Assembly: GCA_016935975.1 (NCBI GenBank)
Contig: JAFGPX010000084.1
Coordinates: 1-64,000, forward strand
Length of the DNA stretch: 64,000 nucleotides
Reading direction: 5' to 3'
DNA from: Deltaproteobacteria bacterium
GTDB taxonomy: Bacteria > Myxococcota_A > Polyangia > Fen-1088
The position numbers and the translations under genes were made by a program. Within the stretch, counting starts at the first letter, position 1. Every line of letters begins with the position of its first letter. The notes below the pieces were generated by a model. The model was given only the letters and a program-made list of their open reading frames with translations, was not told the origin of the DNA and searched no databases. Of this stretch, positions 1-64,000 are shown in pieces.

Positions 1-15
1 CGGGGCGCGGGAGGT

Positions 16-38
16 GTGGAACCCTCCCAGGGTTCCAC
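16..38. terminator. Perfect 10-bp hairpin with 3-nt loop, downstream of the minus-strand GH54 gene
   Basis: GTGGAACCCT-CCC-AGGGTTCCAC; no clear T tract. Confidence 0.35.
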
Positions 39-115
39 GTTCGGCAGACGGGCCGGAATCCGCCCGAACGGCGACGCGGAGACTTTCACCACGGGCTGCT
101 AGCCCTCGGTGGCCG

Positions 116-1303
116 TCACTGCCCATAGGCCGAGACGATGTTGGCTTGTACAGCGTCGTCGGCCGCATTCGACGAGAAGTGGGTGGTCATGAGCCCTTCG
201 TACCAGTTCCCTTGAGCGCTGTTGCTGTTGTCGCCACCGGTACCGAGGATGATGGCGCCCTCCTTCCTCATGGGATTGTATCTATCGCTGGGGCGCTTTC
301 CCTCGAACGGAGTGTCTAGGGCGCCGGACTGGGCATTGCCGACCTTGATGGCCCAGTGGCCGTCGGGCCACGTCGTGCTCTTCGAGTCGCCCTTGACCAT
401 GGCCGTGATCCATTTGTGGGTGACCGGCTTGTTCTTCTCGTAGGGGCTGTAGTCCCCGGCCCAGAGGCCGTTCTCAAGATCCCCCATGACCCACGGACCG
501 TCGCCGTCCCCCTTGTTCCAGAAGGTGCAATCCCCGAAGTAGACCGCCTCCATCGTGCCTTCGCCGTTGTCCATGCTGTTGGTTTCGGCGTTCCCGTAGT
601 CGAAGCAGCACCCGCTATTGTAGAAGTCGCCGTTGACGATCATGTAGGCCGTCTGAGGGCCATCGCCGGTCGCGGTGCCGTTGGGCGTGTTGTCTCGATA
701 GCCGATACCCGGCGTGATCTTGACGCCGTAGAGGCTATGACCACCGATCGTGACCGGGAGGGCTTTCGCGTTGGCTTCGTTGTCGGGTGTCTTCTTGGCC
801 CCGCCCGCGGGCGCCACCGTGAGATGGTTGCCCTTGCCGGACTGGTCGTAGATGATTGATATGGTGCATGCGTCGTCCCCGCAGGCTGCGTCCTGGGCAG
901 CTGCGTCGGCGAAGCCATCCGCGTCGAACCCGATCTCCGCCGTCGCGCCGCCCGTGCCGCTCTTGCTACCCCCGATTCTGACCTGGTAGAGGTCGCCGTC
1001 GTATGCACTCCGTAGACGCCGAATCGTGCTGTGGGCCGCCACGCATGGGCCGCCGTCTTCTTCGTAGATGTCGCAAGGCAGCTTCGCGGGGTCGAACGTC
1101 TTGCCGCCCGCGCCCGTAGCGCCACCCGAACCCATGGCGCCCCCCGAATCCTGTTGACCGCCCGTGTCGCTCACGCCGCCGCTGCCCGTAGCGCCGCCAC
1201 TAGAAGTCCCCGCGTCTTGGTCCGAGGTCATCGTACATCCCCAAGAGAAGATGCCGAAGACCGCGACCAGCAGGAGTTCATTGGAAAGGCTTCTTGTTCT
1301 CAT
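116..1303 (-). CDS. Secreted/lipoprotein alpha-L-arabinofuranosidase, GH54-type catalytic domain with short Gly-rich linker
   Basis: PCDIYEEDGGPCVAAHSTIRRLRSAYDGDLYQVR...CCFDYGNAETN...MEAVYFGDC is AbfB-like; lipobox-like GIFSWGC; start chosen at the internal Met before the signal peptide. Confidence 0.85.
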   Translation of the reverse strand: MRTRSLSNELLLVAVFGIFSWGCTMTSDQDAGTSSGGATGSGGVSDTGGQQDSGGAMGSGGATGAGGKTFDPAKLPCDIYEEDGGPCVAAHSTIRRLRSAYDGDLYQVRIGGSKSGTGGATAEIGFDADGFADAAAQDAACGDDACTISIIYDQSGKGNHLTVAPAGGAKKTPDNEANAKALPVTIGGHSLYGVKITPGIGYRDNTPNGTATGDGPQTAYMIVNGDFYNSGCCFDYGNAETNSMDNGEGTMEAVYFGDCTFWNKGDGDGPWVMGDLENGLWAGDYSPYEKNKPVTHKWITAMVKGDSKSTTWPDGHWAIKVGNAQSGALDTPFEGKRPSDRYNPMRKEGAIILGTGGDNSNSAQGNWYEGLMTTHFSSNAADDAVQANIVSAYGQ

Positions 1304-1872
1304 CGAGGCATGCCTCCTTGCATGCGGATAGACAGACTTCGCGGAAGTGAGATTGCCCGAACAGCTGAATCTTGTCACGGCAATCCCTCCGACGAAACGT
1401 GAATCTTTCGCCCGGCAGGCTTGACATCGGGGGCGCTTGTCTGCATCGTCCTACCGCCTGACGGCTAGCGGTCGGGCAATCAGGGCAAGGGCCAGCCCCA
1501 GTTGCGCGAACGCCGTTGGGCGAGGAGAAAAGGATCTCATGGCGTCCCCAGGCGACCCGAACAGCATCGCGAGTGGTGCCGCCCGTGGAGTGGGGGGCGA
1601 TTTCGGTACCGACTTGGCGCGAAGCATCGTCGCTCACACGACCACTGGCAGCGTGCTTGACACATCACTCGTGTACCACCCCAGGTTGGCCAGGGGGCCG
1701 TATTGTGACCCTGTCGAGAACGGGTTCCGGCAACACCCGCTCAACCACCTTGGAAGCACAAGATCCTCCATGCTTGATGCGCTCGGGCAGGCCGGTTCGA
1801 CGGTACCCGCCAAGGTGCGCGGCATCGGCGCGGACACGAAGCGATGTCGTCTGGCGCCAAGTCCGTCTGCCG

Positions 1873-1890
1873 GCCCGGTCCAGACCGGGC
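1873..1890. promoter_or_regulatory. 18-bp perfect dyad (8+2+8) upstream of araA, candidate operator
   Basis: GCCCGGTC-CA-GACCGGGC, about 170 bp before the araA start. Confidence 0.3.
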
Positions 1891-2057
1891 AGAGTGCCAA
1901 GATTGGAAGCATGAGAGCTGTTCGCCGCTCGGCTCGTTCGTGGACACCGAGTTGACGCGCGAGTCCTGAGCCACCAGAATAGTCGCGGTCGTCTTCCTGA
2001 GAAGGCGACCACGTGTTGCCCCAAAACAAAACGAGCAAGGTGTCAAAAGGTGTGAAC

Positions 2058-3560
2058 ATGAACGCTACAAAGCCCCAGGAAGTCTGGTTCTTGACCGGTA
2101 GTCAGGAGTTGTACGGTCAGGAGACGTTGAACAAGGTCGCAGAGCACTCCCGCGAGATCGTGGCGTATCTCGGCGCACCCGGGAGGCTCCCAGTTCAAGT
2201 GGTTTGGAAGCCCACCCTCACGGGGCCAGATGCCATTACACAGATGTGCCTCGAAGCCAATGCGGCATCCGCCTGTGTTGGCGTGATCACCTGGATGCAC
2301 ACGTTTTCACCAGCGAAGATGTGGATTCGTGGGCTCGCGCAGCTCGCGAAGCCGCTGGTGCACCTGCATACGCAATTCAACCGCGAGCTGCCGTGGTCGC
2401 AGATCGACATGGATTTCATGAATCTGAACCAGTCGGCCCACGGCGACCGCGAGTTCGGCTTCATCGCTTCGCGGCTCCGGCTCGAGCACAAGATCGTGGT
2501 AGGCCATTGGCAGGACAGCGATGTCCTCGCGGATCTCGAGAGTTGGTCACGTGTTGCCTGCGCGATCGCCGAATCGCGGAGACTGAACATCGTGCGCTTC
2601 GGCGGCATGAACATGCGCGAAGTCGCAGTGACTGGCGGTGACCGCGTCGAGGCCCAGATTCAGCTCGGCTGGGCCGTCAACGGTTATGCTGTCGGCGACC
2701 TGGTCAAGCGGATTTCCGACGTGAAAGACGCCGACGTCGACCATCTCGTCGAGGAGTATGAGGCAAAGTATGTCGTCGCCCCGGCGCTGCGCAAGGGCGG
2801 CAGCCACCGCGAGAGCCTGCGCGACGCCGCCCGGCAAGAGATCGGAATGCGCGCCTTCCTCACCAGCGGAGGCCACGGGGCGTTCACCACCACCTTCGAG
2901 GACTTGCATGGCCTCAACCAACTCCCTGGCCTTGCCTGCCAGCGTCTGATGGCCGACGGCTACGGATTTGGCGCCGAGGGGGACTGGAAGACGGCAGCGC
3001 TCGTGCGACTAATGAAGGTCATCTCGGCGGGGCGCAAAGGCGGTGTGTCTTTCATGGAGGACTACACCTACCATCTCGTCAAAGGCGAGGAGAGAGTCCT
3101 CGGGGCCCATATGCTCGAAGTCTGCCCCTCGATCACCGACGCGAAGCCTTCGCTGGAGGTTCATCCCCTCGGCATCGGCGGCAAAGCAGATCCCTGCCGT
3201 CTGGTTTTCGATGCGGGGCCTGGGCCGGCAGTCGCCGTCGGTCTCGTCGACATGGGCGGGCGGATGCGGCTGATCGTTCAGGAGGTGGACGTCGTCAAGG
3301 TCGAGCACGCCATGCCGAAGCTGCCCGTGTCGCGGGCGCTTTGGGTGCCACGGCCAGATTTCAGGCGTGGCTGCCAGGCCTGGCTCCTTGCGGGCGGCGG
3401 ACATCACACGTCGTTCAGCCGAGCAGTGACGGCCGAGCAGCTCGAGGATTTGGCTTCCATGCTGGGCGTAGAATGCGTGCGTATCGGACACGGGACAGAT
3501 CTCGGAACACTCAAGAAGGAACTTCGCTGGAGCGACGCCGCTTTCCGGGGCTCTCGGTAG
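2058..3560 (+). CDS. araA: L-arabinose isomerase
   Basis: EVWFLTGSQELYGQETL..., WMHTFSPAKMWI, HTQFNRELPW and WKTAALVRLMKVI motifs; start moved to the Met at 2058. Confidence 0.95.
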   Translation: MNATKPQEVWFLTGSQELYGQETLNKVAEHSREIVAYLGAPGRLPVQVVWKPTLTGPDAITQMCLEANAASACVGVITWMHTFSPAKMWIRGLAQLAKPLVHLHTQFNRELPWSQIDMDFMNLNQSAHGDREFGFIASRLRLEHKIVVGHWQDSDVLADLESWSRVACAIAESRRLNIVRFGGMNMREVAVTGGDRVEAQIQLGWAVNGYAVGDLVKRISDVKDADVDHLVEEYEAKYVVAPALRKGGSHRESLRDAARQEIGMRAFLTSGGHGAFTTTFEDLHGLNQLPGLACQRLMADGYGFGAEGDWKTAALVRLMKVISAGRKGGVSFMEDYTYHLVKGEERVLGAHMLEVCPSITDAKPSLEVHPLGIGGKADPCRLVFDAGPGPAVAVGLVDMGGRMRLIVQEVDVVKVEHAMPKLPVSRALWVPRPDFRRGCQAWLLAGGGHHTSFSRAVTAEQLEDLASMLGVECVRIGHGTDLGTLKKELRWSDAAFRGSR

Positions 3561-3576
3561 GCATCGCCAACGACAG

Positions 3577-4290
3577 ATGAAGTCGAGCTACGACGAGCTG
3601 AAGGAGACGGCGTGGCGGGCCAACATGGAGATCCCGCGCCGGGGCCTGGCCATCTACACCTTCGGGAACGTCTCGGCGTTCGATGCCCAGCGAGCCGTCT
3701 TCGCGATCAAGCCGAGCGGCGTCGCCTATGAGAGTCTCGCAGCCGCTGACATGGTCATCGTCGACCTCGACGCCAAGGTGGTAGAGGGTAGCCTGCGGCC
3801 CTCTTCCGACACGAAGACCCACGCCGCATTGTACAAAGCCTTTCAAGAGATCGGAGGGATCGTTCACACCCATTCCACCTACGCCACGGCCTGGGCGCAG
3901 GCGCGCATGCCGATCCCCATCTACGGCACGACCCATGCGGATCACCTCGCGGAGGACGTTCCTTGTACGGCGCTCATGACTGCCGATGCGGTCCGTGGAG
4001 ACTACGAAGCCGAGACGGGAACACAAATCATCGAGTGCTTCCGCGCGCGTGATCCGACCCAGACTCCGATGGTCCTGGTTGCGGGGCATGGCCCGTTTGC
4101 GTGGGGCAAGACGGCGGACAAGGCGGTGTACCATGCTGTCGTCCTCGAAGAGCTTGCCAAGATGGCGTCCATCACGCGGGGCCTCGATCCCAATGCAGGA
4201 AGGCTGCCAGAGTACCTCGTCCGCAAGCACTTCGAGCGTAAACACGGGAAAGACGCGTACTATGGACAGACGACCGATACGAAGTTCTAG
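3577..4290 (+). CDS. araD: L-ribulose-5-phosphate 4-epimerase (class II aldolase family)
   Basis: LAIYTFGNVSAFD, HTHSTYATAWAQA, GTTHADHLAEDVPCT, GHGPFAWGKTADKAVYHAVVLEE; 16 bp after araA. Confidence 0.93.
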   Translation: MKSSYDELKETAWRANMEIPRRGLAIYTFGNVSAFDAQRAVFAIKPSGVAYESLAAADMVIVDLDAKVVEGSLRPSSDTKTHAALYKAFQEIGGIVHTHSTYATAWAQARMPIPIYGTTHADHLAEDVPCTALMTADAVRGDYEAETGTQIIECFRARDPTQTPMVLVAGHGPFAWGKTADKAVYHAVVLEELAKMASITRGLDPNAGRLPEYLVRKHFERKHGKDAYYGQTTDTKF

Positions 4291-4321
4291 CCACTGGAAC
4301 ACACGAGAGGAAGGGGCAACC

Positions 4322-5866
4322 ATGCGACGAGTATCACAGCTATCGGGACTATCGGGACTGCTAGTGACGGTTTTCGTGTCGACTCGCGCCTTCGCCGAGG
4401 AGCCCACAGACGCTGACGCCCAACAACCTGCTGAAGAACCCCAAGAAGCCACCAAGGCAGAGCAGCCGCTGCCGGTCGCGCCAGCTCCCACAGGAGCTGC
4501 GCCAGCCGCCGCTGTTCCAGCCATCGCAGCCCTCCCGCCGGCCACCAAGCCGAAGGTCGGCGACCTCTCCGTGCACGGATACTTCCGTGGCGGTTGGGGC
4601 GCGAGCAACCAGAAGGGCCGCATGACCTGCTTCGGACTCAGCATCAGTGGGGGATTGAAGTCCAAGTACCGGCTCGGCAACGAATGCGAGCAGTGGGGCG
4701 AGTTGCACATCACGACCGTCGCGTACGTGGGCGAGGATGGCACGGTCGCGAGCCTTCACTTCATGCCGACCGCCTACATACCGACGACCGAAATGGGCTA
4801 TTCTCCGACCGCGGTCACAAACTCCCCGGCCGAATACACAACCGCAACCGGAGCGACTGTGGCCTTCCCCAACCTCTACGCCGACATCCAGGGGATTCCC
4901 TGGCTTTTCGGAGGGACCGCCTGGGTTGGCACACGGTACTACAAGCGTGAGTCTTTCTACATCAGCGACTTCTTCTATTGGAATCCCTCGGGTGTGGGTG
5001 GGGGTATCGAGGACTTCAGCCTCGGTCAGGTCTGGGAGTCGGCCCCGGCCATGTTGAGCGATCTGCGGTTCAGCTATGGCCTCTTCGCGGTCGATGGCCA
5101 GCCAAAGCCGAACGATGCCAGCTCACCGCCGTTCCCGATGAAGTTCGACCTTGGCATTCGCAACGATCTCCAAGTTCGAGGGTTCCGCCCCTACGAGGGC
5201 GGTGAGCTCCAGATCGGATTTCAGTACATCCACAATTGGACCCACAAGGACGATGCCAGTGGCAACACCAACACCCATAGTGGTTGGGGCGTAACTGTCC
5301 AGCATGTACAGGATCTTCTTGGCGGCAACAACAAGCTGGCTTTTCAATATGGCAAAGGTGGAGGAACTGGGTTTGGAACGCTTGCGCGGTTCTACTACCC
5401 CGACTTCTCGCTCTATTGGGGTGAGAGTGAATCGAGGATGCGACTCGTCGATGTGCTCACCATCCAGCCGACCGGCTGGCTTGGTGCGCAGGCCGGCGTC
5501 GTCTGGCAGCGCGACGACATGGGGACCGGAGTGAGCGGGGCCAAGACCGATTGGTACTCTGCCGGCGCACGCCTGAGCTTCGCCGCCACCGAGCACTTGA
5601 AGCTTCTCGCTGAAGCCGGCTATGATCGCATCAAGAAGGACAACGGTTCGGACCCGAGCTATCTTGCCAAGTTCACCATCGCCCCCGCAATTGCCGCAGC
5701 CAGGGGATTCTGGGCTCGCCCGGAGCTGCGCCTCTTTCTCACGATGGCGATGTGGAACGATAATGCTGCAATATCCGGTGTCGATTCGGGCAACATCTAC
5801 AGGGACACCTACCCCAACTATAGGAATGGCTACATTGCCGGCCTCCAAGCCGAGGCGATGTGGTAG
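4322..5866 (+). CDS. LamB/maltoporin-type carbohydrate outer-membrane porin
   Basis: HGYFRGGWGASNQKGRMTCFGL...SKYRLGNECEQWGEL...GGTAWVGTRYYKRESFYISDFFYWNPSGVGGGIE matches the LamB layout; signal peptide. Confidence 0.85.
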   Translation: MRRVSQLSGLSGLLVTVFVSTRAFAEEPTDADAQQPAEEPQEATKAEQPLPVAPAPTGAAPAAAVPAIAALPPATKPKVGDLSVHGYFRGGWGASNQKGRMTCFGLSISGGLKSKYRLGNECEQWGELHITTVAYVGEDGTVASLHFMPTAYIPTTEMGYSPTAVTNSPAEYTTATGATVAFPNLYADIQGIPWLFGGTAWVGTRYYKRESFYISDFFYWNPSGVGGGIEDFSLGQVWESAPAMLSDLRFSYGLFAVDGQPKPNDASSPPFPMKFDLGIRNDLQVRGFRPYEGGELQIGFQYIHNWTHKDDASGNTNTHSGWGVTVQHVQDLLGGNNKLAFQYGKGGGTGFGTLARFYYPDFSLYWGESESRMRLVDVLTIQPTGWLGAQAGVVWQRDDMGTGVSGAKTDWYSAGARLSFAATEHLKLLAEAGYDRIKKDNGSDPSYLAKFTIAPAIAAARGFWARPELRLFLTMAMWNDNAAISGVDSGNIYRDTYPNYRNGYIAGLQAEAMW

Positions 5867-5889
5867 CCAGGAGCGCGAGGAGCACAACC

Positions 5890-7056
5890 ATGTTCATGAA
5901 ATTCGTTCTCTCCGTCCTTGCTCTAGCGTTTGCGCCAACGACGATGGCGATGGCCGCCGGACCCACCAAGAAGCCGGATCCCCTGAAGAAGACTACCCCC
6001 TCGGTTACAGAGGCTGTCTTTGGCAGTCTTGCGGACGGCAGAAAGGTCACGCTCTACACGCTGACCAACGCCTCCGGTGCCGAGGCGAGGATCATCAACT
6101 ATGGTGCGATCGTCGTATCGCTGAGAGTTCCGGATCGGCACGGCAAGCTCCGCGACGTGGTCCTCGGCTACGACGATCTTGCGGGGTACCTGAAAGACAA
6201 GGATTTCTTCGGAGCCACCGTCGGCCGCTACGGCAACCGCATCGGTGCCGGCAAGTTCACGCTCGACGGCAAGACCTACCAGCTGGATCTGAACAACGGG
6301 CCCAACCACCTGCACGGGGGTGCACAAGGCTTCTACAAGAAGCTGTGGAAGGCCGAGCCAGTCAAGGGCAAGGCGGAGCCCGGCGTGAAGCTCACGTACG
6401 TGAGCCCGGACGGTGAGCAGGGATATCCCGGCACGCTCACGCTGGCCCTCACCTACACGCTGACCCGCAAGAACGGCCTGCGCATGGACTATGTGGGAAC
6501 GACCGACAAGCCGACCATCCTCAATCCAACCCACCACTCGTACTTCAATCTCAGCGGCGATCCGACGCACAAGATCCTGGACGAGGAGCTCACCATCATT
6601 GCGGACAAGACGACCCCGGTGGATGCGGGCCTGATTCCCACGGGAAAGCTGGCGGATGTCGCTGGCACGCCGATGGATTTCCGCAAGCCCACCGCGATCG
6701 GCGCCCGCATCGACGCCAAGGACGAACAGCTCGGCTTCGGCAAGGGCTACGACCACAACTGGGTCCTACGCAACCCCGGCAAGAAGGTGCGCAAGGTGGC
6801 CGAGCTCCGCGATCCGACCAGCGGCATCGTGATGCAGATCCTCACCGACCAGCCTGGGCTGCAGTTCTATTCTGGCAACTTCCTGAATGGCACCATCCGT
6901 GGGAAAAACGGCGCGGCCTATCAATACCGAACCGCGGTGGTACTAGAAGCGCAGGTCTTCCCGGATGCGCCCAACCACCCCAAATTCCCGAGTGCGGTCC
7001 TCCGGCCCGGTCAGCGCTATCGCCAGACCACGGTCTATCAGTTCTCCACCCGGTAG
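5890..7056 (+). CDS. Exported aldose 1-epimerase (mutarotase)
   Basis: GATVGRYGNRIGAGKF, NNGPNHLHGG, NPTHHSYFNLSGD motifs; N-terminal signal peptide. Confidence 0.92.
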   Translation: MFMKFVLSVLALAFAPTTMAMAAGPTKKPDPLKKTTPSVTEAVFGSLADGRKVTLYTLTNASGAEARIINYGAIVVSLRVPDRHGKLRDVVLGYDDLAGYLKDKDFFGATVGRYGNRIGAGKFTLDGKTYQLDLNNGPNHLHGGAQGFYKKLWKAEPVKGKAEPGVKLTYVSPDGEQGYPGTLTLALTYTLTRKNGLRMDYVGTTDKPTILNPTHHSYFNLSGDPTHKILDEELTIIADKTTPVDAGLIPTGKLADVAGTPMDFRKPTAIGARIDAKDEQLGFGKGYDHNWVLRNPGKKVRKVAELRDPTSGIVMQILTDQPGLQFYSGNFLNGTIRGKNGAAYQYRTAVVLEAQVFPDAPNHPKFPSAVLRPGQRYRQTTVYQFSTR

Positions 7057-7140
7057 ACGCAAACACGCGACAGGCACGCCGCAGACGCCGAACTGGAAGT
7101 GACGCCTGGTCTGCCATCGTGCTTTCTCGACCATGATGTC

Positions 7141-9183
7141 CTATTGCGTGTCTGCTTCTGCACGCGCGGATTTGATGGCTTCGGAGAGCCTTGTCAGCAT
7201 TTCTGAGATCCTGTTTGCCCGTGTCTGATCGCCCGCGGATCTCGCCAAGGCAAGCGCATGCTGAAGAGCCCCATTTGCCTCGATCCAGTGCCCCTTCTTC
7301 AGAAGGGCGGAGACCAAATTGTCGAGGTGCTCAACGGCACCGGGGTTCGTCTTCAGCGCCCGACGGTAGTGGAGAATTGCTGCGTCGATCTCTCCCACTC
7401 CCGCAAGCATGACACCAAGGTTGTTGTGCGCGTTCGCGTGTTCGGCGTCAAGTTGCAGCGCTTTCCGGAAATGCCCCATGGCCTCGTCGTGTCGATTCCT
7501 CTTCGCGAGCAGGAGACCAAGGTTGTTGTATGCGTCGGCATATTCTGGGTGAAGCTCCAGTGCTATCCGATAGTGAACCATAGCCTCTTCTATCCGTCCC
7601 GTGCTTGCGAGAAGGTCAGCGACGTTGTAGTGGACCTCCGCGTGATCGGGATGAAGCTCCAATGCTTGCAACAAGTGAGCCATCCCCTCCTCCGGGCGTC
7701 CATTGCGCGCGAGCAGTGCGCCGATGTTGTTGTGCGCGTCGGCTTGACGGGGATTGATCTCCAACGCCCTCCGTAGATGTGTCGCAGCCTCCTCTGCTCG
7801 CCCCATGTCCATGAAAAGAAGGCCGAGGTTGGCGTGGGCATCGGCCTTCTGTGGGTGATGCACAAGTGCCTTCAGCAGATGATCCATGGCCTCGTCGTGT
7901 CGCCCCGTCTCCATGAGCAGAAGACCGAGATGGGTGTACGCCATCCAGCAGCTCGCGTTCCTGGACATCGTGGTGCGATACAGGGTCTCGGCGTCGGAAT
8001 ACATGTGGCTCTGTTTCCAGCTCAGCATGGAGAGGACGAGAAGCAGGGTGCCCGGGACCGCGGGGCGGAGCCAGCGCAACGACGTGCCCTTCAGCTGATC
8101 CGTTGCCTTTGCGAGACAGGCGGCTGCGACCGTTATCGGCGCTATGGTGGCCAGGTACTGGAAGTGGTCAGCCACATATGAATACGCGAACGGGTAGACG
8201 TTGAAGAACCCCAACGCGGGGAAAAGCGTGATCACGAACAGGAGCAGCACCGCAAGGGGCGTCCTTGAGCGGTGCCGCAGTACCCAGAACGGGCCCGCGA
8301 AGAGGACAAGCGCGGCCGGGAACAAGTACTGCCTCACGTCGATGGAGTCCATGGACCAACGGGGGTAGATGAAGATCAGGTTGGCAGGCCAGACGAGTTT
8401 GTAGATGTAGAACCAGACTGCGCGGCCGGCGACAAGGCAGCGTTCAGCGAAGGTGAGGTCGAACCCGCCGCCTGCTGCACCGATGAATGCTCGTTCCACC
8501 CAGGCCGTGAACAAGCCCGAGATTGCCCCTATGACAAAGAATGGGGTCAACGGCATGACGTCCCGCCTCAACGACACAGTCCCCCGCTTCCACCAAAAAA
8601 CCACGAGGAGCGCAGCGGGCAGGGTGGCGATCGCGCTCTTGGCAAGCAACCCGAGGGCAAACAGCAGCAGAGCCGTGGCATAGTGTCTTGTCTCCCGGTT
8701 GTCGTCAAAGCTCAGGTACGCCAGGGCAGCGGCGATGTAGAGAACACCGGAGAGTGTGTTCTTCAGTTCGGTTATCCATGCTACCGATTCGACCATCACA
8801 GGGTGAAGCGCGAATATCCCCGCCGCGAGCCACGCTCCACGGATTCGCAGTCTTCCTAGGACTGCAACCAGGAGTAGTGCAGAGGTCGAGTGAAGCAGGA
8901 TGTTGAGCAAATGGTAGCCGACTGTGGATTCGCCCCAGAGACGGTATTCCAGCCAGAAGACCGTATGCACCAGCGGGTAGTACTGCTGCGTGGCCCCAAG
9001 CTGCGTCCAGATACTCGCGAGACCTGCGACCGAGCGGAGAGTAGGCTTCGTCATGTGCGCAGCGTCGTCCCAGACCGGCTGGCCATTCCACGCCGGTTGG
9101 TAGGCGAGGAACGTTGCTGCGACCAGTAGCAACGCAAACGCCCAATCACGGTTTTTCCAGAAGTGCTGGGCGGCTTTCGGCAT
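7141..9183 (-). CDS. Multi-spanning membrane protein with C-terminal TPR array (TMTC-like)
   Basis: Hydrophobic N-terminal half, then several 34-aa TPR units (AHNNLGVMLAGVGEIDAAILHYRRAL etc.); start placed at MPKAAQHFWKNRDW. Confidence 0.75.
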   Translation of the reverse strand: MPKAAQHFWKNRDWAFALLLVAATFLAYQPAWNGQPVWDDAAHMTKPTLRSVAGLASIWTQLGATQQYYPLVHTVFWLEYRLWGESTVGYHLLNILLHSTSALLLVAVLGRLRIRGAWLAAGIFALHPVMVESVAWITELKNTLSGVLYIAAALAYLSFDDNRETRHYATALLLFALGLLAKSAIATLPAALLVVFWWKRGTVSLRRDVMPLTPFFVIGAISGLFTAWVERAFIGAAGGGFDLTFAERCLVAGRAVWFYIYKLVWPANLIFIYPRWSMDSIDVRQYLFPAALVLFAGPFWVLRHRSRTPLAVLLLFVITLFPALGFFNVYPFAYSYVADHFQYLATIAPITVAAACLAKATDQLKGTSLRWLRPAVPGTLLLVLSMLSWKQSHMYSDAETLYRTTMSRNASCWMAYTHLGLLLMETGRHDEAMDHLLKALVHHPQKADAHANLGLLFMDMGRAEEAATHLRRALEINPRQADAHNNIGALLARNGRPEEGMAHLLQALELHPDHAEVHYNVADLLASTGRIEEAMVHYRIALELHPEYADAYNNLGLLLAKRNRHDEAMGHFRKALQLDAEHANAHNNLGVMLAGVGEIDAAILHYRRALKTNPGAVEHLDNLVSALLKKGHWIEANGALQHALALARSAGDQTRANRISEMLTRLSEAIKSARAEADTQ

Positions 9184-9862
9184 GCGCTCCCGCTCCTGAC
9201 ACATGATGTTGAATGTACCACGGCACGGTGAGTCCCGTCCGGCGCCACCTCGAGCAGCGGGCCCGTCGCCGCCGCTTGCTTGGCCATCCGGGACAGCAGG
9301 TCGGGGTGATAGATGGAGACACAACCGAAGGTCCCGCCTGGAGAATTCTCGGGCAGATAGTAGCGATGCCGCGAGAGCATAATCGCGGCGAAGGCAGTGC
9401 CCGGTGGGACACCTCGCGGCGGCTACCCAAGAACCTGGAAATGCCCGCGGCCCGCCAAGGTGGGCTGGAAGGCGAACAAAGGCGCATCCTTGCGCCCGAG
9501 ACGTTCGTTCCGTCCCGGTGATAGCTCGACCGGAGTAGCAGCACGAGTGGGTGCTAGTTCCGACGCTGCCAAGGTACGCCGTCATCGGCGTCCACCGTGG
9601 CGGCAGCGACAATAGCGCGCTCGACAGCTTCACAAGCTGCCGTAGGGCTGGCGCGGGTCCGGGATTTCGGCCGGCCTCACGTCCGAGGTGAGGATCTCGA
9701 ATGAGCCGCGCCGCCACAGCGCCAGTTTCGACCGGGGCAAGCCATGATTCTTCACAAAATCACCTCCCTTCGGACAACCTTACTATGGCAGGGGGGCTTC
9801 CCCGAGCGTAGGAGCTACTCCCAGCCATCTTGGCCATGCACAAATCAATACCGGAGCGCGAT

Positions 9863-11554
9863 ATGGCACCCAACCTTCGTAGTCTGGCGCTTGCCGTGGC
9901 CCTCCTCGGGGTGGGCTGCACGGGGGCAAGCTCCGTCCCCCAGAACACATCGACGGGAGGCATGGCTGGCGGCGGCCCGGGGAGCGGTGGGGCGACAAGC
10001 TCGGGCGGGACCAAAGCGACCGGCGGCACCACAAGCGCTGGCGGTAGCACTGCGACCGGAGGCGCGAGCGGAAGCGGCGGCAACTCGGCGGCCGGTGGCG
10101 CGGGCGGGACGGGCGGGAGCAGCGCGAATGGCGGGACCGGTGGAAGTGGCGGCAGGGGCGGAACGGGTGGCAGCTCGGACAGCGGCGGCAGGAGCGGGAC
10201 CGGCGGCAGGACGGCGGCGGCCGGTGGCACAGAGGCGACCGGCGGCAGAGCCGGCAGCGGCGGTGCGGGAAGGACGGGCACTGCAGGCGCTCGCACCGGC
10301 GGCGCAACCGGTTTCGGCGGTACCACGGGCGGTGCTGGCGGCGGTTCCGCCAGCGGTGGAACCCGATCGGGCGGCACCACAGGCGCAGGCGGCACGACAG
10401 CGGCCGGCGGCACGACGGGCACCGGGGGCTCGACCTCGACCATCATCGCGGCGACGCCGCCCATGGGCTGGAATTCGTGGAACAAGTTCGCCTGCAACGG
10501 CCTCAACGAATCTGTCGTCAAGGCCCAAGCGGATGCCTTCATCACCAGCGGCATGAAGGACGCCGGCTACCAGTACGTCAATCTCGACGACTGCTGGATG
10601 GACGGGCGCGATTCCAACGGCAAGTTCAAATGGAGCACGAGCAAGTTCCCCTCCGGGATTCCCGCGCTCGCCGACTACATTCACAACAAGGGCCTGAAGA
10701 TCGGTATCTACTCGACCCCCAACACCAAGACTTGCGCGGCGCTCTACGGCGGCTACACCCCCGGAGTTGGCAGCCTCGGTCACGAAACCCAGGACGCACA
10801 GACGTTCGCCGAGTGGGGTATCGACTACCTCAAGTACGACAAATGCCAAGGCCAACTCAGCGCCTTCGCGGTCATGCGCGACGCGCTCAGGAAGACCGGG
10901 CGCCCCATCGTCTACAGCATCAATCCAGCCGACCAAGGTCCCTATTGCACCCCGACGAACTGCTCGATCGACCTGGTCAACATCGCGAACCTATGGCGCA
11001 TCGAGTTCGATATCTCCGCCAAGTGGAGCGAGGTGATTCGGCTCATCGACAAGAACAAGCCCGAATACGTCGGGGCGGGACCGGGACATTGGAACGATCC
11101 CGACATGCTGGAGGTCGGCAACGGCCTCAACGACACGGAAGGGCGGTCCCACTTCAGCATGTGGTGCATCATGGCGGCGCCGCTCATCACCGGGAACGAC
11201 CTCTCCACCATGAGCACCGCGACGAAGGCGATTCTCACGAACAAAGAGGTCATCGCCGTCGACCAAGACCCGCTCGGCAAGCAAGGTCGGGTAGTGGCCG
11301 GGAACGGAACGAACCAAGAGGTGTGGTCGAAGGAGATGTCGGGGACCAACACGCGAGCGGTGGCGCTGTTCAACCGCGGCACGGGAAGCGCCAACATCAC
11401 CGTGCAGTGGAGCCAGATCGGCATTCCCACCGGCGCCGCCACCGTCCGCGATCTTTGGGCGGCCAAGGACCTCGGGGAGTTCACCGGGTCCTACACGGCG
11501 AGCAACGTGGCCAGTCACGACGTTGTCATGCTCAAGATCGTGAGCACGCCCTGA
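9863..11554 (+). CDS. Lipoprotein alpha-galactosidase, GH27-type, with a ~170-aa Gly-rich linker
   Basis: TPPMGWNSWNKFACNGLNESVV, YVNLDDCWM, GIYSTPNTKTCA, DYLKYDKC, WNDPDMLEVGN; lipobox LLGVGC. Confidence 0.92.
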   Translation: MAPNLRSLALAVALLGVGCTGASSVPQNTSTGGMAGGGPGSGGATSSGGTKATGGTTSAGGSTATGGASGSGGNSAAGGAGGTGGSSANGGTGGSGGRGGTGGSSDSGGRSGTGGRTAAAGGTEATGGRAGSGGAGRTGTAGARTGGATGFGGTTGGAGGGSASGGTRSGGTTGAGGTTAAGGTTGTGGSTSTIIAATPPMGWNSWNKFACNGLNESVVKAQADAFITSGMKDAGYQYVNLDDCWMDGRDSNGKFKWSTSKFPSGIPALADYIHNKGLKIGIYSTPNTKTCAALYGGYTPGVGSLGHETQDAQTFAEWGIDYLKYDKCQGQLSAFAVMRDALRKTGRPIVYSINPADQGPYCTPTNCSIDLVNIANLWRIEFDISAKWSEVIRLIDKNKPEYVGAGPGHWNDPDMLEVGNGLNDTEGRSHFSMWCIMAAPLITGNDLSTMSTATKAILTNKEVIAVDQDPLGKQGRVVAGNGTNQEVWSKEMSGTNTRAVALFNRGTGSANITVQWSQIGIPTGAATVRDLWAAKDLGEFTGSYTASNVASHDVVMLKIVSTP

Positions 11555-11578
11555 GCTGGGCGCTCCGCAAGCCCCCGG

Positions 11579-12790
11579 TCAATCGCCGGCGAATGTCTTC
11601 GGATCTTGCAGCATCCGCCACAAGTGAGTCCTGATGCTCGCTGTGTCGACCTGGGTGACCACCAAGGCATTTCCAGCGGCATTGGGCACGAGCGGCGGGC
11701 CCTGCCCTTGCGGCGAACCGAATACGGCCGTCGGATCAGGTGCGCTGGGTTCCGCCGTGATCACGAAGGTAGACACGCCCGCCGCGAGGACCGCCACTTG
11801 GTCGGCCGCGGTGTTGAGCTTGGACAGGTTCGGCTGCTTTCCCGCCATCCAGTCTCCGAATGGATTCCTGGGCAGATTCGCGAGATCGTCTGCCGTCACG
11901 TCGCCGCTCTGGTCGTAGCGGACGGGTACCTGGGTGTAGTGGAACTTGTGAGCGACAATCCAGTCCGCCCAGGGATCGAGATCACCGTTCGGACCGGTCA
12001 TGAGGGTCTTCCCGGACGAGGACGAGCCAAGCGCCGCCACCACGGTCACACGATCGACCACGGTAGGGTCCATGAGATAGGCATCCGCGAGATTGGTGAG
12101 CTGAGCGCCGGTCACGACGACGAGAGGGTGCCCGGGCAGATACAGCTGCCTAGAGAGATCCACGATCAACTGGGCACCCGCTGAGCGTAGCGGGACCGTG
12201 GACTCGATTCTCTGGTCGGCAGGCACCGTCAACTGCGTGCTGGCGCCCTCGGTGACATCGGGAATGTGCTCAAGGCCGCTCGCGCGCGCGGCTGTCACGA
12301 GATTGGTCCAGCCGGTCACGTTCGCGTTCTGGTCGGTCCAGTAGTTGCTCGCATCGACAACGATGCCGGCAAGGCTCAAGCTTCCGGCGTTCGCGAGTAG
12401 CACCGCGCACTCGCCGGCCCAGTTGTCGCTCCAGCCATCGTTGTCGATGATGACTGGGTTGCGATGGTCGACGGGCAACTGCCCGTACAAGTTGCGACCT
12501 GCGTCCAGGGTTTCCCCACATCCCGCCGCCGCAAGCGCCAGCCCCAGGTACAAGGCGCATCGTCGCCCGCCAGGTGGCACGGCACGAAGGCGAGTACCCG
12601 GCTTCGCACCGGGAACAGAACACCGCAGGAAAACGGTGCCTCGGAGGCAGCCGCGGCGCCGCACACGTCGAGCGTTCGCCCAAGTCCCGTCAGCGTCTTG
12701 GCCTGCACGGCCTCCAAGCTTCCGTGCCCGTGCGGTTGCGTCGTCCTCGATTCGTTTCATCGTGGCCTTCCTGCCTTGAGGAAGCGACAC
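11579..12790 (-). CDS. Nucleoside-hydrolase-like secreted lipoprotein (start uncertain, probably shorter)
   Basis: NPVIIDNDGWSDNWAGECAVLLAN...; lipobox-like LALAAAGC inside the ORF indicates a downstream start. Confidence 0.55.
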   Translation of the reverse strand: MSLPQGRKATMKRIEDDATARARKLGGRAGQDADGTWANARRVRRRGCLRGTVFLRCSVPGAKPGTRLRAVPPGGRRCALYLGLALAAAGCGETLDAGRNLYGQLPVDHRNPVIIDNDGWSDNWAGECAVLLANAGSLSLAGIVVDASNYWTDQNANVTGWTNLVTAARASGLEHIPDVTEGASTQLTVPADQRIESTVPLRSAGAQLIVDLSRQLYLPGHPLVVVTGAQLTNLADAYLMDPTVVDRVTVVAALGSSSSGKTLMTGPNGDLDPWADWIVAHKFHYTQVPVRYDQSGDVTADDLANLPRNPFGDWMAGKQPNLSKLNTAADQVAVLAAGVSTFVITAEPSAPDPTAVFGSPQGQGPPLVPNAAGNALVVTQVDTASIRTHLWRMLQDPKTFAGD

Positions 12791-13008
12791 ATCTTTCTAT
12801 ACTCGGCCTTGAAACGAAGGCAAGGAGCACTGCGCGCCCATGGCCGGCGGCGCCTGTGCTGTCGGCTATGGTGGGACGGCTCTGTCCGTCTCGGCTGCGG
12901 GAGCCGCGCTGCTTCACGGATGCGCAGGACGTCCGGCACTTCGGCTCGCGGCGAGGATCCGCCCTTCTGGAGAGCCGCGCCGGAAAGAAGAGTCGGACCA
13001 TTCGGTCA

Positions 13009-13518
13009 TCAGTATTCCTCCATGAATATCCCGCGCAAGGCCCAGCCGATCTGCTTGCGGACGTCTTCGACATCAATGCCTTGCTGTTTCTTGTCCACCC
13101 AGACGTCGTAGAGCCCTTCCACCAAGGCGCCCTTTTCGGCTGACCAGTATTTGTGGCTGTTGAGCATCCTGATCGTCTCCGGGCCGAACGCTGCGATCGC
13201 GGCGTCGGAGACGTCTAGTGGCGCCAGGGCCGTCTTGGCCAAGCCCGGAGCGCCGATGGGCGGCGTCGTTGTCCCCTGATTGGCGAGCGGCGGTGACGAG
13301 GAAGGCCTCTCCGGCAGCGCCAACCGCGGCGGCGGTAGGGACCGCTTCTTGGCCACTTTCGGTTGGGAGCCTAACGTCGCAGCTCTTTCGGCAGACGGGT
13401 CCTCCAGCGACGGCTCGCCAGCCACCTTTGGCTCGCGGTTTCCCAACCAGAACCAACCGAGCGGAAGCAGCAACAGCAACAACCAGAACCACCGGCCCTT
13501 TTTCCTGCGGTTGGTCAT
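13009..13518 (-). CDS. Hypothetical single-pass membrane protein
   Basis: MTNRRKKGRWFWLLLLLLPLGWFW N-terminal TM, Pro-rich stretch, small C-terminal domain. Confidence 0.5.
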   Translation of the reverse strand: MTNRRKKGRWFWLLLLLLPLGWFWLGNREPKVAGEPSLEDPSAERAATLGSQPKVAKKRSLPPPRLALPERPSSSPPLANQGTTTPPIGAPGLAKTALAPLDVSDAAIAAFGPETIRMLNSHKYWSAEKGALVEGLYDVWVDKKQQGIDVEDVRKQIGWALRGIFMEEY

Positions 13519-13779
13519 GGCACTCCTTTGGGTGGGGAAGACGCGTACGAGGATTCTACGCGCGGCTCCCAGACTGGTGCAATGCAACTCCGGAGGCGTT
13601 TCGATCACAGGATTTCCTGGGCTCGGGCAGCATGCGCGACGGGACTGAAGTGATGAACATGGGGGGCTCGTTGACAGGGGATCCGTTGTCGCGCACCATG
13701 GCCCACGATGCGCCGATACGAGAGAAGGCAGTCCAGCTTTCCATGGGCATGCAACCCACGAGGGCTCGATCCGGCAACG

Positions 13780-14835
13780 ATGGAGGTGAGGGTCCGGGAT
13801 GAATGCCCCGTGATTTCGATTGCCTTCTTCGGTCTTGCCGTGGGCATGCTGCTTTCGGTGCTAGTGCTGTCCGCAGGCTGCAGGTGCGGACGGACCAGCT
13901 CCCATGGAACTGCAGCGCCGGTCGAGACGAGGGCGAATCTCGCAGACGACGGTCCTGGGCGCGCTTGGGGGGGCACGGCGCGAAGCTGCAAAGGACTCGC
14001 GCCGACCTGCGGGCCATCGGGCAACGATGACTGCTGCAAGAGCCTGCGGGTTCCGGGCGGGACCTTCGCGCGGAGCTACGATGGCGTGGACTTCCTGGAC
14101 AAGAGCTTCCCGGCGACGGTGAGCGACTTCTACCTCGACAAATACGAGGTCACGGTGGGCCGGTTCCGGGCCTTCGTGAACGCGGGCATGGGCACGCAGA
14201 AGAACCCGCCGCGGGAGGACACGGGCGCACATCCGAAGATCGCGGGCTCTGGCTGGGACTCCGCATGGAACGCCAAGCTGCCGGCAAAAATGGACGCGCT
14301 GAAGGCCGCCCTCAAGTGCCACACGTCCTTCCAGACCTGGACGGACGCGCCGGGGAGCAACGAGAGCAAGCCGGTAAACTGCCTGGACTGGTACGCGGCA
14401 TTCGCCTTCTGCGCGTGGGACGGCGGGCGTCTGGCGACCGAGGCGGAGTGGAACTACGCGGCCGCAGGAGGCAGCGAACAACGGTACTATCCCTGGTCGA
14501 TCCCTCCAAGCTCCACGGCAATCGATGACAGCTACGCGGTGTACTGCGGTGGCACATGCAAGCTGCTGGACGTGGGCGCGAAGTCGCCGAAGGGCGACGG
14601 GAGGTGGGGGCAGTCCGACCTGGGCGGAAATGCTTGGGAGTGGACGCTCGACTGGGATCCCGTCCAGTACCCAATGCCGTGCCACGACTGTGCCCATGTG
14701 AAAGCAGGCACCTACAGGGCTTTCCGGAGCGGCAGCAACGACGACATCGCCGCGACTCTCCGGTCGTCCGTTCGGCACGTCTACTACCCCGACTACCGCG
14801 GCGTCAACGGAGCCCGTTGCGCCAGGACCCCATGA
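13780..14835 (+). CDS. Lipoprotein with formylglycine-generating-enzyme/sulfatase-modifying-factor (SUMF1-like) domain
   Basis: VPGGTFARSY, FYLDKYEVTVGRFRAFVNAG, PVNCLDWYAAFAFCAWDGGRLATEAEWNYAAAGG, DLGGNAWEWTLD; lipobox VLSAGC. Confidence 0.85.
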   Translation: MEVRVRDECPVISIAFFGLAVGMLLSVLVLSAGCRCGRTSSHGTAAPVETRANLADDGPGRAWGGTARSCKGLAPTCGPSGNDDCCKSLRVPGGTFARSYDGVDFLDKSFPATVSDFYLDKYEVTVGRFRAFVNAGMGTQKNPPREDTGAHPKIAGSGWDSAWNAKLPAKMDALKAALKCHTSFQTWTDAPGSNESKPVNCLDWYAAFAFCAWDGGRLATEAEWNYAAAGGSEQRYYPWSIPPSSTAIDDSYAVYCGGTCKLLDVGAKSPKGDGRWGQSDLGGNAWEWTLDWDPVQYPMPCHDCAHVKAGTYRAFRSGSNDDIAATLRSSVRHVYYPDYRGVNGARCARTP

Positions 14836-14844
14836 CTCCGCCCG

Positions 14845-15207
14845 CTACGATCCAGGGCAGATGTCCGTCTGCTTCCCCGCGAAAGGCTTCGCGACCTCGC
14901 TCACCTGCTTGCCGACCACGGTGATCGTCGCGGTGTCGTTGCTGCCCAAATGCTCCGCGGCCAACGCCGTCAGGTAGGGGACCTTCTTCGGGTCGCACTT
15001 CATGACCAGGGCTTGGACGGTATCGACGGCGAGAACGTTGCTGCCGGCCAGGATGAGGCGCATGTTCTTCGTCGAGGATTCGTAGTCGTACGTGCCGCTG
15101 TCGTCCCACACGGGCAGAGGACCGTGCTCGAGTCCCTGCAAGCCGTCCATGACCACGAAGTCGGCGGGGCGGATGCCGTAGTAGTCGCGGATGAACGTGG
15201 ATCTCGC
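14845..15207 (-). pseudogene. DUF362-type protein, C-terminal fragment only
   Basis: STFIRDYYGIRPADFVVMDGLQGLEHGPLPV...NMRLILAGSNVLAVDTVQALVMKCDPKKVPYL resembles the DUF362 C-terminus; upstream in the same frame is low-complexity sequence with no N-terminal domain. Confidence 0.6.
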
Positions 15208-15256
15208 GTCTCCCGGGGATCTCGATTCACCAGCAGGGTGCGTGGCGAGATCCACG
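15196..15256. repeat. Perfect 12-bp inverted repeat, 37-bp spacer, at the DUF362 truncation point
   Basis: CGTGGATCTCGC (15196-15207) / GCGAGATCCACG (15245-15256). Confidence 0.75.
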
Positions 15257-15293
15257 GCGACCGCGCAGCGGGCGCACCGAGAGGGGTGGGGGG

Positions 15294-15359
15294 CCCGACG
15301 GGCTTTGCCCGCTCGGGGCGGGGAGGCTGGCCTCCCCGCCGTTTCGCGGAACGCGAAAC
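15294..15359. repeat. Three contiguous hairpins
   Basis: CCCGACGGGC-TTT-GCCCG(C)TCGGG; GGCGGGGAGG-CTGG-CCTCCCCGCC; GTTTCGCG-GAA-CGCGAAAC. Confidence 0.8.
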
Positions 15360-15383
15360 CCAGGTTCAATCGTCGCCGCTTGG

Positions 15384-16496
15384 CTAGTCTGCCAGTGGGA
15401 AGTACGCGTTCGCCTGCCGTGCCATCGAGTCCTCACCCGACGAGGTGGCATGGCAGCTGTCGGACATGACCTCGCCCTTGGTGCTGTCGAGCTTCCACTG
15501 ACCGAGGTAGACCACATCCGTGATGCCCTCCGCGGCGATCTTCTTGGCCTCGTCGTCCGTCCATTTGGCGCCGCCCGTGCCAGCCAGGGTACACTCGTGT
15601 CCGGCCTCGTACACCGGCTGCCCCGACAGGTAGATCTTCGTGCCCGGGTTGACGTGAGCCTTCGCCGCCGTGATCATCCTCCTCACCTCGTCATCGGTCG
15701 CCCTGCTGCTGAAGATGCAGATCATGACCTGGACCCCTTTGACCACGTCCTTCCCTCCGATCGACTGCATCTTGCGGTCGAAGAGCTGCCAAGAACTGCT
15801 ATTCGAGTCTGTCCAGTTCTGGACGACCATGGCACCCGTACCATAGCTATCCGAGTTCCACATCACCCCGTTGCCAACCCGCTTGTTTCCATTGCCGATG
15901 TTGTTGGCCATCGAGCATCCGGTATAGGCAATCGCGTTCTTGCCAAAGCCGGTCGTCGGGGGCGTGGTGCCCCCCGTGCTGGTCGTGCCACCTGTGGCCG
16001 CGCCGCCGGTGCCGGTGGTGCGACCACCTGTCCCGGCACGGCCCGTCCCCGTCGTACGACCGCCCGTGCCGCTCGCTCCAGCGCCTCCAGTTTCACCGCC
16101 CGAGCCCTCCACTCCGCCACTGCCCGAGTCTCCGCCGGAGCCAGTCCTGCCTCCAACCATCGTACGACCGCCCGTACCAGACCGGCCGCCTCTGCCGGTG
16201 GTGCCGCCCGACTCCGTGGCGCCGCCGCTGCTGGTCGTGCCGCCCGAGCTGGTCGTGCCGCCCGAGCTGGTCGTGCCGCCCGTGCTCGTCGTGCCGCCCG
16301 TGCTCGTCGTGCCGCCGCTGCTCGTCGTGCCGCCGCTGCTGGTCGTGCCACCTGTATTCTCGTTGCCGCCGCTGCCGCCGGACTGACCACCCGTGCCAAT
16401 CACGCTTCCGCCCGTCGATTGCTCACACCCGACGAGCATGAAGGCGGCCAAGCCGATCGGCAGACAGACCCGGCTGATGATGCGCGCATGGTTCAT
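15384..16496 (-). CDS. Gly-linker lipoprotein with a possible SGNH-like C-terminal domain
   Basis: Lipobox MLVGC, long GGTTSS-type linker, then IAYTGCSMANNIGNG ... GQPVYEAGHEC ... MSDSCHATSSGEDSMA. Confidence 0.6.
   Translation of the reverse strand: MNHARIISRVCLPIGLAAFMLVGCEQSTGGSVIGTGGQSGGSGGNENTGGTTSSGGTTSSGGTTSTGGTTSTGGTTSSGGTTSSGGTTSSGGATESGGTTGRGGRSGTGGRTMVGGRTGSGGDSGSGGVEGSGGETGGAGASGTGGRTTGTGRAGTGGRTTGTGGAATGGTTSTGGTTPPTTGFGKNAIAYTGCSMANNIGNGNKRVGNGVMWNSDSYGTGAMVVQNWTDSNSSSWQLFDRKMQSIGGKDVVKGVQVMICIFSSRATDDEVRRMITAAKAHVNPGTKIYLSGQPVYEAGHECTLAGTGGAKWTDDEAKKIAAEGITDVVYLGQWKLDSTKGEVMSDSCHATSSGEDSMARQANAYFPLAD
16219..16344 (-). repeat. Seven 18-bp tandem units encoding the GGTTSS/GGTTST linker
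   Basis: Units such as GTGCCGCCCGAGCTGGTC (x2), GTGCCGCCCGTGCTCGTC (x2), GTGCCGCCGCTGCTSGTC (x2). Confidence 0.9.
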
Positions 16497-16689
16497 TGGA
16501 AATCTCCTCCTGTTGGACTGACGCCCGCGCGGACGCCCATATCCCATTCATGCGGGCACAGGGCCAAATCGATCACACGGTCGTCCTGTGTGAGACGAAC
16601 CGAGCCCCTTGACAGACTGCTCTTCCTGGGGACCGCAGCACGTCCGCCGCAACTAGGCGACAACGGGCCCGCGCCCGGCCCCGGCCATG

Positions 16690-17976
16690 CTACGGGAGCG
16701 TATAACGCTTCAAGACTTCCCACGCCACGTCGGGAATGGCGAAGGATGCGTAGTTGGCGCAATGCGTGCCGTCCTGCACCGTGCAGAGGATCGTCTCCAC
16801 ACCCTCCGCGCACTCTGGATACGCCTTGCACGATGCGTTCTCCGGCATCGGTGCCGGAGTACCCGTGCATTGGTTGATCTGCCCCCATTTCGTGAAGTTC
16901 GGTTCCGCCCCGCTGTAGTTCACCATCTGGTCTTTGGTAGCGCGGAACTGTATCTCCGTGATGGGTCGCGAAGGGTTGCAGGGGGTGGCGACAGTATCGA
17001 AATCGACCGGGGCCACCGCCGCGATCACGTCGGCCGCATCGCACGCCAGCTTGTAGGACATCGCGCCGCCGTTCGAGCAGCCCGTGGCGTAAACGCGTTT
17101 GCCGTCGATGCAGGCATCGGTCTTGAGCGCTGCGATGACCGCCTTCACGAAAGCCACATCGTCGACCTTGTCGGTCGTTGCCGGCGGGCAGCAGCCGCCG
17201 CCGTTCCACGACTTCCCGACCCCATCCCCGTAGATTACGAGGATTCCCTCCTTGTCCGCGAGCTTGTCGAAGCGGGACATCGACTTCTCCATGGCGCCGT
17301 CGCCACCCATCCCGTGGAAATCGAAAACGACAGGGAAGGGTGTCTTGCCGGTATAGCTGGTAGGCGCATAGACGGTGTAGGTGCGGTCGAGGGTACCCAC
17401 CGTGATCGTCTTTTTCGTGGATCCGGCCTTGAGCGTGGCGCCTGCCGGGCACTCCCCGCTGCTGCCGCCGCTGCCGCCGGAAGCTCCGCCCGTGCCCACG
17501 CCACCCATCCCCGTCTGTCCGCCGTCGCTCCCGGTCTGCCCGCCCTCGCCCGCGGCCCCGCTGGAACCGCCGCGACCGGTCGCGCCGCCGCGTCCGCTCG
17601 CACCGCCGCGTCCGGTCATGCCACCGCGTCCGGTCACGCCGCCGCGTCCGCTCGCACCACCAGCGGCCATGCCGCCGCTTCCAATGCGCCCGCCCGTAGA
17701 CACGCCCCCAGCGCTTTCACCACCACTGCCCACGCCGCCGCTGCCGAGGTCTCCGCCCGAGCCACTCGTGCCTCCGGAGTCGATTCGCGTGCTGCTCGTC
17801 CCTCCCGTGCTGGTTGTGCCCCCGCTGCTCGTGGTTCCGCCCGAGCTGGTTGCGCCACCCGACCCAGATTCCGCTCCCCCGGATCCACTGGGAGTCCCTG
17901 CGGGGTTGGAGGTACACGCGCTCGCCAGAAAGGCAAGCGCCACGAAGAGCAATCTCCTCTGCGGGGCAAAATGCAT
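16690..17976 (-). CDS. Gly-linker lipoprotein esterase, CE1/feruloyl esterase/PHB-depolymerase-like
   Basis: FPVVFDFHGMGGDG, VDDVAFVKAVIAALKTDACIDGKRVYATGCSNGGAMSYKLAC, APVDFDT; lipobox LASAC. Confidence 0.82.
   Translation of the reverse strand: MHFAPQRRLLFVALAFLASACTSNPAGTPSGSGGAESGSGGATSSGGTTSSGGTTSTGGTSSTRIDSGGTSGSGGDLGSGGVGSGGESAGGVSTGGRIGSGGMAAGGASGRGGVTGRGGMTGRGGASGRGGATGRGGSSGAAGEGGQTGSDGGQTGMGGVGTGGASGGSGGSSGECPAGATLKAGSTKKTITVGTLDRTYTVYAPTSYTGKTPFPVVFDFHGMGGDGAMEKSMSRFDKLADKEGILVIYGDGVGKSWNGGGCCPPATTDKVDDVAFVKAVIAALKTDACIDGKRVYATGCSNGGAMSYKLACDAADVIAAVAPVDFDTVATPCNPSRPITEIQFRATKDQMVNYSGAEPNFTKWGQINQCTGTPAPMPENASCKAYPECAEGVETILCTVQDGTHCANYASFAIPDVAWEVLKRYTLP
17582..17653 (-). repeat. 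Four 18-bp tandem units in the CE1 esterase linker
   Basis: GCGCCGCCGCGTCCGCTC / GCACCGCCGCGTCCGGTC / ATGCCACCGCGTCCGGTC / ACGCCGCCGCGTCCGCTC. Confidence 0.8.
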
Positions 17977-18167
17977 GGTTGTCTCCTTGGTTGCGAGCCG
18001 TCACAGCGCGACCCGGGTCCGACGCCTAGGCGCTGGCCGCCAAACAGCGCCATCAGCGCCGACGCGAACGTCGCCTTCTCGTGCGCAACGGGTCACTTGG
18101 ACGCGCTCTCTGCGGGTAGAATCCTGCCCTGAGATGCGCGCAGAAACCTGGTTCGATCACACGATCT

Positions 18168-19037
18168 TCACTGCGCGATGCAGTTGTCCTGCATGATCTT
18201 CCAGATCGCGTCGGCGATGGCCCGTCCCCCGGCATCCGACGCCTGGATCTTGCTCACTGGGTCGGTGTATTCCGGGTGCCCCGCCCAGATCGGCTGCAGA
18301 TCGAGGAAGTGACACGCCACTTTGTTCCTATTCGTGAGATCCGTGCATGCCTGTTGCACGAGTGGCCGCAGAGCGGGAACCCCGTAGATCGTGGGCAGCT
18401 CGGGATTGAGGAAGTAGACGATGTGCTCGACCGTTCCGTCTCTCTCCACCTGGTCCAGGAACAGCTCGAAATCGCTCGCCTCCTTGGCTACCGCGGCGTT
18501 CACGTCTCCGCCGTTGATGCCGGCCCAGGTGGTTTCCCAGGTCCCCCCATTCATGATCACCACCTTGAGCTTGGTGGCACCTGACTGCAGTGACCGGTAT
18601 TGCTCGGTGATCGCCGCCATGCTGGCGGCTGCGGCGGCGGCCACCCGGTACTCCTCGTTCGGTCCGATGGCCCGCGCCGCACGTGCGTAGTCCTGGACCG
18701 TCGTGTACTGGGAGCCAGGAATGGTCACCCACGAATCGCCTATCCAACCGACCTCGTTCGCCTTCACCTGACCCTTCACGCAAACGCTGCCACTCTCCGA
18801 GTCGATGGCGCCCTCGTCCACTCCCAGAATCGCGTCCTTCCCATCCGCACCGAGAGCCACGTCAGCCGCGTCCGCGCCAGCCGGCACGTCCTCTCCGTCC
18901 GCAGCGACGGCCGCGTCCCCTGCATCCGCCAACGCACGCGCTCTGCCCAGGCGGATCACCTTGCCGTCGCAGGCAGCGATGGCGACCAAGACCGCCATCG
19001 ACCAAGCGGTATGCGCGACAAGTGCCGACCTAGCCAT
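18168..19037 (-). CDS. SGNH/GDSL-hydrolase-like lipoprotein
   Basis: VGWIGDSWVTIPG block, VVIMNGGTWE, conserved C-terminal region; lipobox AIAAC. Confidence 0.6.
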   Translation of the reverse strand: MARSALVAHTAWSMAVLVAIAACDGKVIRLGRARALADAGDAAVAADGEDVPAGADAADVALGADGKDAILGVDEGAIDSESGSVCVKGQVKANEVGWIGDSWVTIPGSQYTTVQDYARAARAIGPNEEYRVAAAAAASMAAITEQYRSLQSGATKLKVVIMNGGTWETTWAGINGGDVNAAVAKEASDFELFLDQVERDGTVEHIVYFLNPELPTIYGVPALRPLVQQACTDLTNRNKVACHFLDLQPIWAGHPEYTDPVSKIQASDAGGRAIADAIWKIMQDNCIAQ

Positions 19038-19060
19038 CGCCTAATGGTACCATCCTCGCG

Positions 19061-20233
19061 ATGCTCCCGGGCAGTGCCCTCTTGGTTGCGTTCCTGTCGC
19101 CCCTCGTCTTGGGCGCGGCCGCAAGCTCGTCTCCCGCGCCGATCACGAGCGTCCGTCTCGATGTGCGGGCCGCGCCCGGCTGCACCTCGCGCGGCGATCT
19201 GGTGACACGCGTCACCTCGCGCTCCTCGCGTATCCGGTTCGTCGACGACGGCGCGTTCGTGGCGCAGGCGACATTTGCAGCACCACGGCCCGGAAGCGTC
19301 ACCGCGGAGATCACGCTGACCGCCGCCAACCGCAAGCCGTCGCGGCGCAGAGTCGTCGCCCGTTCCTGCGCCGAAGCGGCCGACGCCATCGCCCTCATCA
19401 TCGCCGTCACCCTGGATCCGACGTTGCCACGGAACGCCGTGGCCAGGCCCAGCGACGACCAGGACACCGCTGCGGAGAGCGAAGCGGCTTGGCAAACGCC
19501 ATCGCAGTCCGCAGAAGACATGGCGAGCCCCTTCGATTCCGCTCCCGCGCCCGGCCCGAAGCCGGCAGTCAAGCCAGTCAGGCAAGCGGTCGCCACGCCG
19601 GCAAAGGCCGCGACGGCTCTCGCCAAGCCCAGCGCGATAGCTCCTGCAAAGGCCGCCACGCCGGCTCCCCTGGAAACCGCGGCGCCGGAATCGCCCGCCA
19701 CCTCCGCCCCGCCGCGACATGTCTTGAGCGCGCACGTGGCAGGGCAACTGCTGTTCGGCCCCGCTCCGAGCGTCATGCCCGGCGTCGCAGTCCAGATAAT
19801 GGCCGGAATGGATCGCGAAGGCCTGTGGTCACCGGCAATCTTCCTCGGCGCGACACACGTGTGGCGAGCGGGCCTGCGCGAGACGGGCGGGACTGCGTCC
19901 TTCACGCTCGATGCGGGAAGTCTCGACGCATGTCCGCTGCGCGCGCGTCTGTCTTTCCTCGAGGCGCGCCCGTGCGCGTCCGTGGTGGTTGGCCGGCTCG
20001 TCGCGGGCGGCGATGACACCGACGATCCCGCAACCGTGTCGCGCCCCTTCGCGTCCGCCGGCGGCGCTGCCATCCTGACCGCCGGCCTGGGCGCCATCGT
20101 CGAACTGCACCTGCGCCTCGCCGCGGGCGTGACGCTGGTACGCGACTCGTTCGAATTCAGCCCGATCGTCTTCCACCGCGCCGGGCTCTTCACGACCTCG
20201 GCCAGCCTGGGCGCGGGCGCACGTTGGCCTTGA
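19061..20233 (+). CDS. Hypothetical exported protein, possible outer-membrane C-terminal domain
   Basis: Signal peptide, Ala/Pro/Lys-rich middle, amphipathic C-terminus ending SASLGAGARWP; lies 3' to 3' with the sigma/anti-sigma pair. Confidence 0.5.
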   Translation: MLPGSALLVAFLSPLVLGAAASSSPAPITSVRLDVRAAPGCTSRGDLVTRVTSRSSRIRFVDDGAFVAQATFAAPRPGSVTAEITLTAANRKPSRRRVVARSCAEAADAIALIIAVTLDPTLPRNAVARPSDDQDTAAESEAAWQTPSQSAEDMASPFDSAPAPGPKPAVKPVRQAVATPAKAATALAKPSAIAPAKAATPAPLETAAPESPATSAPPRHVLSAHVAGQLLFGPAPSVMPGVAVQIMAGMDREGLWSPAIFLGATHVWRAGLRETGGTASFTLDAGSLDACPLRARLSFLEARPCASVVVGRLVAGGDDTDDPATVSRPFASAGGAAILTAGLGAIVELHLRLAAGVTLVRDSFEFSPIVFHRAGLFTTSASLGAGARWP

Positions 20234-20270
20234 CCGACCGGGCCCTGGCCGCGGCACCACAGAGCGACGG

Positions 20271-21014
20271 CTACGGCCGCACGAGACCGGCGATCCGCGA
20301 CACCCTATCGGCCAACACGGTTCCGCGGTGATCCGCCACGAATCGCTCGGCCAGCCTCCGCGCCTCGGCATTTCGCCCGAGCTTGACCAGTGCCTCGACC
20401 TTGAGCGCCGCCGCTTCGGGAAGGAAGCTGCCGGCGGGGTACCTTTCCTGATAGCGGCGCAGGAGATCCAACGCGCGCCCGCTGCTGCCATCTGCAATCG
20501 CCACACGCGCGGCATCCAGTAGCGCGATCTGTTCTCGCAAGACGCCGACGGCCGGGGCAACGCGGCCTCGCGGGGCCGGGACGGACGCGCCCGCGGACGG
20601 CTCGGCCGCCCGGACATTCCCCTGCGCCGGCGAGCCGGGCAGCGGTGGTGCCACGGCTGGCGCCATCGTCTGGGAAGCGGCCGGACGTGGCTCCGTGGGC
20701 GAATCCTTCCAGGACTGGACGCCGATGATCGTCCCGGCGACGGCCAAGCCGAGCACGCCGGCAGCAATCCACGGCCACACGGCCGTCGCGCCCACGCCCG
20801 CGGTCGCCTTGGACGCCACCGCCTCGGCGGCCAGCTCTTTCGCGACGGCCGCGACTCCGAGCGCGGCAGCAGACGCGCCGATGGCCTGGGCCATACGCGC
20901 GGACATCTCGGGTGACGGCCGTTCATTCGCTGCAGCCCCGAGCAGCCGCCGTTCGAAGTCGGTCGCGCCTTCTGCGAGCAACGGTTCTGGCAGATCGTCA
21001 AGTGGGCGGTTCAT
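20271..21014 (-). CDS. Putative anti-sigma/regulatory membrane protein with C-terminal TPR-like region
   Basis: Central TM (WPWIAAGVLGLAVAGTIIGV), repeat-like ALDLLRRYQERYPAGSF; ATGA overlap with the upstream sigma factor gene. Confidence 0.6.
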   Translation of the reverse strand: MNRPLDDLPEPLLAEGATDFERRLLGAAANERPSPEMSARMAQAIGASAAALGVAAVAKELAAEAVASKATAGVGATAVWPWIAAGVLGLAVAGTIIGVQSWKDSPTEPRPAASQTMAPAVAPPLPGSPAQGNVRAAEPSAGASVPAPRGRVAPAVGVLREQIALLDAARVAIADGSSGRALDLLRRYQERYPAGSFLPEAAALKVEALVKLGRNAEARRLAERFVADHRGTVLADRVSRIAGLVRP

Positions 21015-21577
21015 GCCTCCCCTTCCTTCCGCAGACTTCTTTCGATGCGTGCCGCTGCGGCACGGAATTGCTCGCGCGCGCGGCGCAGTCGAGACGCCAC
21101 ACTGCCAAGTGGGATCTCGAGCAGCGCCGCGATCTCCGGCGAAGACAGGCCCTCTAGCTCATAGAGGACGAATACCTCTGCCAACTCGGGGTTCACCCGG
21201 GCCAGCGCCAGGTCGCAAAGCTGGATGTCGGCCCGCCGTTCATCCGCGTCACGGAGGCCGGACAGGCGTTTGTCCATGTCTTCGTCCAGCTCCCAGCGCA
21301 CGACCTTGCGGCTGAGCGTGTGCGCCATGCGCAGCGCGGTTTGGATCAGAAAGGCGCGTTCGCTTTCCGGGCGAATGTCGGGCAATCGACCGGCGGCGAG
21401 TAGAAACGTCTCCTGCGTCGCATCCGCGGCGGCATCGGGAGCCAAGCCGCGGCGACGCAACGCGCGCCAAACGATCGCGTGGTGGTCATTGAACATCCGC
21501 TCCAAACGGGTTCGGTCCACCAACCTTGGATCGAGTGGTGGCTCCTCAGGGGATGCCGTTTTCAGGCTATGAACCAT
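21011..21577 (-). CDS. ECF-type RNA polymerase sigma factor
   Basis: FNDHHAIVWRALRRRGLAPDAAADATQETFLLA; LAEVFVLYELEGLSSPEIAALLEIPLGSVASRLRRAREQF (sigma-70 region 4). Confidence 0.85.
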   Translation of the reverse strand: MVHSLKTASPEEPPLDPRLVDRTRLERMFNDHHAIVWRALRRRGLAPDAAADATQETFLLAAGRLPDIRPESERAFLIQTALRMAHTLSRKVVRWELDEDMDKRLSGLRDADERRADIQLCDLALARVNPELAEVFVLYELEGLSSPEIAALLEIPLGSVASRLRRAREQFRAAAARIERSLRKEGEA

Positions 21578-21689
21578 CCGCCTGTCCCGAGAATGACTCT
21601 GCATAACGATATGCGTGCAGTTCGCTCGTTCGATCACCAAAAGCATAGCACTGCTAGAGCTGCTCGCGCCAAGTGCGGCTAGGCGTTGC

Positions 21690-21747
21690 AGGTTTGGGTC
21701 GTCCGAACCTCGTCTCGTAACGGTTACGTCACGGTTCGAGAACCGTG
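21690..21747. promoter_or_regulatory. Run of three dyads in the divergent ECF sigma/CE15 intergenic region
   Basis: AGGTTTGG..CCGAACCT (one mismatch, 21690-21710); CGTAAC-G-GTTACG (21716-21728); CACGGTTC-GA-GAACCGTG (21730-21747). Confidence 0.5.
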
Positions 21748-21875
21748 GCGGGCTGGACTCCCAAGGCAGTCGCGAGCATTGCTCGACAGTATGGGTAGTT
21801 CGCAGTTCGCGGGAAGTTCGTGGCCTGGCTCGGGCGGCCGGCTCTTCCGTGATCGCTCGTGAATCGGGAGTCAGC

Positions 21876-23576
21876 ATGGCAAATACACTGCTTCGTTCAT
21901 TGATGGTCATTGGTCTAGGCGCCCTCCTTGTCTCATCGTGTTCAAATGGCGCGTCCACCCAAGAGATCACAGGGGGCGCGACGGGCGCGGGCGGTATCTC
22001 GGGCGGAGCGGGCGCCGATTCTGGTGGCACCAGCGGCTCGGCCGGGTCTGGCGGCTCGGCCACCACCGGTGGTGCGTCGGGGAGCGGCGGAACCAGCGCG
22101 AGCGGCGGCGCGTCCAGCAGCGGCGGGTCGGCCGGGAGCGGCGGTGCCGGTGTAGCCGGCGGCTCCTCGGGCCAGGGCGGCGCGTCCGGCACTGGCGGCG
22201 TTCGCCCAAGCGGCGGCGCGTCCGCAAGAGGCGGCGCGTCCGACGCAGGTGGCGCTCGGCCTAGTGGCGGCGCGTCCGGCAGAGGCGGCGCAACCGGCAC
22301 CGGCGGCGGCCAGCCGGCAGGTGGCTCGGTCGGCGCAGGCGGCACCAATGTGGGAGACGCCGGAACGGGAGGGGGCACCGGTGACGGCGGCGCCGACGGC
22401 GGCTCGATCGGCAGAGGTGGCTCGACCGGCGCGGGCGGGGACATGCCCCTGGTCTATGACGTGGAGAACACCGGCGCCGACTGCCAAGTACCGACAAGCT
22501 TTCCGGCGTTCAGCGCGCTCAAGGCCGTCGCGAACCTGCCCGATCCATTCTTGATGGAAAGCGGCACACGCATCTCCAGCCGCAGCGAATGGGCCTGTCG
22601 GCGCGCCGAGATCAGCGCCCAAATCCAACACTGGGAGCTCGGGACGAAGCCAGCCCCTCCGGCTGACAGCGACGTTACGGCCACCTACTCGGGTGGCAAG
22701 CTCACGGTAGTCGTCAAGGTGGGCTCGCAGTCGGTCACGCTGACCAGCACCATCACCACGCCCAGCGGCACCGGCCCCTTCCCGGTCATGATCAAGATGG
22801 ACGGGGCCGGGGTTCCGGTTTCCGGAATCGCGACCATGAGCTTCACCAGCTCCGCGCTGGCGGCCCAGATGCCCACCCGGGGCACGGGAACGTTCTGGAA
22901 CCTCTTCCCGGACAAGACCGCGGGCGCGTACGCCGGCTGGTCGTGGGGCGTCAGCCGCCTCATCGACGGCCTTTTCGAGACAGCCGACCAGAACAAGATC
23001 GACGTGAAGCGTATCGGGGTGACCGGATGCTCGTACGCGGGCAAGATGGCGCTCTACGCCGGGGCCTTCGACGAGCGCATTGCGCTTACCATCCCCGAAG
23101 AGTCCGGCGGCGGCGGGGAGGCGGCCTGGCGCGTGTCATCGACGCTGAAGGATGCGGAAGACCTGGATCACGCTCAGGGCACGGGCTGGTATTCCGCGAA
23201 TCTGAACCAATTCAAGAACGCGGATGCTCCGAAGCTGCCCTTCGACCAGCACGAGCTTGCGGCCATGGTGGCGCCCAGGGCACTCCTGACGATTGGCAAC
23301 AACGGCATTTCCTATCTGGCAAGCGAGGCTGGCTACGTTTCGATGAAGGCTGCCACCGAGGTCTACAAGGCGCTCGGGGTCCCAGACAGGATCGGCTACT
23401 CCATAAACGGCAACAACGGCCACTGTGCATTCCCGTCCTCCCAGGCGCCGGACGTACAGGCTTTCGTAGACAAGTTCCTCCTTGGAAAGACCGCAAATAC
23501 GGCCGTCGCAAAGAGCCCCACGTACAGCAGTGACCTGAAGAAATGGATTAGCTGGGACACGCCGACTCTCAAGTAG
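21876..23576 (+). CDS. Gly-linker lipoprotein glucuronoyl esterase-like (CE15-type)
   Basis: GAYAGWSWGVSRLIDGL, IGVTGCSYAGKMALYAGAFDERIALTIPEESGGGGEAAWR, MVAPRALLTIGN, GNNGHCAFPSSQ; lipobox LVSSC. Confidence 0.85.
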   Translation: MANTLLRSLMVIGLGALLVSSCSNGASTQEITGGATGAGGISGGAGADSGGTSGSAGSGGSATTGGASGSGGTSASGGASSSGGSAGSGGAGVAGGSSGQGGASGTGGVRPSGGASARGGASDAGGARPSGGASGRGGATGTGGGQPAGGSVGAGGTNVGDAGTGGGTGDGGADGGSIGRGGSTGAGGDMPLVYDVENTGADCQVPTSFPAFSALKAVANLPDPFLMESGTRISSRSEWACRRAEISAQIQHWELGTKPAPPADSDVTATYSGGKLTVVVKVGSQSVTLTSTITTPSGTGPFPVMIKMDGAGVPVSGIATMSFTSSALAAQMPTRGTGTFWNLFPDKTAGAYAGWSWGVSRLIDGLFETADQNKIDVKRIGVTGCSYAGKMALYAGAFDERIALTIPEESGGGGEAAWRVSSTLKDAEDLDHAQGTGWYSANLNQFKNADAPKLPFDQHELAAMVAPRALLTIGNNGISYLASEAGYVSMKAATEVYKALGVPDRIGYSINGNNGHCAFPSSQAPDVQAFVDKFLLGKTANTAVAKSPTYSSDLKKWISWDTPTLK

Positions 23577-23637
23577 CTCGCCGCCCGCGAGATGCGCGCG
23601 CGAGCTGAACGATGACAACAGAACGACCTAAGGACGA

Positions 23638-26523
23638 ATGCCAATGAAGAAGCAAGTCATTCGAGCGGGGCTTCGCTTGTCGCTTTCAATCGCGGTGCTA
23701 CTGGCGGGCTGCGGCCAGGAGAGTCCGGCAGGTAGTAGCACCGGCGTCGGTGGAGGCCGGGGCGGCAGCGGCGGGGCAGCGGGTTCGGGCGGTGGCGGTC
23801 CGAGCGCCGGTGGAAGTGCGGGTAGCGGCAGCACGAGCAACTCCGGCGGCGCGGGCCAAGGAGGAGCCACGACCAGCAGTGGCTCTGGCGGCACGGGGCA
23901 AGGCGGCGGTACGACGAGCGCCGGTGGGGGGCCAGACTCGGGCGGCGCGAGTGCGCGTGGAGGGGCCACGGCTCGGGGTGGGGCTGGCGGTGGCGGTGCG
24001 TCGGGACGGGGAGGCAGCGGCGGCGCGGGCGGCCGAAGCGGTAGTGGCGGAAGCGGTAGCGGCGGGAGCGGCGCCGGTGGTGCGCAGGGCGGTGCCGGCG
24101 GCGCCAGCAGCGCCGGCGGCACGAGCGGGCGCGACGCCTCGCCCGACGGGGCCACCCCGCCGCCGAGCGCGCTCGGGGCGCGGGCCTACAACGGCCGGCG
24201 CGGCGAGGAATTCAACGCCGGCTGGAAGTTCAACCGGGGCGACGTCTCGGGTGCCGAGGCGACATCCTTCAACGACTCCTCGTGGAAGTCGCTCGACGTG
24301 CCCCACGACTGGAGCATCGAGCTGGCCTTCAACTCGAGCTCGCCCGCGGGCTCGGGCGGCGGCTTCCTGGATGGCGGCGTCGGCTGGTATCGAAAGAGGT
24401 TCACCCTCGATTCGGGGGCCGCGGGCCAGCGCATCTTCTTGGCCTTCGACGGCGTGTACATGAACAGCCAGGTTTGGCTCAACGGCTCGCCGCTGGGCAC
24501 CCGCCCGTACGGCTATTCCACCTTCGAGTACGAAATCACCGACAAGGTGAAGACCGACGGCAGCGAGAACGTCGTCGCGGTCAAGGTCAACAACAACCAA
24601 CCCAATACCCGCTGGTACTCGGGCAGCGGCATCTACCGCAACGTCTGGCTGACCAAGCTCAATCCCGTTCACATCCCGCAGAGCGGCGTGTTCGTGACCA
24701 CGCCCACGGTCAGCGGATCGTCGGCAACGGTTGCGGTCGCCACCGAGGTCCAGAACCAGTCGAGCGCCGGCGCTTCGGTGACCGCGACCACGACCATCTT
24801 GGCCGACGACGGCAGCCCGGTGACCTCCAACGACAGCTCGGCCAGCAGCGTCGCGGCCGGGGGCAAGGCCACGATTCAACAGAGCCTGACCGTCAGCTCG
24901 CCGCAGCGCTGGTCGCCAAGCTCGCCCTATCTGTATCAGGTCAAGGTCGAGCTGAAGGTGGATGGCGCCACGGTCGATACCTACCTCGCGCCGCTCGGGA
25001 TTCGCAACTTCGCGTTCAGCGGCAGCAGCGGGTTCTCCCTCAACGGCCAGAACATGAAGCTGCGCGGAGTGTGCCTGCACCACGACCTCGGCGCCCTGGG
25101 CGCCGCCATCAACTACCGGGCCATCGAGCGCCAGGTGGACATCATGAAGAAGATGGGTGTGAATGCCATTCGCACGTCGCATAACCCGCCCGCTCCCGAG
25201 TTCCTCGAGATCGCCGACCGGATCGGCATCATGGTGATGGACGAGGCCTTCGACACCTGGACGCAGACCAAGAACGCGAACGACTACGGGAAGTACTTCA
25301 ACACGTGGGCGCAGCAGGACATCCAGGACATGGTCAAGCGGGATCGCAACCATCCCAGCATCATCATGTACAGCATCGGCAACGAGGTCGGCGGCGCCAC
25401 CACGGCCACCGCGCAGAAGCTCAAGGATTGGGTCCTGGCCCTGGACAAGACACGCGCGATAACCTGGGCCTCGAACAAGATGGGCGGCCCGCACGTCTCG
25501 GAGGGCGACGACCGCAACGTCGCCAAGCTGCTGGACGTGGTGGGCTACAACTACGCGCCCTACGCCGGCGACTACGACGCAGACCATTCCGCCAACCCGA
25601 ACTGGGTCATCCTCGGTAGCGAGACCGTCTCGGCCTTCAGCAGTCGCGGCATCTACCACACGCCGGCCAACCAGATCAGGTACTCGAACGACGGCACTTC
25701 CGACAAACAGTGCTCGTCCTACGACAACGAGACGGCCAGGTACGGACAGACGGCCCACGAGTCGTATACCTACGACAACAGCCGCTCGTACGTCGCCGGA
25801 TCCTTCGTTTGGACGGGCTTCGACTACATCGGCGAGCCGACGCCCAACGGCTGGCCGGCCAAGAGCTCGTACTACGGCATCGTGGACACGGCGGGATTCC
25901 CCAAGGACATCTACTACTTCTACCAGAGCCGCTGGACCAGCACGCCGACGATGGTGCACCTTCTGCCGCACTGGAACTGGTCGAGCGGCACCAACGTCAC
26001 GGTCTTCGCCTATGGCAACTGCGACAGCGTCGAGCTGTTCCTCAACGACAAGTCGCAGGGGTCGAAGACCCTGAGCGGCGGGGCGTTGCACTTCGAATGG
26101 AGCGTGCCCTGGGCGTCGGGGACGCTGCGGGCCGAATGCAAGAAGGGCGGTACCATCGCCGCCACCGACGAGGTCAAGACCGCCGGCAGCGCGGCCAGGG
26201 TGGCCCTAACCCCGGATCGAAGCACCATTCGCGCCGACGGCAAGGACATGGTCTTCATCACCGCCGATATCCTGGACGGCAGCGGGGTCCTCGTGCCCAA
26301 CGGCAACAACTCGATCACGTTCTCGGTCACCGGCTCCGGCCAATTGGTGGGCGTCGACAACGGAGACGCCACCGACACCTCGTCGTACAAGGGCGGAAGC
26401 CGCAAGGCCTTCAGCGGCAAGGCCCTGGCCATGGTGCGCTCGACCAAGACCGCGGGCGCCATCACCATCAAGGCGACCTCCAGCGGGCTGTCCTCCGACC
26501 CCATCACGGTGACGGCCCAGTAG
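23638..26523 (+). CDS. Gly-linker lipoprotein beta-galactosidase (GH2)
   Basis: FNAGWKFNRGD, VPHDWSIE, WYRKRFTLDS, MKLRGVCLHHDLGALGAAIN, NAIRTSHNPPAPEFLEI, DRNHPSIIMYSIGNEVGG, SFVWTGFDYIGEPTP; lipobox LLAGC. Confidence 0.92.
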   Translation: MPMKKQVIRAGLRLSLSIAVLLAGCGQESPAGSSTGVGGGRGGSGGAAGSGGGGPSAGGSAGSGSTSNSGGAGQGGATTSSGSGGTGQGGGTTSAGGGPDSGGASARGGATARGGAGGGGASGRGGSGGAGGRSGSGGSGSGGSGAGGAQGGAGGASSAGGTSGRDASPDGATPPPSALGARAYNGRRGEEFNAGWKFNRGDVSGAEATSFNDSSWKSLDVPHDWSIELAFNSSSPAGSGGGFLDGGVGWYRKRFTLDSGAAGQRIFLAFDGVYMNSQVWLNGSPLGTRPYGYSTFEYEITDKVKTDGSENVVAVKVNNNQPNTRWYSGSGIYRNVWLTKLNPVHIPQSGVFVTTPTVSGSSATVAVATEVQNQSSAGASVTATTTILADDGSPVTSNDSSASSVAAGGKATIQQSLTVSSPQRWSPSSPYLYQVKVELKVDGATVDTYLAPLGIRNFAFSGSSGFSLNGQNMKLRGVCLHHDLGALGAAINYRAIERQVDIMKKMGVNAIRTSHNPPAPEFLEIADRIGIMVMDEAFDTWTQTKNANDYGKYFNTWAQQDIQDMVKRDRNHPSIIMYSIGNEVGGATTATAQKLKDWVLALDKTRAITWASNKMGGPHVSEGDDRNVAKLLDVVGYNYAPYAGDYDADHSANPNWVILGSETVSAFSSRGIYHTPANQIRYSNDGTSDKQCSSYDNETARYGQTAHESYTYDNSRSYVAGSFVWTGFDYIGEPTPNGWPAKSSYYGIVDTAGFPKDIYYFYQSRWTSTPTMVHLLPHWNWSSGTNVTVFAYGNCDSVELFLNDKSQGSKTLSGGALHFEWSVPWASGTLRAECKKGGTIAATDEVKTAGSAARVALTPDRSTIRADGKDMVFITADILDGSGVLVPNGNNSITFSVTGSGQLVGVDNGDATDTSSYKGGSRKAFSGKALAMVRSTKTAGAITIKATSSGLSSDPITVTAQ

Positions 26524-26532
26524 GAGGCGGCC

Positions 26533-28233
26533 ATGCCACGTTGGCTCGCTTTCCTAGCCCTGGCATTGCTCGGGTCGGTCAGGGTGGCGTCGGCCAAGAG
26601 CCTGATCGACTACTTCCAGCCCACACCCATCGTGAGCCCGCTCAGCTCGAGCACGTGGGGCGGCTCGGGCGTGCTCCCGCGCGACACGAGCAATGGCCTC
26701 GAGACGCCGGACAAGAAGTACTTCTACTGGGACGGGAAGATCCTCAAGGTCGACGGCAAGTACCACCTCCATTGCAGCCGCTGGCCCAAGAGCGCCGGCT
26801 TCAACCAATGGTCCACGTCCATCGCGGTCCACGCCACGAGCGACAACGTCTTGGGGCCTTACCTCGACCAGGGCCAGATCTACGATCGCAACGGCGGCAA
26901 GGGCCACAACGTGGCGACCCTGGCGCTGCCGGACGGCAGCTTCACGCTCTACACCAGCGACATCACGCCCGGCGACTTCTACACTGCCCCCGCCATCACC
27001 GGACCCTGGACCTTCAAGGGCTCGATCGAGATCAACAAGAACGGCTACGACATCCCCTGGCCGACCTCCAACATCACGGTCATGGTTCGCCCGAACAACG
27101 GCGATTTCCTGGCCACGGAACGGAGCGGGTTCATCTATGTCGGCGGTAGCGAGCTGCTCGGCCCGTACGAGGTCAAAGGCCCTAGCGTCTGGCCGAACGT
27201 CTCCGGCCTGGACAACTCCAGGGCCGAAGACCCGGTCCTCTGGTACAGCGGAGGCTGCTACCACATCACGGTGAACTGGTGGGATTCCCGCGTTGCGCAC
27301 CACCTCATGTCGAAGGATGGCGTGAGCGACTGGAAGGACATGGGCGTGGCCTACGATCCCCGGACGAGCTTCATCCGCTACACCGACGGCACGGTCAACA
27401 AGTGGAACAACCTCGAGCGCCCCAACGTCGTCATCGAAAACGGCCACGTCACGCACTTCACCTTCGCGGCCACGGACATCGACAAGAGCTCGATCACGGG
27501 AACCGACAACCACGGCAGCAAGATCCTCGTGGTCCCCTTCGACGGCGTGGCGTTCGATGCCGACAACGGTTGCGAAAGCGGCACGGGTGGGGCCGGCGGC
27601 GGTGGAGCGAGCGGTCGCGGCGGCTCGAGCGGCGCGGCTTCGTCCGGCGGCAGTGGCGGCTCGCCGCGAAGCGACGCGGGTGCCACCGGCGGCACCGCAG
27701 GATCTCGCGACGGGGGACGAGGTGATGTCGGAAACGGATCGGGTGGCTCCTCTGCGACCGGGGGCAAAGCGGCGACGGGCGGGAAATCAGGCACCGGCGA
27801 CACGCCCGCAACCGGTGGGGCAACGGCGACCGGCGGTCCGGCAGGAGCAGGTGGCGCATCGGGATCGGGCGGCGTGTCGCCCAGTGGCGGCAAGCTCGCA
27901 AGCGGAGGCGCGGCCGGCGCAGGCGGCGAGCCGGTCACTGGAGGTGCGACTTCCTCGGCCGGCGGAGTCCGCGGCGCCTCGAGCAGCGCGGGGCTGGGCA
28001 GTGGTGGCGCAACGACCTCGAGCGGCGCGAGCAGCTCGTCATCGAACGGTTGCTCGTGTGGGATGACGGCCGCGACCGGCAGCCGAGGCGCATGGCCGTG
28101 GCTGCTCCTCGGCTGGTTGCTCGGCCTTGGCGCGCGCCGCCCGCTGACCGGGGCTCGCTTGCTCCGAGGCCTGGCGAAAGCGGCAGGCAGCTCCGCGGCG
28201 GATGCACGACAGTCAGAGACTCATCGGCAGTAG
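26533..28233 (+). CDS. Exported GH43-like beta-propeller protein with C-terminal Gly-rich linker and MYXO-CTERM-like tail
   Basis: KYFYWDGKILKVDGKYHLHCSRWP..., repeated propeller blades; tail NGCSCGMTAATGSRGAWPWLLLGWLLGLGARR. Confidence 0.65.
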   Translation: MPRWLAFLALALLGSVRVASAKSLIDYFQPTPIVSPLSSSTWGGSGVLPRDTSNGLETPDKKYFYWDGKILKVDGKYHLHCSRWPKSAGFNQWSTSIAVHATSDNVLGPYLDQGQIYDRNGGKGHNVATLALPDGSFTLYTSDITPGDFYTAPAITGPWTFKGSIEINKNGYDIPWPTSNITVMVRPNNGDFLATERSGFIYVGGSELLGPYEVKGPSVWPNVSGLDNSRAEDPVLWYSGGCYHITVNWWDSRVAHHLMSKDGVSDWKDMGVAYDPRTSFIRYTDGTVNKWNNLERPNVVIENGHVTHFTFAATDIDKSSITGTDNHGSKILVVPFDGVAFDADNGCESGTGGAGGGGASGRGGSSGAASSGGSGGSPRSDAGATGGTAGSRDGGRGDVGNGSGGSSATGGKAATGGKSGTGDTPATGGATATGGPAGAGGASGSGGVSPSGGKLASGGAAGAGGEPVTGGATSSAGGVRGASSSAGLGSGGATTSSGASSSSSNGCSCGMTAATGSRGAWPWLLLGWLLGLGARRPLTGARLLRGLAKAAGSSAADARQSETHRQ

Positions 28234-28307
28234 TCTGGCGCCGCCCCGCGTAGCGCGAAGCCCCAGAGTGAGCCGCCGCGACGGCCAGTCACCACTTGAC
28301 TTGCATC

Positions 28308-29882
28308 ATGCGTCGATGCCTGTTCGCGTGTTTCCCCGCGCTCGCGCTGGCGGCCTGCAGCGGCGGAGGCAGCATCTCGTCCGGCGGCGCTCTTGATGCT
28401 GCCGGCGGGACGAGCGGCGGCGGCACGGGAGCCGTCGCCAGCGGGGACGCCAGCGCCGTCTCCGGCACGGGAGGAGCCATTGCCACGGGCGGGGACAATG
28501 GAGCGGGCGGCGTTGTCGCAACGGGCGGTGTGGCGGGCGCGGGCGGTGTCATCGCGACCACCGGCAGAGCGGGCCTAGGCGGCTCGACCGCAAGTGGCGG
28601 CACCACGGGCGGCGGCGGAGCGATGGGCGGCAGCCGCGCCACCGGTGGCGCCCCGGGGACCGGCGGCACGGTGTCGTCGGGCGGCAGCCGGGCGGCCGGC
28701 GGTGCCGCCGGGACGGGCGGCGCGGGCGGGACGCGCGATGCGGGCCGCTTGACCGACGCGAGCGCCGCTGGGGGCCGAACGGGCACCGGAGGCACCAGCA
28801 GTCCGCCGGACGCCGCCGGCTCGGGAGGCAGCACGATGCCGCCCTCGACGGGAGCGCCGCAATCCAAGCCGCTCGGCTACGGCGAGGCCACGACGGGCGG
28901 CGGAGCGGCGGCGGTGGTCGAGGTCGGCAGCATGTCGGCCATGCAGGCGGCCATCGACGCGTATGCCGGCAGCGGCGGCCTTTCCCTGCGCTATGCCGGC
29001 AGGTTCGATTTCGGGACGATCAGCGACCCGTGCACGCAGTGGAAACTGCCGGCGCAAATCGTGGAGATCAAACGCAAGAACGACATCACCATCGTGGGCG
29101 CCGACGGATCGGCGGCCAACTTCGGCTTCCACATCGCGTCCTCGGCGAGCAACATCATTCTGCGCAACCTGACCATCGCGCTTCTGCCCGGCGGGGATGC
29201 CTCGGACGCCATCACCATCGAGGGCATGAGCGGCGGAGTGCCCACCAACATCTGGATCGATCACAACACGCTCTACTCGGCGCTGGTGGACTGCGCCGGC
29301 GCGGGCGACACATCCTTCGACGGCCTCATCGACATCAAGAAGGGCGCCGACAACATCACGGTTTCGTACAACTACCTGCACGACCACGGCAAGGTCAGCC
29401 TGAACGGCTTTTCCGACAGCGACACGGAGATCCGCCACGTCACCTTCCACCACAACGTCTTCGCCAAGGTCGGCTCGCGCACCCCCCTGCAACGTGGCGG
29501 CTACAGCCACATCCTCAACAACCTCATCTCGCAAGTCTCCACCTCGGGCATCAACGTGCGCATGAACGGCCATGCGTTGGTCGAGGGCAACTACTTCGAG
29601 AACGCGAAGAATCCCGTCACCTCACGCGACAGCGATGCCATCGGCTACTGGGAGCTGCGCGGAAACAACATCACGAGCCCGGCCGATTTCACCAAGTTCG
29701 GCATCACCTGGTCTGCCAGTAGCTCGACGCCGACCGTGGACGCCACCGACTGGAAGACCACCGCCACCTTCCCCGTGGCGCTTGGCTATTCGTACTCGGT
29801 GGATCCCCCGCAGTGCCTCAAGGACGGGTTGCTGGCCGCGGCCGGCGCCGGCAAGGGCCTGGCCACGCTCAAGTGCAAATAG
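28308..29882 (+). CDS. Gly-linker lipoprotein pectate lyase (PL1-type)
   Basis: ITIVGADGSAANFGFHI...NIILRNLTI, DAITIEGMSGGVPTNIWIDHNTLY, DGLIDIKKGADNITVSYNYLHDHGKVSLNGFSDSD, VTFHHNVFAKVGSRTPLQRGGYSHILNN; lipobox ALAAC. Confidence 0.92.
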   Translation: MRRCLFACFPALALAACSGGGSISSGGALDAAGGTSGGGTGAVASGDASAVSGTGGAIATGGDNGAGGVVATGGVAGAGGVIATTGRAGLGGSTASGGTTGGGGAMGGSRATGGAPGTGGTVSSGGSRAAGGAAGTGGAGGTRDAGRLTDASAAGGRTGTGGTSSPPDAAGSGGSTMPPSTGAPQSKPLGYGEATTGGGAAAVVEVGSMSAMQAAIDAYAGSGGLSLRYAGRFDFGTISDPCTQWKLPAQIVEIKRKNDITIVGADGSAANFGFHIASSASNIILRNLTIALLPGGDASDAITIEGMSGGVPTNIWIDHNTLYSALVDCAGAGDTSFDGLIDIKKGADNITVSYNYLHDHGKVSLNGFSDSDTEIRHVTFHHNVFAKVGSRTPLQRGGYSHILNNLISQVSTSGINVRMNGHALVEGNYFENAKNPVTSRDSDAIGYWELRGNNITSPADFTKFGITWSASSSTPTVDATDWKTTATFPVALGYSYSVDPPQCLKDGLLAAAGAGKGLATLKCK

Positions 29883-30083
29883 GCAGTCGCGGTCGGACGC
29901 ATCGAGCGAGCCAGCGTCGTGGGGGCATGGGACACGCCCAGGCCGCGCTATCCGGCGCGGGTCGGCAGGCGCCCGGAAATCCCGCCCCGCCGCATGGGAT
30001 TCGGCAAGACGAAGTCGGGCACAAGAGCGCGGCAACGAACGCATGCGCAAGACGCTGGCGCCGTTTGGCCCTATCATGCGGCC

Positions 30084-30578
30084 ATGAGCCTCGTGGAAAT
30101 CTGCCTCTTGGCTTCCCTCCTGGTCGTCGTCGTGGTCGTCGCAAAGATGCTGCGGGCCGTGCGTTTGCTCGACGGACGCATGACCCTGCTCCAGGAACAA
30201 CTGAAGCTCGGCCGCGTCGCCGCGCCCAAGGCACGCAATAGCCAGCCGGCTCCCACGAGATCCTCGCCCGTCAGGACGCCGGTGTTCGGAGTGCCGGTTG
30301 CGCCACCTTCCCCGCGCGCACCGACCCCGGCCCCCGAGGCCGAAAGCGCAGCCGAGGAAGGGCACCACCCGGGCGAGCAAACGGCCCATGTCATCGGTCA
30401 AGCCGAGGCGGATGCGGTGTGGGCACACATGGAGGCGGAGCAGGAGCGGCTGAAGAAGGCCATGGGCCGCGACTTCCAGGTGCGCACGCGCAAGCGCTCC
30501 GCCAGCGACATACGCGGCAAGCCCGTGGTGCGCGCCTTGTCCGCGCAGGATCTGGCCAAGAAGATCGAGCGCAAGTAG
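30084..30578 (+). CDS. Hypothetical protein with N-terminal transmembrane helix
   Basis: MSLVEICLLASLLVVVVVVAKMLRAVRLLDGRM; Pro-rich middle. Confidence 0.5.
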   Translation: MSLVEICLLASLLVVVVVVAKMLRAVRLLDGRMTLLQEQLKLGRVAAPKARNSQPAPTRSSPVRTPVFGVPVAPPSPRAPTPAPEAESAAEEGHHPGEQTAHVIGQAEADAVWAHMEAEQERLKKAMGRDFQVRTRKRSASDIRGKPVVRALSAQDLAKKIERK

Positions 30579-30598
30579 GGGCGCGATTCGTCGCGCCC
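30579..30598. terminator. Probable bidirectional terminator between convergent genes
   Basis: GGGCGCGA-TTCG-TCGCGCCC, perfect 8-bp stem with TTCG loop. Confidence 0.55.
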
Positions 30599-30622
30599 TT
30601 CGCCATTCATCGCGCGCTCTCT

Positions 30623-31726
30623 CTACCAGCGCACGACCACGCGCAGGATTGCCAACAGGAGCTTCCACACCGGCTCCACCACATGGGTGACAATCGGGCC
30701 GCGGAAACCAGGGTAGTCGATGACCGCGGCGAAGTGGCGGAGGATCTCGCGGTCGGGCACCCGGCGGATCGCGGCGACGGCGCGCCGGCCGCGCCACAGA
30801 TAGCGCCAGGCCGTCGGGCGCACGAACCACAGAAGCGAGCGCAGCTTGGCGCCCAGCCAGCCGCCGCGCGCCGCCATGAAGAGCAAACCGAGATCCGCAA
30901 GCAGGAGGGCCGGGAGCAACAGCAAGACCGTCGGCAAACGGTAGTTCTTGAGCACCACGATCCAGCGGTTGCGCTCCATCCAGTACCACTTGGACGTGGC
31001 CCGCGAGAATTCGTAGTAGTGCCGGCATACGCTGGCCGGAGCCACCACGTTGCGCAGGCCCGCCACGCGGATCCGCCAGCCCAGATCCAGATCCTCGTGG
31101 TAGAGCCAAAGGGTTTCGTCAAAGAGGCCCACCCGTTGCAGCACCGGCACCGGCAGGAGCACGCAGGCCCCGGACGAAAACGCGATGTCGCGCGGCCCCG
31201 GCGGCACGGCCGCGCGCGCCCCCAGGTAGCCGCCGACGTAGCCGAAGCCCAGGAAGTGAATGAGGTTGCCGCTGGAATTGACCTTCTCGGGCTCGCTGCC
31301 CAGCACGAGCAGCGACTGCACCGAGCCCACGTCCGCGCTGCCCTCCGCCGCGTCGACCGCCTCACGCAGAGCCGCGCGCTCGCAGGTGGCGTCCGGGTTG
31401 AGCAAGAAAACGTAGTCGACGCCGCGAGCCGTGGCTGCCCGCAAAGCGAGGTTGTTGGCAGCCGCGAAACCCAGGTTGCCGCCCGGCTCATGCACCACCA
31501 CGGACGGCAGGCGATCCCCGAGGCGTTCGATCTCCCGCCGCGCCGCCGCCAAGCTGCCGTCGCCGGCGCCGTTGTCCACGAGATGGAGTTCCAGCCGCTC
31601 ACGGGGGTACTCGACCTCCGCAATGCTGGCAAGCAGGCCGGGCACGAACCTCTCGCAGCGGTAGAGGACCGTCACCACGGCCACGCGCGGGAGCGATGCA
31701 TCCGTCTCGGTGCTCAACGCCCGCAC
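30623..31726 (-). CDS. Glycosyltransferase family 2 (rhamnosyltransferase-like)
   Basis: VAVVTVLYRCERFVPGLLASI, VVHEPGGNLGFAAANNLAL, YVFLLNPDATCE, GLFDETLWLYHEDLDLGWRI. Confidence 0.88.
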   Translation of the reverse strand: MRALSTETDASLPRVAVVTVLYRCERFVPGLLASIAEVEYPRERLELHLVDNGAGDGSLAAARREIERLGDRLPSVVVHEPGGNLGFAAANNLALRAATARGVDYVFLLNPDATCERAALREAVDAAEGSADVGSVQSLLVLGSEPEKVNSSGNLIHFLGFGYVGGYLGARAAVPPGPRDIAFSSGACVLLPVPVLQRVGLFDETLWLYHEDLDLGWRIRVAGLRNVVAPASVCRHYYEFSRATSKWYWMERNRWIVVLKNYRLPTVLLLLPALLLADLGLLFMAARGGWLGAKLRSLLWFVRPTAWRYLWRGRRAVAAIRRVPDREILRHFAAVIDYPGFRGPIVTHVVEPVWKLLLAILRVVVRW

Positions 31727-32926
31727 CTACTTGCGCGAAGGCGCTTGCGCATCCTCGGCGGCCAATTCCGCCAACACCTTGAGCGCAGCCGCCCGCTTGG
31801 CCGCCCTGCCGGCTGGCCGTTCCGAGCCACCCGGCGAGGACGCGGGAGCAGGGCTCGCAGATGCCGCCCCGGCGCCCCCGTTTCCGGGTTTGGCGCTCTT
31901 GGCGGGCGGCGGCGCCGGCAGCGGCTCGGGTTTGGGAGTCGTCGCGGCCCGGAAGGCGGGCAGCACCTCCTTGAGAAAGCGCCCGCGTTCGGCCGCCTCC
32001 TCGGCGATGGCCTTCTTGTAGATGGCGTGCATCAACTCCGACACCCTGGCCGAGTCCGTGCGCGGCGCCGCCTCCGCGATGGCGTCCGACAGCGCCAGCC
32101 GGAACTCCTCGGCGCTGGCGAAGCGCTTGCCGCGATCGGGGGCCAGCGCGCGCATCACCACCGCGTCCAGGGCCGGCGTCACCCACGGGGCCCGCGACGA
32201 CGGCGGCATGGGTTTGGGATGGCGCACGACGGCCAACGCGGCCACGGGATCGAGTCCGGCGATCTGCAAGTACTGATGCCCGGTCAGAAGCTCCCACAGC
32301 ACCACGGCGAGCGAGTACACGTCGGTACAGGGATCGGCGACCTCGCCGCGCGCCTGCTCGGGCGCCAGGTAGGCCGCCCGTCCGAACACCACGCCGGGCT
32401 GCGTGTGTTCTTCCTTGAGGGCGCTTCTCGCCAGACCGAAGTCCGTCAGTTTCACGTCGCCGTTGTAGGCGAGCATGATGTTGGGCGGCGCCACGTCGCG
32501 GTGGACCAGATTGAGCTCGCCGTACGTGTGCACGAAGGACAGCGTGCGCGCGACCTCGCGTGCCACCTGCAGCGCGACCTCGAGCGGGATACGATGACGT
32601 ACGCGCACGCAGCGGTTCCACACCTCGCGCAGATCCTTGCCCTCGACGAGCTCCATGGCGATGTAGAACTCCCGGTCGACCTGGCCGGCGTCAAAGGTGT
32701 TGACCAAGCCAGAGTGGGAAAGCCGCAACACCACCTTGGCCTCGTCCAGAAACCGCTTGGCCTTGCCCTCGTCCGCCTTCTCGGGAATGACCTTCTTGAT
32801 CACGCACAGCTTGTCGAAGCCGTCGAGCTGGCCCAAAGCCGCCACGTAGATCTCCCCCATCCCTCCCTTGGCGAGGGGCTTGAGCAAGACATACTTGCCG
32901 AACTGTCGCGGGTAGGCGGCGGCCAT
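31727..32926 (-). CDS. Ser/Thr protein kinase
   Basis: [61 protein letters not shown]. Confidence 0.92.
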   Translation of the reverse strand: MAAAYPRQFGKYVLLKPLAKGGMGEIYVAALGQLDGFDKLCVIKKVIPEKADEGKAKRFLDEAKVVLRLSHSGLVNTFDAGQVDREFYIAMELVEGKDLREVWNRCVRVRHRIPLEVALQVAREVARTLSFVHTYGELNLVHRDVAPPNIMLAYNGDVKLTDFGLARSALKEEHTQPGVVFGRAAYLAPEQARGEVADPCTDVYSLAVVLWELLTGHQYLQIAGLDPVAALAVVRHPKPMPPSSRAPWVTPALDAVVMRALAPDRGKRFASAEEFRLALSDAIAEAAPRTDSARVSELMHAIYKKAIAEEAAERGRFLKEVLPAFRAATTPKPEPLPAPPPAKSAKPGNGGAGAASASPAPASSPGGSERPAGRAAKRAAALKVLAELAAEDAQAPSRK

Positions 32927-32976
32927 GACTGCGGACCCCGTAGCTTATCAGCGGGCCGGGCCGTACGTCGCCTATT

Positions 32977-35820
32977 TCAGGGCAAGAGCCGACTTTCCAC
33001 CAGGCGCAAGCCCTGCCCCGCCACGCGGTTGTTGGGGTCGAGCCTGAGCGCCTCCTCGTAGGCCTTCTTTGCCTCCTCGAACTTCTCCAGCTTGAAGTAG
33101 GCATCGCCAAGCAACACCCGCGCCTCGACGCCGCCGCCCGCGCGGGCGCTCTGCCGGGCCCGCAGGGCGGCCTGCTTGTAGTTCTTCTCCTGGAAGGCGA
33201 TCTTGGCCAGCCCCGCGGCCGCAGCGCCTCGGGCCTGCCTCCTGGCGAGTAGCTTGCCGAAGGCAACTCGGGCCTCATCGTAGCGCTGGGCGTGCAAGAG
33301 CTGTCGAGCCTTCTGCAACGACTCCTCGATCTCCTTGGCCAAGGCCACGGCCGGGCGAGCGGGGCGCCCGCTCGGCTCACGCCGGACGGTCTCGCTGGGC
33401 TCGGGCTCGGCGACGGCCGGCTCCACCCCGGAGGCGCCTGCCTCGGCCGCGGCATCAAACGAAGCCGCGGCCACGGGCGGAGGCGGAACGGGGGCGGGCA
33501 CGGGCGGCTGGACGCTGCGGACGGCAACGGGTGGCGCCGATGCCGCTGCGCCCTCCTGCTGGTTCTGCCGGGCACGGCCCAGGGCATACAGCGCCGCGCC
33601 GGCCAGCACGAAGGCAACGAGCCCGCCAACGAGGTAGAGCCGCCGGCGAAAAGCAAACGGCAAGACGACGCGCGTCTCCGAAACGTCGCCCGAGAAAGGC
33701 TGGTAGTCGGCTTGCAGCCCCTCGCCCGCCGGCGGGCTGACGTGCGGGAGCAGCGCCGGCGGCGGCGTCACGATGAGGACGCTCTCGAGGGCTCGGATCT
33801 CGGCGGCGAGCTCGGCCATGCTCTTCGGGCGATCCTCCGGCAGCCGAGCCATGGCGCGTTCGACCAGCGCCACGATCTCCGGAGAAAGCCCGGGCCGCAC
33901 TTCGACGAGCGGCGGCGGCGGCTCGTTGGCCTTCTTGTGCAGGACCTCCATCACGTTGTCGCCCTCGTAGGGCGCCTTGCCCGAGAGCATCTCGTACATG
34001 ATCGAGCCCACGGCGTAGATGTCGGAGCGTGGGTCGGCGGGGAAACCGGCCGCCTGCTCGGGCGCCATGTATTCGGGCGTGCCCATCGCGACACCGGGCC
34101 GTGTCAAGCGTTTGCCGCGCCGCGGGTGCTCCTCGATCTCCGCGCTCTTGGCGATGCCGAAATCCAACACTTTGACGAACTCGCTGCCCTCGCGCACGTC
34201 GATGCCGGGATTCGACTGCCCGTTCGACGGGGAGCGGCCGCCGCCCAGACCGAGCAGCAAGATGTTCTCGGGTTTGAGATCGCGGTGGATGACGCCGACG
34301 TCGTGCGCCGCCTGCAGCGCCTCGCACATCTGCTCGGCGATATGCAGGGTGCGCAGCGTGGCGAGCGGCCCCTCGCGGTGGATGAGCAGGCCGAGCTCGA
34401 TGCCCTCGATGTATTCCATCACGAAGAAGAGCGAACCGTCGAGGGTCGTGCCGAAGTCGGTGACGTTGACGACGTTCGGATGCTCGATGCGCGAGGCGGC
34501 GCGCGCCTCGCGCCTGAATCGTTCGACCAGATCCGGGGTGCGCGAGTACGCCGGATGCAGAACCTTGATGGCCACGCGCTTGCCGATCTCGACATGCTCG
34601 GCTTCGTACACGCGTCCCATGCCGCCCTCGCCGCACAGGCGCTTGATCTGGTAGCGCCCCGAAAGGAGCGCCCCGACCATGCGCGAGCCCTCTTCGAGCG
34701 GCTTGGGCGTGATCACCGGCTCCGGACCGCCGGGGCGACCCAGCGGCGCCGTGGCGACACGTTCGGCCGCGACCTCCACCAGCGCCTGAGGCGGCGGCGA
34801 GAACGGCTCCCGGTGCATGCTCGAGAAGCCTTCGAGCAGATAGGCGCCATCGCGCACCAGCTCCTGGCGCTCGCTGCGTTCCTTGGCCATGACCTCGCTC
34901 CACAGATCGCGCAGAAAACGCGCGACCTGATGCCCGTCCATGGCCGGGGCGTTCTTGGCGAGAAAGGCCGCTAGCTCCGAGCGTAGCTCCTCGCCGCTCT
35001 GGAAACGATCCTCCGGCCGCGGGGCCAGCGCCCTGAGCACCAAGAGATCGAGCTCGCGCGGTACGCGGCTAGCCCGCTGCGAAGGCGGCACGACCTGCGG
35101 GTGGCGCACGCGTTCGAGCAGATCGTCCTGGGGAGCCTCCTCGCCGGCCACGCGCGGCGCTGGGGCGAAGAGCTGCCGGCCGGTGAGCAGCTCCCACAGG
35201 ATGACACCTGCGGCATACAGGTCGGTGCGCCCATCGAGTGTCTCGCCACGCGCCTGCTCGGGCGACATGTAGCTGACCTTGCCGTAGACCACCCCGGGCG
35301 CGGTCTTTTCCAGCTTCAGGGTCGAGGTGGCCAGACCGAAGTCGGTCAGCTTGATCTCGCCGGAATAGGACAGAAGCACGTTGGGCGGGGAGACGTCGCG
35401 GTGGACGAGCTTGAGACCTTCGAAGGAATGCGCGTAGCCCAGACCGCGCACCAGCTCCTTGACGATGTGAACGGCGACGGGCAGAGGGAAGGCCACGCCC
35501 TTCTGCGCACAGCGGTTCCACACCGCGCGCAGATCCTTGCCCTCGATGAAATCCATGGCGAGGTAGATCTCGCCTTTGACTTGGCCAGCGTCGAATACGC
35601 CCACCAGGTTGCCGTGCGACAATCGCACCACGACTTTGGCCTCGTCCTTGAAGCGCTGCAGGTAGCCTTTCTCGACCAGATGTGGCAGCGCCGTCTTGAC
35701 CACGCACAGTTTTTCCATGCCGCGATGGCCGTGCAGCGCCAGGTAGAGCGCTCCCATGCCCCCACGCGCCAGGGGCTTGACCAGGACATACCCACCGAAG
35801 CGTCGCGGAAAGCCTTCCAT
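32977..35820 (-). CDS. Tandem (two-domain) Ser/Thr protein kinase with TM segment and C-terminal TPR-like repeats
   Basis: First kinase [27 protein letters not shown]; second [22 protein letters not shown]...[16 protein letters not shown]...[40 protein letters not shown]-like C-terminus. Confidence 0.92.
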
Positions 35821-35892
35821 TTCTGAGCGTGCTGCTGGTCGATCTTAGGGTAACAAGTGCAAGATTCCTAGGGGTCTGGCTTACGCCGACGC

Positions 35893-35915
35893 AAAAAGAT
35901 ACCCCGATCCGGGGT
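35893..35915 (-). terminator. Intrinsic terminator downstream of the Cys-rich lipoprotein gene
   Basis: On the minus strand ACCCCG-GAT-CGGGGT followed by ATCTTTTTG. Confidence 0.6.
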
Positions 35916-35989
35916 CCGGAGCAGAGAGAAGCCGGACGTCCCCGCCGGCGACTTCCAAGCTGGGACAGCGCGATGGCCTGGCTCCGATG

Positions 35990-36967
35990 CTAGGGGCAAG
36001 TCCCGCCGCCCGCGTTGCAGTCCACGCCGCCCGCGCAGGTTTCGGCTCCCTGTCCGCTGCACGTGACGTCGCAAGTCGACCCGTTGCAGGTCACGCGCGC
36101 CCGGCACGAGTTCCTACCGGAACACGTGACGACGTTGGCGCTGGCGTTGGTGGTGATGCCGCCCGCACACGAGCGATTGCCGCTGCAGGTAAGGTTGCAC
36201 TCGTCGCCCGAGCAGCTCACGGTCGAGCCGCAGCTCGTTTCGCCGCCGCAGACGAGCCGCGTGTGGGCCGCGTTGCTGGAAACAGCCCCCTTGCAGGCGT
36301 TGGCTCCGGCGCAAGCGATGGTGCACTGGGTACCGCCGCACTTGACCGGGCCAGCGCAGGCATCCGCAGCGCCATTTTCGCCGCAGACGACATCGCACGC
36401 CGTCGCCTGCGAGCAGTCGACGCCTTCGGCGCAGCTGGAAGCGCCACAGCGAACCTGGCAGGCCTGCTGGGAGGGGCAGGTTACGACCGTGCTGCATGCG
36501 TCCTGCGCGGTGCAGTCGAAAACACACTTGTCTGCCTGATACACCCCGCCCTTGTCGGCGCATTTCGTGCTGGGGGTGACCTCGGGACCCATCTCCGGGG
36601 GGCCGGTGTCAACGGGATTGTGGCTGGCGTCCGCGCCCGCCTCCCGCCGCACGACGCCGCCGTCGCCACGCCCGCCGCCAAAGGCCTGCGCCCCGCCCGC
36701 CGCCCTGGCGCCGCCCGTGCCGAACACTCCCCCCGTGTCCCCGACGCCACCGGCGCCAGGCGCGCCCGCAGCGCGCGTGGTTGCGCCGTTCCCCGCAGCA
36801 CCACCGCTGGCCGCATTGCCCCCGAGACCCGTGCTGCCGCTGGCGCCGGAGACATCGGCCCGGGCACCGCCTTGACCATCAACCGGAAGGCCGGACCTGT
36901 CGATCGTGCATGCGAGTGGGGCAAGCAGCACGGCCAGCAGAGAGGGCCACCTTGGTTTCGTGCGCAT
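35990..36967 (-). CDS. Gly-linker lipoprotein with cysteine-rich repeat domain
   Basis: Lipobox APLAC; repeated CxGxxxCxxxVxCxGxxCxxxC pattern (SGDECNLTCSGNRSCAGG..., NGSTCDVTCSGQGAETCAGG). Confidence 0.65.
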   Translation of the reverse strand: MRTKPRWPSLLAVLLAPLACTIDRSGLPVDGQGGARADVSGASGSTGLGGNAASGGAAGNGATTRAAGAPGAGGVGDTGGVFGTGGARAAGGAQAFGGGRGDGGVVRREAGADASHNPVDTGPPEMGPEVTPSTKCADKGGVYQADKCVFDCTAQDACSTVVTCPSQQACQVRCGASSCAEGVDCSQATACDVVCGENGAADACAGPVKCGGTQCTIACAGANACKGAVSSNAAHTRLVCGGETSCGSTVSCSGDECNLTCSGNRSCAGGITTNASANVVTCSGRNSCRARVTCNGSTCDVTCSGQGAETCAGGVDCNAGGGTCP

Positions 36968-37126
36968 CGAAAGCGTCCTGCCACCTGCGGCCGCTGCCAC
37001 ACGGGCCGAGCCCGCTCGCGCCCCGGACCGCGCGGAGGCGCGAGAACACGGAGGTATTCTGAGGGCGCGAACCGATGGGCACAAGCACAAACAAGTCGTG
37101 AGAGCCTTGACGTGCGCAACGGTGGG

Positions 37127-37906
37127 CTACTTGGCAAACAGCCTGGCGCGGTAGATGCCCATCTTGGCCAGACGGAAGAGCACGGCGGTCCAGAGGCAGC
37201 CAAGGCCATAGCGCAGACTGCGGCCGAAGTTGATGGAGGATGCCTCCTTGAAGTACTTGGCCGGGCAAGTCACCTCGGCGATGGAGAATCCGAGGAAATG
37301 GATCTGCGAGAGCATCTGGTTGTCGAAAACGAAATCGTCGGAGTTGCGCTCGATGGGCACGGTTTCCAGCACCTTGCGGGTGAAAGCACGGTAGCCCGTG
37401 TGGTACTCGGACAGCTTGGCGCCCATCAGGACGTTCTGCACCATGGTCAGGAAGCGGTTGCTGACGTATTTGTAGAGCGGCATACCGCCCTTGAGCGCCT
37501 GGCCGCCCAAGATGCGCGAGCCCAGCACGACGTCGTAGAGGCCAGATTCGAGAATGTAGGCCATGGCCGAAACCAGCTTGGGCGTGTACTGGTAGTCGGG
37601 GTGGAGCATGATGACGATGTCGGCCCCGGCCGCGAGCGCGGTCTTGTAGCAGGACTTCTGGTTGCCGCCATAGCCCCGATTGCGTGGGTGCACGACCGTC
37701 CGAAGCCCCAGCTCCTTGGCTACGGAGACGGTTTCGTCGCGGCTGGCGTCGTCGACGACAATGATCTCGTCAACGATGTCCAGGGGCACCTCGGCGCAGG
37801 TATTGCGCAGCGTCTTGCCCGCGTTGTACGCAGGCATGACGACGACCACTTTCTTTCCACGAATCACGGCCGGGAGGTTCCTTGGGACTGGTCTTATATT
37901 CCACAA
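37127..37906 (-). CDS. Glycosyltransferase family 2 (dolichol-phosphate mannosyltransferase-like)
   Basis: VVVVMPAYNAGKTLRNTCAEVP, EIIVVDDASRDETV, NRGYGGNQKSCYKTAL, DIVIMLHPDYQYTP, RNSDDFVFDNQMLSQ. Confidence 0.9.
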   Translation of the reverse strand: MWNIRPVPRNLPAVIRGKKVVVVMPAYNAGKTLRNTCAEVPLDIVDEIIVVDDASRDETVSVAKELGLRTVVHPRNRGYGGNQKSCYKTALAAGADIVIMLHPDYQYTPKLVSAMAYILESGLYDVVLGSRILGGQALKGGMPLYKYVSNRFLTMVQNVLMGAKLSEYHTGYRAFTRKVLETVPIERNSDDFVFDNQMLSQIHFLGFSIAEVTCPAKYFKEASSINFGRSLRYGLGCLWTAVLFRLAKMGIYRARLFAK

Positions 37907-37953
37907 GCCCTACCGAGGGTAGATTGGCGCGAACGCATGCCGCTCCGCGCTAA

Positions 37954-38604
37954 CTACTTCTCGAAGTGCTGGTAGTCCTTCATCGAAACCCAGGCCCCCC
38001 CCCACGTCCAGCCGCGGCGAGTGAATTCGCGGACGGCCCGGTCCCCCTGGCGCAGCAAGCCAGGAACCCTGCGCGCCCGGTTGGCGTACTTGGCACCTGC
38101 GGGAGGAGAAACCGTCCCCGCAAGAACCATGGGGTTCAGCAGCGGATTGATGTCGATGGCGCGGCCATGGCTGTGCCTCGAAAACACGAGAGGCTTGCCA
38201 GCCACGCGCCGGCAGTTGAAGCCCGAGGTGTTGTTGTCGGCCATCGAGCGGTCGTCGTCGCCCTGGTAGTCGTCGATGAGGCGCATCCTCTCGATGGGGA
38301 ACTTCTGCTCGAAGAGCGCCCGGAAGATCTGGAGCACCTCGACGGCCAACTCGCGATGCACGATCAGCTCTCCCTCATGCACGGCCCCATCGCTGCCGTA
38401 GTGGGACAGCCGCAGATACGCCAGTTGCGCGATGGGAACCGGGCATCCCTCGCGCCACGAATGCACCCGCATGCGCGCGGCCACAGTCTGGGGAACCGTG
38501 CCTTGCGTGCCACGAAAAGCCGGCGGCGCGGGCCGAGCGTCGGCGGCAGGCAGCAGCAGGACGAAGAGCCACAGAAGCTTCAGCATCGCGGCCCATCCAG
38601 CCAT
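37954..38604 (-). CDS. M15-type peptidase (D-Ala-D-Ala/L-Ala-D-Glu carboxypeptidase-like), exported
   Basis: FSRHSHGRAIDINPLLNP and FTRRGWTWGGAWVSMKDYQHFEK motifs; N-terminal signal peptide. Confidence 0.8.
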   Translation of the reverse strand: MAGWAAMLKLLWLFVLLLPAADARPAPPAFRGTQGTVPQTVAARMRVHSWREGCPVPIAQLAYLRLSHYGSDGAVHEGELIVHRELAVEVLQIFRALFEQKFPIERMRLIDDYQGDDDRSMADNNTSGFNCRRVAGKPLVFSRHSHGRAIDINPLLNPMVLAGTVSPPAGAKYANRARRVPGLLRQGDRAVREFTRRGWTWGGAWVSMKDYQHFEK

Positions 38605-38784
38605 GACGAGGATCGAATGTACGGCATTCCCGCGCGGGCTCGCCTCAGAAAACTGAACCCGCAAGACGTGCCCTGGCCGGAAAACATGGACCATTCGGGC
38701 GCCAAGCGCCAGTGGGACGATGGCACGCGAAATGCTGGCAACAGATGCCTAGGAGCATCAATCTGAAGGCAAAAGGACAACACC

Positions 38785-39963
38785 ATGGCGTCTGCAAAGC
38801 TCGTTTTCGGACTCTCGGCTATTGCCACCACCCTCATGGCGCCCGGCCTGGCCATCGCCCAGACCTGCACGAGCGACGCGGACTGTGCCAAGGGCTTGAG
38901 CTGTCAGGAGGACCCGACCATTGCCACGGCGGCGGTCGTCTGTTCCATCGTTGACGGCGGCACTGTCTGCACCGAGGTGGTTGGACCGCAGCTTCCAGCC
39001 ACGAAGAGCTGCCAAGCCGCGCCCTGCGCGAGCGACGCGGATTGCGGGCCCGACATGGTGTGCTTCAGCCAGACCTACACAACGTGCACTGGCGGCACTC
39101 CGGAGACTGTCAGGTGCGAACCGGGCACCGAATGCCCCGACCCGCCCGTGCCCGATCCCGTGACCTGCGCGGACACCACCGTCTCCTACTGCGCGTATCG
39201 CTGGGAGATGCCGTGCAACACCGACGCGGATTGCGGCGCTGGCTTCACCTGCAAGCCCAACGTGATTGGTGTGTGCTCGGGTTCGAGCGGAAGCGCCAGC
39301 GGCGGCACGGCCGAGGACTCGGTCGGCACGGGTGGCGCCAGTGGTTCGAGTGAGCCGCCGGCACCGCCTTCCGAGGGCATCGACGCCGGCGAAGCCCCGG
39401 TCATCACGTGTACGACCGTCGAGTCCTATCCCGGCTACTGCCAAGCCAATGCCGTCGCCTGCGCTGCGGATAGCGACTGCCCCTCGGGCTGGACCTGCGT
39501 CACGGTTCACAGCGGAACCGAGGTTTCCAGCACGCCTCCCGACGTGGAGACCGCGCCGTCTGGAGCAGGCGAAGCCACAAGCAAGCCAGAGCCCGTGCCC
39601 GTGCCGCCGCCCGTGGTGCTTGACGCTGGTGCGCTCTTCCCACCCGAGGAAACGACCCGGACTTGCCAGCCCCCTTCAAGCCACGGCCCGCTCTACGTCG
39701 GCACGGATCTCGGCGGCAGCGAAGGCGGTGGCACCACCGCAGTGAGGGCGGCCGACGCTGGGACTTCCCAAGGCAACGCCGTCCCGCCCACACCGACGCC
39801 CACGACCGCCGACATGCCCGGGAACACCCCCCAGACCACCGCCGCGACCACCTCGGGCGGCGGCGGCTGCACCGTGGCCGCGGGCGAGCTGTCGAGCGGG
39901 CCGGCCTGGCTGCTCTTCGCCGCCCTGGGCCTGCTTTTCGCACGCCGCAGGCGCAAGGGCTGA
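38785..39963 (+). CDS. Exported Cys-rich repeat protein with MYXO-CTERM-like tail
   Basis: Units CTSDADCAKGLSC, CASDADCGPDMVC, CNTDADCGAGFTC, CAADSDCPSGWTC; tail GGGGCTVAAGELSSGPAWLLFAALGLLFARRRRKG. Confidence 0.75.
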   Translation: MASAKLVFGLSAIATTLMAPGLAIAQTCTSDADCAKGLSCQEDPTIATAAVVCSIVDGGTVCTEVVGPQLPATKSCQAAPCASDADCGPDMVCFSQTYTTCTGGTPETVRCEPGTECPDPPVPDPVTCADTTVSYCAYRWEMPCNTDADCGAGFTCKPNVIGVCSGSSGSASGGTAEDSVGTGGASGSSEPPAPPSEGIDAGEAPVITCTTVESYPGYCQANAVACAADSDCPSGWTCVTVHSGTEVSSTPPDVETAPSGAGEATSKPEPVPVPPPVVLDAGALFPPEETTRTCQPPSSHGPLYVGTDLGGSEGGGTTAVRAADAGTSQGNAVPPTPTPTTADMPGNTPQTTAATTSGGGGCTVAAGELSSGPAWLLFAALGLLFARRRRKG

Positions 39964-40142
39964 TTCGAGGCCCCGAAGGTCCAGCCGTCGGCCGAGACGT
40001 CGAGACCGCCTGGCCGGACGAGCTGCTTGTCCACATGGACCCAGACCTGGGTATCGTCGGGCGGCGGCATCGGGGTCTCGAGGGCGCACGAGGCCGTCCC
40101 GGCGATGCGCTCCGCGCGCCAGCCACGCGGCCAAGATAGACC

Positions 40143-42137
40143 TCAGAACTCGATCTGCATGCCGATCTCGACCACTCGGTTGGGCGGAATGGCGAAGAAG
40201 TCGGTGGCCGGGCGCGCGTTGCGGGACAGGAAGCGGAAGAGCTGCTTGCGCCAGGCGGCCATGCCGAGGCGGCCGGGCTTGGGGATAATGGTCTCGCGGC
40301 CGAGGTAGAAGCTGGTGTCTGCGGCTTTCGTTTCGAGGCCGTTGGCCCGGCAGCGCCGTAGGATATCGGTCACGTCCGGGCTCTCCATGAACCCGTAGTG
40401 CGCGGTGACCCCCCAGAAGCCGAGGCCGAAGTCGCGCAGGCGGATCTTCTGCTCCTCGCGCACCGCGGGGACGGCGTCGGTGGTGATCGACAGGATCACG
40501 ACCTTTTCGTGCAGAACCTTGTTGTGCTTGAAGTGGTGCAGAAGGACGGTGGGCGTCCCGCGCGGGGTCGACGCGAGAAAGACCGCAGTGCCCGCCACGC
40601 GATGGGGCTTGTTTGCCCCCACGTCGGCCACAAACGTGGTCAGCGGCAGCGTGCCGGCCGCCACCTTCTCGCCGAGGATCGTCCGGCCGCGATTCCACGT
40701 CACCATCACGCTGAACACACCCGCGGCCAGGGCCAGCGGCACCCAGCCGCCGGTGCTGATCTTCGCCACGCACGAAACGAAAAAGGAGAGGTCGATGCAC
40801 AGAAGCACCAGCAGCAAGGCCCCCGCGCGCAGCCAGCTCCAGCCCCAGCGCTGCCGGGCCACGAAGAAGAACAGGATCGAGGTGATGGTCATCGTGCCGG
40901 TCACGGCGACGCCGTAGGCTGCGGCCAGGTTGCTCGAGGCGCGAAAGCCGAGCACCAGGGCCACGCAGGCCACCATGAGCAGACGGTTCACCTCGGGGAT
41001 GTAGATCTGTCCCTCGGTGGTGCCCGAGGTGTGCACCACGGTCATGCGAGGCAAGTACCCCAGTTGGATGGCCTGGCGGGCGATCGAGAAGGCACCCGAA
41101 ATGAGGGCCTGGGACGCGATGACGGTCGCCACGGTCGCCAGCGCCACCATGGGGTAGAGCCATCCCGAGGGTACCAGGGCATAGAAGGTATTGCTGACCG
41201 CGGTCGGTCGTTCGAGCAGAAGCGCCCCCTGGCCGAAGTAGTTGAGCAGCAGGGCGGGCAAGACGCAGGCATACCAGGCCAGACGGATGGCGCGGCGGCC
41301 GAAGTGACCCATGTCGGCGTAGAGCGCCTCGCAGCCGGTGATGCACAGGACGACGGATCCCAGCACGAAAAACCCGTGCATACCGTGGTCGGCGAAGAAA
41401 CGAACCGCGTGCACCGGGTTCACCGCGAAAAGGATCTCGGGATGCCGGACGATCCACGGCACGCCACAGGCGGCGATGGCCAGGAACCAGAGCAGCGTGA
41501 CCGGGCCAAACACGGAGCCGATGCGGCCGGTGCCACGCTTCTGCACCCAGAAGAGACCGATCAAGATCGCACAAGTGAGCGGCACCACGATGGGTTGGAA
41601 AGCTCGCGTCGCCACGCCCAGCCCCTCGACCGCCGAGAGTACGGAGATGGCCGGAGTGATCACCCCCTCGCCCGTGAGCAGCGCCGCACCGAAGAGCCCC
41701 AGCATGACCAGGACGAAGCTCGTGCGCTTGACGTCGTGCCAGTTGTGGCGCCTGGGCTTGGCCTTCTCTTGCCGTTGCGCGCTTCTGGCCCGCCCCACGC
41801 GCGCGGCCAGGGCCATGAGCGCGAGCACCCCGCCCTCGCCGCGGTTGTCGGCGCGCATGACGAACAAGATGTACTTGGCCGAGACGACGAGAACGATGGC
41901 CCAGAAGAACAGGGACAGAAGCCCGAGGATGTTCTGCACCTGGGGCACGACGCCATGAGGCAGTGTCACGCATTCCTTGAGCGCGTAGAGCGGCGAGGTG
42001 CCGATGTCGCCGTAGACCACGCCCACCGCACCCAGGGCCAGCCTGCGAATGTCCGCGCCTTGCTGCGGGCTCGCCTTGGCGCTGTCCTGCCGCGCACTGG
42101 CCGCGCTGACGGTGGTGCTCGCCTTGCCTTCGCTCAT
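40143..42137 (-). CDS. kup: Kup-family potassium transporter
   Basis: LALGAVGVVYGDIGTSPLYALKECV, LSLFFWAIVLVVSAKYILFVMRADNRGEGGVLALMAL, TGCEALYADMGHFGRRAIRLAW. Confidence 0.95.
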   Translation of the reverse strand: MSEGKASTTVSAASARQDSAKASPQQGADIRRLALGAVGVVYGDIGTSPLYALKECVTLPHGVVPQVQNILGLLSLFFWAIVLVVSAKYILFVMRADNRGEGGVLALMALAARVGRARSAQRQEKAKPRRHNWHDVKRTSFVLVMLGLFGAALLTGEGVITPAISVLSAVEGLGVATRAFQPIVVPLTCAILIGLFWVQKRGTGRIGSVFGPVTLLWFLAIAACGVPWIVRHPEILFAVNPVHAVRFFADHGMHGFFVLGSVVLCITGCEALYADMGHFGRRAIRLAWYACVLPALLLNYFGQGALLLERPTAVSNTFYALVPSGWLYPMVALATVATVIASQALISGAFSIARQAIQLGYLPRMTVVHTSGTTEGQIYIPEVNRLLMVACVALVLGFRASSNLAAAYGVAVTGTMTITSILFFFVARQRWGWSWLRAGALLLVLLCIDLSFFVSCVAKISTGGWVPLALAAGVFSVMVTWNRGRTILGEKVAAGTLPLTTFVADVGANKPHRVAGTAVFLASTPRGTPTVLLHHFKHNKVLHEKVVILSITTDAVPAVREEQKIRLRDFGLGFWGVTAHYGFMESPDVTDILRRCRANGLETKAADTSFYLGRETIIPKPGRLGMAAWRKQLFRFLSRNARPATDFFAIPPNRVVEIGMQIEF

Positions 42138-42228
42138 GCGTTGCTTGCCCGCCCGCGGGGCGGCTTCGCGGCATTATGCCAGAGGACGCGACTGCTGCTA
42201 GTCTTCCCGCGAAAAAGGAAGAAACACC

Positions 42229-42372
42229 GTGCCGCTCTACGAATACGTTTGTCGCAAGTGCTCCAGCCAGTTCGAGGAACTCGCCTTGGGAAAGGCCCGA
42301 CCCGCCCGCCTGTCCTGCCACGCGAAGGATCTCGGACACCGCGGGTGCAACGGACCCGGATCCACGCGATGA
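42229..42372 (+). CDS. Short FmdB-type zinc-ribbon ORF, possibly degraded (GTG start)
   Basis: MPLYEYVCRKCSSQFEELALGKARPARLSCHAKDLGHRGCNGPGSTR; stop overlaps the ubiD start (ATGA). Confidence 0.45.
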   Translation: MPLYEYVCRKCSSQFEELALGKARPARLSCHAKDLGHRGCNGPGSTR

Positions 42373-44183
42373 CCCACACTTCCACCCGCGAGTGCGTTCT
42401 CGATCTCGCGCGAGCCGGCCACCTTCTGCGCATCGAAACCGAGGTCGATCCCGATCTGGAGATGGCCGAGATCCACCGCCGCGTCTTCCGCGCCGGCGGC
42501 CCGGCCCTCTACTTCGTGCGCGTGCGCGGCTGCCGGTTTCCCATGGCGAGCAACCTCTACGGCACCATGGAGCGGGCGCGCTTCATCTTCCGCGACACGC
42601 TAGAAGGCGTTCGGCGCCTCGTCGAACTCCGCGCCGATCTGGCGGCGCTATGGCGGAACCCTGCGCGCTACGCCTCCGTGCCCTGGACCTTGCTGCGCAC
42701 CCGGCCACGCCGGGTGGCGGGGGGGCCCCTCTTCGCCAACCAGATCGCCGTCGGCGAGTTGCCCCAACTACGCTGCTGGCCCGAGGACGGCGGCGCGTTT
42801 GTCACCTTGCCCCAGGTCTACTCCGAGGATCCGCGGCGGCCCGGCCCCAGGTCTTCGAACCTCGGCATGTATCGCGTGCAACTGTCCGGGGGCGGCTACG
42901 AGAAGGATCGCGAGGTGGGGCTGCACTACCAGCTCCAGCGCGGCATCGGCGTGCACCACGAGGCCGCGCTGGCGCGCGGTGAGCCGCTCTTCGTCAATAT
43001 CTACGTCGGCGGGCCTCCGGCCATGACCGTCGCGGCCATGATGCCCTTGCCCGAGGGCATGCCCGAACTGGCGCTGGCCGGCGCCCTCGGCGGCCGGCGC
43101 GTGCGCCTCGCGCGGCAGAAGGGCTGGCCCCTGCCCATCTGCCCGGACGCCGACTTCTGCATCCTGGGGGAGATCCATCCCGGCGAGCTTCGACCCGAGG
43201 GCCCATTCGGGGATCACCTGGGCTACTACAGCCTGCGCCACGATTTTCCCTGCGTGCGCGTACGGCGCATCTACCACCGCGGCGACGCGGTCTGGCCCTT
43301 CACCGTGGTCGGCCGGCCGCCGCAAGAAGACGGCGTCTTCGGCCAGCTCGTGCACGAGCTGACCGGCCCGCTGCTTCCGACCGTGCTGCCCGGCGTGCGC
43401 GCCGTCAACGCCGTGGACGCCGCCGGCGTGCATCCGCTGCTGCTCGCCGTGGGCAGCGAGCGCTATCAAGCCTTCGCCGAGCGTGCAGAGCCGCAGGAGC
43501 TGCTCACCCAGGCCAATGCCTTGCTCGGTCAGGGGCAACTGTCGCTGGCCAAGTACCTGTTCATCGTGGCCGAGAACGACGACGCGAATCTGCGACCGAG
43601 CGACGTTCCCGCCTTCTTCCGCCACTTGCTCGAACGCGTGGATTGGCGACGCGATCTGCACTTCCAGACCCGGACCACGATCGACACGCTCGACTACTCG
43701 GGGCCGGAACTGAACCAGGGCTCCAAGCTGGTGGTGGCGGCCGTCGGGGCAAAGAAACGCGAGCTGCCGACCCTGTTGCCGGCCGACCTGCGCTTGCCCG
43801 TGGGTTTCTCCGATCCGCGCGTGGTCCTGCCCGGCATCCTCGCCGTTCGCGCGACCAAGGACGCGCCGGCATTCTGCGCGGGCTTCTGGGCCACGGATTC
43901 GCTTTGCGCCTTCCCGCTCGTGGTTCTGGTCGACGACAGCGAATTCGCCGCGCGCAGCCTCGACAATTTCCTGTGGGTGACGTTCACGCGCTCGAATCCC
44001 GCCGTGGACGTCGACGGCATTGCCGCGGCCACGCGGGACAAGCACTGGGGCTGCGCCGGCTCTCTCGTCATCGACGCGCGCACCAAGCCCCACCACGCCC
44101 CTCCCCTCGTCGAAGATCCGGCCATCACCGCCCGCGTGGACACGCTCTTTGCCCGAGGTGGGCCGCTGGCAGGACTGGAATGA
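42369..44183 (+). CDS. UbiD-family decarboxylase
   Basis: ALYFVRVRGCRFPMASNLYGTMERARFIF, GMYRVQLSGG, PFGDHLGYYSLRHDFPCVRVRRIYHRGDAVWPFTVVGRPPQED. Confidence 0.9.
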   Translation: MTHTSTRECVLDLARAGHLLRIETEVDPDLEMAEIHRRVFRAGGPALYFVRVRGCRFPMASNLYGTMERARFIFRDTLEGVRRLVELRADLAALWRNPARYASVPWTLLRTRPRRVAGGPLFANQIAVGELPQLRCWPEDGGAFVTLPQVYSEDPRRPGPRSSNLGMYRVQLSGGGYEKDREVGLHYQLQRGIGVHHEAALARGEPLFVNIYVGGPPAMTVAAMMPLPEGMPELALAGALGGRRVRLARQKGWPLPICPDADFCILGEIHPGELRPEGPFGDHLGYYSLRHDFPCVRVRRIYHRGDAVWPFTVVGRPPQEDGVFGQLVHELTGPLLPTVLPGVRAVNAVDAAGVHPLLLAVGSERYQAFAERAEPQELLTQANALLGQGQLSLAKYLFIVAENDDANLRPSDVPAFFRHLLERVDWRRDLHFQTRTTIDTLDYSGPELNQGSKLVVAAVGAKKRELPTLLPADLRLPVGFSDPRVVLPGILAVRATKDAPAFCAGFWATDSLCAFPLVVLVDDSEFAARSLDNFLWVTFTRSNPAVDVDGIAAATRDKHWGCAGSLVIDARTKPHHAPPLVEDPAITARVDTLFARGGPLAGLE

Positions 44184-44319
44184 CGGGGAGAAACGGAGCG
44201 ACCGGGACCCAAGTGGCTTCGCTGCCTCCCCAACCTTGCCCTTGGTTTTCCGATCCGCCGTTCCTCCCCGTTTGGCATTCCGATTGCCCCGGCGAGCGCG
44301 TGTTGTCTATGCTGCTCGC

Positions 44320-45372
44320 ATGCGCTCCTTGAGCCGCCTTCTCGCGCTAGCCGTGCTCGGCGCAGTGGTGCTGCTCGCGTTGCTGGGAGTCGCCGCACCG
44401 TGGTCGCCCTCGGGGTGGTTCGCGCTGGGAACGCTGACGGTTGCTGCCGTGGCGCTGTTCATCAAGGAACGCCGGCCGCGGCGCGGGTTGGGCCTGGCTG
44501 CGCTTGTGCTGCTGGCCGTGCTGCTCGTGGTGCGCATCGTCGGCGCGGGCGATGGAATGATCGCGATGCGCACGTTGCCGGCCGGCGCTTCGGCGCGCTG
44601 GCTGGGGCGTCTGCTGGACGAACAGGATCTCGCCTTGGCGGGGGCGCGCCTCGTGGCGATGCGATGGCAGTTGCCTCCCGGCGAACGAGAGCGTCTTGTC
44701 CCCGCCATGCACGCGGCGTATGTGGCGATGCGACGGGACGACGTCTTCTTTCCCTCGCCGGTGCTCGACACCTTCCTAGGCCGCCAGACGGCGGGCGCCT
44801 TCGATGCCCTGGTCATCGAGCCGCGCGCCGAGCCCAAGCCCTCCGTGCCCATGAAGTTCGCCGTGATCTTTCTGCACGGCTACGCGGGCAACTTCACCCT
44901 CGAATGCTGGCTTCTGGCGCGGGCCGCGAGAGAGATCGGCGCGCTCACGGTCTGCCCGGCAACGGACTTTCGCGGACAGTGGCGGGGCGATGCCGGCGAG
45001 CGCATTCTGCGCGCTACTCTCGACTACTTGCACGGCCGCAACATCAAACGCGTGTTCCTCGCCGGCCTGTCGAACGGGGCCGTCGGCGCCGCTGCGCTCG
45101 CGCCACGCTTCGCCTCGCTGCTGCAGGGGTCGATTCTCATTTCCGGTGCGCCGGCCGCGGGCGCCAATGCGGGCCTGCCCACGCTGGTGGTGCATGGCGA
45201 GCATGACACCGTGGCGCCGGCCGCGGCAGCCCGCGCCTTCGCCGAACGCAATCGCGCCACCTACGCCGGCTTCCCCGGTGGCCACTTCGTGCTCCTGACC
45301 CAGCGCCGCGAAATCCAACGAACCATCGTGGATTGGCTGACGCGCCAGGCGGGCTACCGCGTGCGGCCTTGA
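44320..45372 (+). CDS. Alpha/beta hydrolase with N-terminal TM helices
   Basis: VIFLHGYAGNFTLECW, VFLAGLSNGAVGAAALAPRF, PTLVVHGEHDTVAP, GGHFVL. Confidence 0.8.
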   Translation: MRSLSRLLALAVLGAVVLLALLGVAAPWSPSGWFALGTLTVAAVALFIKERRPRRGLGLAALVLLAVLLVVRIVGAGDGMIAMRTLPAGASARWLGRLLDEQDLALAGARLVAMRWQLPPGERERLVPAMHAAYVAMRRDDVFFPSPVLDTFLGRQTAGAFDALVIEPRAEPKPSVPMKFAVIFLHGYAGNFTLECWLLARAAREIGALTVCPATDFRGQWRGDAGERILRATLDYLHGRNIKRVFLAGLSNGAVGAAALAPRFASLLQGSILISGAPAAGANAGLPTLVVHGEHDTVAPAAAARAFAERNRATYAGFPGGHFVLLTQRREIQRTIVDWLTRQAGYRVRP

Positions 45373-45540
45373 TAGGCACCGTTGTCGCAGACGCTCGCTC
45401 GGGATGGCGAGCACGGCGTCGAGATCGAGACGTCGGTGTCGTCGTCGGCCATGGGACGATCGAACGACAGCGCGGACTCGGCGACGTCCTAGCGCGCATT
45501 CTTCACCACGATTGAGACCAGCGGCCGGGCGGCCGGCCGC

Positions 45541-46107
45541 CTATGGGAAGGAACAGGCGAAGGGATCGCCGCACCCATACGTGGTCGAGCACGAGACCAG
45601 GCTGGCAAGGCACGTCGCACATGCGAAGTTGTTCGAGGCGTAGTTGAGCGCGCAATCGTTCTGGTAGTTGGTGCCGTTGGCATCGCACGGACTGGCGAGC
45701 ATGCAGTTGGCGTACGCCTGGCACACGCCGCCGGCCGCGGACGAGACGCCGTCCGAGTAGTAGCAGGCCACGAGCTTCGCGTTGCAGTTCGCTTGCAGGC
45801 AGCTCGCGAAGCCGGCCGGCGCCACGCAGGTGCCGCCCGTGGAGGAGATGCACATGGCGGTCGTCAGATCGCGCGCGCCGCCGGGCACGACGATGCTGCC
45901 GGCCCCCGAGGCGCCGCCGGCCCCACCGCCGGCGCCGCCCGCCGCTGGCACCGCGTTCCCGCCCTGGCCGCCGGCCGCGCCGCCAGGCCCAGGTGCCACG
46001 TCTCCCGGGCCGGCGTCGTTCCACACCGACATGAGGACGCTGGAATCGCCGTCGCAACTGGCCAACGACAGCAGCACGATCATCGAACCGATGGCTGGAA
46101 ACCGCAT
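45541..46107 (-). CDS. Short Gly-linker lipoprotein with Cys-rich C-terminus
   Basis: Lipobox SLASC, GGAAGGQGGNAVPAAGGAGGG linker, multiple Cys. Confidence 0.6.
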   Translation of the reverse strand: MRFPAIGSMIVLLSLASCDGDSSVLMSVWNDAGPGDVAPGPGGAAGGQGGNAVPAAGGAGGGAGGASGAGSIVVPGGARDLTTAMCISSTGGTCVAPAGFASCLQANCNAKLVACYYSDGVSSAAGGVCQAYANCMLASPCDANGTNYQNDCALNYASNNFACATCLASLVSCSTTYGCGDPFACSFP

Positions 46108-46221
46108 TTTGCTCCTCAGGCCGCAAGCGCCCTTCTTTCGAGTCTGCGCACCGTCGAGAATTCTGTCAAACCGCGTGCAGGCACGCCGGCCCGAAGTCGT
46201 GATGCCGATCCCATCGCCAAG

Positions 46222-48570
46222 TCAAGAGCCAGTGGTGACTTGCGCGCCCGGCCGCAGATCCGAGGTGGGTTCGAGCACCACGTTGTCGCCCGGATCCAAC
46301 CCCTGGATCACGATCGCCTCGGCCGCGTTGTGCTCGGCCGCGGTCACGGGACGCGCCTCGATGCGCCCGAGCGGCGAAACCACCAACACCTGCTGCCGGC
46401 GGCCCACGCTCTCGAGGGCGGAGGCCGGCAAGACCACGGCGCCATCGAACCGCGCCCGCGCCAGCCGCGCCGGGCGACCGAGCAGCGTCGAGGGCAAGGC
46501 GGCAATCTCCACGCTGACGTGGGTGTCGTCGTCGCGCCCTTGCCCCCGCGTGCAGGGGAACACATAGCCTTCTACCCCGACCTGGCAGAAACCGAGCCGG
46601 CGTGCCGCCGCGGCCTGGGCCCGCGGCAGCTCGAAGGTGGCCCGATGGCCGGCCGAGCGCAGACGCAGGGCCAGGCTGCCGGCCTCCACGGTGTCGCCGA
46701 CGCGCGCGAAGGTGTCTTCCACCTCGCCGGCCGTGCTCGCCACCACCGCGACCCGGCTCAGGGCGACCAGGGTCTTGGCGATCTTCGCCTTCCTGGACTC
46801 GACATTGGCTGCTTGTCGCTCTTCCTCGGCCGTGTTGCCGACCTGCCGCATGGCCTCCAGCATCTGCTGATAGAAGGCCAGACGTTCGCGCTGCTGGGCC
46901 AGCCGGTTCTGCAGAGGGCGCGCGGCCTCCACCGCCGCCAGAACGTCCCCGGCAACCACCGAGCTGCCGGCCGCTGCAACACGCGTGACCACTCCGGGCG
47001 CCGGGAACTTCATGACCGCGCCAGGCAACGCAGACACGACGGCAGCACCGGAGAAGTAGCGAAGCACGGTTCCAGGCGCGGCCGCCAGGGTGCGCACCTC
47101 GGGGCGAGACGCGGCACGAGTCTGGAAGAAGAAGGGCACGACGATGGCGAGCACCGCCGCGGCCGCCAGCACGCCGAGCGAGCCGAACACCAGCAGCGAG
47201 CGCCGCTGCCGCCTGCGCGCCGCCGCCTGCTGCGCGGCCGGTAGGGGCGGCAAGGGGGCCGGCGGCGGTGTCACGACCAGAGGGGCCAGCGGCCGAACGA
47301 CCGGGGTTGCCGACGGCGGCGGCGAAGGCTCGATGGGCCGTGGCGGAGGGGTGGGCAGCACCGGAAAGGCCGTGGAATCGAGGGGTCTTGGTGCGGCCGG
47401 TGCCGCTTGGGCTGGCGCGCCCACCTCCTCGGGGGCGACGCGCTCCTCTGGCAGCGCCTCCGGCGCGGATGCCGTTTCTACACGCGCGGACGCCGCAGGT
47501 GCGGGCGGCTCCGCGGGCGCTACCGCTGCGATCCCGGGCCCTTCGTCGCCCCGAGCCGTCGGCGCGGCGCCATTCTCGCCCCCTTCCTCCGGCGACCGAG
47601 CCGCTTCGCCCATGGGCCCTGGCGGCGACGGCGAGTCCTCGCGCGCCGCCACGGCCGGCCCAACCCCCTCGCCCGCCGCTGCCGGTGGCGAGGGGATCTC
47701 CTCGACGGATTGCGCCAAAGAGGCTGCTGCCTCGCCACGTTCGGCTGGCGACGAGGCGATCGCTTCGGGCTCTTGCGCGGTCGGCGTGAGCGGTTGCTCG
47801 GGCTCGGCCTCGGGCAATGCGGCGTCTTCCTCGACGGCCACCGGCGCCGGAGCCGCTTCTTCGGCAACCGTCGGCACAGAAGCCCATTCCTCGGCAACTG
47901 CCGCCCCGGGATCGGATTCCTCGACGCCGGCCGCCGCGGGAGCCGCTTCTTCGACAGCCGGCTCCTGCGGTGCCGGGACGCCGCCGGGCACCTCGACGAC
48001 CGCGGGCGCCGCCGTCTCGGCAACTGCCGGTTGCGGCGCCGGAGACTTGTCGCGCGCCGGTGCCGGCGCGGGCGCGGATTCCTCGGGCACGGCCGCTGCC
48101 TCGGGCATGTCTTCCCGAGGGATCTCCTCAAATGGCGGAACCACCTCCGCGAGCGCTCGGGCGGGCCCCGGCCCGGGCTTCGCCGTGACCGCCGGCGCAG
48201 CGGGAGCGGCCGGCCGACTCGCTTCGAGAATCTCCGCGCCTGCCTCGCGTTGCAAAGCCGCGCCCTCGACGGCCCCACCCTCGACGCGTGCACCGGCCAC
48301 TGCGGGTTCGAGAAACCCCAGCTCGTGCAGGCGGGCCGCGAATCCCCGCAACTCGTCTTCCTTCGGTTCCACTCCGCCGGCGAGCTTGAGCCACGCGGCG
48401 ACCTGCCCGTAGTCCAGACCATCGAAGGCGAGGGCAACGCGGTATTCGAAGTCGTAGAAACGGAAACTTGCGCCCGTGGCCGGATCGCGAACATCGACAC
48501 ACCTTTGCCCATCGGCCTCAAGCGGCACGGCCTCGAGGTCGCGACGAAAGCGCGGTCGCTGAAGCGGCAT
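46222..48570 (-). CDS. HlyD/membrane-fusion-type protein with PqqD-like N-terminus and very long Ala/Glu/Pro-rich linker
   Basis: N-term FRFYDFEYRVALAFDGLDYGQVAAWL...FAARLHELGFLEP; TM SLLVFGSLGVLAAAAVLAIVVPFFF; FPAPGVVTRVAAAGSSVVAGDVLAAVEAARPLQNRLAQQRERL coiled coil. Confidence 0.7.
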   Translation of the reverse strand: MPLQRPRFRRDLEAVPLEADGQRCVDVRDPATGASFRFYDFEYRVALAFDGLDYGQVAAWLKLAGGVEPKEDELRGFAARLHELGFLEPAVAGARVEGGAVEGAALQREAGAEILEASRPAAPAAPAVTAKPGPGPARALAEVVPPFEEIPREDMPEAAAVPEESAPAPAPARDKSPAPQPAVAETAAPAVVEVPGGVPAPQEPAVEEAAPAAAGVEESDPGAAVAEEWASVPTVAEEAAPAPVAVEEDAALPEAEPEQPLTPTAQEPEAIASSPAERGEAAASLAQSVEEIPSPPAAAGEGVGPAVAAREDSPSPPGPMGEAARSPEEGGENGAAPTARGDEGPGIAAVAPAEPPAPAASARVETASAPEALPEERVAPEEVGAPAQAAPAAPRPLDSTAFPVLPTPPPRPIEPSPPPSATPVVRPLAPLVVTPPPAPLPPLPAAQQAAARRRQRRSLLVFGSLGVLAAAAVLAIVVPFFFQTRAASRPEVRTLAAAPGTVLRYFSGAAVVSALPGAVMKFPAPGVVTRVAAAGSSVVAGDVLAAVEAARPLQNRLAQQRERLAFYQQMLEAMRQVGNTAEEERQAANVESRKAKIAKTLVALSRVAVVASTAGEVEDTFARVGDTVEAGSLALRLRSAGHRATFELPRAQAAAARRLGFCQVGVEGYVFPCTRGQGRDDDTHVSVEIAALPSTLLGRPARLARARFDGAVVLPASALESVGRRQQVLVVSPLGRIEARPVTAAEHNAAEAIVIQGLDPGDNVVLEPTSDLRPGAQVTTGS

Positions 48571-48843
48571 GGATCGATCCTTACAGCGCGGCCCGCCCGC
48601 CAACAAGGCCAAGCTGCGACGCGTCGGCGCCATCCTTGCGTCTGGATTGTCGAAGCCCGCGCTGTGGTGAGCCGTCCGGCAGTCGCTCGTCGTGCAGACG
48701 GTTCGTGGCGCTGGCCCCAACGCCACTCGTTCAGGAAACATCCAGAGGAGAAACAGAGCCGCAAGGCCTGGGTATTCCGGTACCCCTAGCCATCTCCGTT
48801 CTCCGTTCCTGCTTGTCTTTCCCTTGCGCGACCGGCATTGGGG

Positions 48844-50436
48844 CTAGCTACATGCACCGCAGCGCCGGGATTCGCTCGCCAGACGCAGCAGGCGCTCGCT
48901 CGTGGGGCGGTCGGCCGAAAGGGCGTCCACGCTCACGGGCATGCGATAGGTCCAGTTGTGCTCGTTGACCGAGCCCGGCACGTTGACTCGTTCGCGCGCC
49001 CCCAGCAGATCCTGGAACGGCAGCAGGCACAGATCCGAGGCCGAGTGGTAGAGCACGGACAGCAACGTGTCCCGGACCCCGTCGTCGAAGCCGCGCTGGC
49101 AATCGAGATGGGCAAGCCCGGAAATGCGCGCGAGGTAGCCGCGCTGCTCGGGGGAAAGCCCGTCGTACCAAACCGCCTGCGTCTCCGTGTCGTGCGTGCC
49201 CGAGGTGGCCACGGAGATCTCGGGCCATTTGGCCGGATCGCGATAGAACTGCCGCATGCGTCCGTCGCGCCACAAGTCGTCCTTCTCCCAGCGCAAGACC
49301 CGGTAGCCGGGAACGCGCAGGCGGACGAGCGAGGGCCGCAGAAATTCCGGCACCATGCCCAGATCCTCGGCGATGACCTCGCCGTATTCGCCCATGATGG
49401 ACAGCAGGGTTTCCCCAAGGCGGATCTGCGCCTCCTCGTCGGTCGGCGAGAAACCTGATCTGCGTCGGTCGGCCGAGCGATAGTAGGTGCGGTACATGCC
49501 GATCACGTGGTCCACGCGGTAGAGGCCGAAGAGGCGTCCGTTGCGCTCGGCCCGCCGCCGCATCCACTGGAAGTCGGTCTTCTCCATGGCGCGCCAGTCG
49601 TAAAGCGGCAGGCCCCAATCCTGCCCCTCGGGGCACAGATTGTCGGGCGGGGTGCCCACGCGCAGCCCCAAGCGAAACAGGTGGCGCTCCTTCCATACGT
49701 CGGCGGAATCCTCGGCCACCATGAAGGGCAAATCGCCCATGAGGTCCACGCCCAGCGCCGCCGCCTCCTGCCGGGCAGCCCGCCACTGCTCGTCGAGCTG
49801 CCACTGCTGCCAGCACACGAAAAGAATCTCCTCTGCGTGCTCCTGCGCGGCGGCGGCCAGCGCGGCCGGCTGGTGCGCGGCCAGCGCCTTCGGCCACTCC
49901 TTCCAATGCTTGGCGAATGCCTGGTGAAGGACCGTGAACAGCGCGTAGTCCTTCAACCAGTCGCGATTCTCCTCGCGGAACTGTTCGAGTTGGCGAGCGC
50001 GCCGGCTGCGCTTCGGCCACTCGCGGGCGTGGAAGCTGGCAAACGCGAGTCGCGTGCCGCGCTCCTTGAGCGGCCGCAACCGGGCCCAGGGCACGGCCCC
50101 GGCGGCAGCCACTTCGTCGAGCAGACGCCTGTCTTGGTCGGTGAGAGCCGCTCGCCCGCCGGCGGCGGCGAAGTCCGGGCATGCGTCCAGGCCCAGGTAC
50201 GCCGGATCGAGGGCGAAAGCCGTGGCCGCGGCATAGGGGCTGTTCTCCCCGCCGCTGACCGCGCACACCGGCAGCATCTGCACGACGCGGATGCCGGCCC
50301 GCGCGGCCCATCGGGCCATGGCCACGACGTCCGGGATCTCGCCTAGCCCCCACCCGGTCGGGGTGCGAACCGAGAAAAGGGGAATGAGCACGCCGGCGCG
50401 CCGCTGTCTCGGTCTTGGCCCGTTGCTACCAGGCAT
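48844..50436 (-). CDS. malQ: 4-alpha-glucanotransferase (GH77)
   Basis: RTPTGWGLGEIPDVVAMARWAARAG, QMLPV, NSPYAAATAFALDPAYL, DLMGDLPFMVAEDSADVW, RVDHVIGMYRTYY, VIAEDLGMVPEFLR. Confidence 0.93.
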   Translation of the reverse strand: MPGSNGPRPRQRRAGVLIPLFSVRTPTGWGLGEIPDVVAMARWAARAGIRVVQMLPVCAVSGGENSPYAAATAFALDPAYLGLDACPDFAAAGGRAALTDQDRRLLDEVAAAGAVPWARLRPLKERGTRLAFASFHAREWPKRSRRARQLEQFREENRDWLKDYALFTVLHQAFAKHWKEWPKALAAHQPAALAAAAQEHAEEILFVCWQQWQLDEQWRAARQEAAALGVDLMGDLPFMVAEDSADVWKERHLFRLGLRVGTPPDNLCPEGQDWGLPLYDWRAMEKTDFQWMRRRAERNGRLFGLYRVDHVIGMYRTYYRSADRRRSGFSPTDEEAQIRLGETLLSIMGEYGEVIAEDLGMVPEFLRPSLVRLRVPGYRVLRWEKDDLWRDGRMRQFYRDPAKWPEISVATSGTHDTETQAVWYDGLSPEQRGYLARISGLAHLDCQRGFDDGVRDTLLSVLYHSASDLCLLPFQDLLGARERVNVPGSVNEHNWTYRMPVSVDALSADRPTSERLLRLASESRRCGACS

Positions 50437-50475
50437 CGATTTCCAGTTCGGCTATGATACGGCTTCCCCTCCCTC

Positions 50476-51462
<987 letters not shown>

Positions 51463-51469
51463 GACCGGA

Positions 51470-51635
51470 GCGCGACACGCGGATCGCACGAGCGTGGGCG
51501 AGAGCGTGCTCGTGGGGGGTACGCGAACCGCGCGAGGCGTGAGCGGCCGTACGCGGACCGTCCCACGCCTCCCGCCGCACGCATCACCCACACGGACACG
51601 CTCACGCTCGCCCACGCGCGTGCCGCGTCCCGCGC
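51470..51635. repeat. Long imperfect inverted repeat filling most of the epimerase-ABC spacer
   Basis: GCGCG-AC-ACGCGG (51470-51482)/CCGCGT-CC-CGCGC (51623-51635); GCGTGGGCGAG (51492-51502)/CTCGCCCACGC (51607-51617); GAGGCGTG (51534-51541)/CACGCCTC (51564-51571). Confidence 0.75.
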
Positions 51636-51663
51636 CCCGGCTTTCCACTGCGGCGGAGTCACC

Positions 51664-52596
51664 ATGAGCGAGATCGTCCTGCGTGCCGACGGGCTGGCCA
51701 AGACCTTTCGCCTCGGGTTCTTGCGCAAGCGCATCGAAGCGGTCCGGGAAGCAACCTTCGACGTCCAGCGCGGCGAGATCTTCGGGTACCTCGGCCCCAA
51801 CGGCTCGGGCAAAACCACCACGCTCAAGATGCTCATGGGCCTGGTCTTCCCCACCCGCGGCCGCGCCGAGGTCCTGGGCCGGCCGGTACCGAACCGCGAA
51901 GCCAAGCGCCGGCTCGGCTACCTGCCGGAGAGCCCCTATTTCTATGAATACCTCGCCCCCGAGGAATTCCTCGACCTGGTCGGCGCCCTGTGCGACGTGC
52001 CGCGGGCAATTCGGCGGGAGCGCGCGGCCAAGCTCATCGCCCGCGTCGGCCTCGAGCAGGCGCGCGGCCGGCCCCTGCGCAAGTTCTCGAAAGGCATGCT
52101 CCAACGTATCGGCATCGCGCAGGCCTTGATGGGCGATCCCGAGCTGGTCGTGCTCGACGAGCCCATGACCGGCCTCGATCCCCTGGGCCGCAAGGAGATC
52201 CGCGACCTCATGCTCGAACTTCGGCGCGAGGGCCGCACCGTGGTGTATTCCACCCATATCCTGCCCGACGTGGAGATGACCTGCGACCGCGTGGCCATGA
52301 TCTTCGCGGGACGCATCCGCAGCGTGGGCCCGCTGGCGGAGCTTCTGACCGCGCGCCTGCTCTCCACCGAGGTGTGCCTGAGCCCGGGTGCGGGGACGCT
52401 CCCGCCGCTGCCCGCGGGCGCCACCACCAGACAGAGCCCCGACGGCTTGCTCGTCGATCTGCCCGAGGGCACGGACGTGGACGCTTGCCTGCGGGCAGTG
52501 CTGGCCGGCGGCTGCCACGTCCTCTCGGTGACCCCCCGCCGGGAATCGCTCGAGGATCTCTTCCTCCGCCAGGCCGCGGAAAAGGGGGCGGCATGA
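51664..52596 (+). CDS. ABC transporter ATP-binding protein
   Basis: Walker A GPNGSGKTTTLK, signature RKFSKGMLQRIGIAQAL, Walker B LVVLDEPMTGLDPLG. Confidence 0.95.
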   Translation: MSEIVLRADGLAKTFRLGFLRKRIEAVREATFDVQRGEIFGYLGPNGSGKTTTLKMLMGLVFPTRGRAEVLGRPVPNREAKRRLGYLPESPYFYEYLAPEEFLDLVGALCDVPRAIRRERAAKLIARVGLEQARGRPLRKFSKGMLQRIGIAQALMGDPELVVLDEPMTGLDPLGRKEIRDLMLELRREGRTVVYSTHILPDVEMTCDRVAMIFAGRIRSVGPLAELLTARLLSTEVCLSPGAGTLPPLPAGATTRQSPDGLLVDLPEGTDVDACLRAVLAGGCHVLSVTPRRESLEDLFLRQAAEKGAA

Positions 52597-53378
52597 ATCG
52601 CGTCATCGCCATCGCCTGGAACACCTTCCGGGAAGCCGTACGCAACAAGATCCTCTACAGCCTGCTCTTCTTCGCGGTGCTGATCATCCTGTCCGCGCTC
52701 GCCATCGGCAATCTGACCCTGCACGAAGAGGTGCGCACCATCCGCGATATCGGTCTCTTCGGCATCGACCTCTTCGGGGTCATCATCGCGATTTTCGTGG
52801 GCGTCAACCTCCTGTACAAGGAGCTCGACCTCAAGACCGTCTACACCATCCTGCCCAAACCCCTGCACCGCTGGGAGTTCGTCTTCGGCAAGTGGCTGGG
52901 CATGCTGCTCACCCTCGCCGTACAGATATCGGTCATGGGAATCGTCTTGGCCGCGGTCCTCGCGGCGCAGGGCGCCCGGTTCGACCTGCCCACGGCCAAG
53001 GCGGTGTGGCTGCTCTTCGTCAACGTGATGCTCGTCACCTCCATCGCCGTCTTCTTTTCGGCCTTCTCCAGCCCGTTTCTCTCCGGGTTCTTCGCCCTGG
53101 GCTGCTTCGTGGTCGGCCGCTCCGTGCCCGACATCCGCGCACTGGGCGAAAAGCTGGGGCCCGCCGCCAACGCGGTGCTGAACATGCTGTGCGACCTGAT
53201 CCCGAACCTTCACCTCTTCTACCCCTCGGGCGCCATCGTCGGGGCCGAGGAGGTTTCCGTACACCGCCAGTTCGTGGGCAGCGACTACATCCTGTCGGCC
53301 ACCGGCTACGGCGTCGCGTATTCGTTCATCGTGCTGCTCCTGGCCATGCTGATCTTCCGCAAGCGGGATTTCGTCTGA
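52593..53378 (+). CDS. ABC-2-type transporter permease
   Basis: NRVIAIAWNTFREAVRNKILYSLLFFAVLIILSALAIG; ATGA overlap with the ATPase gene. Confidence 0.88.
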   Translation: MNRVIAIAWNTFREAVRNKILYSLLFFAVLIILSALAIGNLTLHEEVRTIRDIGLFGIDLFGVIIAIFVGVNLLYKELDLKTVYTILPKPLHRWEFVFGKWLGMLLTLAVQISVMGIVLAAVLAAQGARFDLPTAKAVWLLFVNVMLVTSIAVFFSAFSSPFLSGFFALGCFVVGRSVPDIRALGEKLGPAANAVLNMLCDLIPNLHLFYPSGAIVGAEEVSVHRQFVGSDYILSATGYGVAYSFIVLLLAMLIFRKRDFV

Positions 53379-54022
53379 TGCACGGTTGGCGGCGGCAACT
53401 CATCATCGTGGCTGCCGGTGTGGTTTCCGCCCTAGCCATTGTCGTGGTGCGCTTGCTGCTGGACGCGCACACGGCCCTTGCCAACGGCGCGGAGGCCGAG
53501 CTGCGAGGGGACACGGCCGCCGCCATCCGGCACTATATGGATGCGGGGCGTCTGTACGTGCCGGGCAGTCCCTTCACCCGTGACGCGCTTGACCACTTGG
53601 ATAGCATGGCCGTGGCCGCGGTCACGCGCGGCGACTACCAGACGGCGCGCGCCGCGTTCGAGGCAGAACGCGCGGCAATACTCAGCACGCGCTCCTTCTA
53701 CTCCCCCTACCAAAGCCGCTTGCCAAGCCTCGAACTCCGGCTCGCGCGCCTGCTGGCTGCCAGCGAAGGGCGCGCTGCGCTATCCGCTTTCGACAAGCGG
53801 GCCTCTTGGCACCAGGCCAGGCTCGCGCAGCGGCCGGGCCCCCACACGGGGTGGGTCCTGCTGGCGCTTCTCGGCCTGGCAACCTGGGTGTCGAGCGGCG
53901 TGTTGTTCTTCCGTCACGGGCTTGACTCCCGCTTCGGACTCCGCCGTGTCCCGGCAGTTCTAGCGGCCTCGGGCTTCGTGCTGGGACTCGGCCTTTTTCT
54001 TATCGGCCTGCGCCTAGCCTAG
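53378..54022 (+). CDS. Hypothetical membrane protein translationally coupled to the ABC permease
   Basis: Start overlaps the permease stop (TGATG); N-terminal TM and two C-terminal TMs. Confidence 0.65.
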   Translation: MHGWRRQLIIVAAGVVSALAIVVVRLLLDAHTALANGAEAELRGDTAAAIRHYMDAGRLYVPGSPFTRDALDHLDSMAVAAVTRGDYQTARAAFEAERAAILSTRSFYSPYQSRLPSLELRLARLLAASEGRAALSAFDKRASWHQARLAQRPGPHTGWVLLALLGLATWVSSGVLFFRHGLDSRFGLRRVPAVLAASGFVLGLGLFLIGLRLA

Positions 54023-54066
54023 CCTGCCGTTTTTCCGCAGGATCATGGAGTCTGACCGCGATTTCG

Positions 54067-55284
54067 ATGCTAGAAACTGGGTTCCGGCTCAAGCTTATGG
54101 GTATCCGTTGCGATCGTTGTCAAACCGAATGCAAAGTGGACGACTCCTCTGCAGGCCAGTCCAGCAGGGAGATCCAGTGTAGCGCCTGCGGCCACGTGAT
54201 GATAATCGGCCCCAAGACGCCAGCTCCGCTTCCATCGAGCCCCGGGCCCGGCACACCGAAGCCCGAAGCCAACGAGTGGGTGGTCGAAACCGTCCACGGC
54301 CGTCGTCTGCAAACAGGTGAGATCGCGGCCCTGCACAGATGGATCATCGAGCGCCGGGTCACGCGCGACGACCGGATCTCCTGCAATGGCCAGCCGTTCC
54401 AGCCCATGGCCGAGGTGGCCGAGCTCCTGCCCTTCTTCGACATCACCGACAGCGCAGAACGCGCCCGCCGGGCCGATACGCCCAGCCCCAAGGTCTTGCC
54501 CGCTCCGCCACCCGCGACCGCGCAGCCGCCCACGACAGGCGAAACGACGGCAGGGGGCCCAACGCCGGCGCGTGCCGATGTGCTTCCGGCCGACGACGAC
54601 CGCACCGAAACCAAGGTCGTTCCCTCCCCGACCTTGCGGCTGGCCCTTCCCTTCAAGCTCGCACTCATGACGTTGACCGCTGCGGCGGTCGCCTACGCCG
54701 GTATCGCCCTTTACAATCTGCGTTGGCGCCGGCCGGCCCAAGCGCCATTCCAGACCCGTTCCGTCACGAGCGAGCGCATCGTGGCTCCGGCCCCGGCCCC
54801 GGCCCCCGCCGCGCCGGAGGTCGTGACCATACCCGCAAGCCCGGATCCGCAGGAGCCCGCAATCGAGCCGAGCGCAGAAGAGGAGGACGAAAGCGCAGCC
54901 GAGCCCACGCCACGCCGCAAGGCGCGAGCCGCTGGCCGCTCTGCTGGCGCCCGGGGGAGCAGGTCTCGGGCAGCCGCGGTGGCTCGCCGCTCTGCCGCCG
55001 GCAACGACAAGGCTGGCCCTGCCTCCCCGCAGGCGATGGCCGCCCAAGGCTACGCGGCGCTAAACCGCCGGCAGTTCCCGCAAGCCATCCGGCTCTTCAA
55101 GCAAGCCTTGGCCGGCAACCCGGCCAACGGCACCGCGCAGTTCGGCCTTGCCGAAGCCTACCGCGAGACCGGCCAGAGGACGTCGGCGCTCAAGGCGTAC
55201 CGCCGTTACATCCAAATCTTGCCGAGCGGCCCCGACGCCGGCTCCGCTAGGCTGCAAATCCGTTTGTTGGAGAGGAAGCAGTAG
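54067..55284 (+). CDS. Zinc-ribbon (MJ0042/FrzS-linked type) protein with GYF-2-like domain, TM and TPR-like C-terminus
   Basis: IRCDRCQTECKVDDSSAGQSSREIQCSACGHVMII; EWVVETVHGRRLQTGEIAALHRWIIERRVTRDDRISCNGQPFQPMAEV; C-terminal QGYAALNRRQFPQAIRLFKQAL. Confidence 0.7.
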   Translation: MLETGFRLKLMGIRCDRCQTECKVDDSSAGQSSREIQCSACGHVMIIGPKTPAPLPSSPGPGTPKPEANEWVVETVHGRRLQTGEIAALHRWIIERRVTRDDRISCNGQPFQPMAEVAELLPFFDITDSAERARRADTPSPKVLPAPPPATAQPPTTGETTAGGPTPARADVLPADDDRTETKVVPSPTLRLALPFKLALMTLTAAAVAYAGIALYNLRWRRPAQAPFQTRSVTSERIVAPAPAPAPAAPEVVTIPASPDPQEPAIEPSAEEEDESAAEPTPRRKARAAGRSAGARGSRSRAAAVARRSAAGNDKAGPASPQAMAAQGYAALNRRQFPQAIRLFKQALAGNPANGTAQFGLAEAYRETGQRTSALKAYRRYIQILPSGPDAGSARLQIRLLERKQ

Positions 55285-55332
55285 CGAATCCGCGGCGTCC
55301 GGCTCGTGTAGGCGCGATGAATCGCGGCCCTA

Positions 55333-57915
55333 CTACCGCAGGCACACGGCCAGGATCTGCTTGAGATCGGTCTGGCCGGCGATGGCCTTGTCGATGCCGT
55401 CTTGAAGCAAGGTGGTCATGCCCCCCGCCACGGCCAGCCTGCGGATTTCCTCGACGGGTGCCTTGGCCACGATGGCGCGCTTGATGGCGTCATCGGCCAC
55501 GAGCAGCTCGTGCACGGCAAGGCGGCCCTTGAGGCCGGTCTTGGCGCACTGGTCGCAACCCGCTCCGCGCCACAACTTGAAATCGGGTTTTCCGACCCCG
55601 CGGGCCGCGGCCCCTTCCTCACCGAAGGCTTGCACGATTTCCTCGATCTCGTCGGTAGCGGGCTTGTACTGTTCGCGGCATTTCTTGCACAGCCCGCGCG
55701 CCAGACGCTGCGCCAGCACGCCGAGCAAGGCGTCGGCGAAACTGAAGGGATCGAGGCCCATGTCCACGAGACGGGTGATGGTTTCGGGAGCGCTGTTGGT
55801 GTGCAGGGTGGAGAACACCAAGTGGCCGGTGAGCGACGCCTCGACGCCCGTGTTGGCGGTTTCCTTGTCGCGCATCTCGCCGACCATGATGACATCGGGA
55901 TCGGCGCGCAAGAACGAGCGCATGGCCGCGGCGAAGTCCAGGCCTATCCTGGGTTGCACCTGCACCTGCCGCAATCCCGGCTGGGTGATCTCGACGGGAT
56001 CCTCGGCCGTCCAGATCTTCATGTCCGACGTGTTGATGGTCCCCAAGGCCGAGTGCAAAGTCGTGGTCTTGCCCGACCCGGTTGGCCCCACGCACAGGAT
56101 GAGGCCGTACGGCTTGGTGATGAGGTTCCTCATCTCGCGCAGGTTGCGCTCGCTCATGCCCATCTCGTCGAGGGGAATCGGCTTCGAGGCGGCCAAGATA
56201 CGCATGACCATGTCCTCGTTGCCATTCACGGTCGGCATCGTGGCGACACGCAACTCGATGGTACGGTCGCGCATGCGGAACCTGATCTTGCCGTCCTGGG
56301 GCTTGCGCCTCTCCGAGATGTCGAGCCGAGCCATGATCTTGAAGCGCGCCACGAGCGGGTTGCGGAAGATGGCCGGAATCTCCTGATAGTTCACGCAATC
56401 GCCGTCGATGCGGAAGCGGATGCGCGTGTTCTCCTCCTTGCCGTAGGGCTCGATGTGGATGTCGGAGGCGCCGCGCTGAAAGGCGTCGATGATGACCTGG
56501 TTGGCCAGCTTGATGATGGTGCTGTCGGATTCCTCGCCGTCCTGAGTGTCGTCGGCGACATCCTCGACCGCTCCCGTGGTTTCGTCGGTGGACAGCTCGC
56601 GAATCAGGGAATTGACGTCGGGCCGCATGCCGTACGACGTCTCGATGCAAGCCATGATCTCGTCGCGGAAACCGACGTGCAGGGCGATCTCGCGATCGGT
56701 CTCGACCGAGCGCAGGGAATCGGTGCGCGCGATGTCGTGCGGGTTGTCGATGACCACGACGAGCCGCGGGCCGCGGCGCTCGATCGGCACCGCACAGATC
56801 TTGCGCAAGAACTCCACGCGCAGGCGCTGACGGAGATCCTCCGGGATGGTCTGCGACCCGGTGAAGCGATAGAACGGCACGCCGTAGTACTGCGAGATCG
56901 ATTTCTCCACGTCGGCGCGCGCGATGCCGACCTTCTCGATGAGATAGCGGCCGACGTCGGACCCAGCAGCCTCCGCCGCGCTCGCCGCCTTGGCCAGAGC
57001 CTCGGCCTGCATGATGCCGGCCTCGACCAGGTAGTCCCACTTGCCGGCGGGCTTTGCCGACGGGCGTTCCTTGCCGCCGTCGCGGGCGGGACTTCTGCCG
57101 GCGCCGGGCCGGCCGGCCGCGGACACGGAGGAGGCGGCGGTCTGGGACGGGGGCGTCACGACGGTCTTGCCGCTCGCCGGGGCTCTGGCTGCCGGCGGCG
57201 CGGGCGTGACCTTCGCGGCCGCGGGCGTGGGCGTGGATTTGGCCGCCGGAGGCGTGGGCGTGGCTCTCGTGGCCGGCGGAGTAGGTGTGGACTTGGTCGC
57301 CGGGGGCGTGGGCGTGGACTTCGTAACCATCGGCGAGGGCGTGGCCGACGAGCGATGACCGAGGTTCAGGGCCAAGGCCGAAGCCACCGCCTCGGCCACC
57401 TCGCCCGCGTCGACCAGATCGCGGGAAGAGAAGCTCCCGGTCTCGTCCGCGCGGTTGGCGACAAGCAGCACCCCCAGAAGCTGCGTGTCGTCGCGCAGGG
57501 GTGCCAGCATCACCCCGCGCAGACGCACGTCCAGCCACTTGTCCAGACGCTCGTCGGGGCGCAAGCGCGAGTGCAGGCGCACCAACTCGCCCAGATCCCA
57601 GACGTTGCGAATGCTGGCGGGTGCCGGCGTGGTCGCGGCCCAGCCCACGAGGTTGTCCGGCTCGCTCGGCAGGCGCAGCTCGCGCATGGAATCGACGACC
57701 CAGGCCACGGCGTGCAGCTGGTTCTTCCGGTCCGGAACGAAGATCGCAGCCCGCTCGGCGCCGAAAAACCCCGCGACACGCTCCATGCCATCGAACAGCA
57801 GGCTGTCGAGCGAAGGCAGGCCCGCGAGGTAGGTGCAGAGCTCGGTCAGTTGCGCGCGCTTGTCTTGCTGGGCGGATTCGCCAGCCATCTGGCGCAGCCA
57901 AGTCGCAGCATCCAT
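55333..57915 (-). CDS. GspE/PilB-family ATPase with N-terminal GAF-like domain
   Basis: Walker A LCVGPTGSGKTTTLHSAL, Asp/His-box regions, VGEMRDKETANTGVEASLTGHLVFSTLHTN, CKKCREQY zinc site; GAF-like GFFGAERAAIFVPDRKNQLHAVAW. Confidence 0.9.
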   Translation of the reverse strand: MDAATWLRQMAGESAQQDKRAQLTELCTYLAGLPSLDSLLFDGMERVAGFFGAERAAIFVPDRKNQLHAVAWVVDSMRELRLPSEPDNLVGWAATTPAPASIRNVWDLGELVRLHSRLRPDERLDKWLDVRLRGVMLAPLRDDTQLLGVLLVANRADETGSFSSRDLVDAGEVAEAVASALALNLGHRSSATPSPMVTKSTPTPPATKSTPTPPATRATPTPPAAKSTPTPAAAKVTPAPPAARAPASGKTVVTPPSQTAASSVSAAGRPGAGRSPARDGGKERPSAKPAGKWDYLVEAGIMQAEALAKAASAAEAAGSDVGRYLIEKVGIARADVEKSISQYYGVPFYRFTGSQTIPEDLRQRLRVEFLRKICAVPIERRGPRLVVVIDNPHDIARTDSLRSVETDREIALHVGFRDEIMACIETSYGMRPDVNSLIRELSTDETTGAVEDVADDTQDGEESDSTIIKLANQVIIDAFQRGASDIHIEPYGKEENTRIRFRIDGDCVNYQEIPAIFRNPLVARFKIMARLDISERRKPQDGKIRFRMRDRTIELRVATMPTVNGNEDMVMRILAASKPIPLDEMGMSERNLREMRNLITKPYGLILCVGPTGSGKTTTLHSALGTINTSDMKIWTAEDPVEITQPGLRQVQVQPRIGLDFAAAMRSFLRADPDVIMVGEMRDKETANTGVEASLTGHLVFSTLHTNSAPETITRLVDMGLDPFSFADALLGVLAQRLARGLCKKCREQYKPATDEIEEIVQAFGEEGAAARGVGKPDFKLWRGAGCDQCAKTGLKGRLAVHELLVADDAIKRAIVAKAPVEEIRRLAVAGGMTTLLQDGIDKAIAGQTDLKQILAVCLR
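57187..57321 (-). repeat. Five imperfect 27-bp units encoding KSTPTPPAT-type linker in PilB-like ATPase
   Basis: KSTPTPPAT KSTPTPPAT RATPTPPAA KSTPTPAAA KVTPAPPAA. Confidence 0.75.
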
Positions 57916-58223
57916 GTGAGAAACTCCTTTGGTTTTCAATCGGTAGTCCGGACGCGAAAATGAAGCCGCGGCACAAGCACGGCTCGAAGTCGAACAACTG
58001 GTGCCAGTCATGCAGCGCCCGAAGCGCCACCGCCTCCTGGGCCGGCGACTTCGACGACGGCTTCACCGGGCAGAACATCGGCGCCAACCGCTCGAAGCGG
58101 AGCCGCCTCACCGCCGCGTGCGTCGAGTGTGTAAGGCAGGGTAGGACATCCGACTTTGGCCTCGGACGTGCGGCGAATCGTTGTAGACTGATCGGCCACT
58201 CCGGGCGAAAGGATCAACGGCTG

Positions 58224-59456
58224 ATGTCAGGAGAAACCATACTTGTCGTCGATGACAGCCCGACCATCTGCAAGCTCGTCGAGTTGACGCTGACCAAGGC
58301 GGGCTACCGGGTCGAAACCGCGCGCACCGGAGAAGGTGGCGTGGACGCGGCGCAAACCTGCCAGCCGAACCTCATCCTGCTCGACTACCTGCTGCCGGAT
58401 CTCAAGGGGGACGATGTGTGCCGCGCCATCTCGGGCAATGTCCGCCTCGCCGCCGTGCCCGTGGTCGTGATGAGCGCCAAGGGGGAAGACATCAGCGAGT
58501 GCTTCGCCGTCATGCCCAACGTGGTGAACATCATCGCCAAGCCGTTCTCCCCGGAGGCCCTGCTGGCCGTGGTCAACCACACCTTGGAGAAGGCGGGCAG
58601 CGAGCCTGCCGGACCCATGGCCAGCTCGGGATCGGACGGTCGCATCGACCTCGTGGCGCTCATCAGCGATGAGGCCAAGGACGAAAGCCCGCCGCGGCCG
58701 GCCCTGGATCCATCCGCTTCCTTGGCCGGCGACCTGGCGGTCGTCTCGATCGCCGACGTGCTCCTGCTGCTGCAGGACCGCGGCTACACGGGCACGGTCA
58801 ACCTCACGCACGCTCGCGCGCAAATGGACATCTACCTCGGCCAGGGCCGCGTCGATTTCGCGGGCGCGCACGGCGTGGCCGAGGAATTCCTGCTCGGCGG
58901 CTTCCTGGTGCGCGGCGGGCACATCACGCAGGAGGCGCTGACGCAAGCCCTCGAGGAGCGGCGCAGCGGCGGCGGCGGCGAGTTGCTCGGGGCCTACCTG
59001 TGCGGCCGTGGCTTGCTGCCACCCGCGAGCCTGCGCAAGGCCATGGCGAAGCAGACCGCAGCCCTGGTCTACGAGAGCCTGCGCTGGGGCAACGGCCGCT
59101 TCGCCTTCCGGCGTTTGAACGAGCTGCCCGAGATGGCGCGCGAGGCATCCCTCGGGCTAGCGGTCGACGGTCTCATCCTCGAGGGCCTGCGGCGAGTCGA
59201 GGAATGGCGCTTGATCGAGCAGGAGATCGGCGATTTCGACATGACCTTCGTGCGCAACGAGGACAAGCTGTCGAGCTTCGGCCGCGGGCAGCTTCTGCGC
59301 GAAGAAGCCGCCATCGCCGAGTTGGTCAACGGCAAGAACACCGTGCGCGACCTCATCCAGATCTCCAACATGGGATCCTACGACGTGACCCAGGTGCTCT
59401 TCCGCTTGCTGCGCAGCAAGCTGATCCGGCGGCGGGTCGCGCCGGTGATCGTGTAG
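58224..59456 (+). CDS. Response regulator with DUF4388 (PATAN-type) output region
   Basis: ILVVDDSPTICKLVELTL, LILLDYLLPDLKGDDV, VVMSAKG, IIAKPF; SLAGDLAVVSIADVLLLLQDRGYTGTVNLTHARAQMDIYLGQGRVDFA. Confidence 0.88.
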   Translation: MSGETILVVDDSPTICKLVELTLTKAGYRVETARTGEGGVDAAQTCQPNLILLDYLLPDLKGDDVCRAISGNVRLAAVPVVVMSAKGEDISECFAVMPNVVNIIAKPFSPEALLAVVNHTLEKAGSEPAGPMASSGSDGRIDLVALISDEAKDESPPRPALDPSASLAGDLAVVSIADVLLLLQDRGYTGTVNLTHARAQMDIYLGQGRVDFAGAHGVAEEFLLGGFLVRGGHITQEALTQALEERRSGGGGELLGAYLCGRGLLPPASLRKAMAKQTAALVYESLRWGNGRFAFRRLNELPEMAREASLGLAVDGLILEGLRRVEEWRLIEQEIGDFDMTFVRNEDKLSSFGRGQLLREEAAIAELVNGKNTVRDLIQISNMGSYDVTQVLFRLLRSKLIRRRVAPVIV

Positions 59457-59458
59457 TC

Positions 59459-59947
59459 ATGCCGTCTCCCGCCCCACTCGATGTGGTTTTCTTCGAACTG
59501 CGCGGTCTGCGCTGCGCCCTGCCCCTGGCCGTCGTACGCAAAGTGCTGCCCATGCGGGGCGTGACGCCTGTGCCGCTCTCGCCCCCGGTGGTGCGCGGCA
59601 TCGCCCCCGTGCACGGGTTCATCCTTCCGATTCTCGATCTCGGCGTCTGTTTTTCGCCGGCAGGCGACGAAACGGCCGAAGCCGCGACCTATCGCTCGCA
59701 CACCGACAAGCTGCTGCTGGTCGAGACCGCTCGTGATGTGGCGGGCGAGGCGACACGCGCCGCGCTCGCCGTCGATCGCGTGATGGGCATCGGCACCGTA
59801 GACGAGCAGCACAGCCGCCTGCCGCCGTCGCGGCCTCCCTTTCTGTCGGCCACGGTGCTCGACGCCAGCGGCCCGGCGCTGCTTCTCGATATCGGACGCA
59901 CCCTCGACTACGTCAAAGACGCGATCGGCACGGTGATTGGATCATGA
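59459..59947 (+). CDS. CheW-like protein
   Basis: VVFFELRGLRCALPLAVVRKVLPMRGVTPVPLSPPVVRGIAPVHGFILPILDLG. Confidence 0.85.
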   Translation: MPSPAPLDVVFFELRGLRCALPLAVVRKVLPMRGVTPVPLSPPVVRGIAPVHGFILPILDLGVCFSPAGDETAEAATYRSHTDKLLLVETARDVAGEATRAALAVDRVMGIGTVDEQHSRLPPSRPPFLSATVLDASGPALLLDIGRTLDYVKDAIGTVIGS

Positions 59948-60762
59948 GCGAAACAACCGAACTCGAAGATCTCCTTGCCACTTTGCAGGCGGCGGCGCAG
60001 GGCGATTTGACCGTGCGAGCCAAGCCGAGCAGCGGAGCGCTCGGGCAAGCGACAGCCGCAGCCAATGCGCTGCTGGCCGCGCTCGAGGAACGCGCCGCGC
60101 AGGTATCCTACGCCGCGACCTGCGTGGCCATCGCGGCCGAGGCGACCAGCGCCGCCTTGCCCGAAATCGCGGAAGGCATGGCCAGACAACAGGCGGCCGT
60201 GGCCGAAATCGCCCGGCGTCTCAAGGCGCTCGAGGCGCGTTCCGAGGAGATCGGCCAGATCGTCGAAATGCTCGACGACGTGACCTCGGAGACCAACATC
60301 CTGTCGCTCAACGCCGCCATCGAGGCCTCGCGCGCCGGCGCGCAGGGCAAGGGTTTCGGCCTGGTGGCCGAGGAGGTGCGCAAGATGGCCGAGCGCGCGG
60401 CCTCGGCCACCAAAGACATTGGCGCCTACATCGAGACCATCGCCAACGCCACCGGCGACGCCACGCGCGCCATCGAGAGCGTGCGCAACATCGCCGACCA
60501 ACTCGCCACGCTCACCACGCGCGCCGGCAGCGAGGCGGCCGTGCTGACCGAGGTGCGCAAGGCACTGCTGTCTGCCATCGCGCAATTCCGTTTCGCCGGG
60601 CAGGGCGAAACCGAGATCACGCGCGTCCTGCACGCGCGGCGCAGTGAGCTGGCACGCGTGCTGTCCCCGCTCGCGCCCCTGGTGGCCTCGGCGCGCACGC
60701 CGCTCGGCGAGGCCTTGCGCAACTTGCTCGCCGCCCTGGGCAAGAGCCCCGACGGCGGCTAG
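59944..60762 (+). CDS. Soluble methyl-accepting chemotaxis protein-like signalling protein
   Basis: Hairpin tip IVEMLDDVTSETNILSLNAAIEASRAGAQGKGFGLVAEEVRKMAERAA; no TM segments. Confidence 0.9.
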   Translation: MSETTELEDLLATLQAAAQGDLTVRAKPSSGALGQATAAANALLAALEERAAQVSYAATCVAIAAEATSAALPEIAEGMARQQAAVAEIARRLKALEARSEEIGQIVEMLDDVTSETNILSLNAAIEASRAGAQGKGFGLVAEEVRKMAERAASATKDIGAYIETIANATGDATRAIESVRNIADQLATLTTRAGSEAAVLTEVRKALLSAIAQFRFAGQGETEITRVLHARRSELARVLSPLAPLVASARTPLGEALRNLLAALGKSPDGG

Positions 60763-60773
60763 GTCCATCCGCC

Positions 60774-63098
60774 ATGGCGGGAAAACCCGACAACAGCGAC
60801 GGCGCCGGCAGCCTACCCGCCCAAGAGTGGGGTGCCGGCGAAACCGACGTCCTGCGCAGCCTCTTCCTGGAGGAGGCCGAGAAGTACCTCGGCCATATCA
60901 TCGAGGCGCAGAAGCTGCTGTCGCACGCCTCGGAGACGACACTCGAGATCTCCCCAGACGTGGTCGACGTGCTCTTCCGCCACCTGCACACGCTCAAGGG
61001 CTCGGCCGGCTCGGTCGGCTTCGATGCGGTGTCGCGGGCTGCCCACGAGCTAGAGGAACTGTGCACCGAGATCCGCCGCGGCCAGCTCGCGCCGACCTAT
61101 GGAATTCTCGAGCGTATCGACGAGGGCGTGGCCGAGATCCGCGCCCTGCTCACCAGCGCACGCCTGGCGGCGCCACGCGCGCGCGGGCGCGAGCCGTCCG
61201 AGCCCGCGTCCGCGCCACGCGAGGCGCCCGAGCGGCGCCGCACCTCGGATCGCCGCACCGTCAGCGACCGGCGGGCCGGCGGCGAAGGTTTCTTGCGGGT
61301 CGAGGTCGAGCGCCTCGATGCCTTGCTCGAGAGCGTGGGTGACCTCGTGATCCTGCGCACCCGCCTCGAGCGCCGCGCGCACGACCTGGACAGCGTGCTG
61401 CGCGACCTGGCCGCCACCCGGCAGGACATGCGGACGGTGCAGAGCGCGCTGGCGACCGATCTCGCGGCGACCGCGAGGCACGGGGAAACCGGCCGGCTCC
61501 TCGATCGCCTGGGCGAAGTCGACGTCGAATTCACCGACTCGCTGTCCTTCCTCGAGCGCTCCGTGCGCCGCCTGGCCGACGACGCCGACGCCATGCGCCG
61601 GACGTCCGAGCACATCGAAGGACAACTGCGCCGCGCCCGCTTGGTGCCGCTCGAATGGGCCTTCTCCCGCCTGGGCTCGGCGCTGCGCGAGCTCGAACGC
61701 AGCTGCCACCGCCAGGCCGACCTCTCGGTTTCGGGCGGCGAGATCGAGCTGGACAAGGCCATCGTGGACCAGCTCGCGGAACCGCTGCTGCACCTTCTGC
61801 GCAACGCCATGGCCCATGGCATCGAATCCGCGCAAGTGCGCAGCGAGCGCGGCAAGCCCGCGCGCGGGCGCATCGGCATTCGGGCTTCGCTCGAATCCGA
61901 TTTTGTCTTCGTCGTCTTCGAGGACGACGGCGGCGGCATCGATCACGAGGCCATTCGTCGCGCCCTGCAAGCCTCGGGGCAAGCCCGCAACGAGACCGAC
62001 CTCAGCGAGGAAGCCCTCATGACCGCGATTTTCGAGCCGGGTTTCTCGACGCGCCCGCAGTCGGACTCCCTGGCCGGGCGGGGCATGGGCCTCAACATCG
62101 TCAAGCGCGCGGTCATGCGTCTAGGCGGCGAGGTCAAGGTTGAATCCAAACTGGGCGCGTTTTCGCGCTTCCGCCTCTCGCTGCCGCTGACCGGCGCCAT
62201 CACCCAGGGGCTGCTCTTCAAGCTGGGCGGCCAGGTCTACGCCGTGCCCGCGGCCCACGTCATCGAGGTGCTGCCCATCGGCCACAACGTGCTGGCCGGC
62301 AGCGTCGACAAGGCCAGCGACAGCGGCGAGCTGCCCGCGCTCAACGGCGTCAGCGTGCCCATTCTCAAGCTGCATGCCCTGCTCGGCATCGAGCTGCCGC
62401 CCGGCCGGCGCGCCGCCGCCATGCACGTGCGCTATGCCGGCCGCAACTTCCTGCTCACCTGCGACAAGGTGATTGGCCCGCGCACCGTGGTGGTGCGGCC
62501 ACCGGGCCCGCTCATTGGGCTCATTCCCATCTACGCGGGCGTGACCGCCTCGGGCGCCGGCAAAGCCCAGCTCGTGCTCGACCTCGGCCCCCTGGCCGAC
62601 ATCGCCTACGGCACCACCAAGTTCGTGCCCACGGCGGCGCGTCGCGGACAGCCGCGCGTCCTGGTGGTCGACGATTCGCGTCTGGCTCGCGAGGCGGCGG
62701 CCCGCCAGCTCGCCGCCTCGGGCTATCAGACCGTGCTCGCCGAGGACGGCTGGGAGGCCTGGGAGATCCTGGGCGAGCGCCGCTTCGACGCCGTGGTCAC
62801 CGCGCTGGAAATGCCTCGCCTCGACGGCTTCCAGCTCATCGCGCGCATCCGCCGCGAGCCCACCTTGCGCGCCCTGCCCGTGATCGTGCTGTCCTCGCGC
62901 ACCTCCCAGACCGCGCGCGACCGTGCCGTCGCGGCCGGCGCCAACGTCTTTCTGCCCAAGAGCCGCCACCGCCGCAGCATGGTGACCGCCGTGGACGCGT
63001 GCCTGCGCGAGCAAGCCGACGGCACGACGCCCGACGGCGGCCCGCGCGCTTCGGGCAGCGGCGAGTTCGCGATGCTCGAGACCAAGCAAGGGCAGTGA
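60774..63098 (+). CDS. CheA-type hybrid histidine kinase with C-terminal receiver domain
   Basis: P1 LFRHLHTLKGSAGSVGF; PLLHLLRNAMAHGIE; FEPGFSTRPQSDSLAGRGMGLNIVKRAVMRLGG; CheW-like P5; REC VLVVDDSRLAREAAARQL. Confidence 0.93.
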   Translation: MAGKPDNSDGAGSLPAQEWGAGETDVLRSLFLEEAEKYLGHIIEAQKLLSHASETTLEISPDVVDVLFRHLHTLKGSAGSVGFDAVSRAAHELEELCTEIRRGQLAPTYGILERIDEGVAEIRALLTSARLAAPRARGREPSEPASAPREAPERRRTSDRRTVSDRRAGGEGFLRVEVERLDALLESVGDLVILRTRLERRAHDLDSVLRDLAATRQDMRTVQSALATDLAATARHGETGRLLDRLGEVDVEFTDSLSFLERSVRRLADDADAMRRTSEHIEGQLRRARLVPLEWAFSRLGSALRELERSCHRQADLSVSGGEIELDKAIVDQLAEPLLHLLRNAMAHGIESAQVRSERGKPARGRIGIRASLESDFVFVVFEDDGGGIDHEAIRRALQASGQARNETDLSEEALMTAIFEPGFSTRPQSDSLAGRGMGLNIVKRAVMRLGGEVKVESKLGAFSRFRLSLPLTGAITQGLLFKLGGQVYAVPAAHVIEVLPIGHNVLAGSVDKASDSGELPALNGVSVPILKLHALLGIELPPGRRAAAMHVRYAGRNFLLTCDKVIGPRTVVVRPPGPLIGLIPIYAGVTASGAGKAQLVLDLGPLADIAYGTTKFVPTAARRGQPRVLVVDDSRLAREAAARQLAASGYQTVLAEDGWEAWEILGERRFDAVVTALEMPRLDGFQLIARIRREPTLRALPVIVLSSRTSQTARDRAVAAGANVFLPKSRHRRSMVTAVDACLREQADGTTPDGGPRASGSGEFAMLETKQGQ

Positions 63099-63119
63099 GG
63101 CCCTGCGGTGCTGCGCGCC

Positions 63120-63140
63120 GGCTGCGTGCGCGTCGCAGCC
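63120..63140 (+). terminator. Candidate hairpin downstream of cheA
   Basis: GGCTGCG-TGCGCGT-CGCAGCC; further hairpins GCCACC-GCA-GGTGGC (63150-63164) and CCGGGGCGG/CCGCCCCGG (63196-63233) follow. Confidence 0.35.
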
Positions 63141-63265
63141 ACCGGCCAGGCCACCGCAGGTGGCGGTTGCCGCGACTTCCTCGAAGCGGAGGCAGCCGGG
63201 GCGGCCGCGCCCTTCCTTGGCAGACCGCCCCGGTGTTTGCGCCGTTGGGGGCGAAAGCCACCCCG

Positions 63266-63780
63266 CTACGGCTTGTGCACGACCGTCGCCCAGCCGTTGC
63301 CGGGCATGCTGAACTGCACCTTCTGGCCGCCGATCGAAACCACGTAGCTGTTGTTGGCCGACCCGCTGTTGAACATCACGGCCACGAGAGTGCCGTCCGG
63401 GTTCTTGAACGCCACCGCTGGTCGCGACCCGCTTGGCTCGCACGGCGACGAACTGGGAGAAATGACGGAAGACGCATTAGGCGGACGTGGCCTTGAGCGA
63501 AGATTGGGCAGGTGGCTCGTCGGCGCGGGTAGCGGGTCCTCCACCCGGAACGATGCCGTGACCGGAGTTGCGTGCGCAAGAAACCCCGCCCCGAGCAACT
63601 CGCCGTAGAACGGCCAACCCTATTCGCCGTCCGCCGCGGCGCGCGCGCCGACGAAGGCGCCGCCGGCACGGATGTACGCTCCGAAAGCCCCCCGGCCCGC
63701 GTCATCGAGTAGCGTGCTGCCGAGCGCTGTGGTCGTGTTGAGAAAGGCGAGGGGGGCCCATGCTCTACAGATTGGCGAAG
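63266..63780 (-). pseudogene. Composite remnant: ThuA-like fragment followed by a GH30-like C-terminal beta-sandwich fragment
   Basis: Minus strand: WAPLAFLNTTTALGSTLLDDAGRGAFGAYIRAGGAFVGARAAADGE*GWPFYGELLGAGFLAHATPVTASFRVEDPLPAPTSHLP then PAVAFKNPDGTLVAVMFNSGSANNSYVVSIGGQKVQFSMPGNGWATVVHKP*; in-frame TAG at 63620-63622. Confidence 0.7.
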
Positions 63781-63846
63781 TCCAGCCGCGCGCGCCGCAT
63801 ATCCCCGATCAGATCGCGACGACGTCGGGCTAGCGAGTAGCTCTGG

Positions 63847-64000
63847 CTATTGGCAGGTGGCTACGTCGGGGGCGCCGTAGTCGGCAAACGCAGCTCCCGT
63901 ACAGCTCGTACCGAAGTCATCGTCCGGGGTCGCGCCCATGCACTCAGAAGGTGAACCAGTGGGGTCGCACAGTTGTACTGCGCCATTCATTCCCCCCGCG
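63847..64000 (-). CDS. C-terminal fragment of a secreted protein running off the window edge
   Basis: ...GGMNGAVQLCDPTGSPSECMGATPDDDFGTSCTGAAFADYGAPDVATCQ*; open to the window end. Confidence 0.4.
   Translation of the reverse strand, partial: AGGMNGAVQLCDPTGSPSECMGATPDDDFGTSCTGAAFADYGAPDVATCQ

Follow-up and report, generated by a model that had tools for sequence, protein, structure and literature searches.

A dispersed palindromic repeat, probably MITE/REP-like, at an operon junction in an uncultured Myxococcota lineage

The spacer between an NAD-dependent epimerase gene and an ABC transporter ATPase gene, within the 64-kb stretch of DNA analysed here (the window), folds back on itself along most of its length, which raises the question of what so large a hairpin is doing inside an operon. 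The preliminary description of the locus offered three candidates: a mobile palindromic element of MITE/REP type, a transcript-processing or attenuation structure, and a recombination site. We consider it very likely that the hairpin is one copy of a non-coding, MITE/REP-like mobile palindromic repeat inserted between operon genes in this lineage, and the best reading of that repeat is a previously unlisted family of a known bacterial kind, resident in an uncultured Myxococcota family. The operon junction is seen both with and without the insertion, and on this reading an eye-catching intergenic hairpin is explained without a dedicated regulatory RNA.

Fold and extent of the hairpin

In the predicted fold of positions 51456-51663, base 51470 pairs with 51635 through to 51508 with 51597 (32 pairs), enclosing an inner stem of 8 bp (51534-51541/51564-51571), so that the arms (51470-51508 and 51597-51635) and inner stem (51534-51571) of the preliminary description are exact to the base. 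The spacer (51463-51663) is 201 bp long, 75.6% GC and free of any T run, and both the length and the missing T tract agree with what had been described. The minimum free energy of 51460-51645 is -118.7 kcal/mol, compared with a mean of -89.1 (sd 4.77) for dinucleotide shuffles (z -6.2), and 0 of 200 shuffles matched it; the folding comparison against shuffled controls proposed earlier thus favours the structure. In an inverted-repeat ranking of the window with a gap limit of 200 nt, the hairpin came top. Several other GC-rich stretches of the window have an energy per base similar to that of the hairpin, so the shuffle test and the repeat search, and not the raw energy, carry the point. Despite mechanical open reading frames that span it on both strands, the spacer is non-coding, as first supposed, because relatives lack this DNA altogether.

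The element extends slightly past the limits originally given, from TAGCTAG at 51456-51462 to about 51651 (Table 1). The epimerase gene ends GAT AGC TAG, its TAG stop lying within the terminal TAGCTAG. In the window copy the left end lacks the subterminal part of 20-40 nt (TGTCGGGAAATT..), and the right end has it in degenerate form.

Table 1. Features of the epimerase/ABC-ATPase junction (window positions)
Feature	Positions	Strand	Basis
NAD-dependent epimerase gene, upstream	50476..51462	+	ORF; orthologues in ten relatives, 83-91% identical and paired with the same ABC gene
TAGCTAG, left terminal sequence of the element	51456..51462	+	fits terminal consensus TAGCTA(G/C) of 47 ends
Whole palindromic element, window copy	51456..51651	.	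fold and copies; right boundary uncertain by about 10 bp
Left arm	51463..51534	+	family arm model R1, 48.8 bits, E 3.6e-12
Inner stem-loop: 8-bp stem 51534-51541/51564-51571 plus apical pairs	51534..51571	.	fold
Right arm	51572..51641	-	model R1 on the other strand, 45.8 bits, E 3.2e-11
ABC transporter ATPase gene, downstream	51664..52596	+	ORF; in relatives overlaps or nearly abuts the epimerase gene

Dispersed copies and sites without the element

The window's own assembly (G000) is a Myxococcota MAG of 5.39 Mb in 341 contigs, 94% complete. Searched with the spacer, it returned that sequence in both direct and reverse-complement match and, from other contigs, diverged relatives (best E 1e-8; 67-80% identity for most). 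A model of the arm (R1; sequence only, 73 positions), built from 12 arms, located about 40 distinct dispersed elements in G000 once neighbouring matches were merged; the sequences used to build it, one window arm among them, match by construction. The search for further host copies suggested in the preliminary description was therefore productive, and the target-site duplications that were to be sought with them did not clearly appear: ends of this form would suit a TA or TAG duplication, but the junctions have diverged and the stops fall on the ends themselves. Mean arm identity is 80% within G000 and 84% within G022, where it reaches 97%. Arm matches number 41 in G000, 1 in G001 and 0 in G002, the latter two being sister species of the same genus; genus g6 of the same family carries the element in 7/7 genomes searched (6-76 arm matches each), and five other genera of the family gave no arm matches at E<=1e-5. 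Relatives that carry a name are MAGs called 'Myxococcales bacterium', many with the label fen; a plasmid collection gave no match. These copy numbers are minima, as the element runs off the end of several contigs in G020, G022 and G000.

Contigs end, or become runs of N, within copies at the G020/G022 ends L267, L269-L273 and L281 and in G000 contigs C71 and C242; from this coincidence of copies with contig ends, the element probably fragments the assemblies of these MAGs. One 4.3-kb contig of G000 (C328, L009) holds three copies (703-922, 1380-1564, 4151-4221), a clustering tighter than expected from 40 copies in 5.4 Mb.

Read outward from the arms, 47 ends share TAGCTA(G/C)(A/G)GC(C/T)TGTCGGGAAATT. 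Conservation begins abruptly at the T of TAG, the preceding base being variable, and complete copies carry the same consensus, inverted, at their other end, that is, as terminal inverted repeats. Scanning a genome with the end pattern gave as many as 28 ends on a strand, and the reversed pattern gave 0-1. The full element measures about 120-330 bp, and its body is almost wholly a long imperfect inverted repeat, bounded by the non-repetitive terminal sequence. Other repeats occur with some copies: in G022 a second repeat (CCCCTGGGGGGCTTCGGGACGGACAGCCCACCC...CGCGCTTCGCGCTCGCCCGTCGCG) is nested mid-copy in L243, L246, L254, L255, L257, L259 and L260, the internal repeat of several G022 copies reading CACCCCTGGGGGGCTTCGGGACGG..., and a separate 39-bp inverted repeat (92%; TTGCACTTCAAGTACAAGGGCTTTGTACTTGAAGTGCAA) adjoins or lies inside a copy at about 2189-2227 of L172 (G011:C60).

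The same gene pair is kept in ten relatives (L029-L037, L054), their epimerases 83-91% identical, and the element is present at 0/10 of these junctions. In nine the ABC-ATPase gene either starts in overlap with the epimerase stop or begins within about 60 bp after it, and in L030 a spacer of about 105 bp contains an unrelated palindrome (AGGGTTTGGGAACCCTCTCAGGGTTCCC). The epimerases of L029 and L030 likewise end in TAG, so the TAG of the window epimerase may have been donated by the element or may have pre-existed. Among other element-free sister sites, the tail-to-tail stops abut at C319b (TAA-TTA) and C285R (TAG-CTA) and are separated by 3 bp at C158a (TAG CAC CTA). At orthologous gene ends in G001 and G002, TAG is common to G000 and a sister at C22, C71, C86, C150 and C285R; at C319b, C84 and on one side of C141, a sister has TAA or TGA where the element is bordered by TAG; and at C174, C84, C158a and on the opposite side of C141, the gene is one to about twelve codons shorter. 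The sisters' counterparts of the C22 site are occupied by other GC-rich palindromes. Gene-end slots of sister species (L030; L228, G001:C49; L232, G001:C783) contain a different repeat (AGGGTTTGGCGAGGCCGAGCGCAGCGAGG...; AGGGTTCCCAT), which occurs once at the epimerase-ABC junction and once where G000 has copy C22.

The dispersed copies, shared ends, self-complementary body, position at gene 3' ends and element-free orthologous sites make this a family of repeats. Its dispersal in the host, its patchiness among relatives and the element-free sites here and elsewhere uphold the mobile palindromic element among the three original candidates. As a counterpoint, mean arm identity of 80% marks the copies as old and much diverged, so that movement in the present day is at most a possibility; the window copy no longer has much of its subterminal sequence, and no autonomous partner was found among RAYT and IS630-type genes.

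Gene ends, mobilisation and competing explanations

Where both neighbours were called, elements lie in 11 convergent, 12 co-oriented and 1 divergent gene pairs, compared with 6, 8 and 9 for background spacers; divergent spacers are depleted among elements (p 0.004), and the excess of convergent pairs is not significant on its own (p 0.23). Copies for which a single neighbour was called adjoin a 3' end in 31 cases and a 5' end in 6. The gene calls behind these counts are approximate, and loci C106, C7, C256, C148, C199 and C92 were excluded from later counts. At about 29 ends an ORF of 100 codons or more stops in frame on the terminal TAG, and at about 5 ends the in-frame stop is the second TAG of TAGCTAG. 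Such stops are weak evidence in themselves, since TAG is the commonest stop in G000: genes of at least 150 codons in the window and fetched loci end in 65 TAG, 27 TGA and 1 TAA (n=93). TAG-dominant stop usage is unusual in a GC-rich genome. Coding sequence here contains little TA (10.6 per kb), which could, given a TA target, help direct insertions to stop codons. Two convergent spacers of the window (30578-30623 and 55284-55333) contain short GTAG-tagged hairpins (GTAGGGGCGCGATTCGTCGCGCCC; GTAGGCGCGATGAATCGCGGCCCTAC) that begin at a gene's TAG stop, the first having 33 genome matches; they look like a second, REP-like family, though G000 has no Y1_Tnp match.

A search for the mobilising enzyme covered two transposase types. 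RAYT (Y1_Tnp, PF01797) has no match in G000 (94% complete) or G007 and one weak match in G011, and was rejected as mobiliser on its absence from the host. Of the IS630-type domain DDE_3, G000 has a fragment and the copy-rich G011, G020, G022 and G023 have none; an IS630-type transposase was rejected as parent because its occurrence does not follow copy number and the element's ends are absent from its loci. The copies may have been mobilised in trans, by a transposase whose recognition target would be either the terminal inverted repeats or the folded strand. They would survive at stop codons because insertion there keeps the gene and spares promoters, and TAGCTAG could supply an in-frame TAG in two of three frames. 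At the epimerase junction, judging from position, the element would separate the ABC-ATPase start from the epimerase stop and add a strong hairpin to the operon transcript. We regard as conceivable, though rather unlikely, a fold-back element that targets stop codons, especially abutting tail-to-tail ones (TAG-CTA, TAA-TTA), with ends that would give both genes a TAG and an enzyme that would be novel.

Exceptional folding and a preference for 3' ends and convergent spacers would also suit a functional RNA (a terminator, an attenuator or a hairpin that stabilises mRNA), under selection where it stands at gene ends and, here, tuning ABC-ATPase expression relative to the epimerase; the other palindromes in the same slots of other species (L030, G001, G002) fit this explanation as well. 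Selection on the fold should, however, be visible in the arms, and a copy's own arms pair no better than swapped ones, at -82.2 against an expected -82.6 kcal/mol in G000 (p 0.64, 29 copies) and -84.9 against -84.5 in g6 (p 0.31, 37 copies), so complementarity appears to have been inherited and not actively preserved. In the window copy, as in few others, own pairing is the better (residual -8.2, sd 4.9), but a single case of that size in 29 is not evidence of selection. An apparently highly significant signal obtained with arms trimmed to their own best alignment was discarded as trimming-biased, the unbiased version being negative. The absent T tract, the lack of any Rfam match in the 64-kb window and the junction empty of the element in 10/10 relatives likewise speak against a functional RNA, and a terminator would not need dispersed shared sequence; we think it improbable. 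Of the transcript-processing or attenuation role first proposed, what survives is a possible side effect, with no sign of pairing maintained after insertion.

The proposal of a site for recombination or integration, such as an attC-like or resolvase site, gained no positive evidence. An imperfect palindrome beside a stop codon, with copies at gene 3' ends, is what would recommend it, but the copies are single and scattered over many contigs, not arrayed as cassettes, and no sequence examined suggests cassette structure, which leaves it very little credence. Equally slight is the prospect that a GC-rich, low-complexity spacer folds by accident. The hexamer-like vocabulary (GCGTGAGCG) and the comparable energies per base elsewhere in the window lend themselves to such an account, which must nevertheless contend with the shuffle control, with a non-repetitive terminal sequence and with an arm model specific enough to reach E values of 1e-17 in some genera and match nothing in others of the family; the existence of copies refutes it.

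Relation to known repeats

Of the papers searched, a single one mentions both Myxococcota and MITEs, and it concerns a bioreactor community. The inserted repeat resembles intrinsic terminators as a GC-rich hairpin at gene 3' ends, and differs from them in its fold-back of about 180 bp, its want of a U tract, its dispersed homologous copies and, here, its place inside an operon.

GTAG REPs are found mostly 3' of genes, in spacers of co-oriented or convergent ORFs, and their termini often supply flanking ORFs with a TAG stop (PMC3733652). The new element shares with GTAG REPs, BIMEs and REPINs its palindromic form, its position 3' of genes and a terminal TAG that is often the neighbour's stop. 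It differs in length (about 120-330 bp, against units of 20-40 bp), in a host (G000) without a RAYT gene and in a base before TAG that is not fixed as G; REPIN membership was rejected on RAYT and unit size.

Bacterial MITEs such as RUP, Correia/NEMIS, ERIC, YPAL/RU-2 and Nezha form a 70-300 bp class of non-coding sequences with terminal inverted repeats, dispersed beside genes and giving a strong hairpin once transcribed (PMC3733652, PMC2229807). The new element is like them in size class, non-coding nature, terminal inverted repeats, dispersal, gene-adjacent position and strong hairpin, and unlike them in being nearly all imperfect inverted repeat, with no cognate IS or clear target duplication found. 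To our knowledge, its ends (TAGCTA..TGTCGGGAAATT) are unlike those of known MITEs. Its short, non-coding, dispersed copies with terminal inverted repeats, and the element-free sites in relatives, are what is expected of a MITE, and it is because size class, terminal inverted repeats, non-coding nature, dispersal and location all fit bacterial MITEs that we read the repeat as a new family of this known kind.
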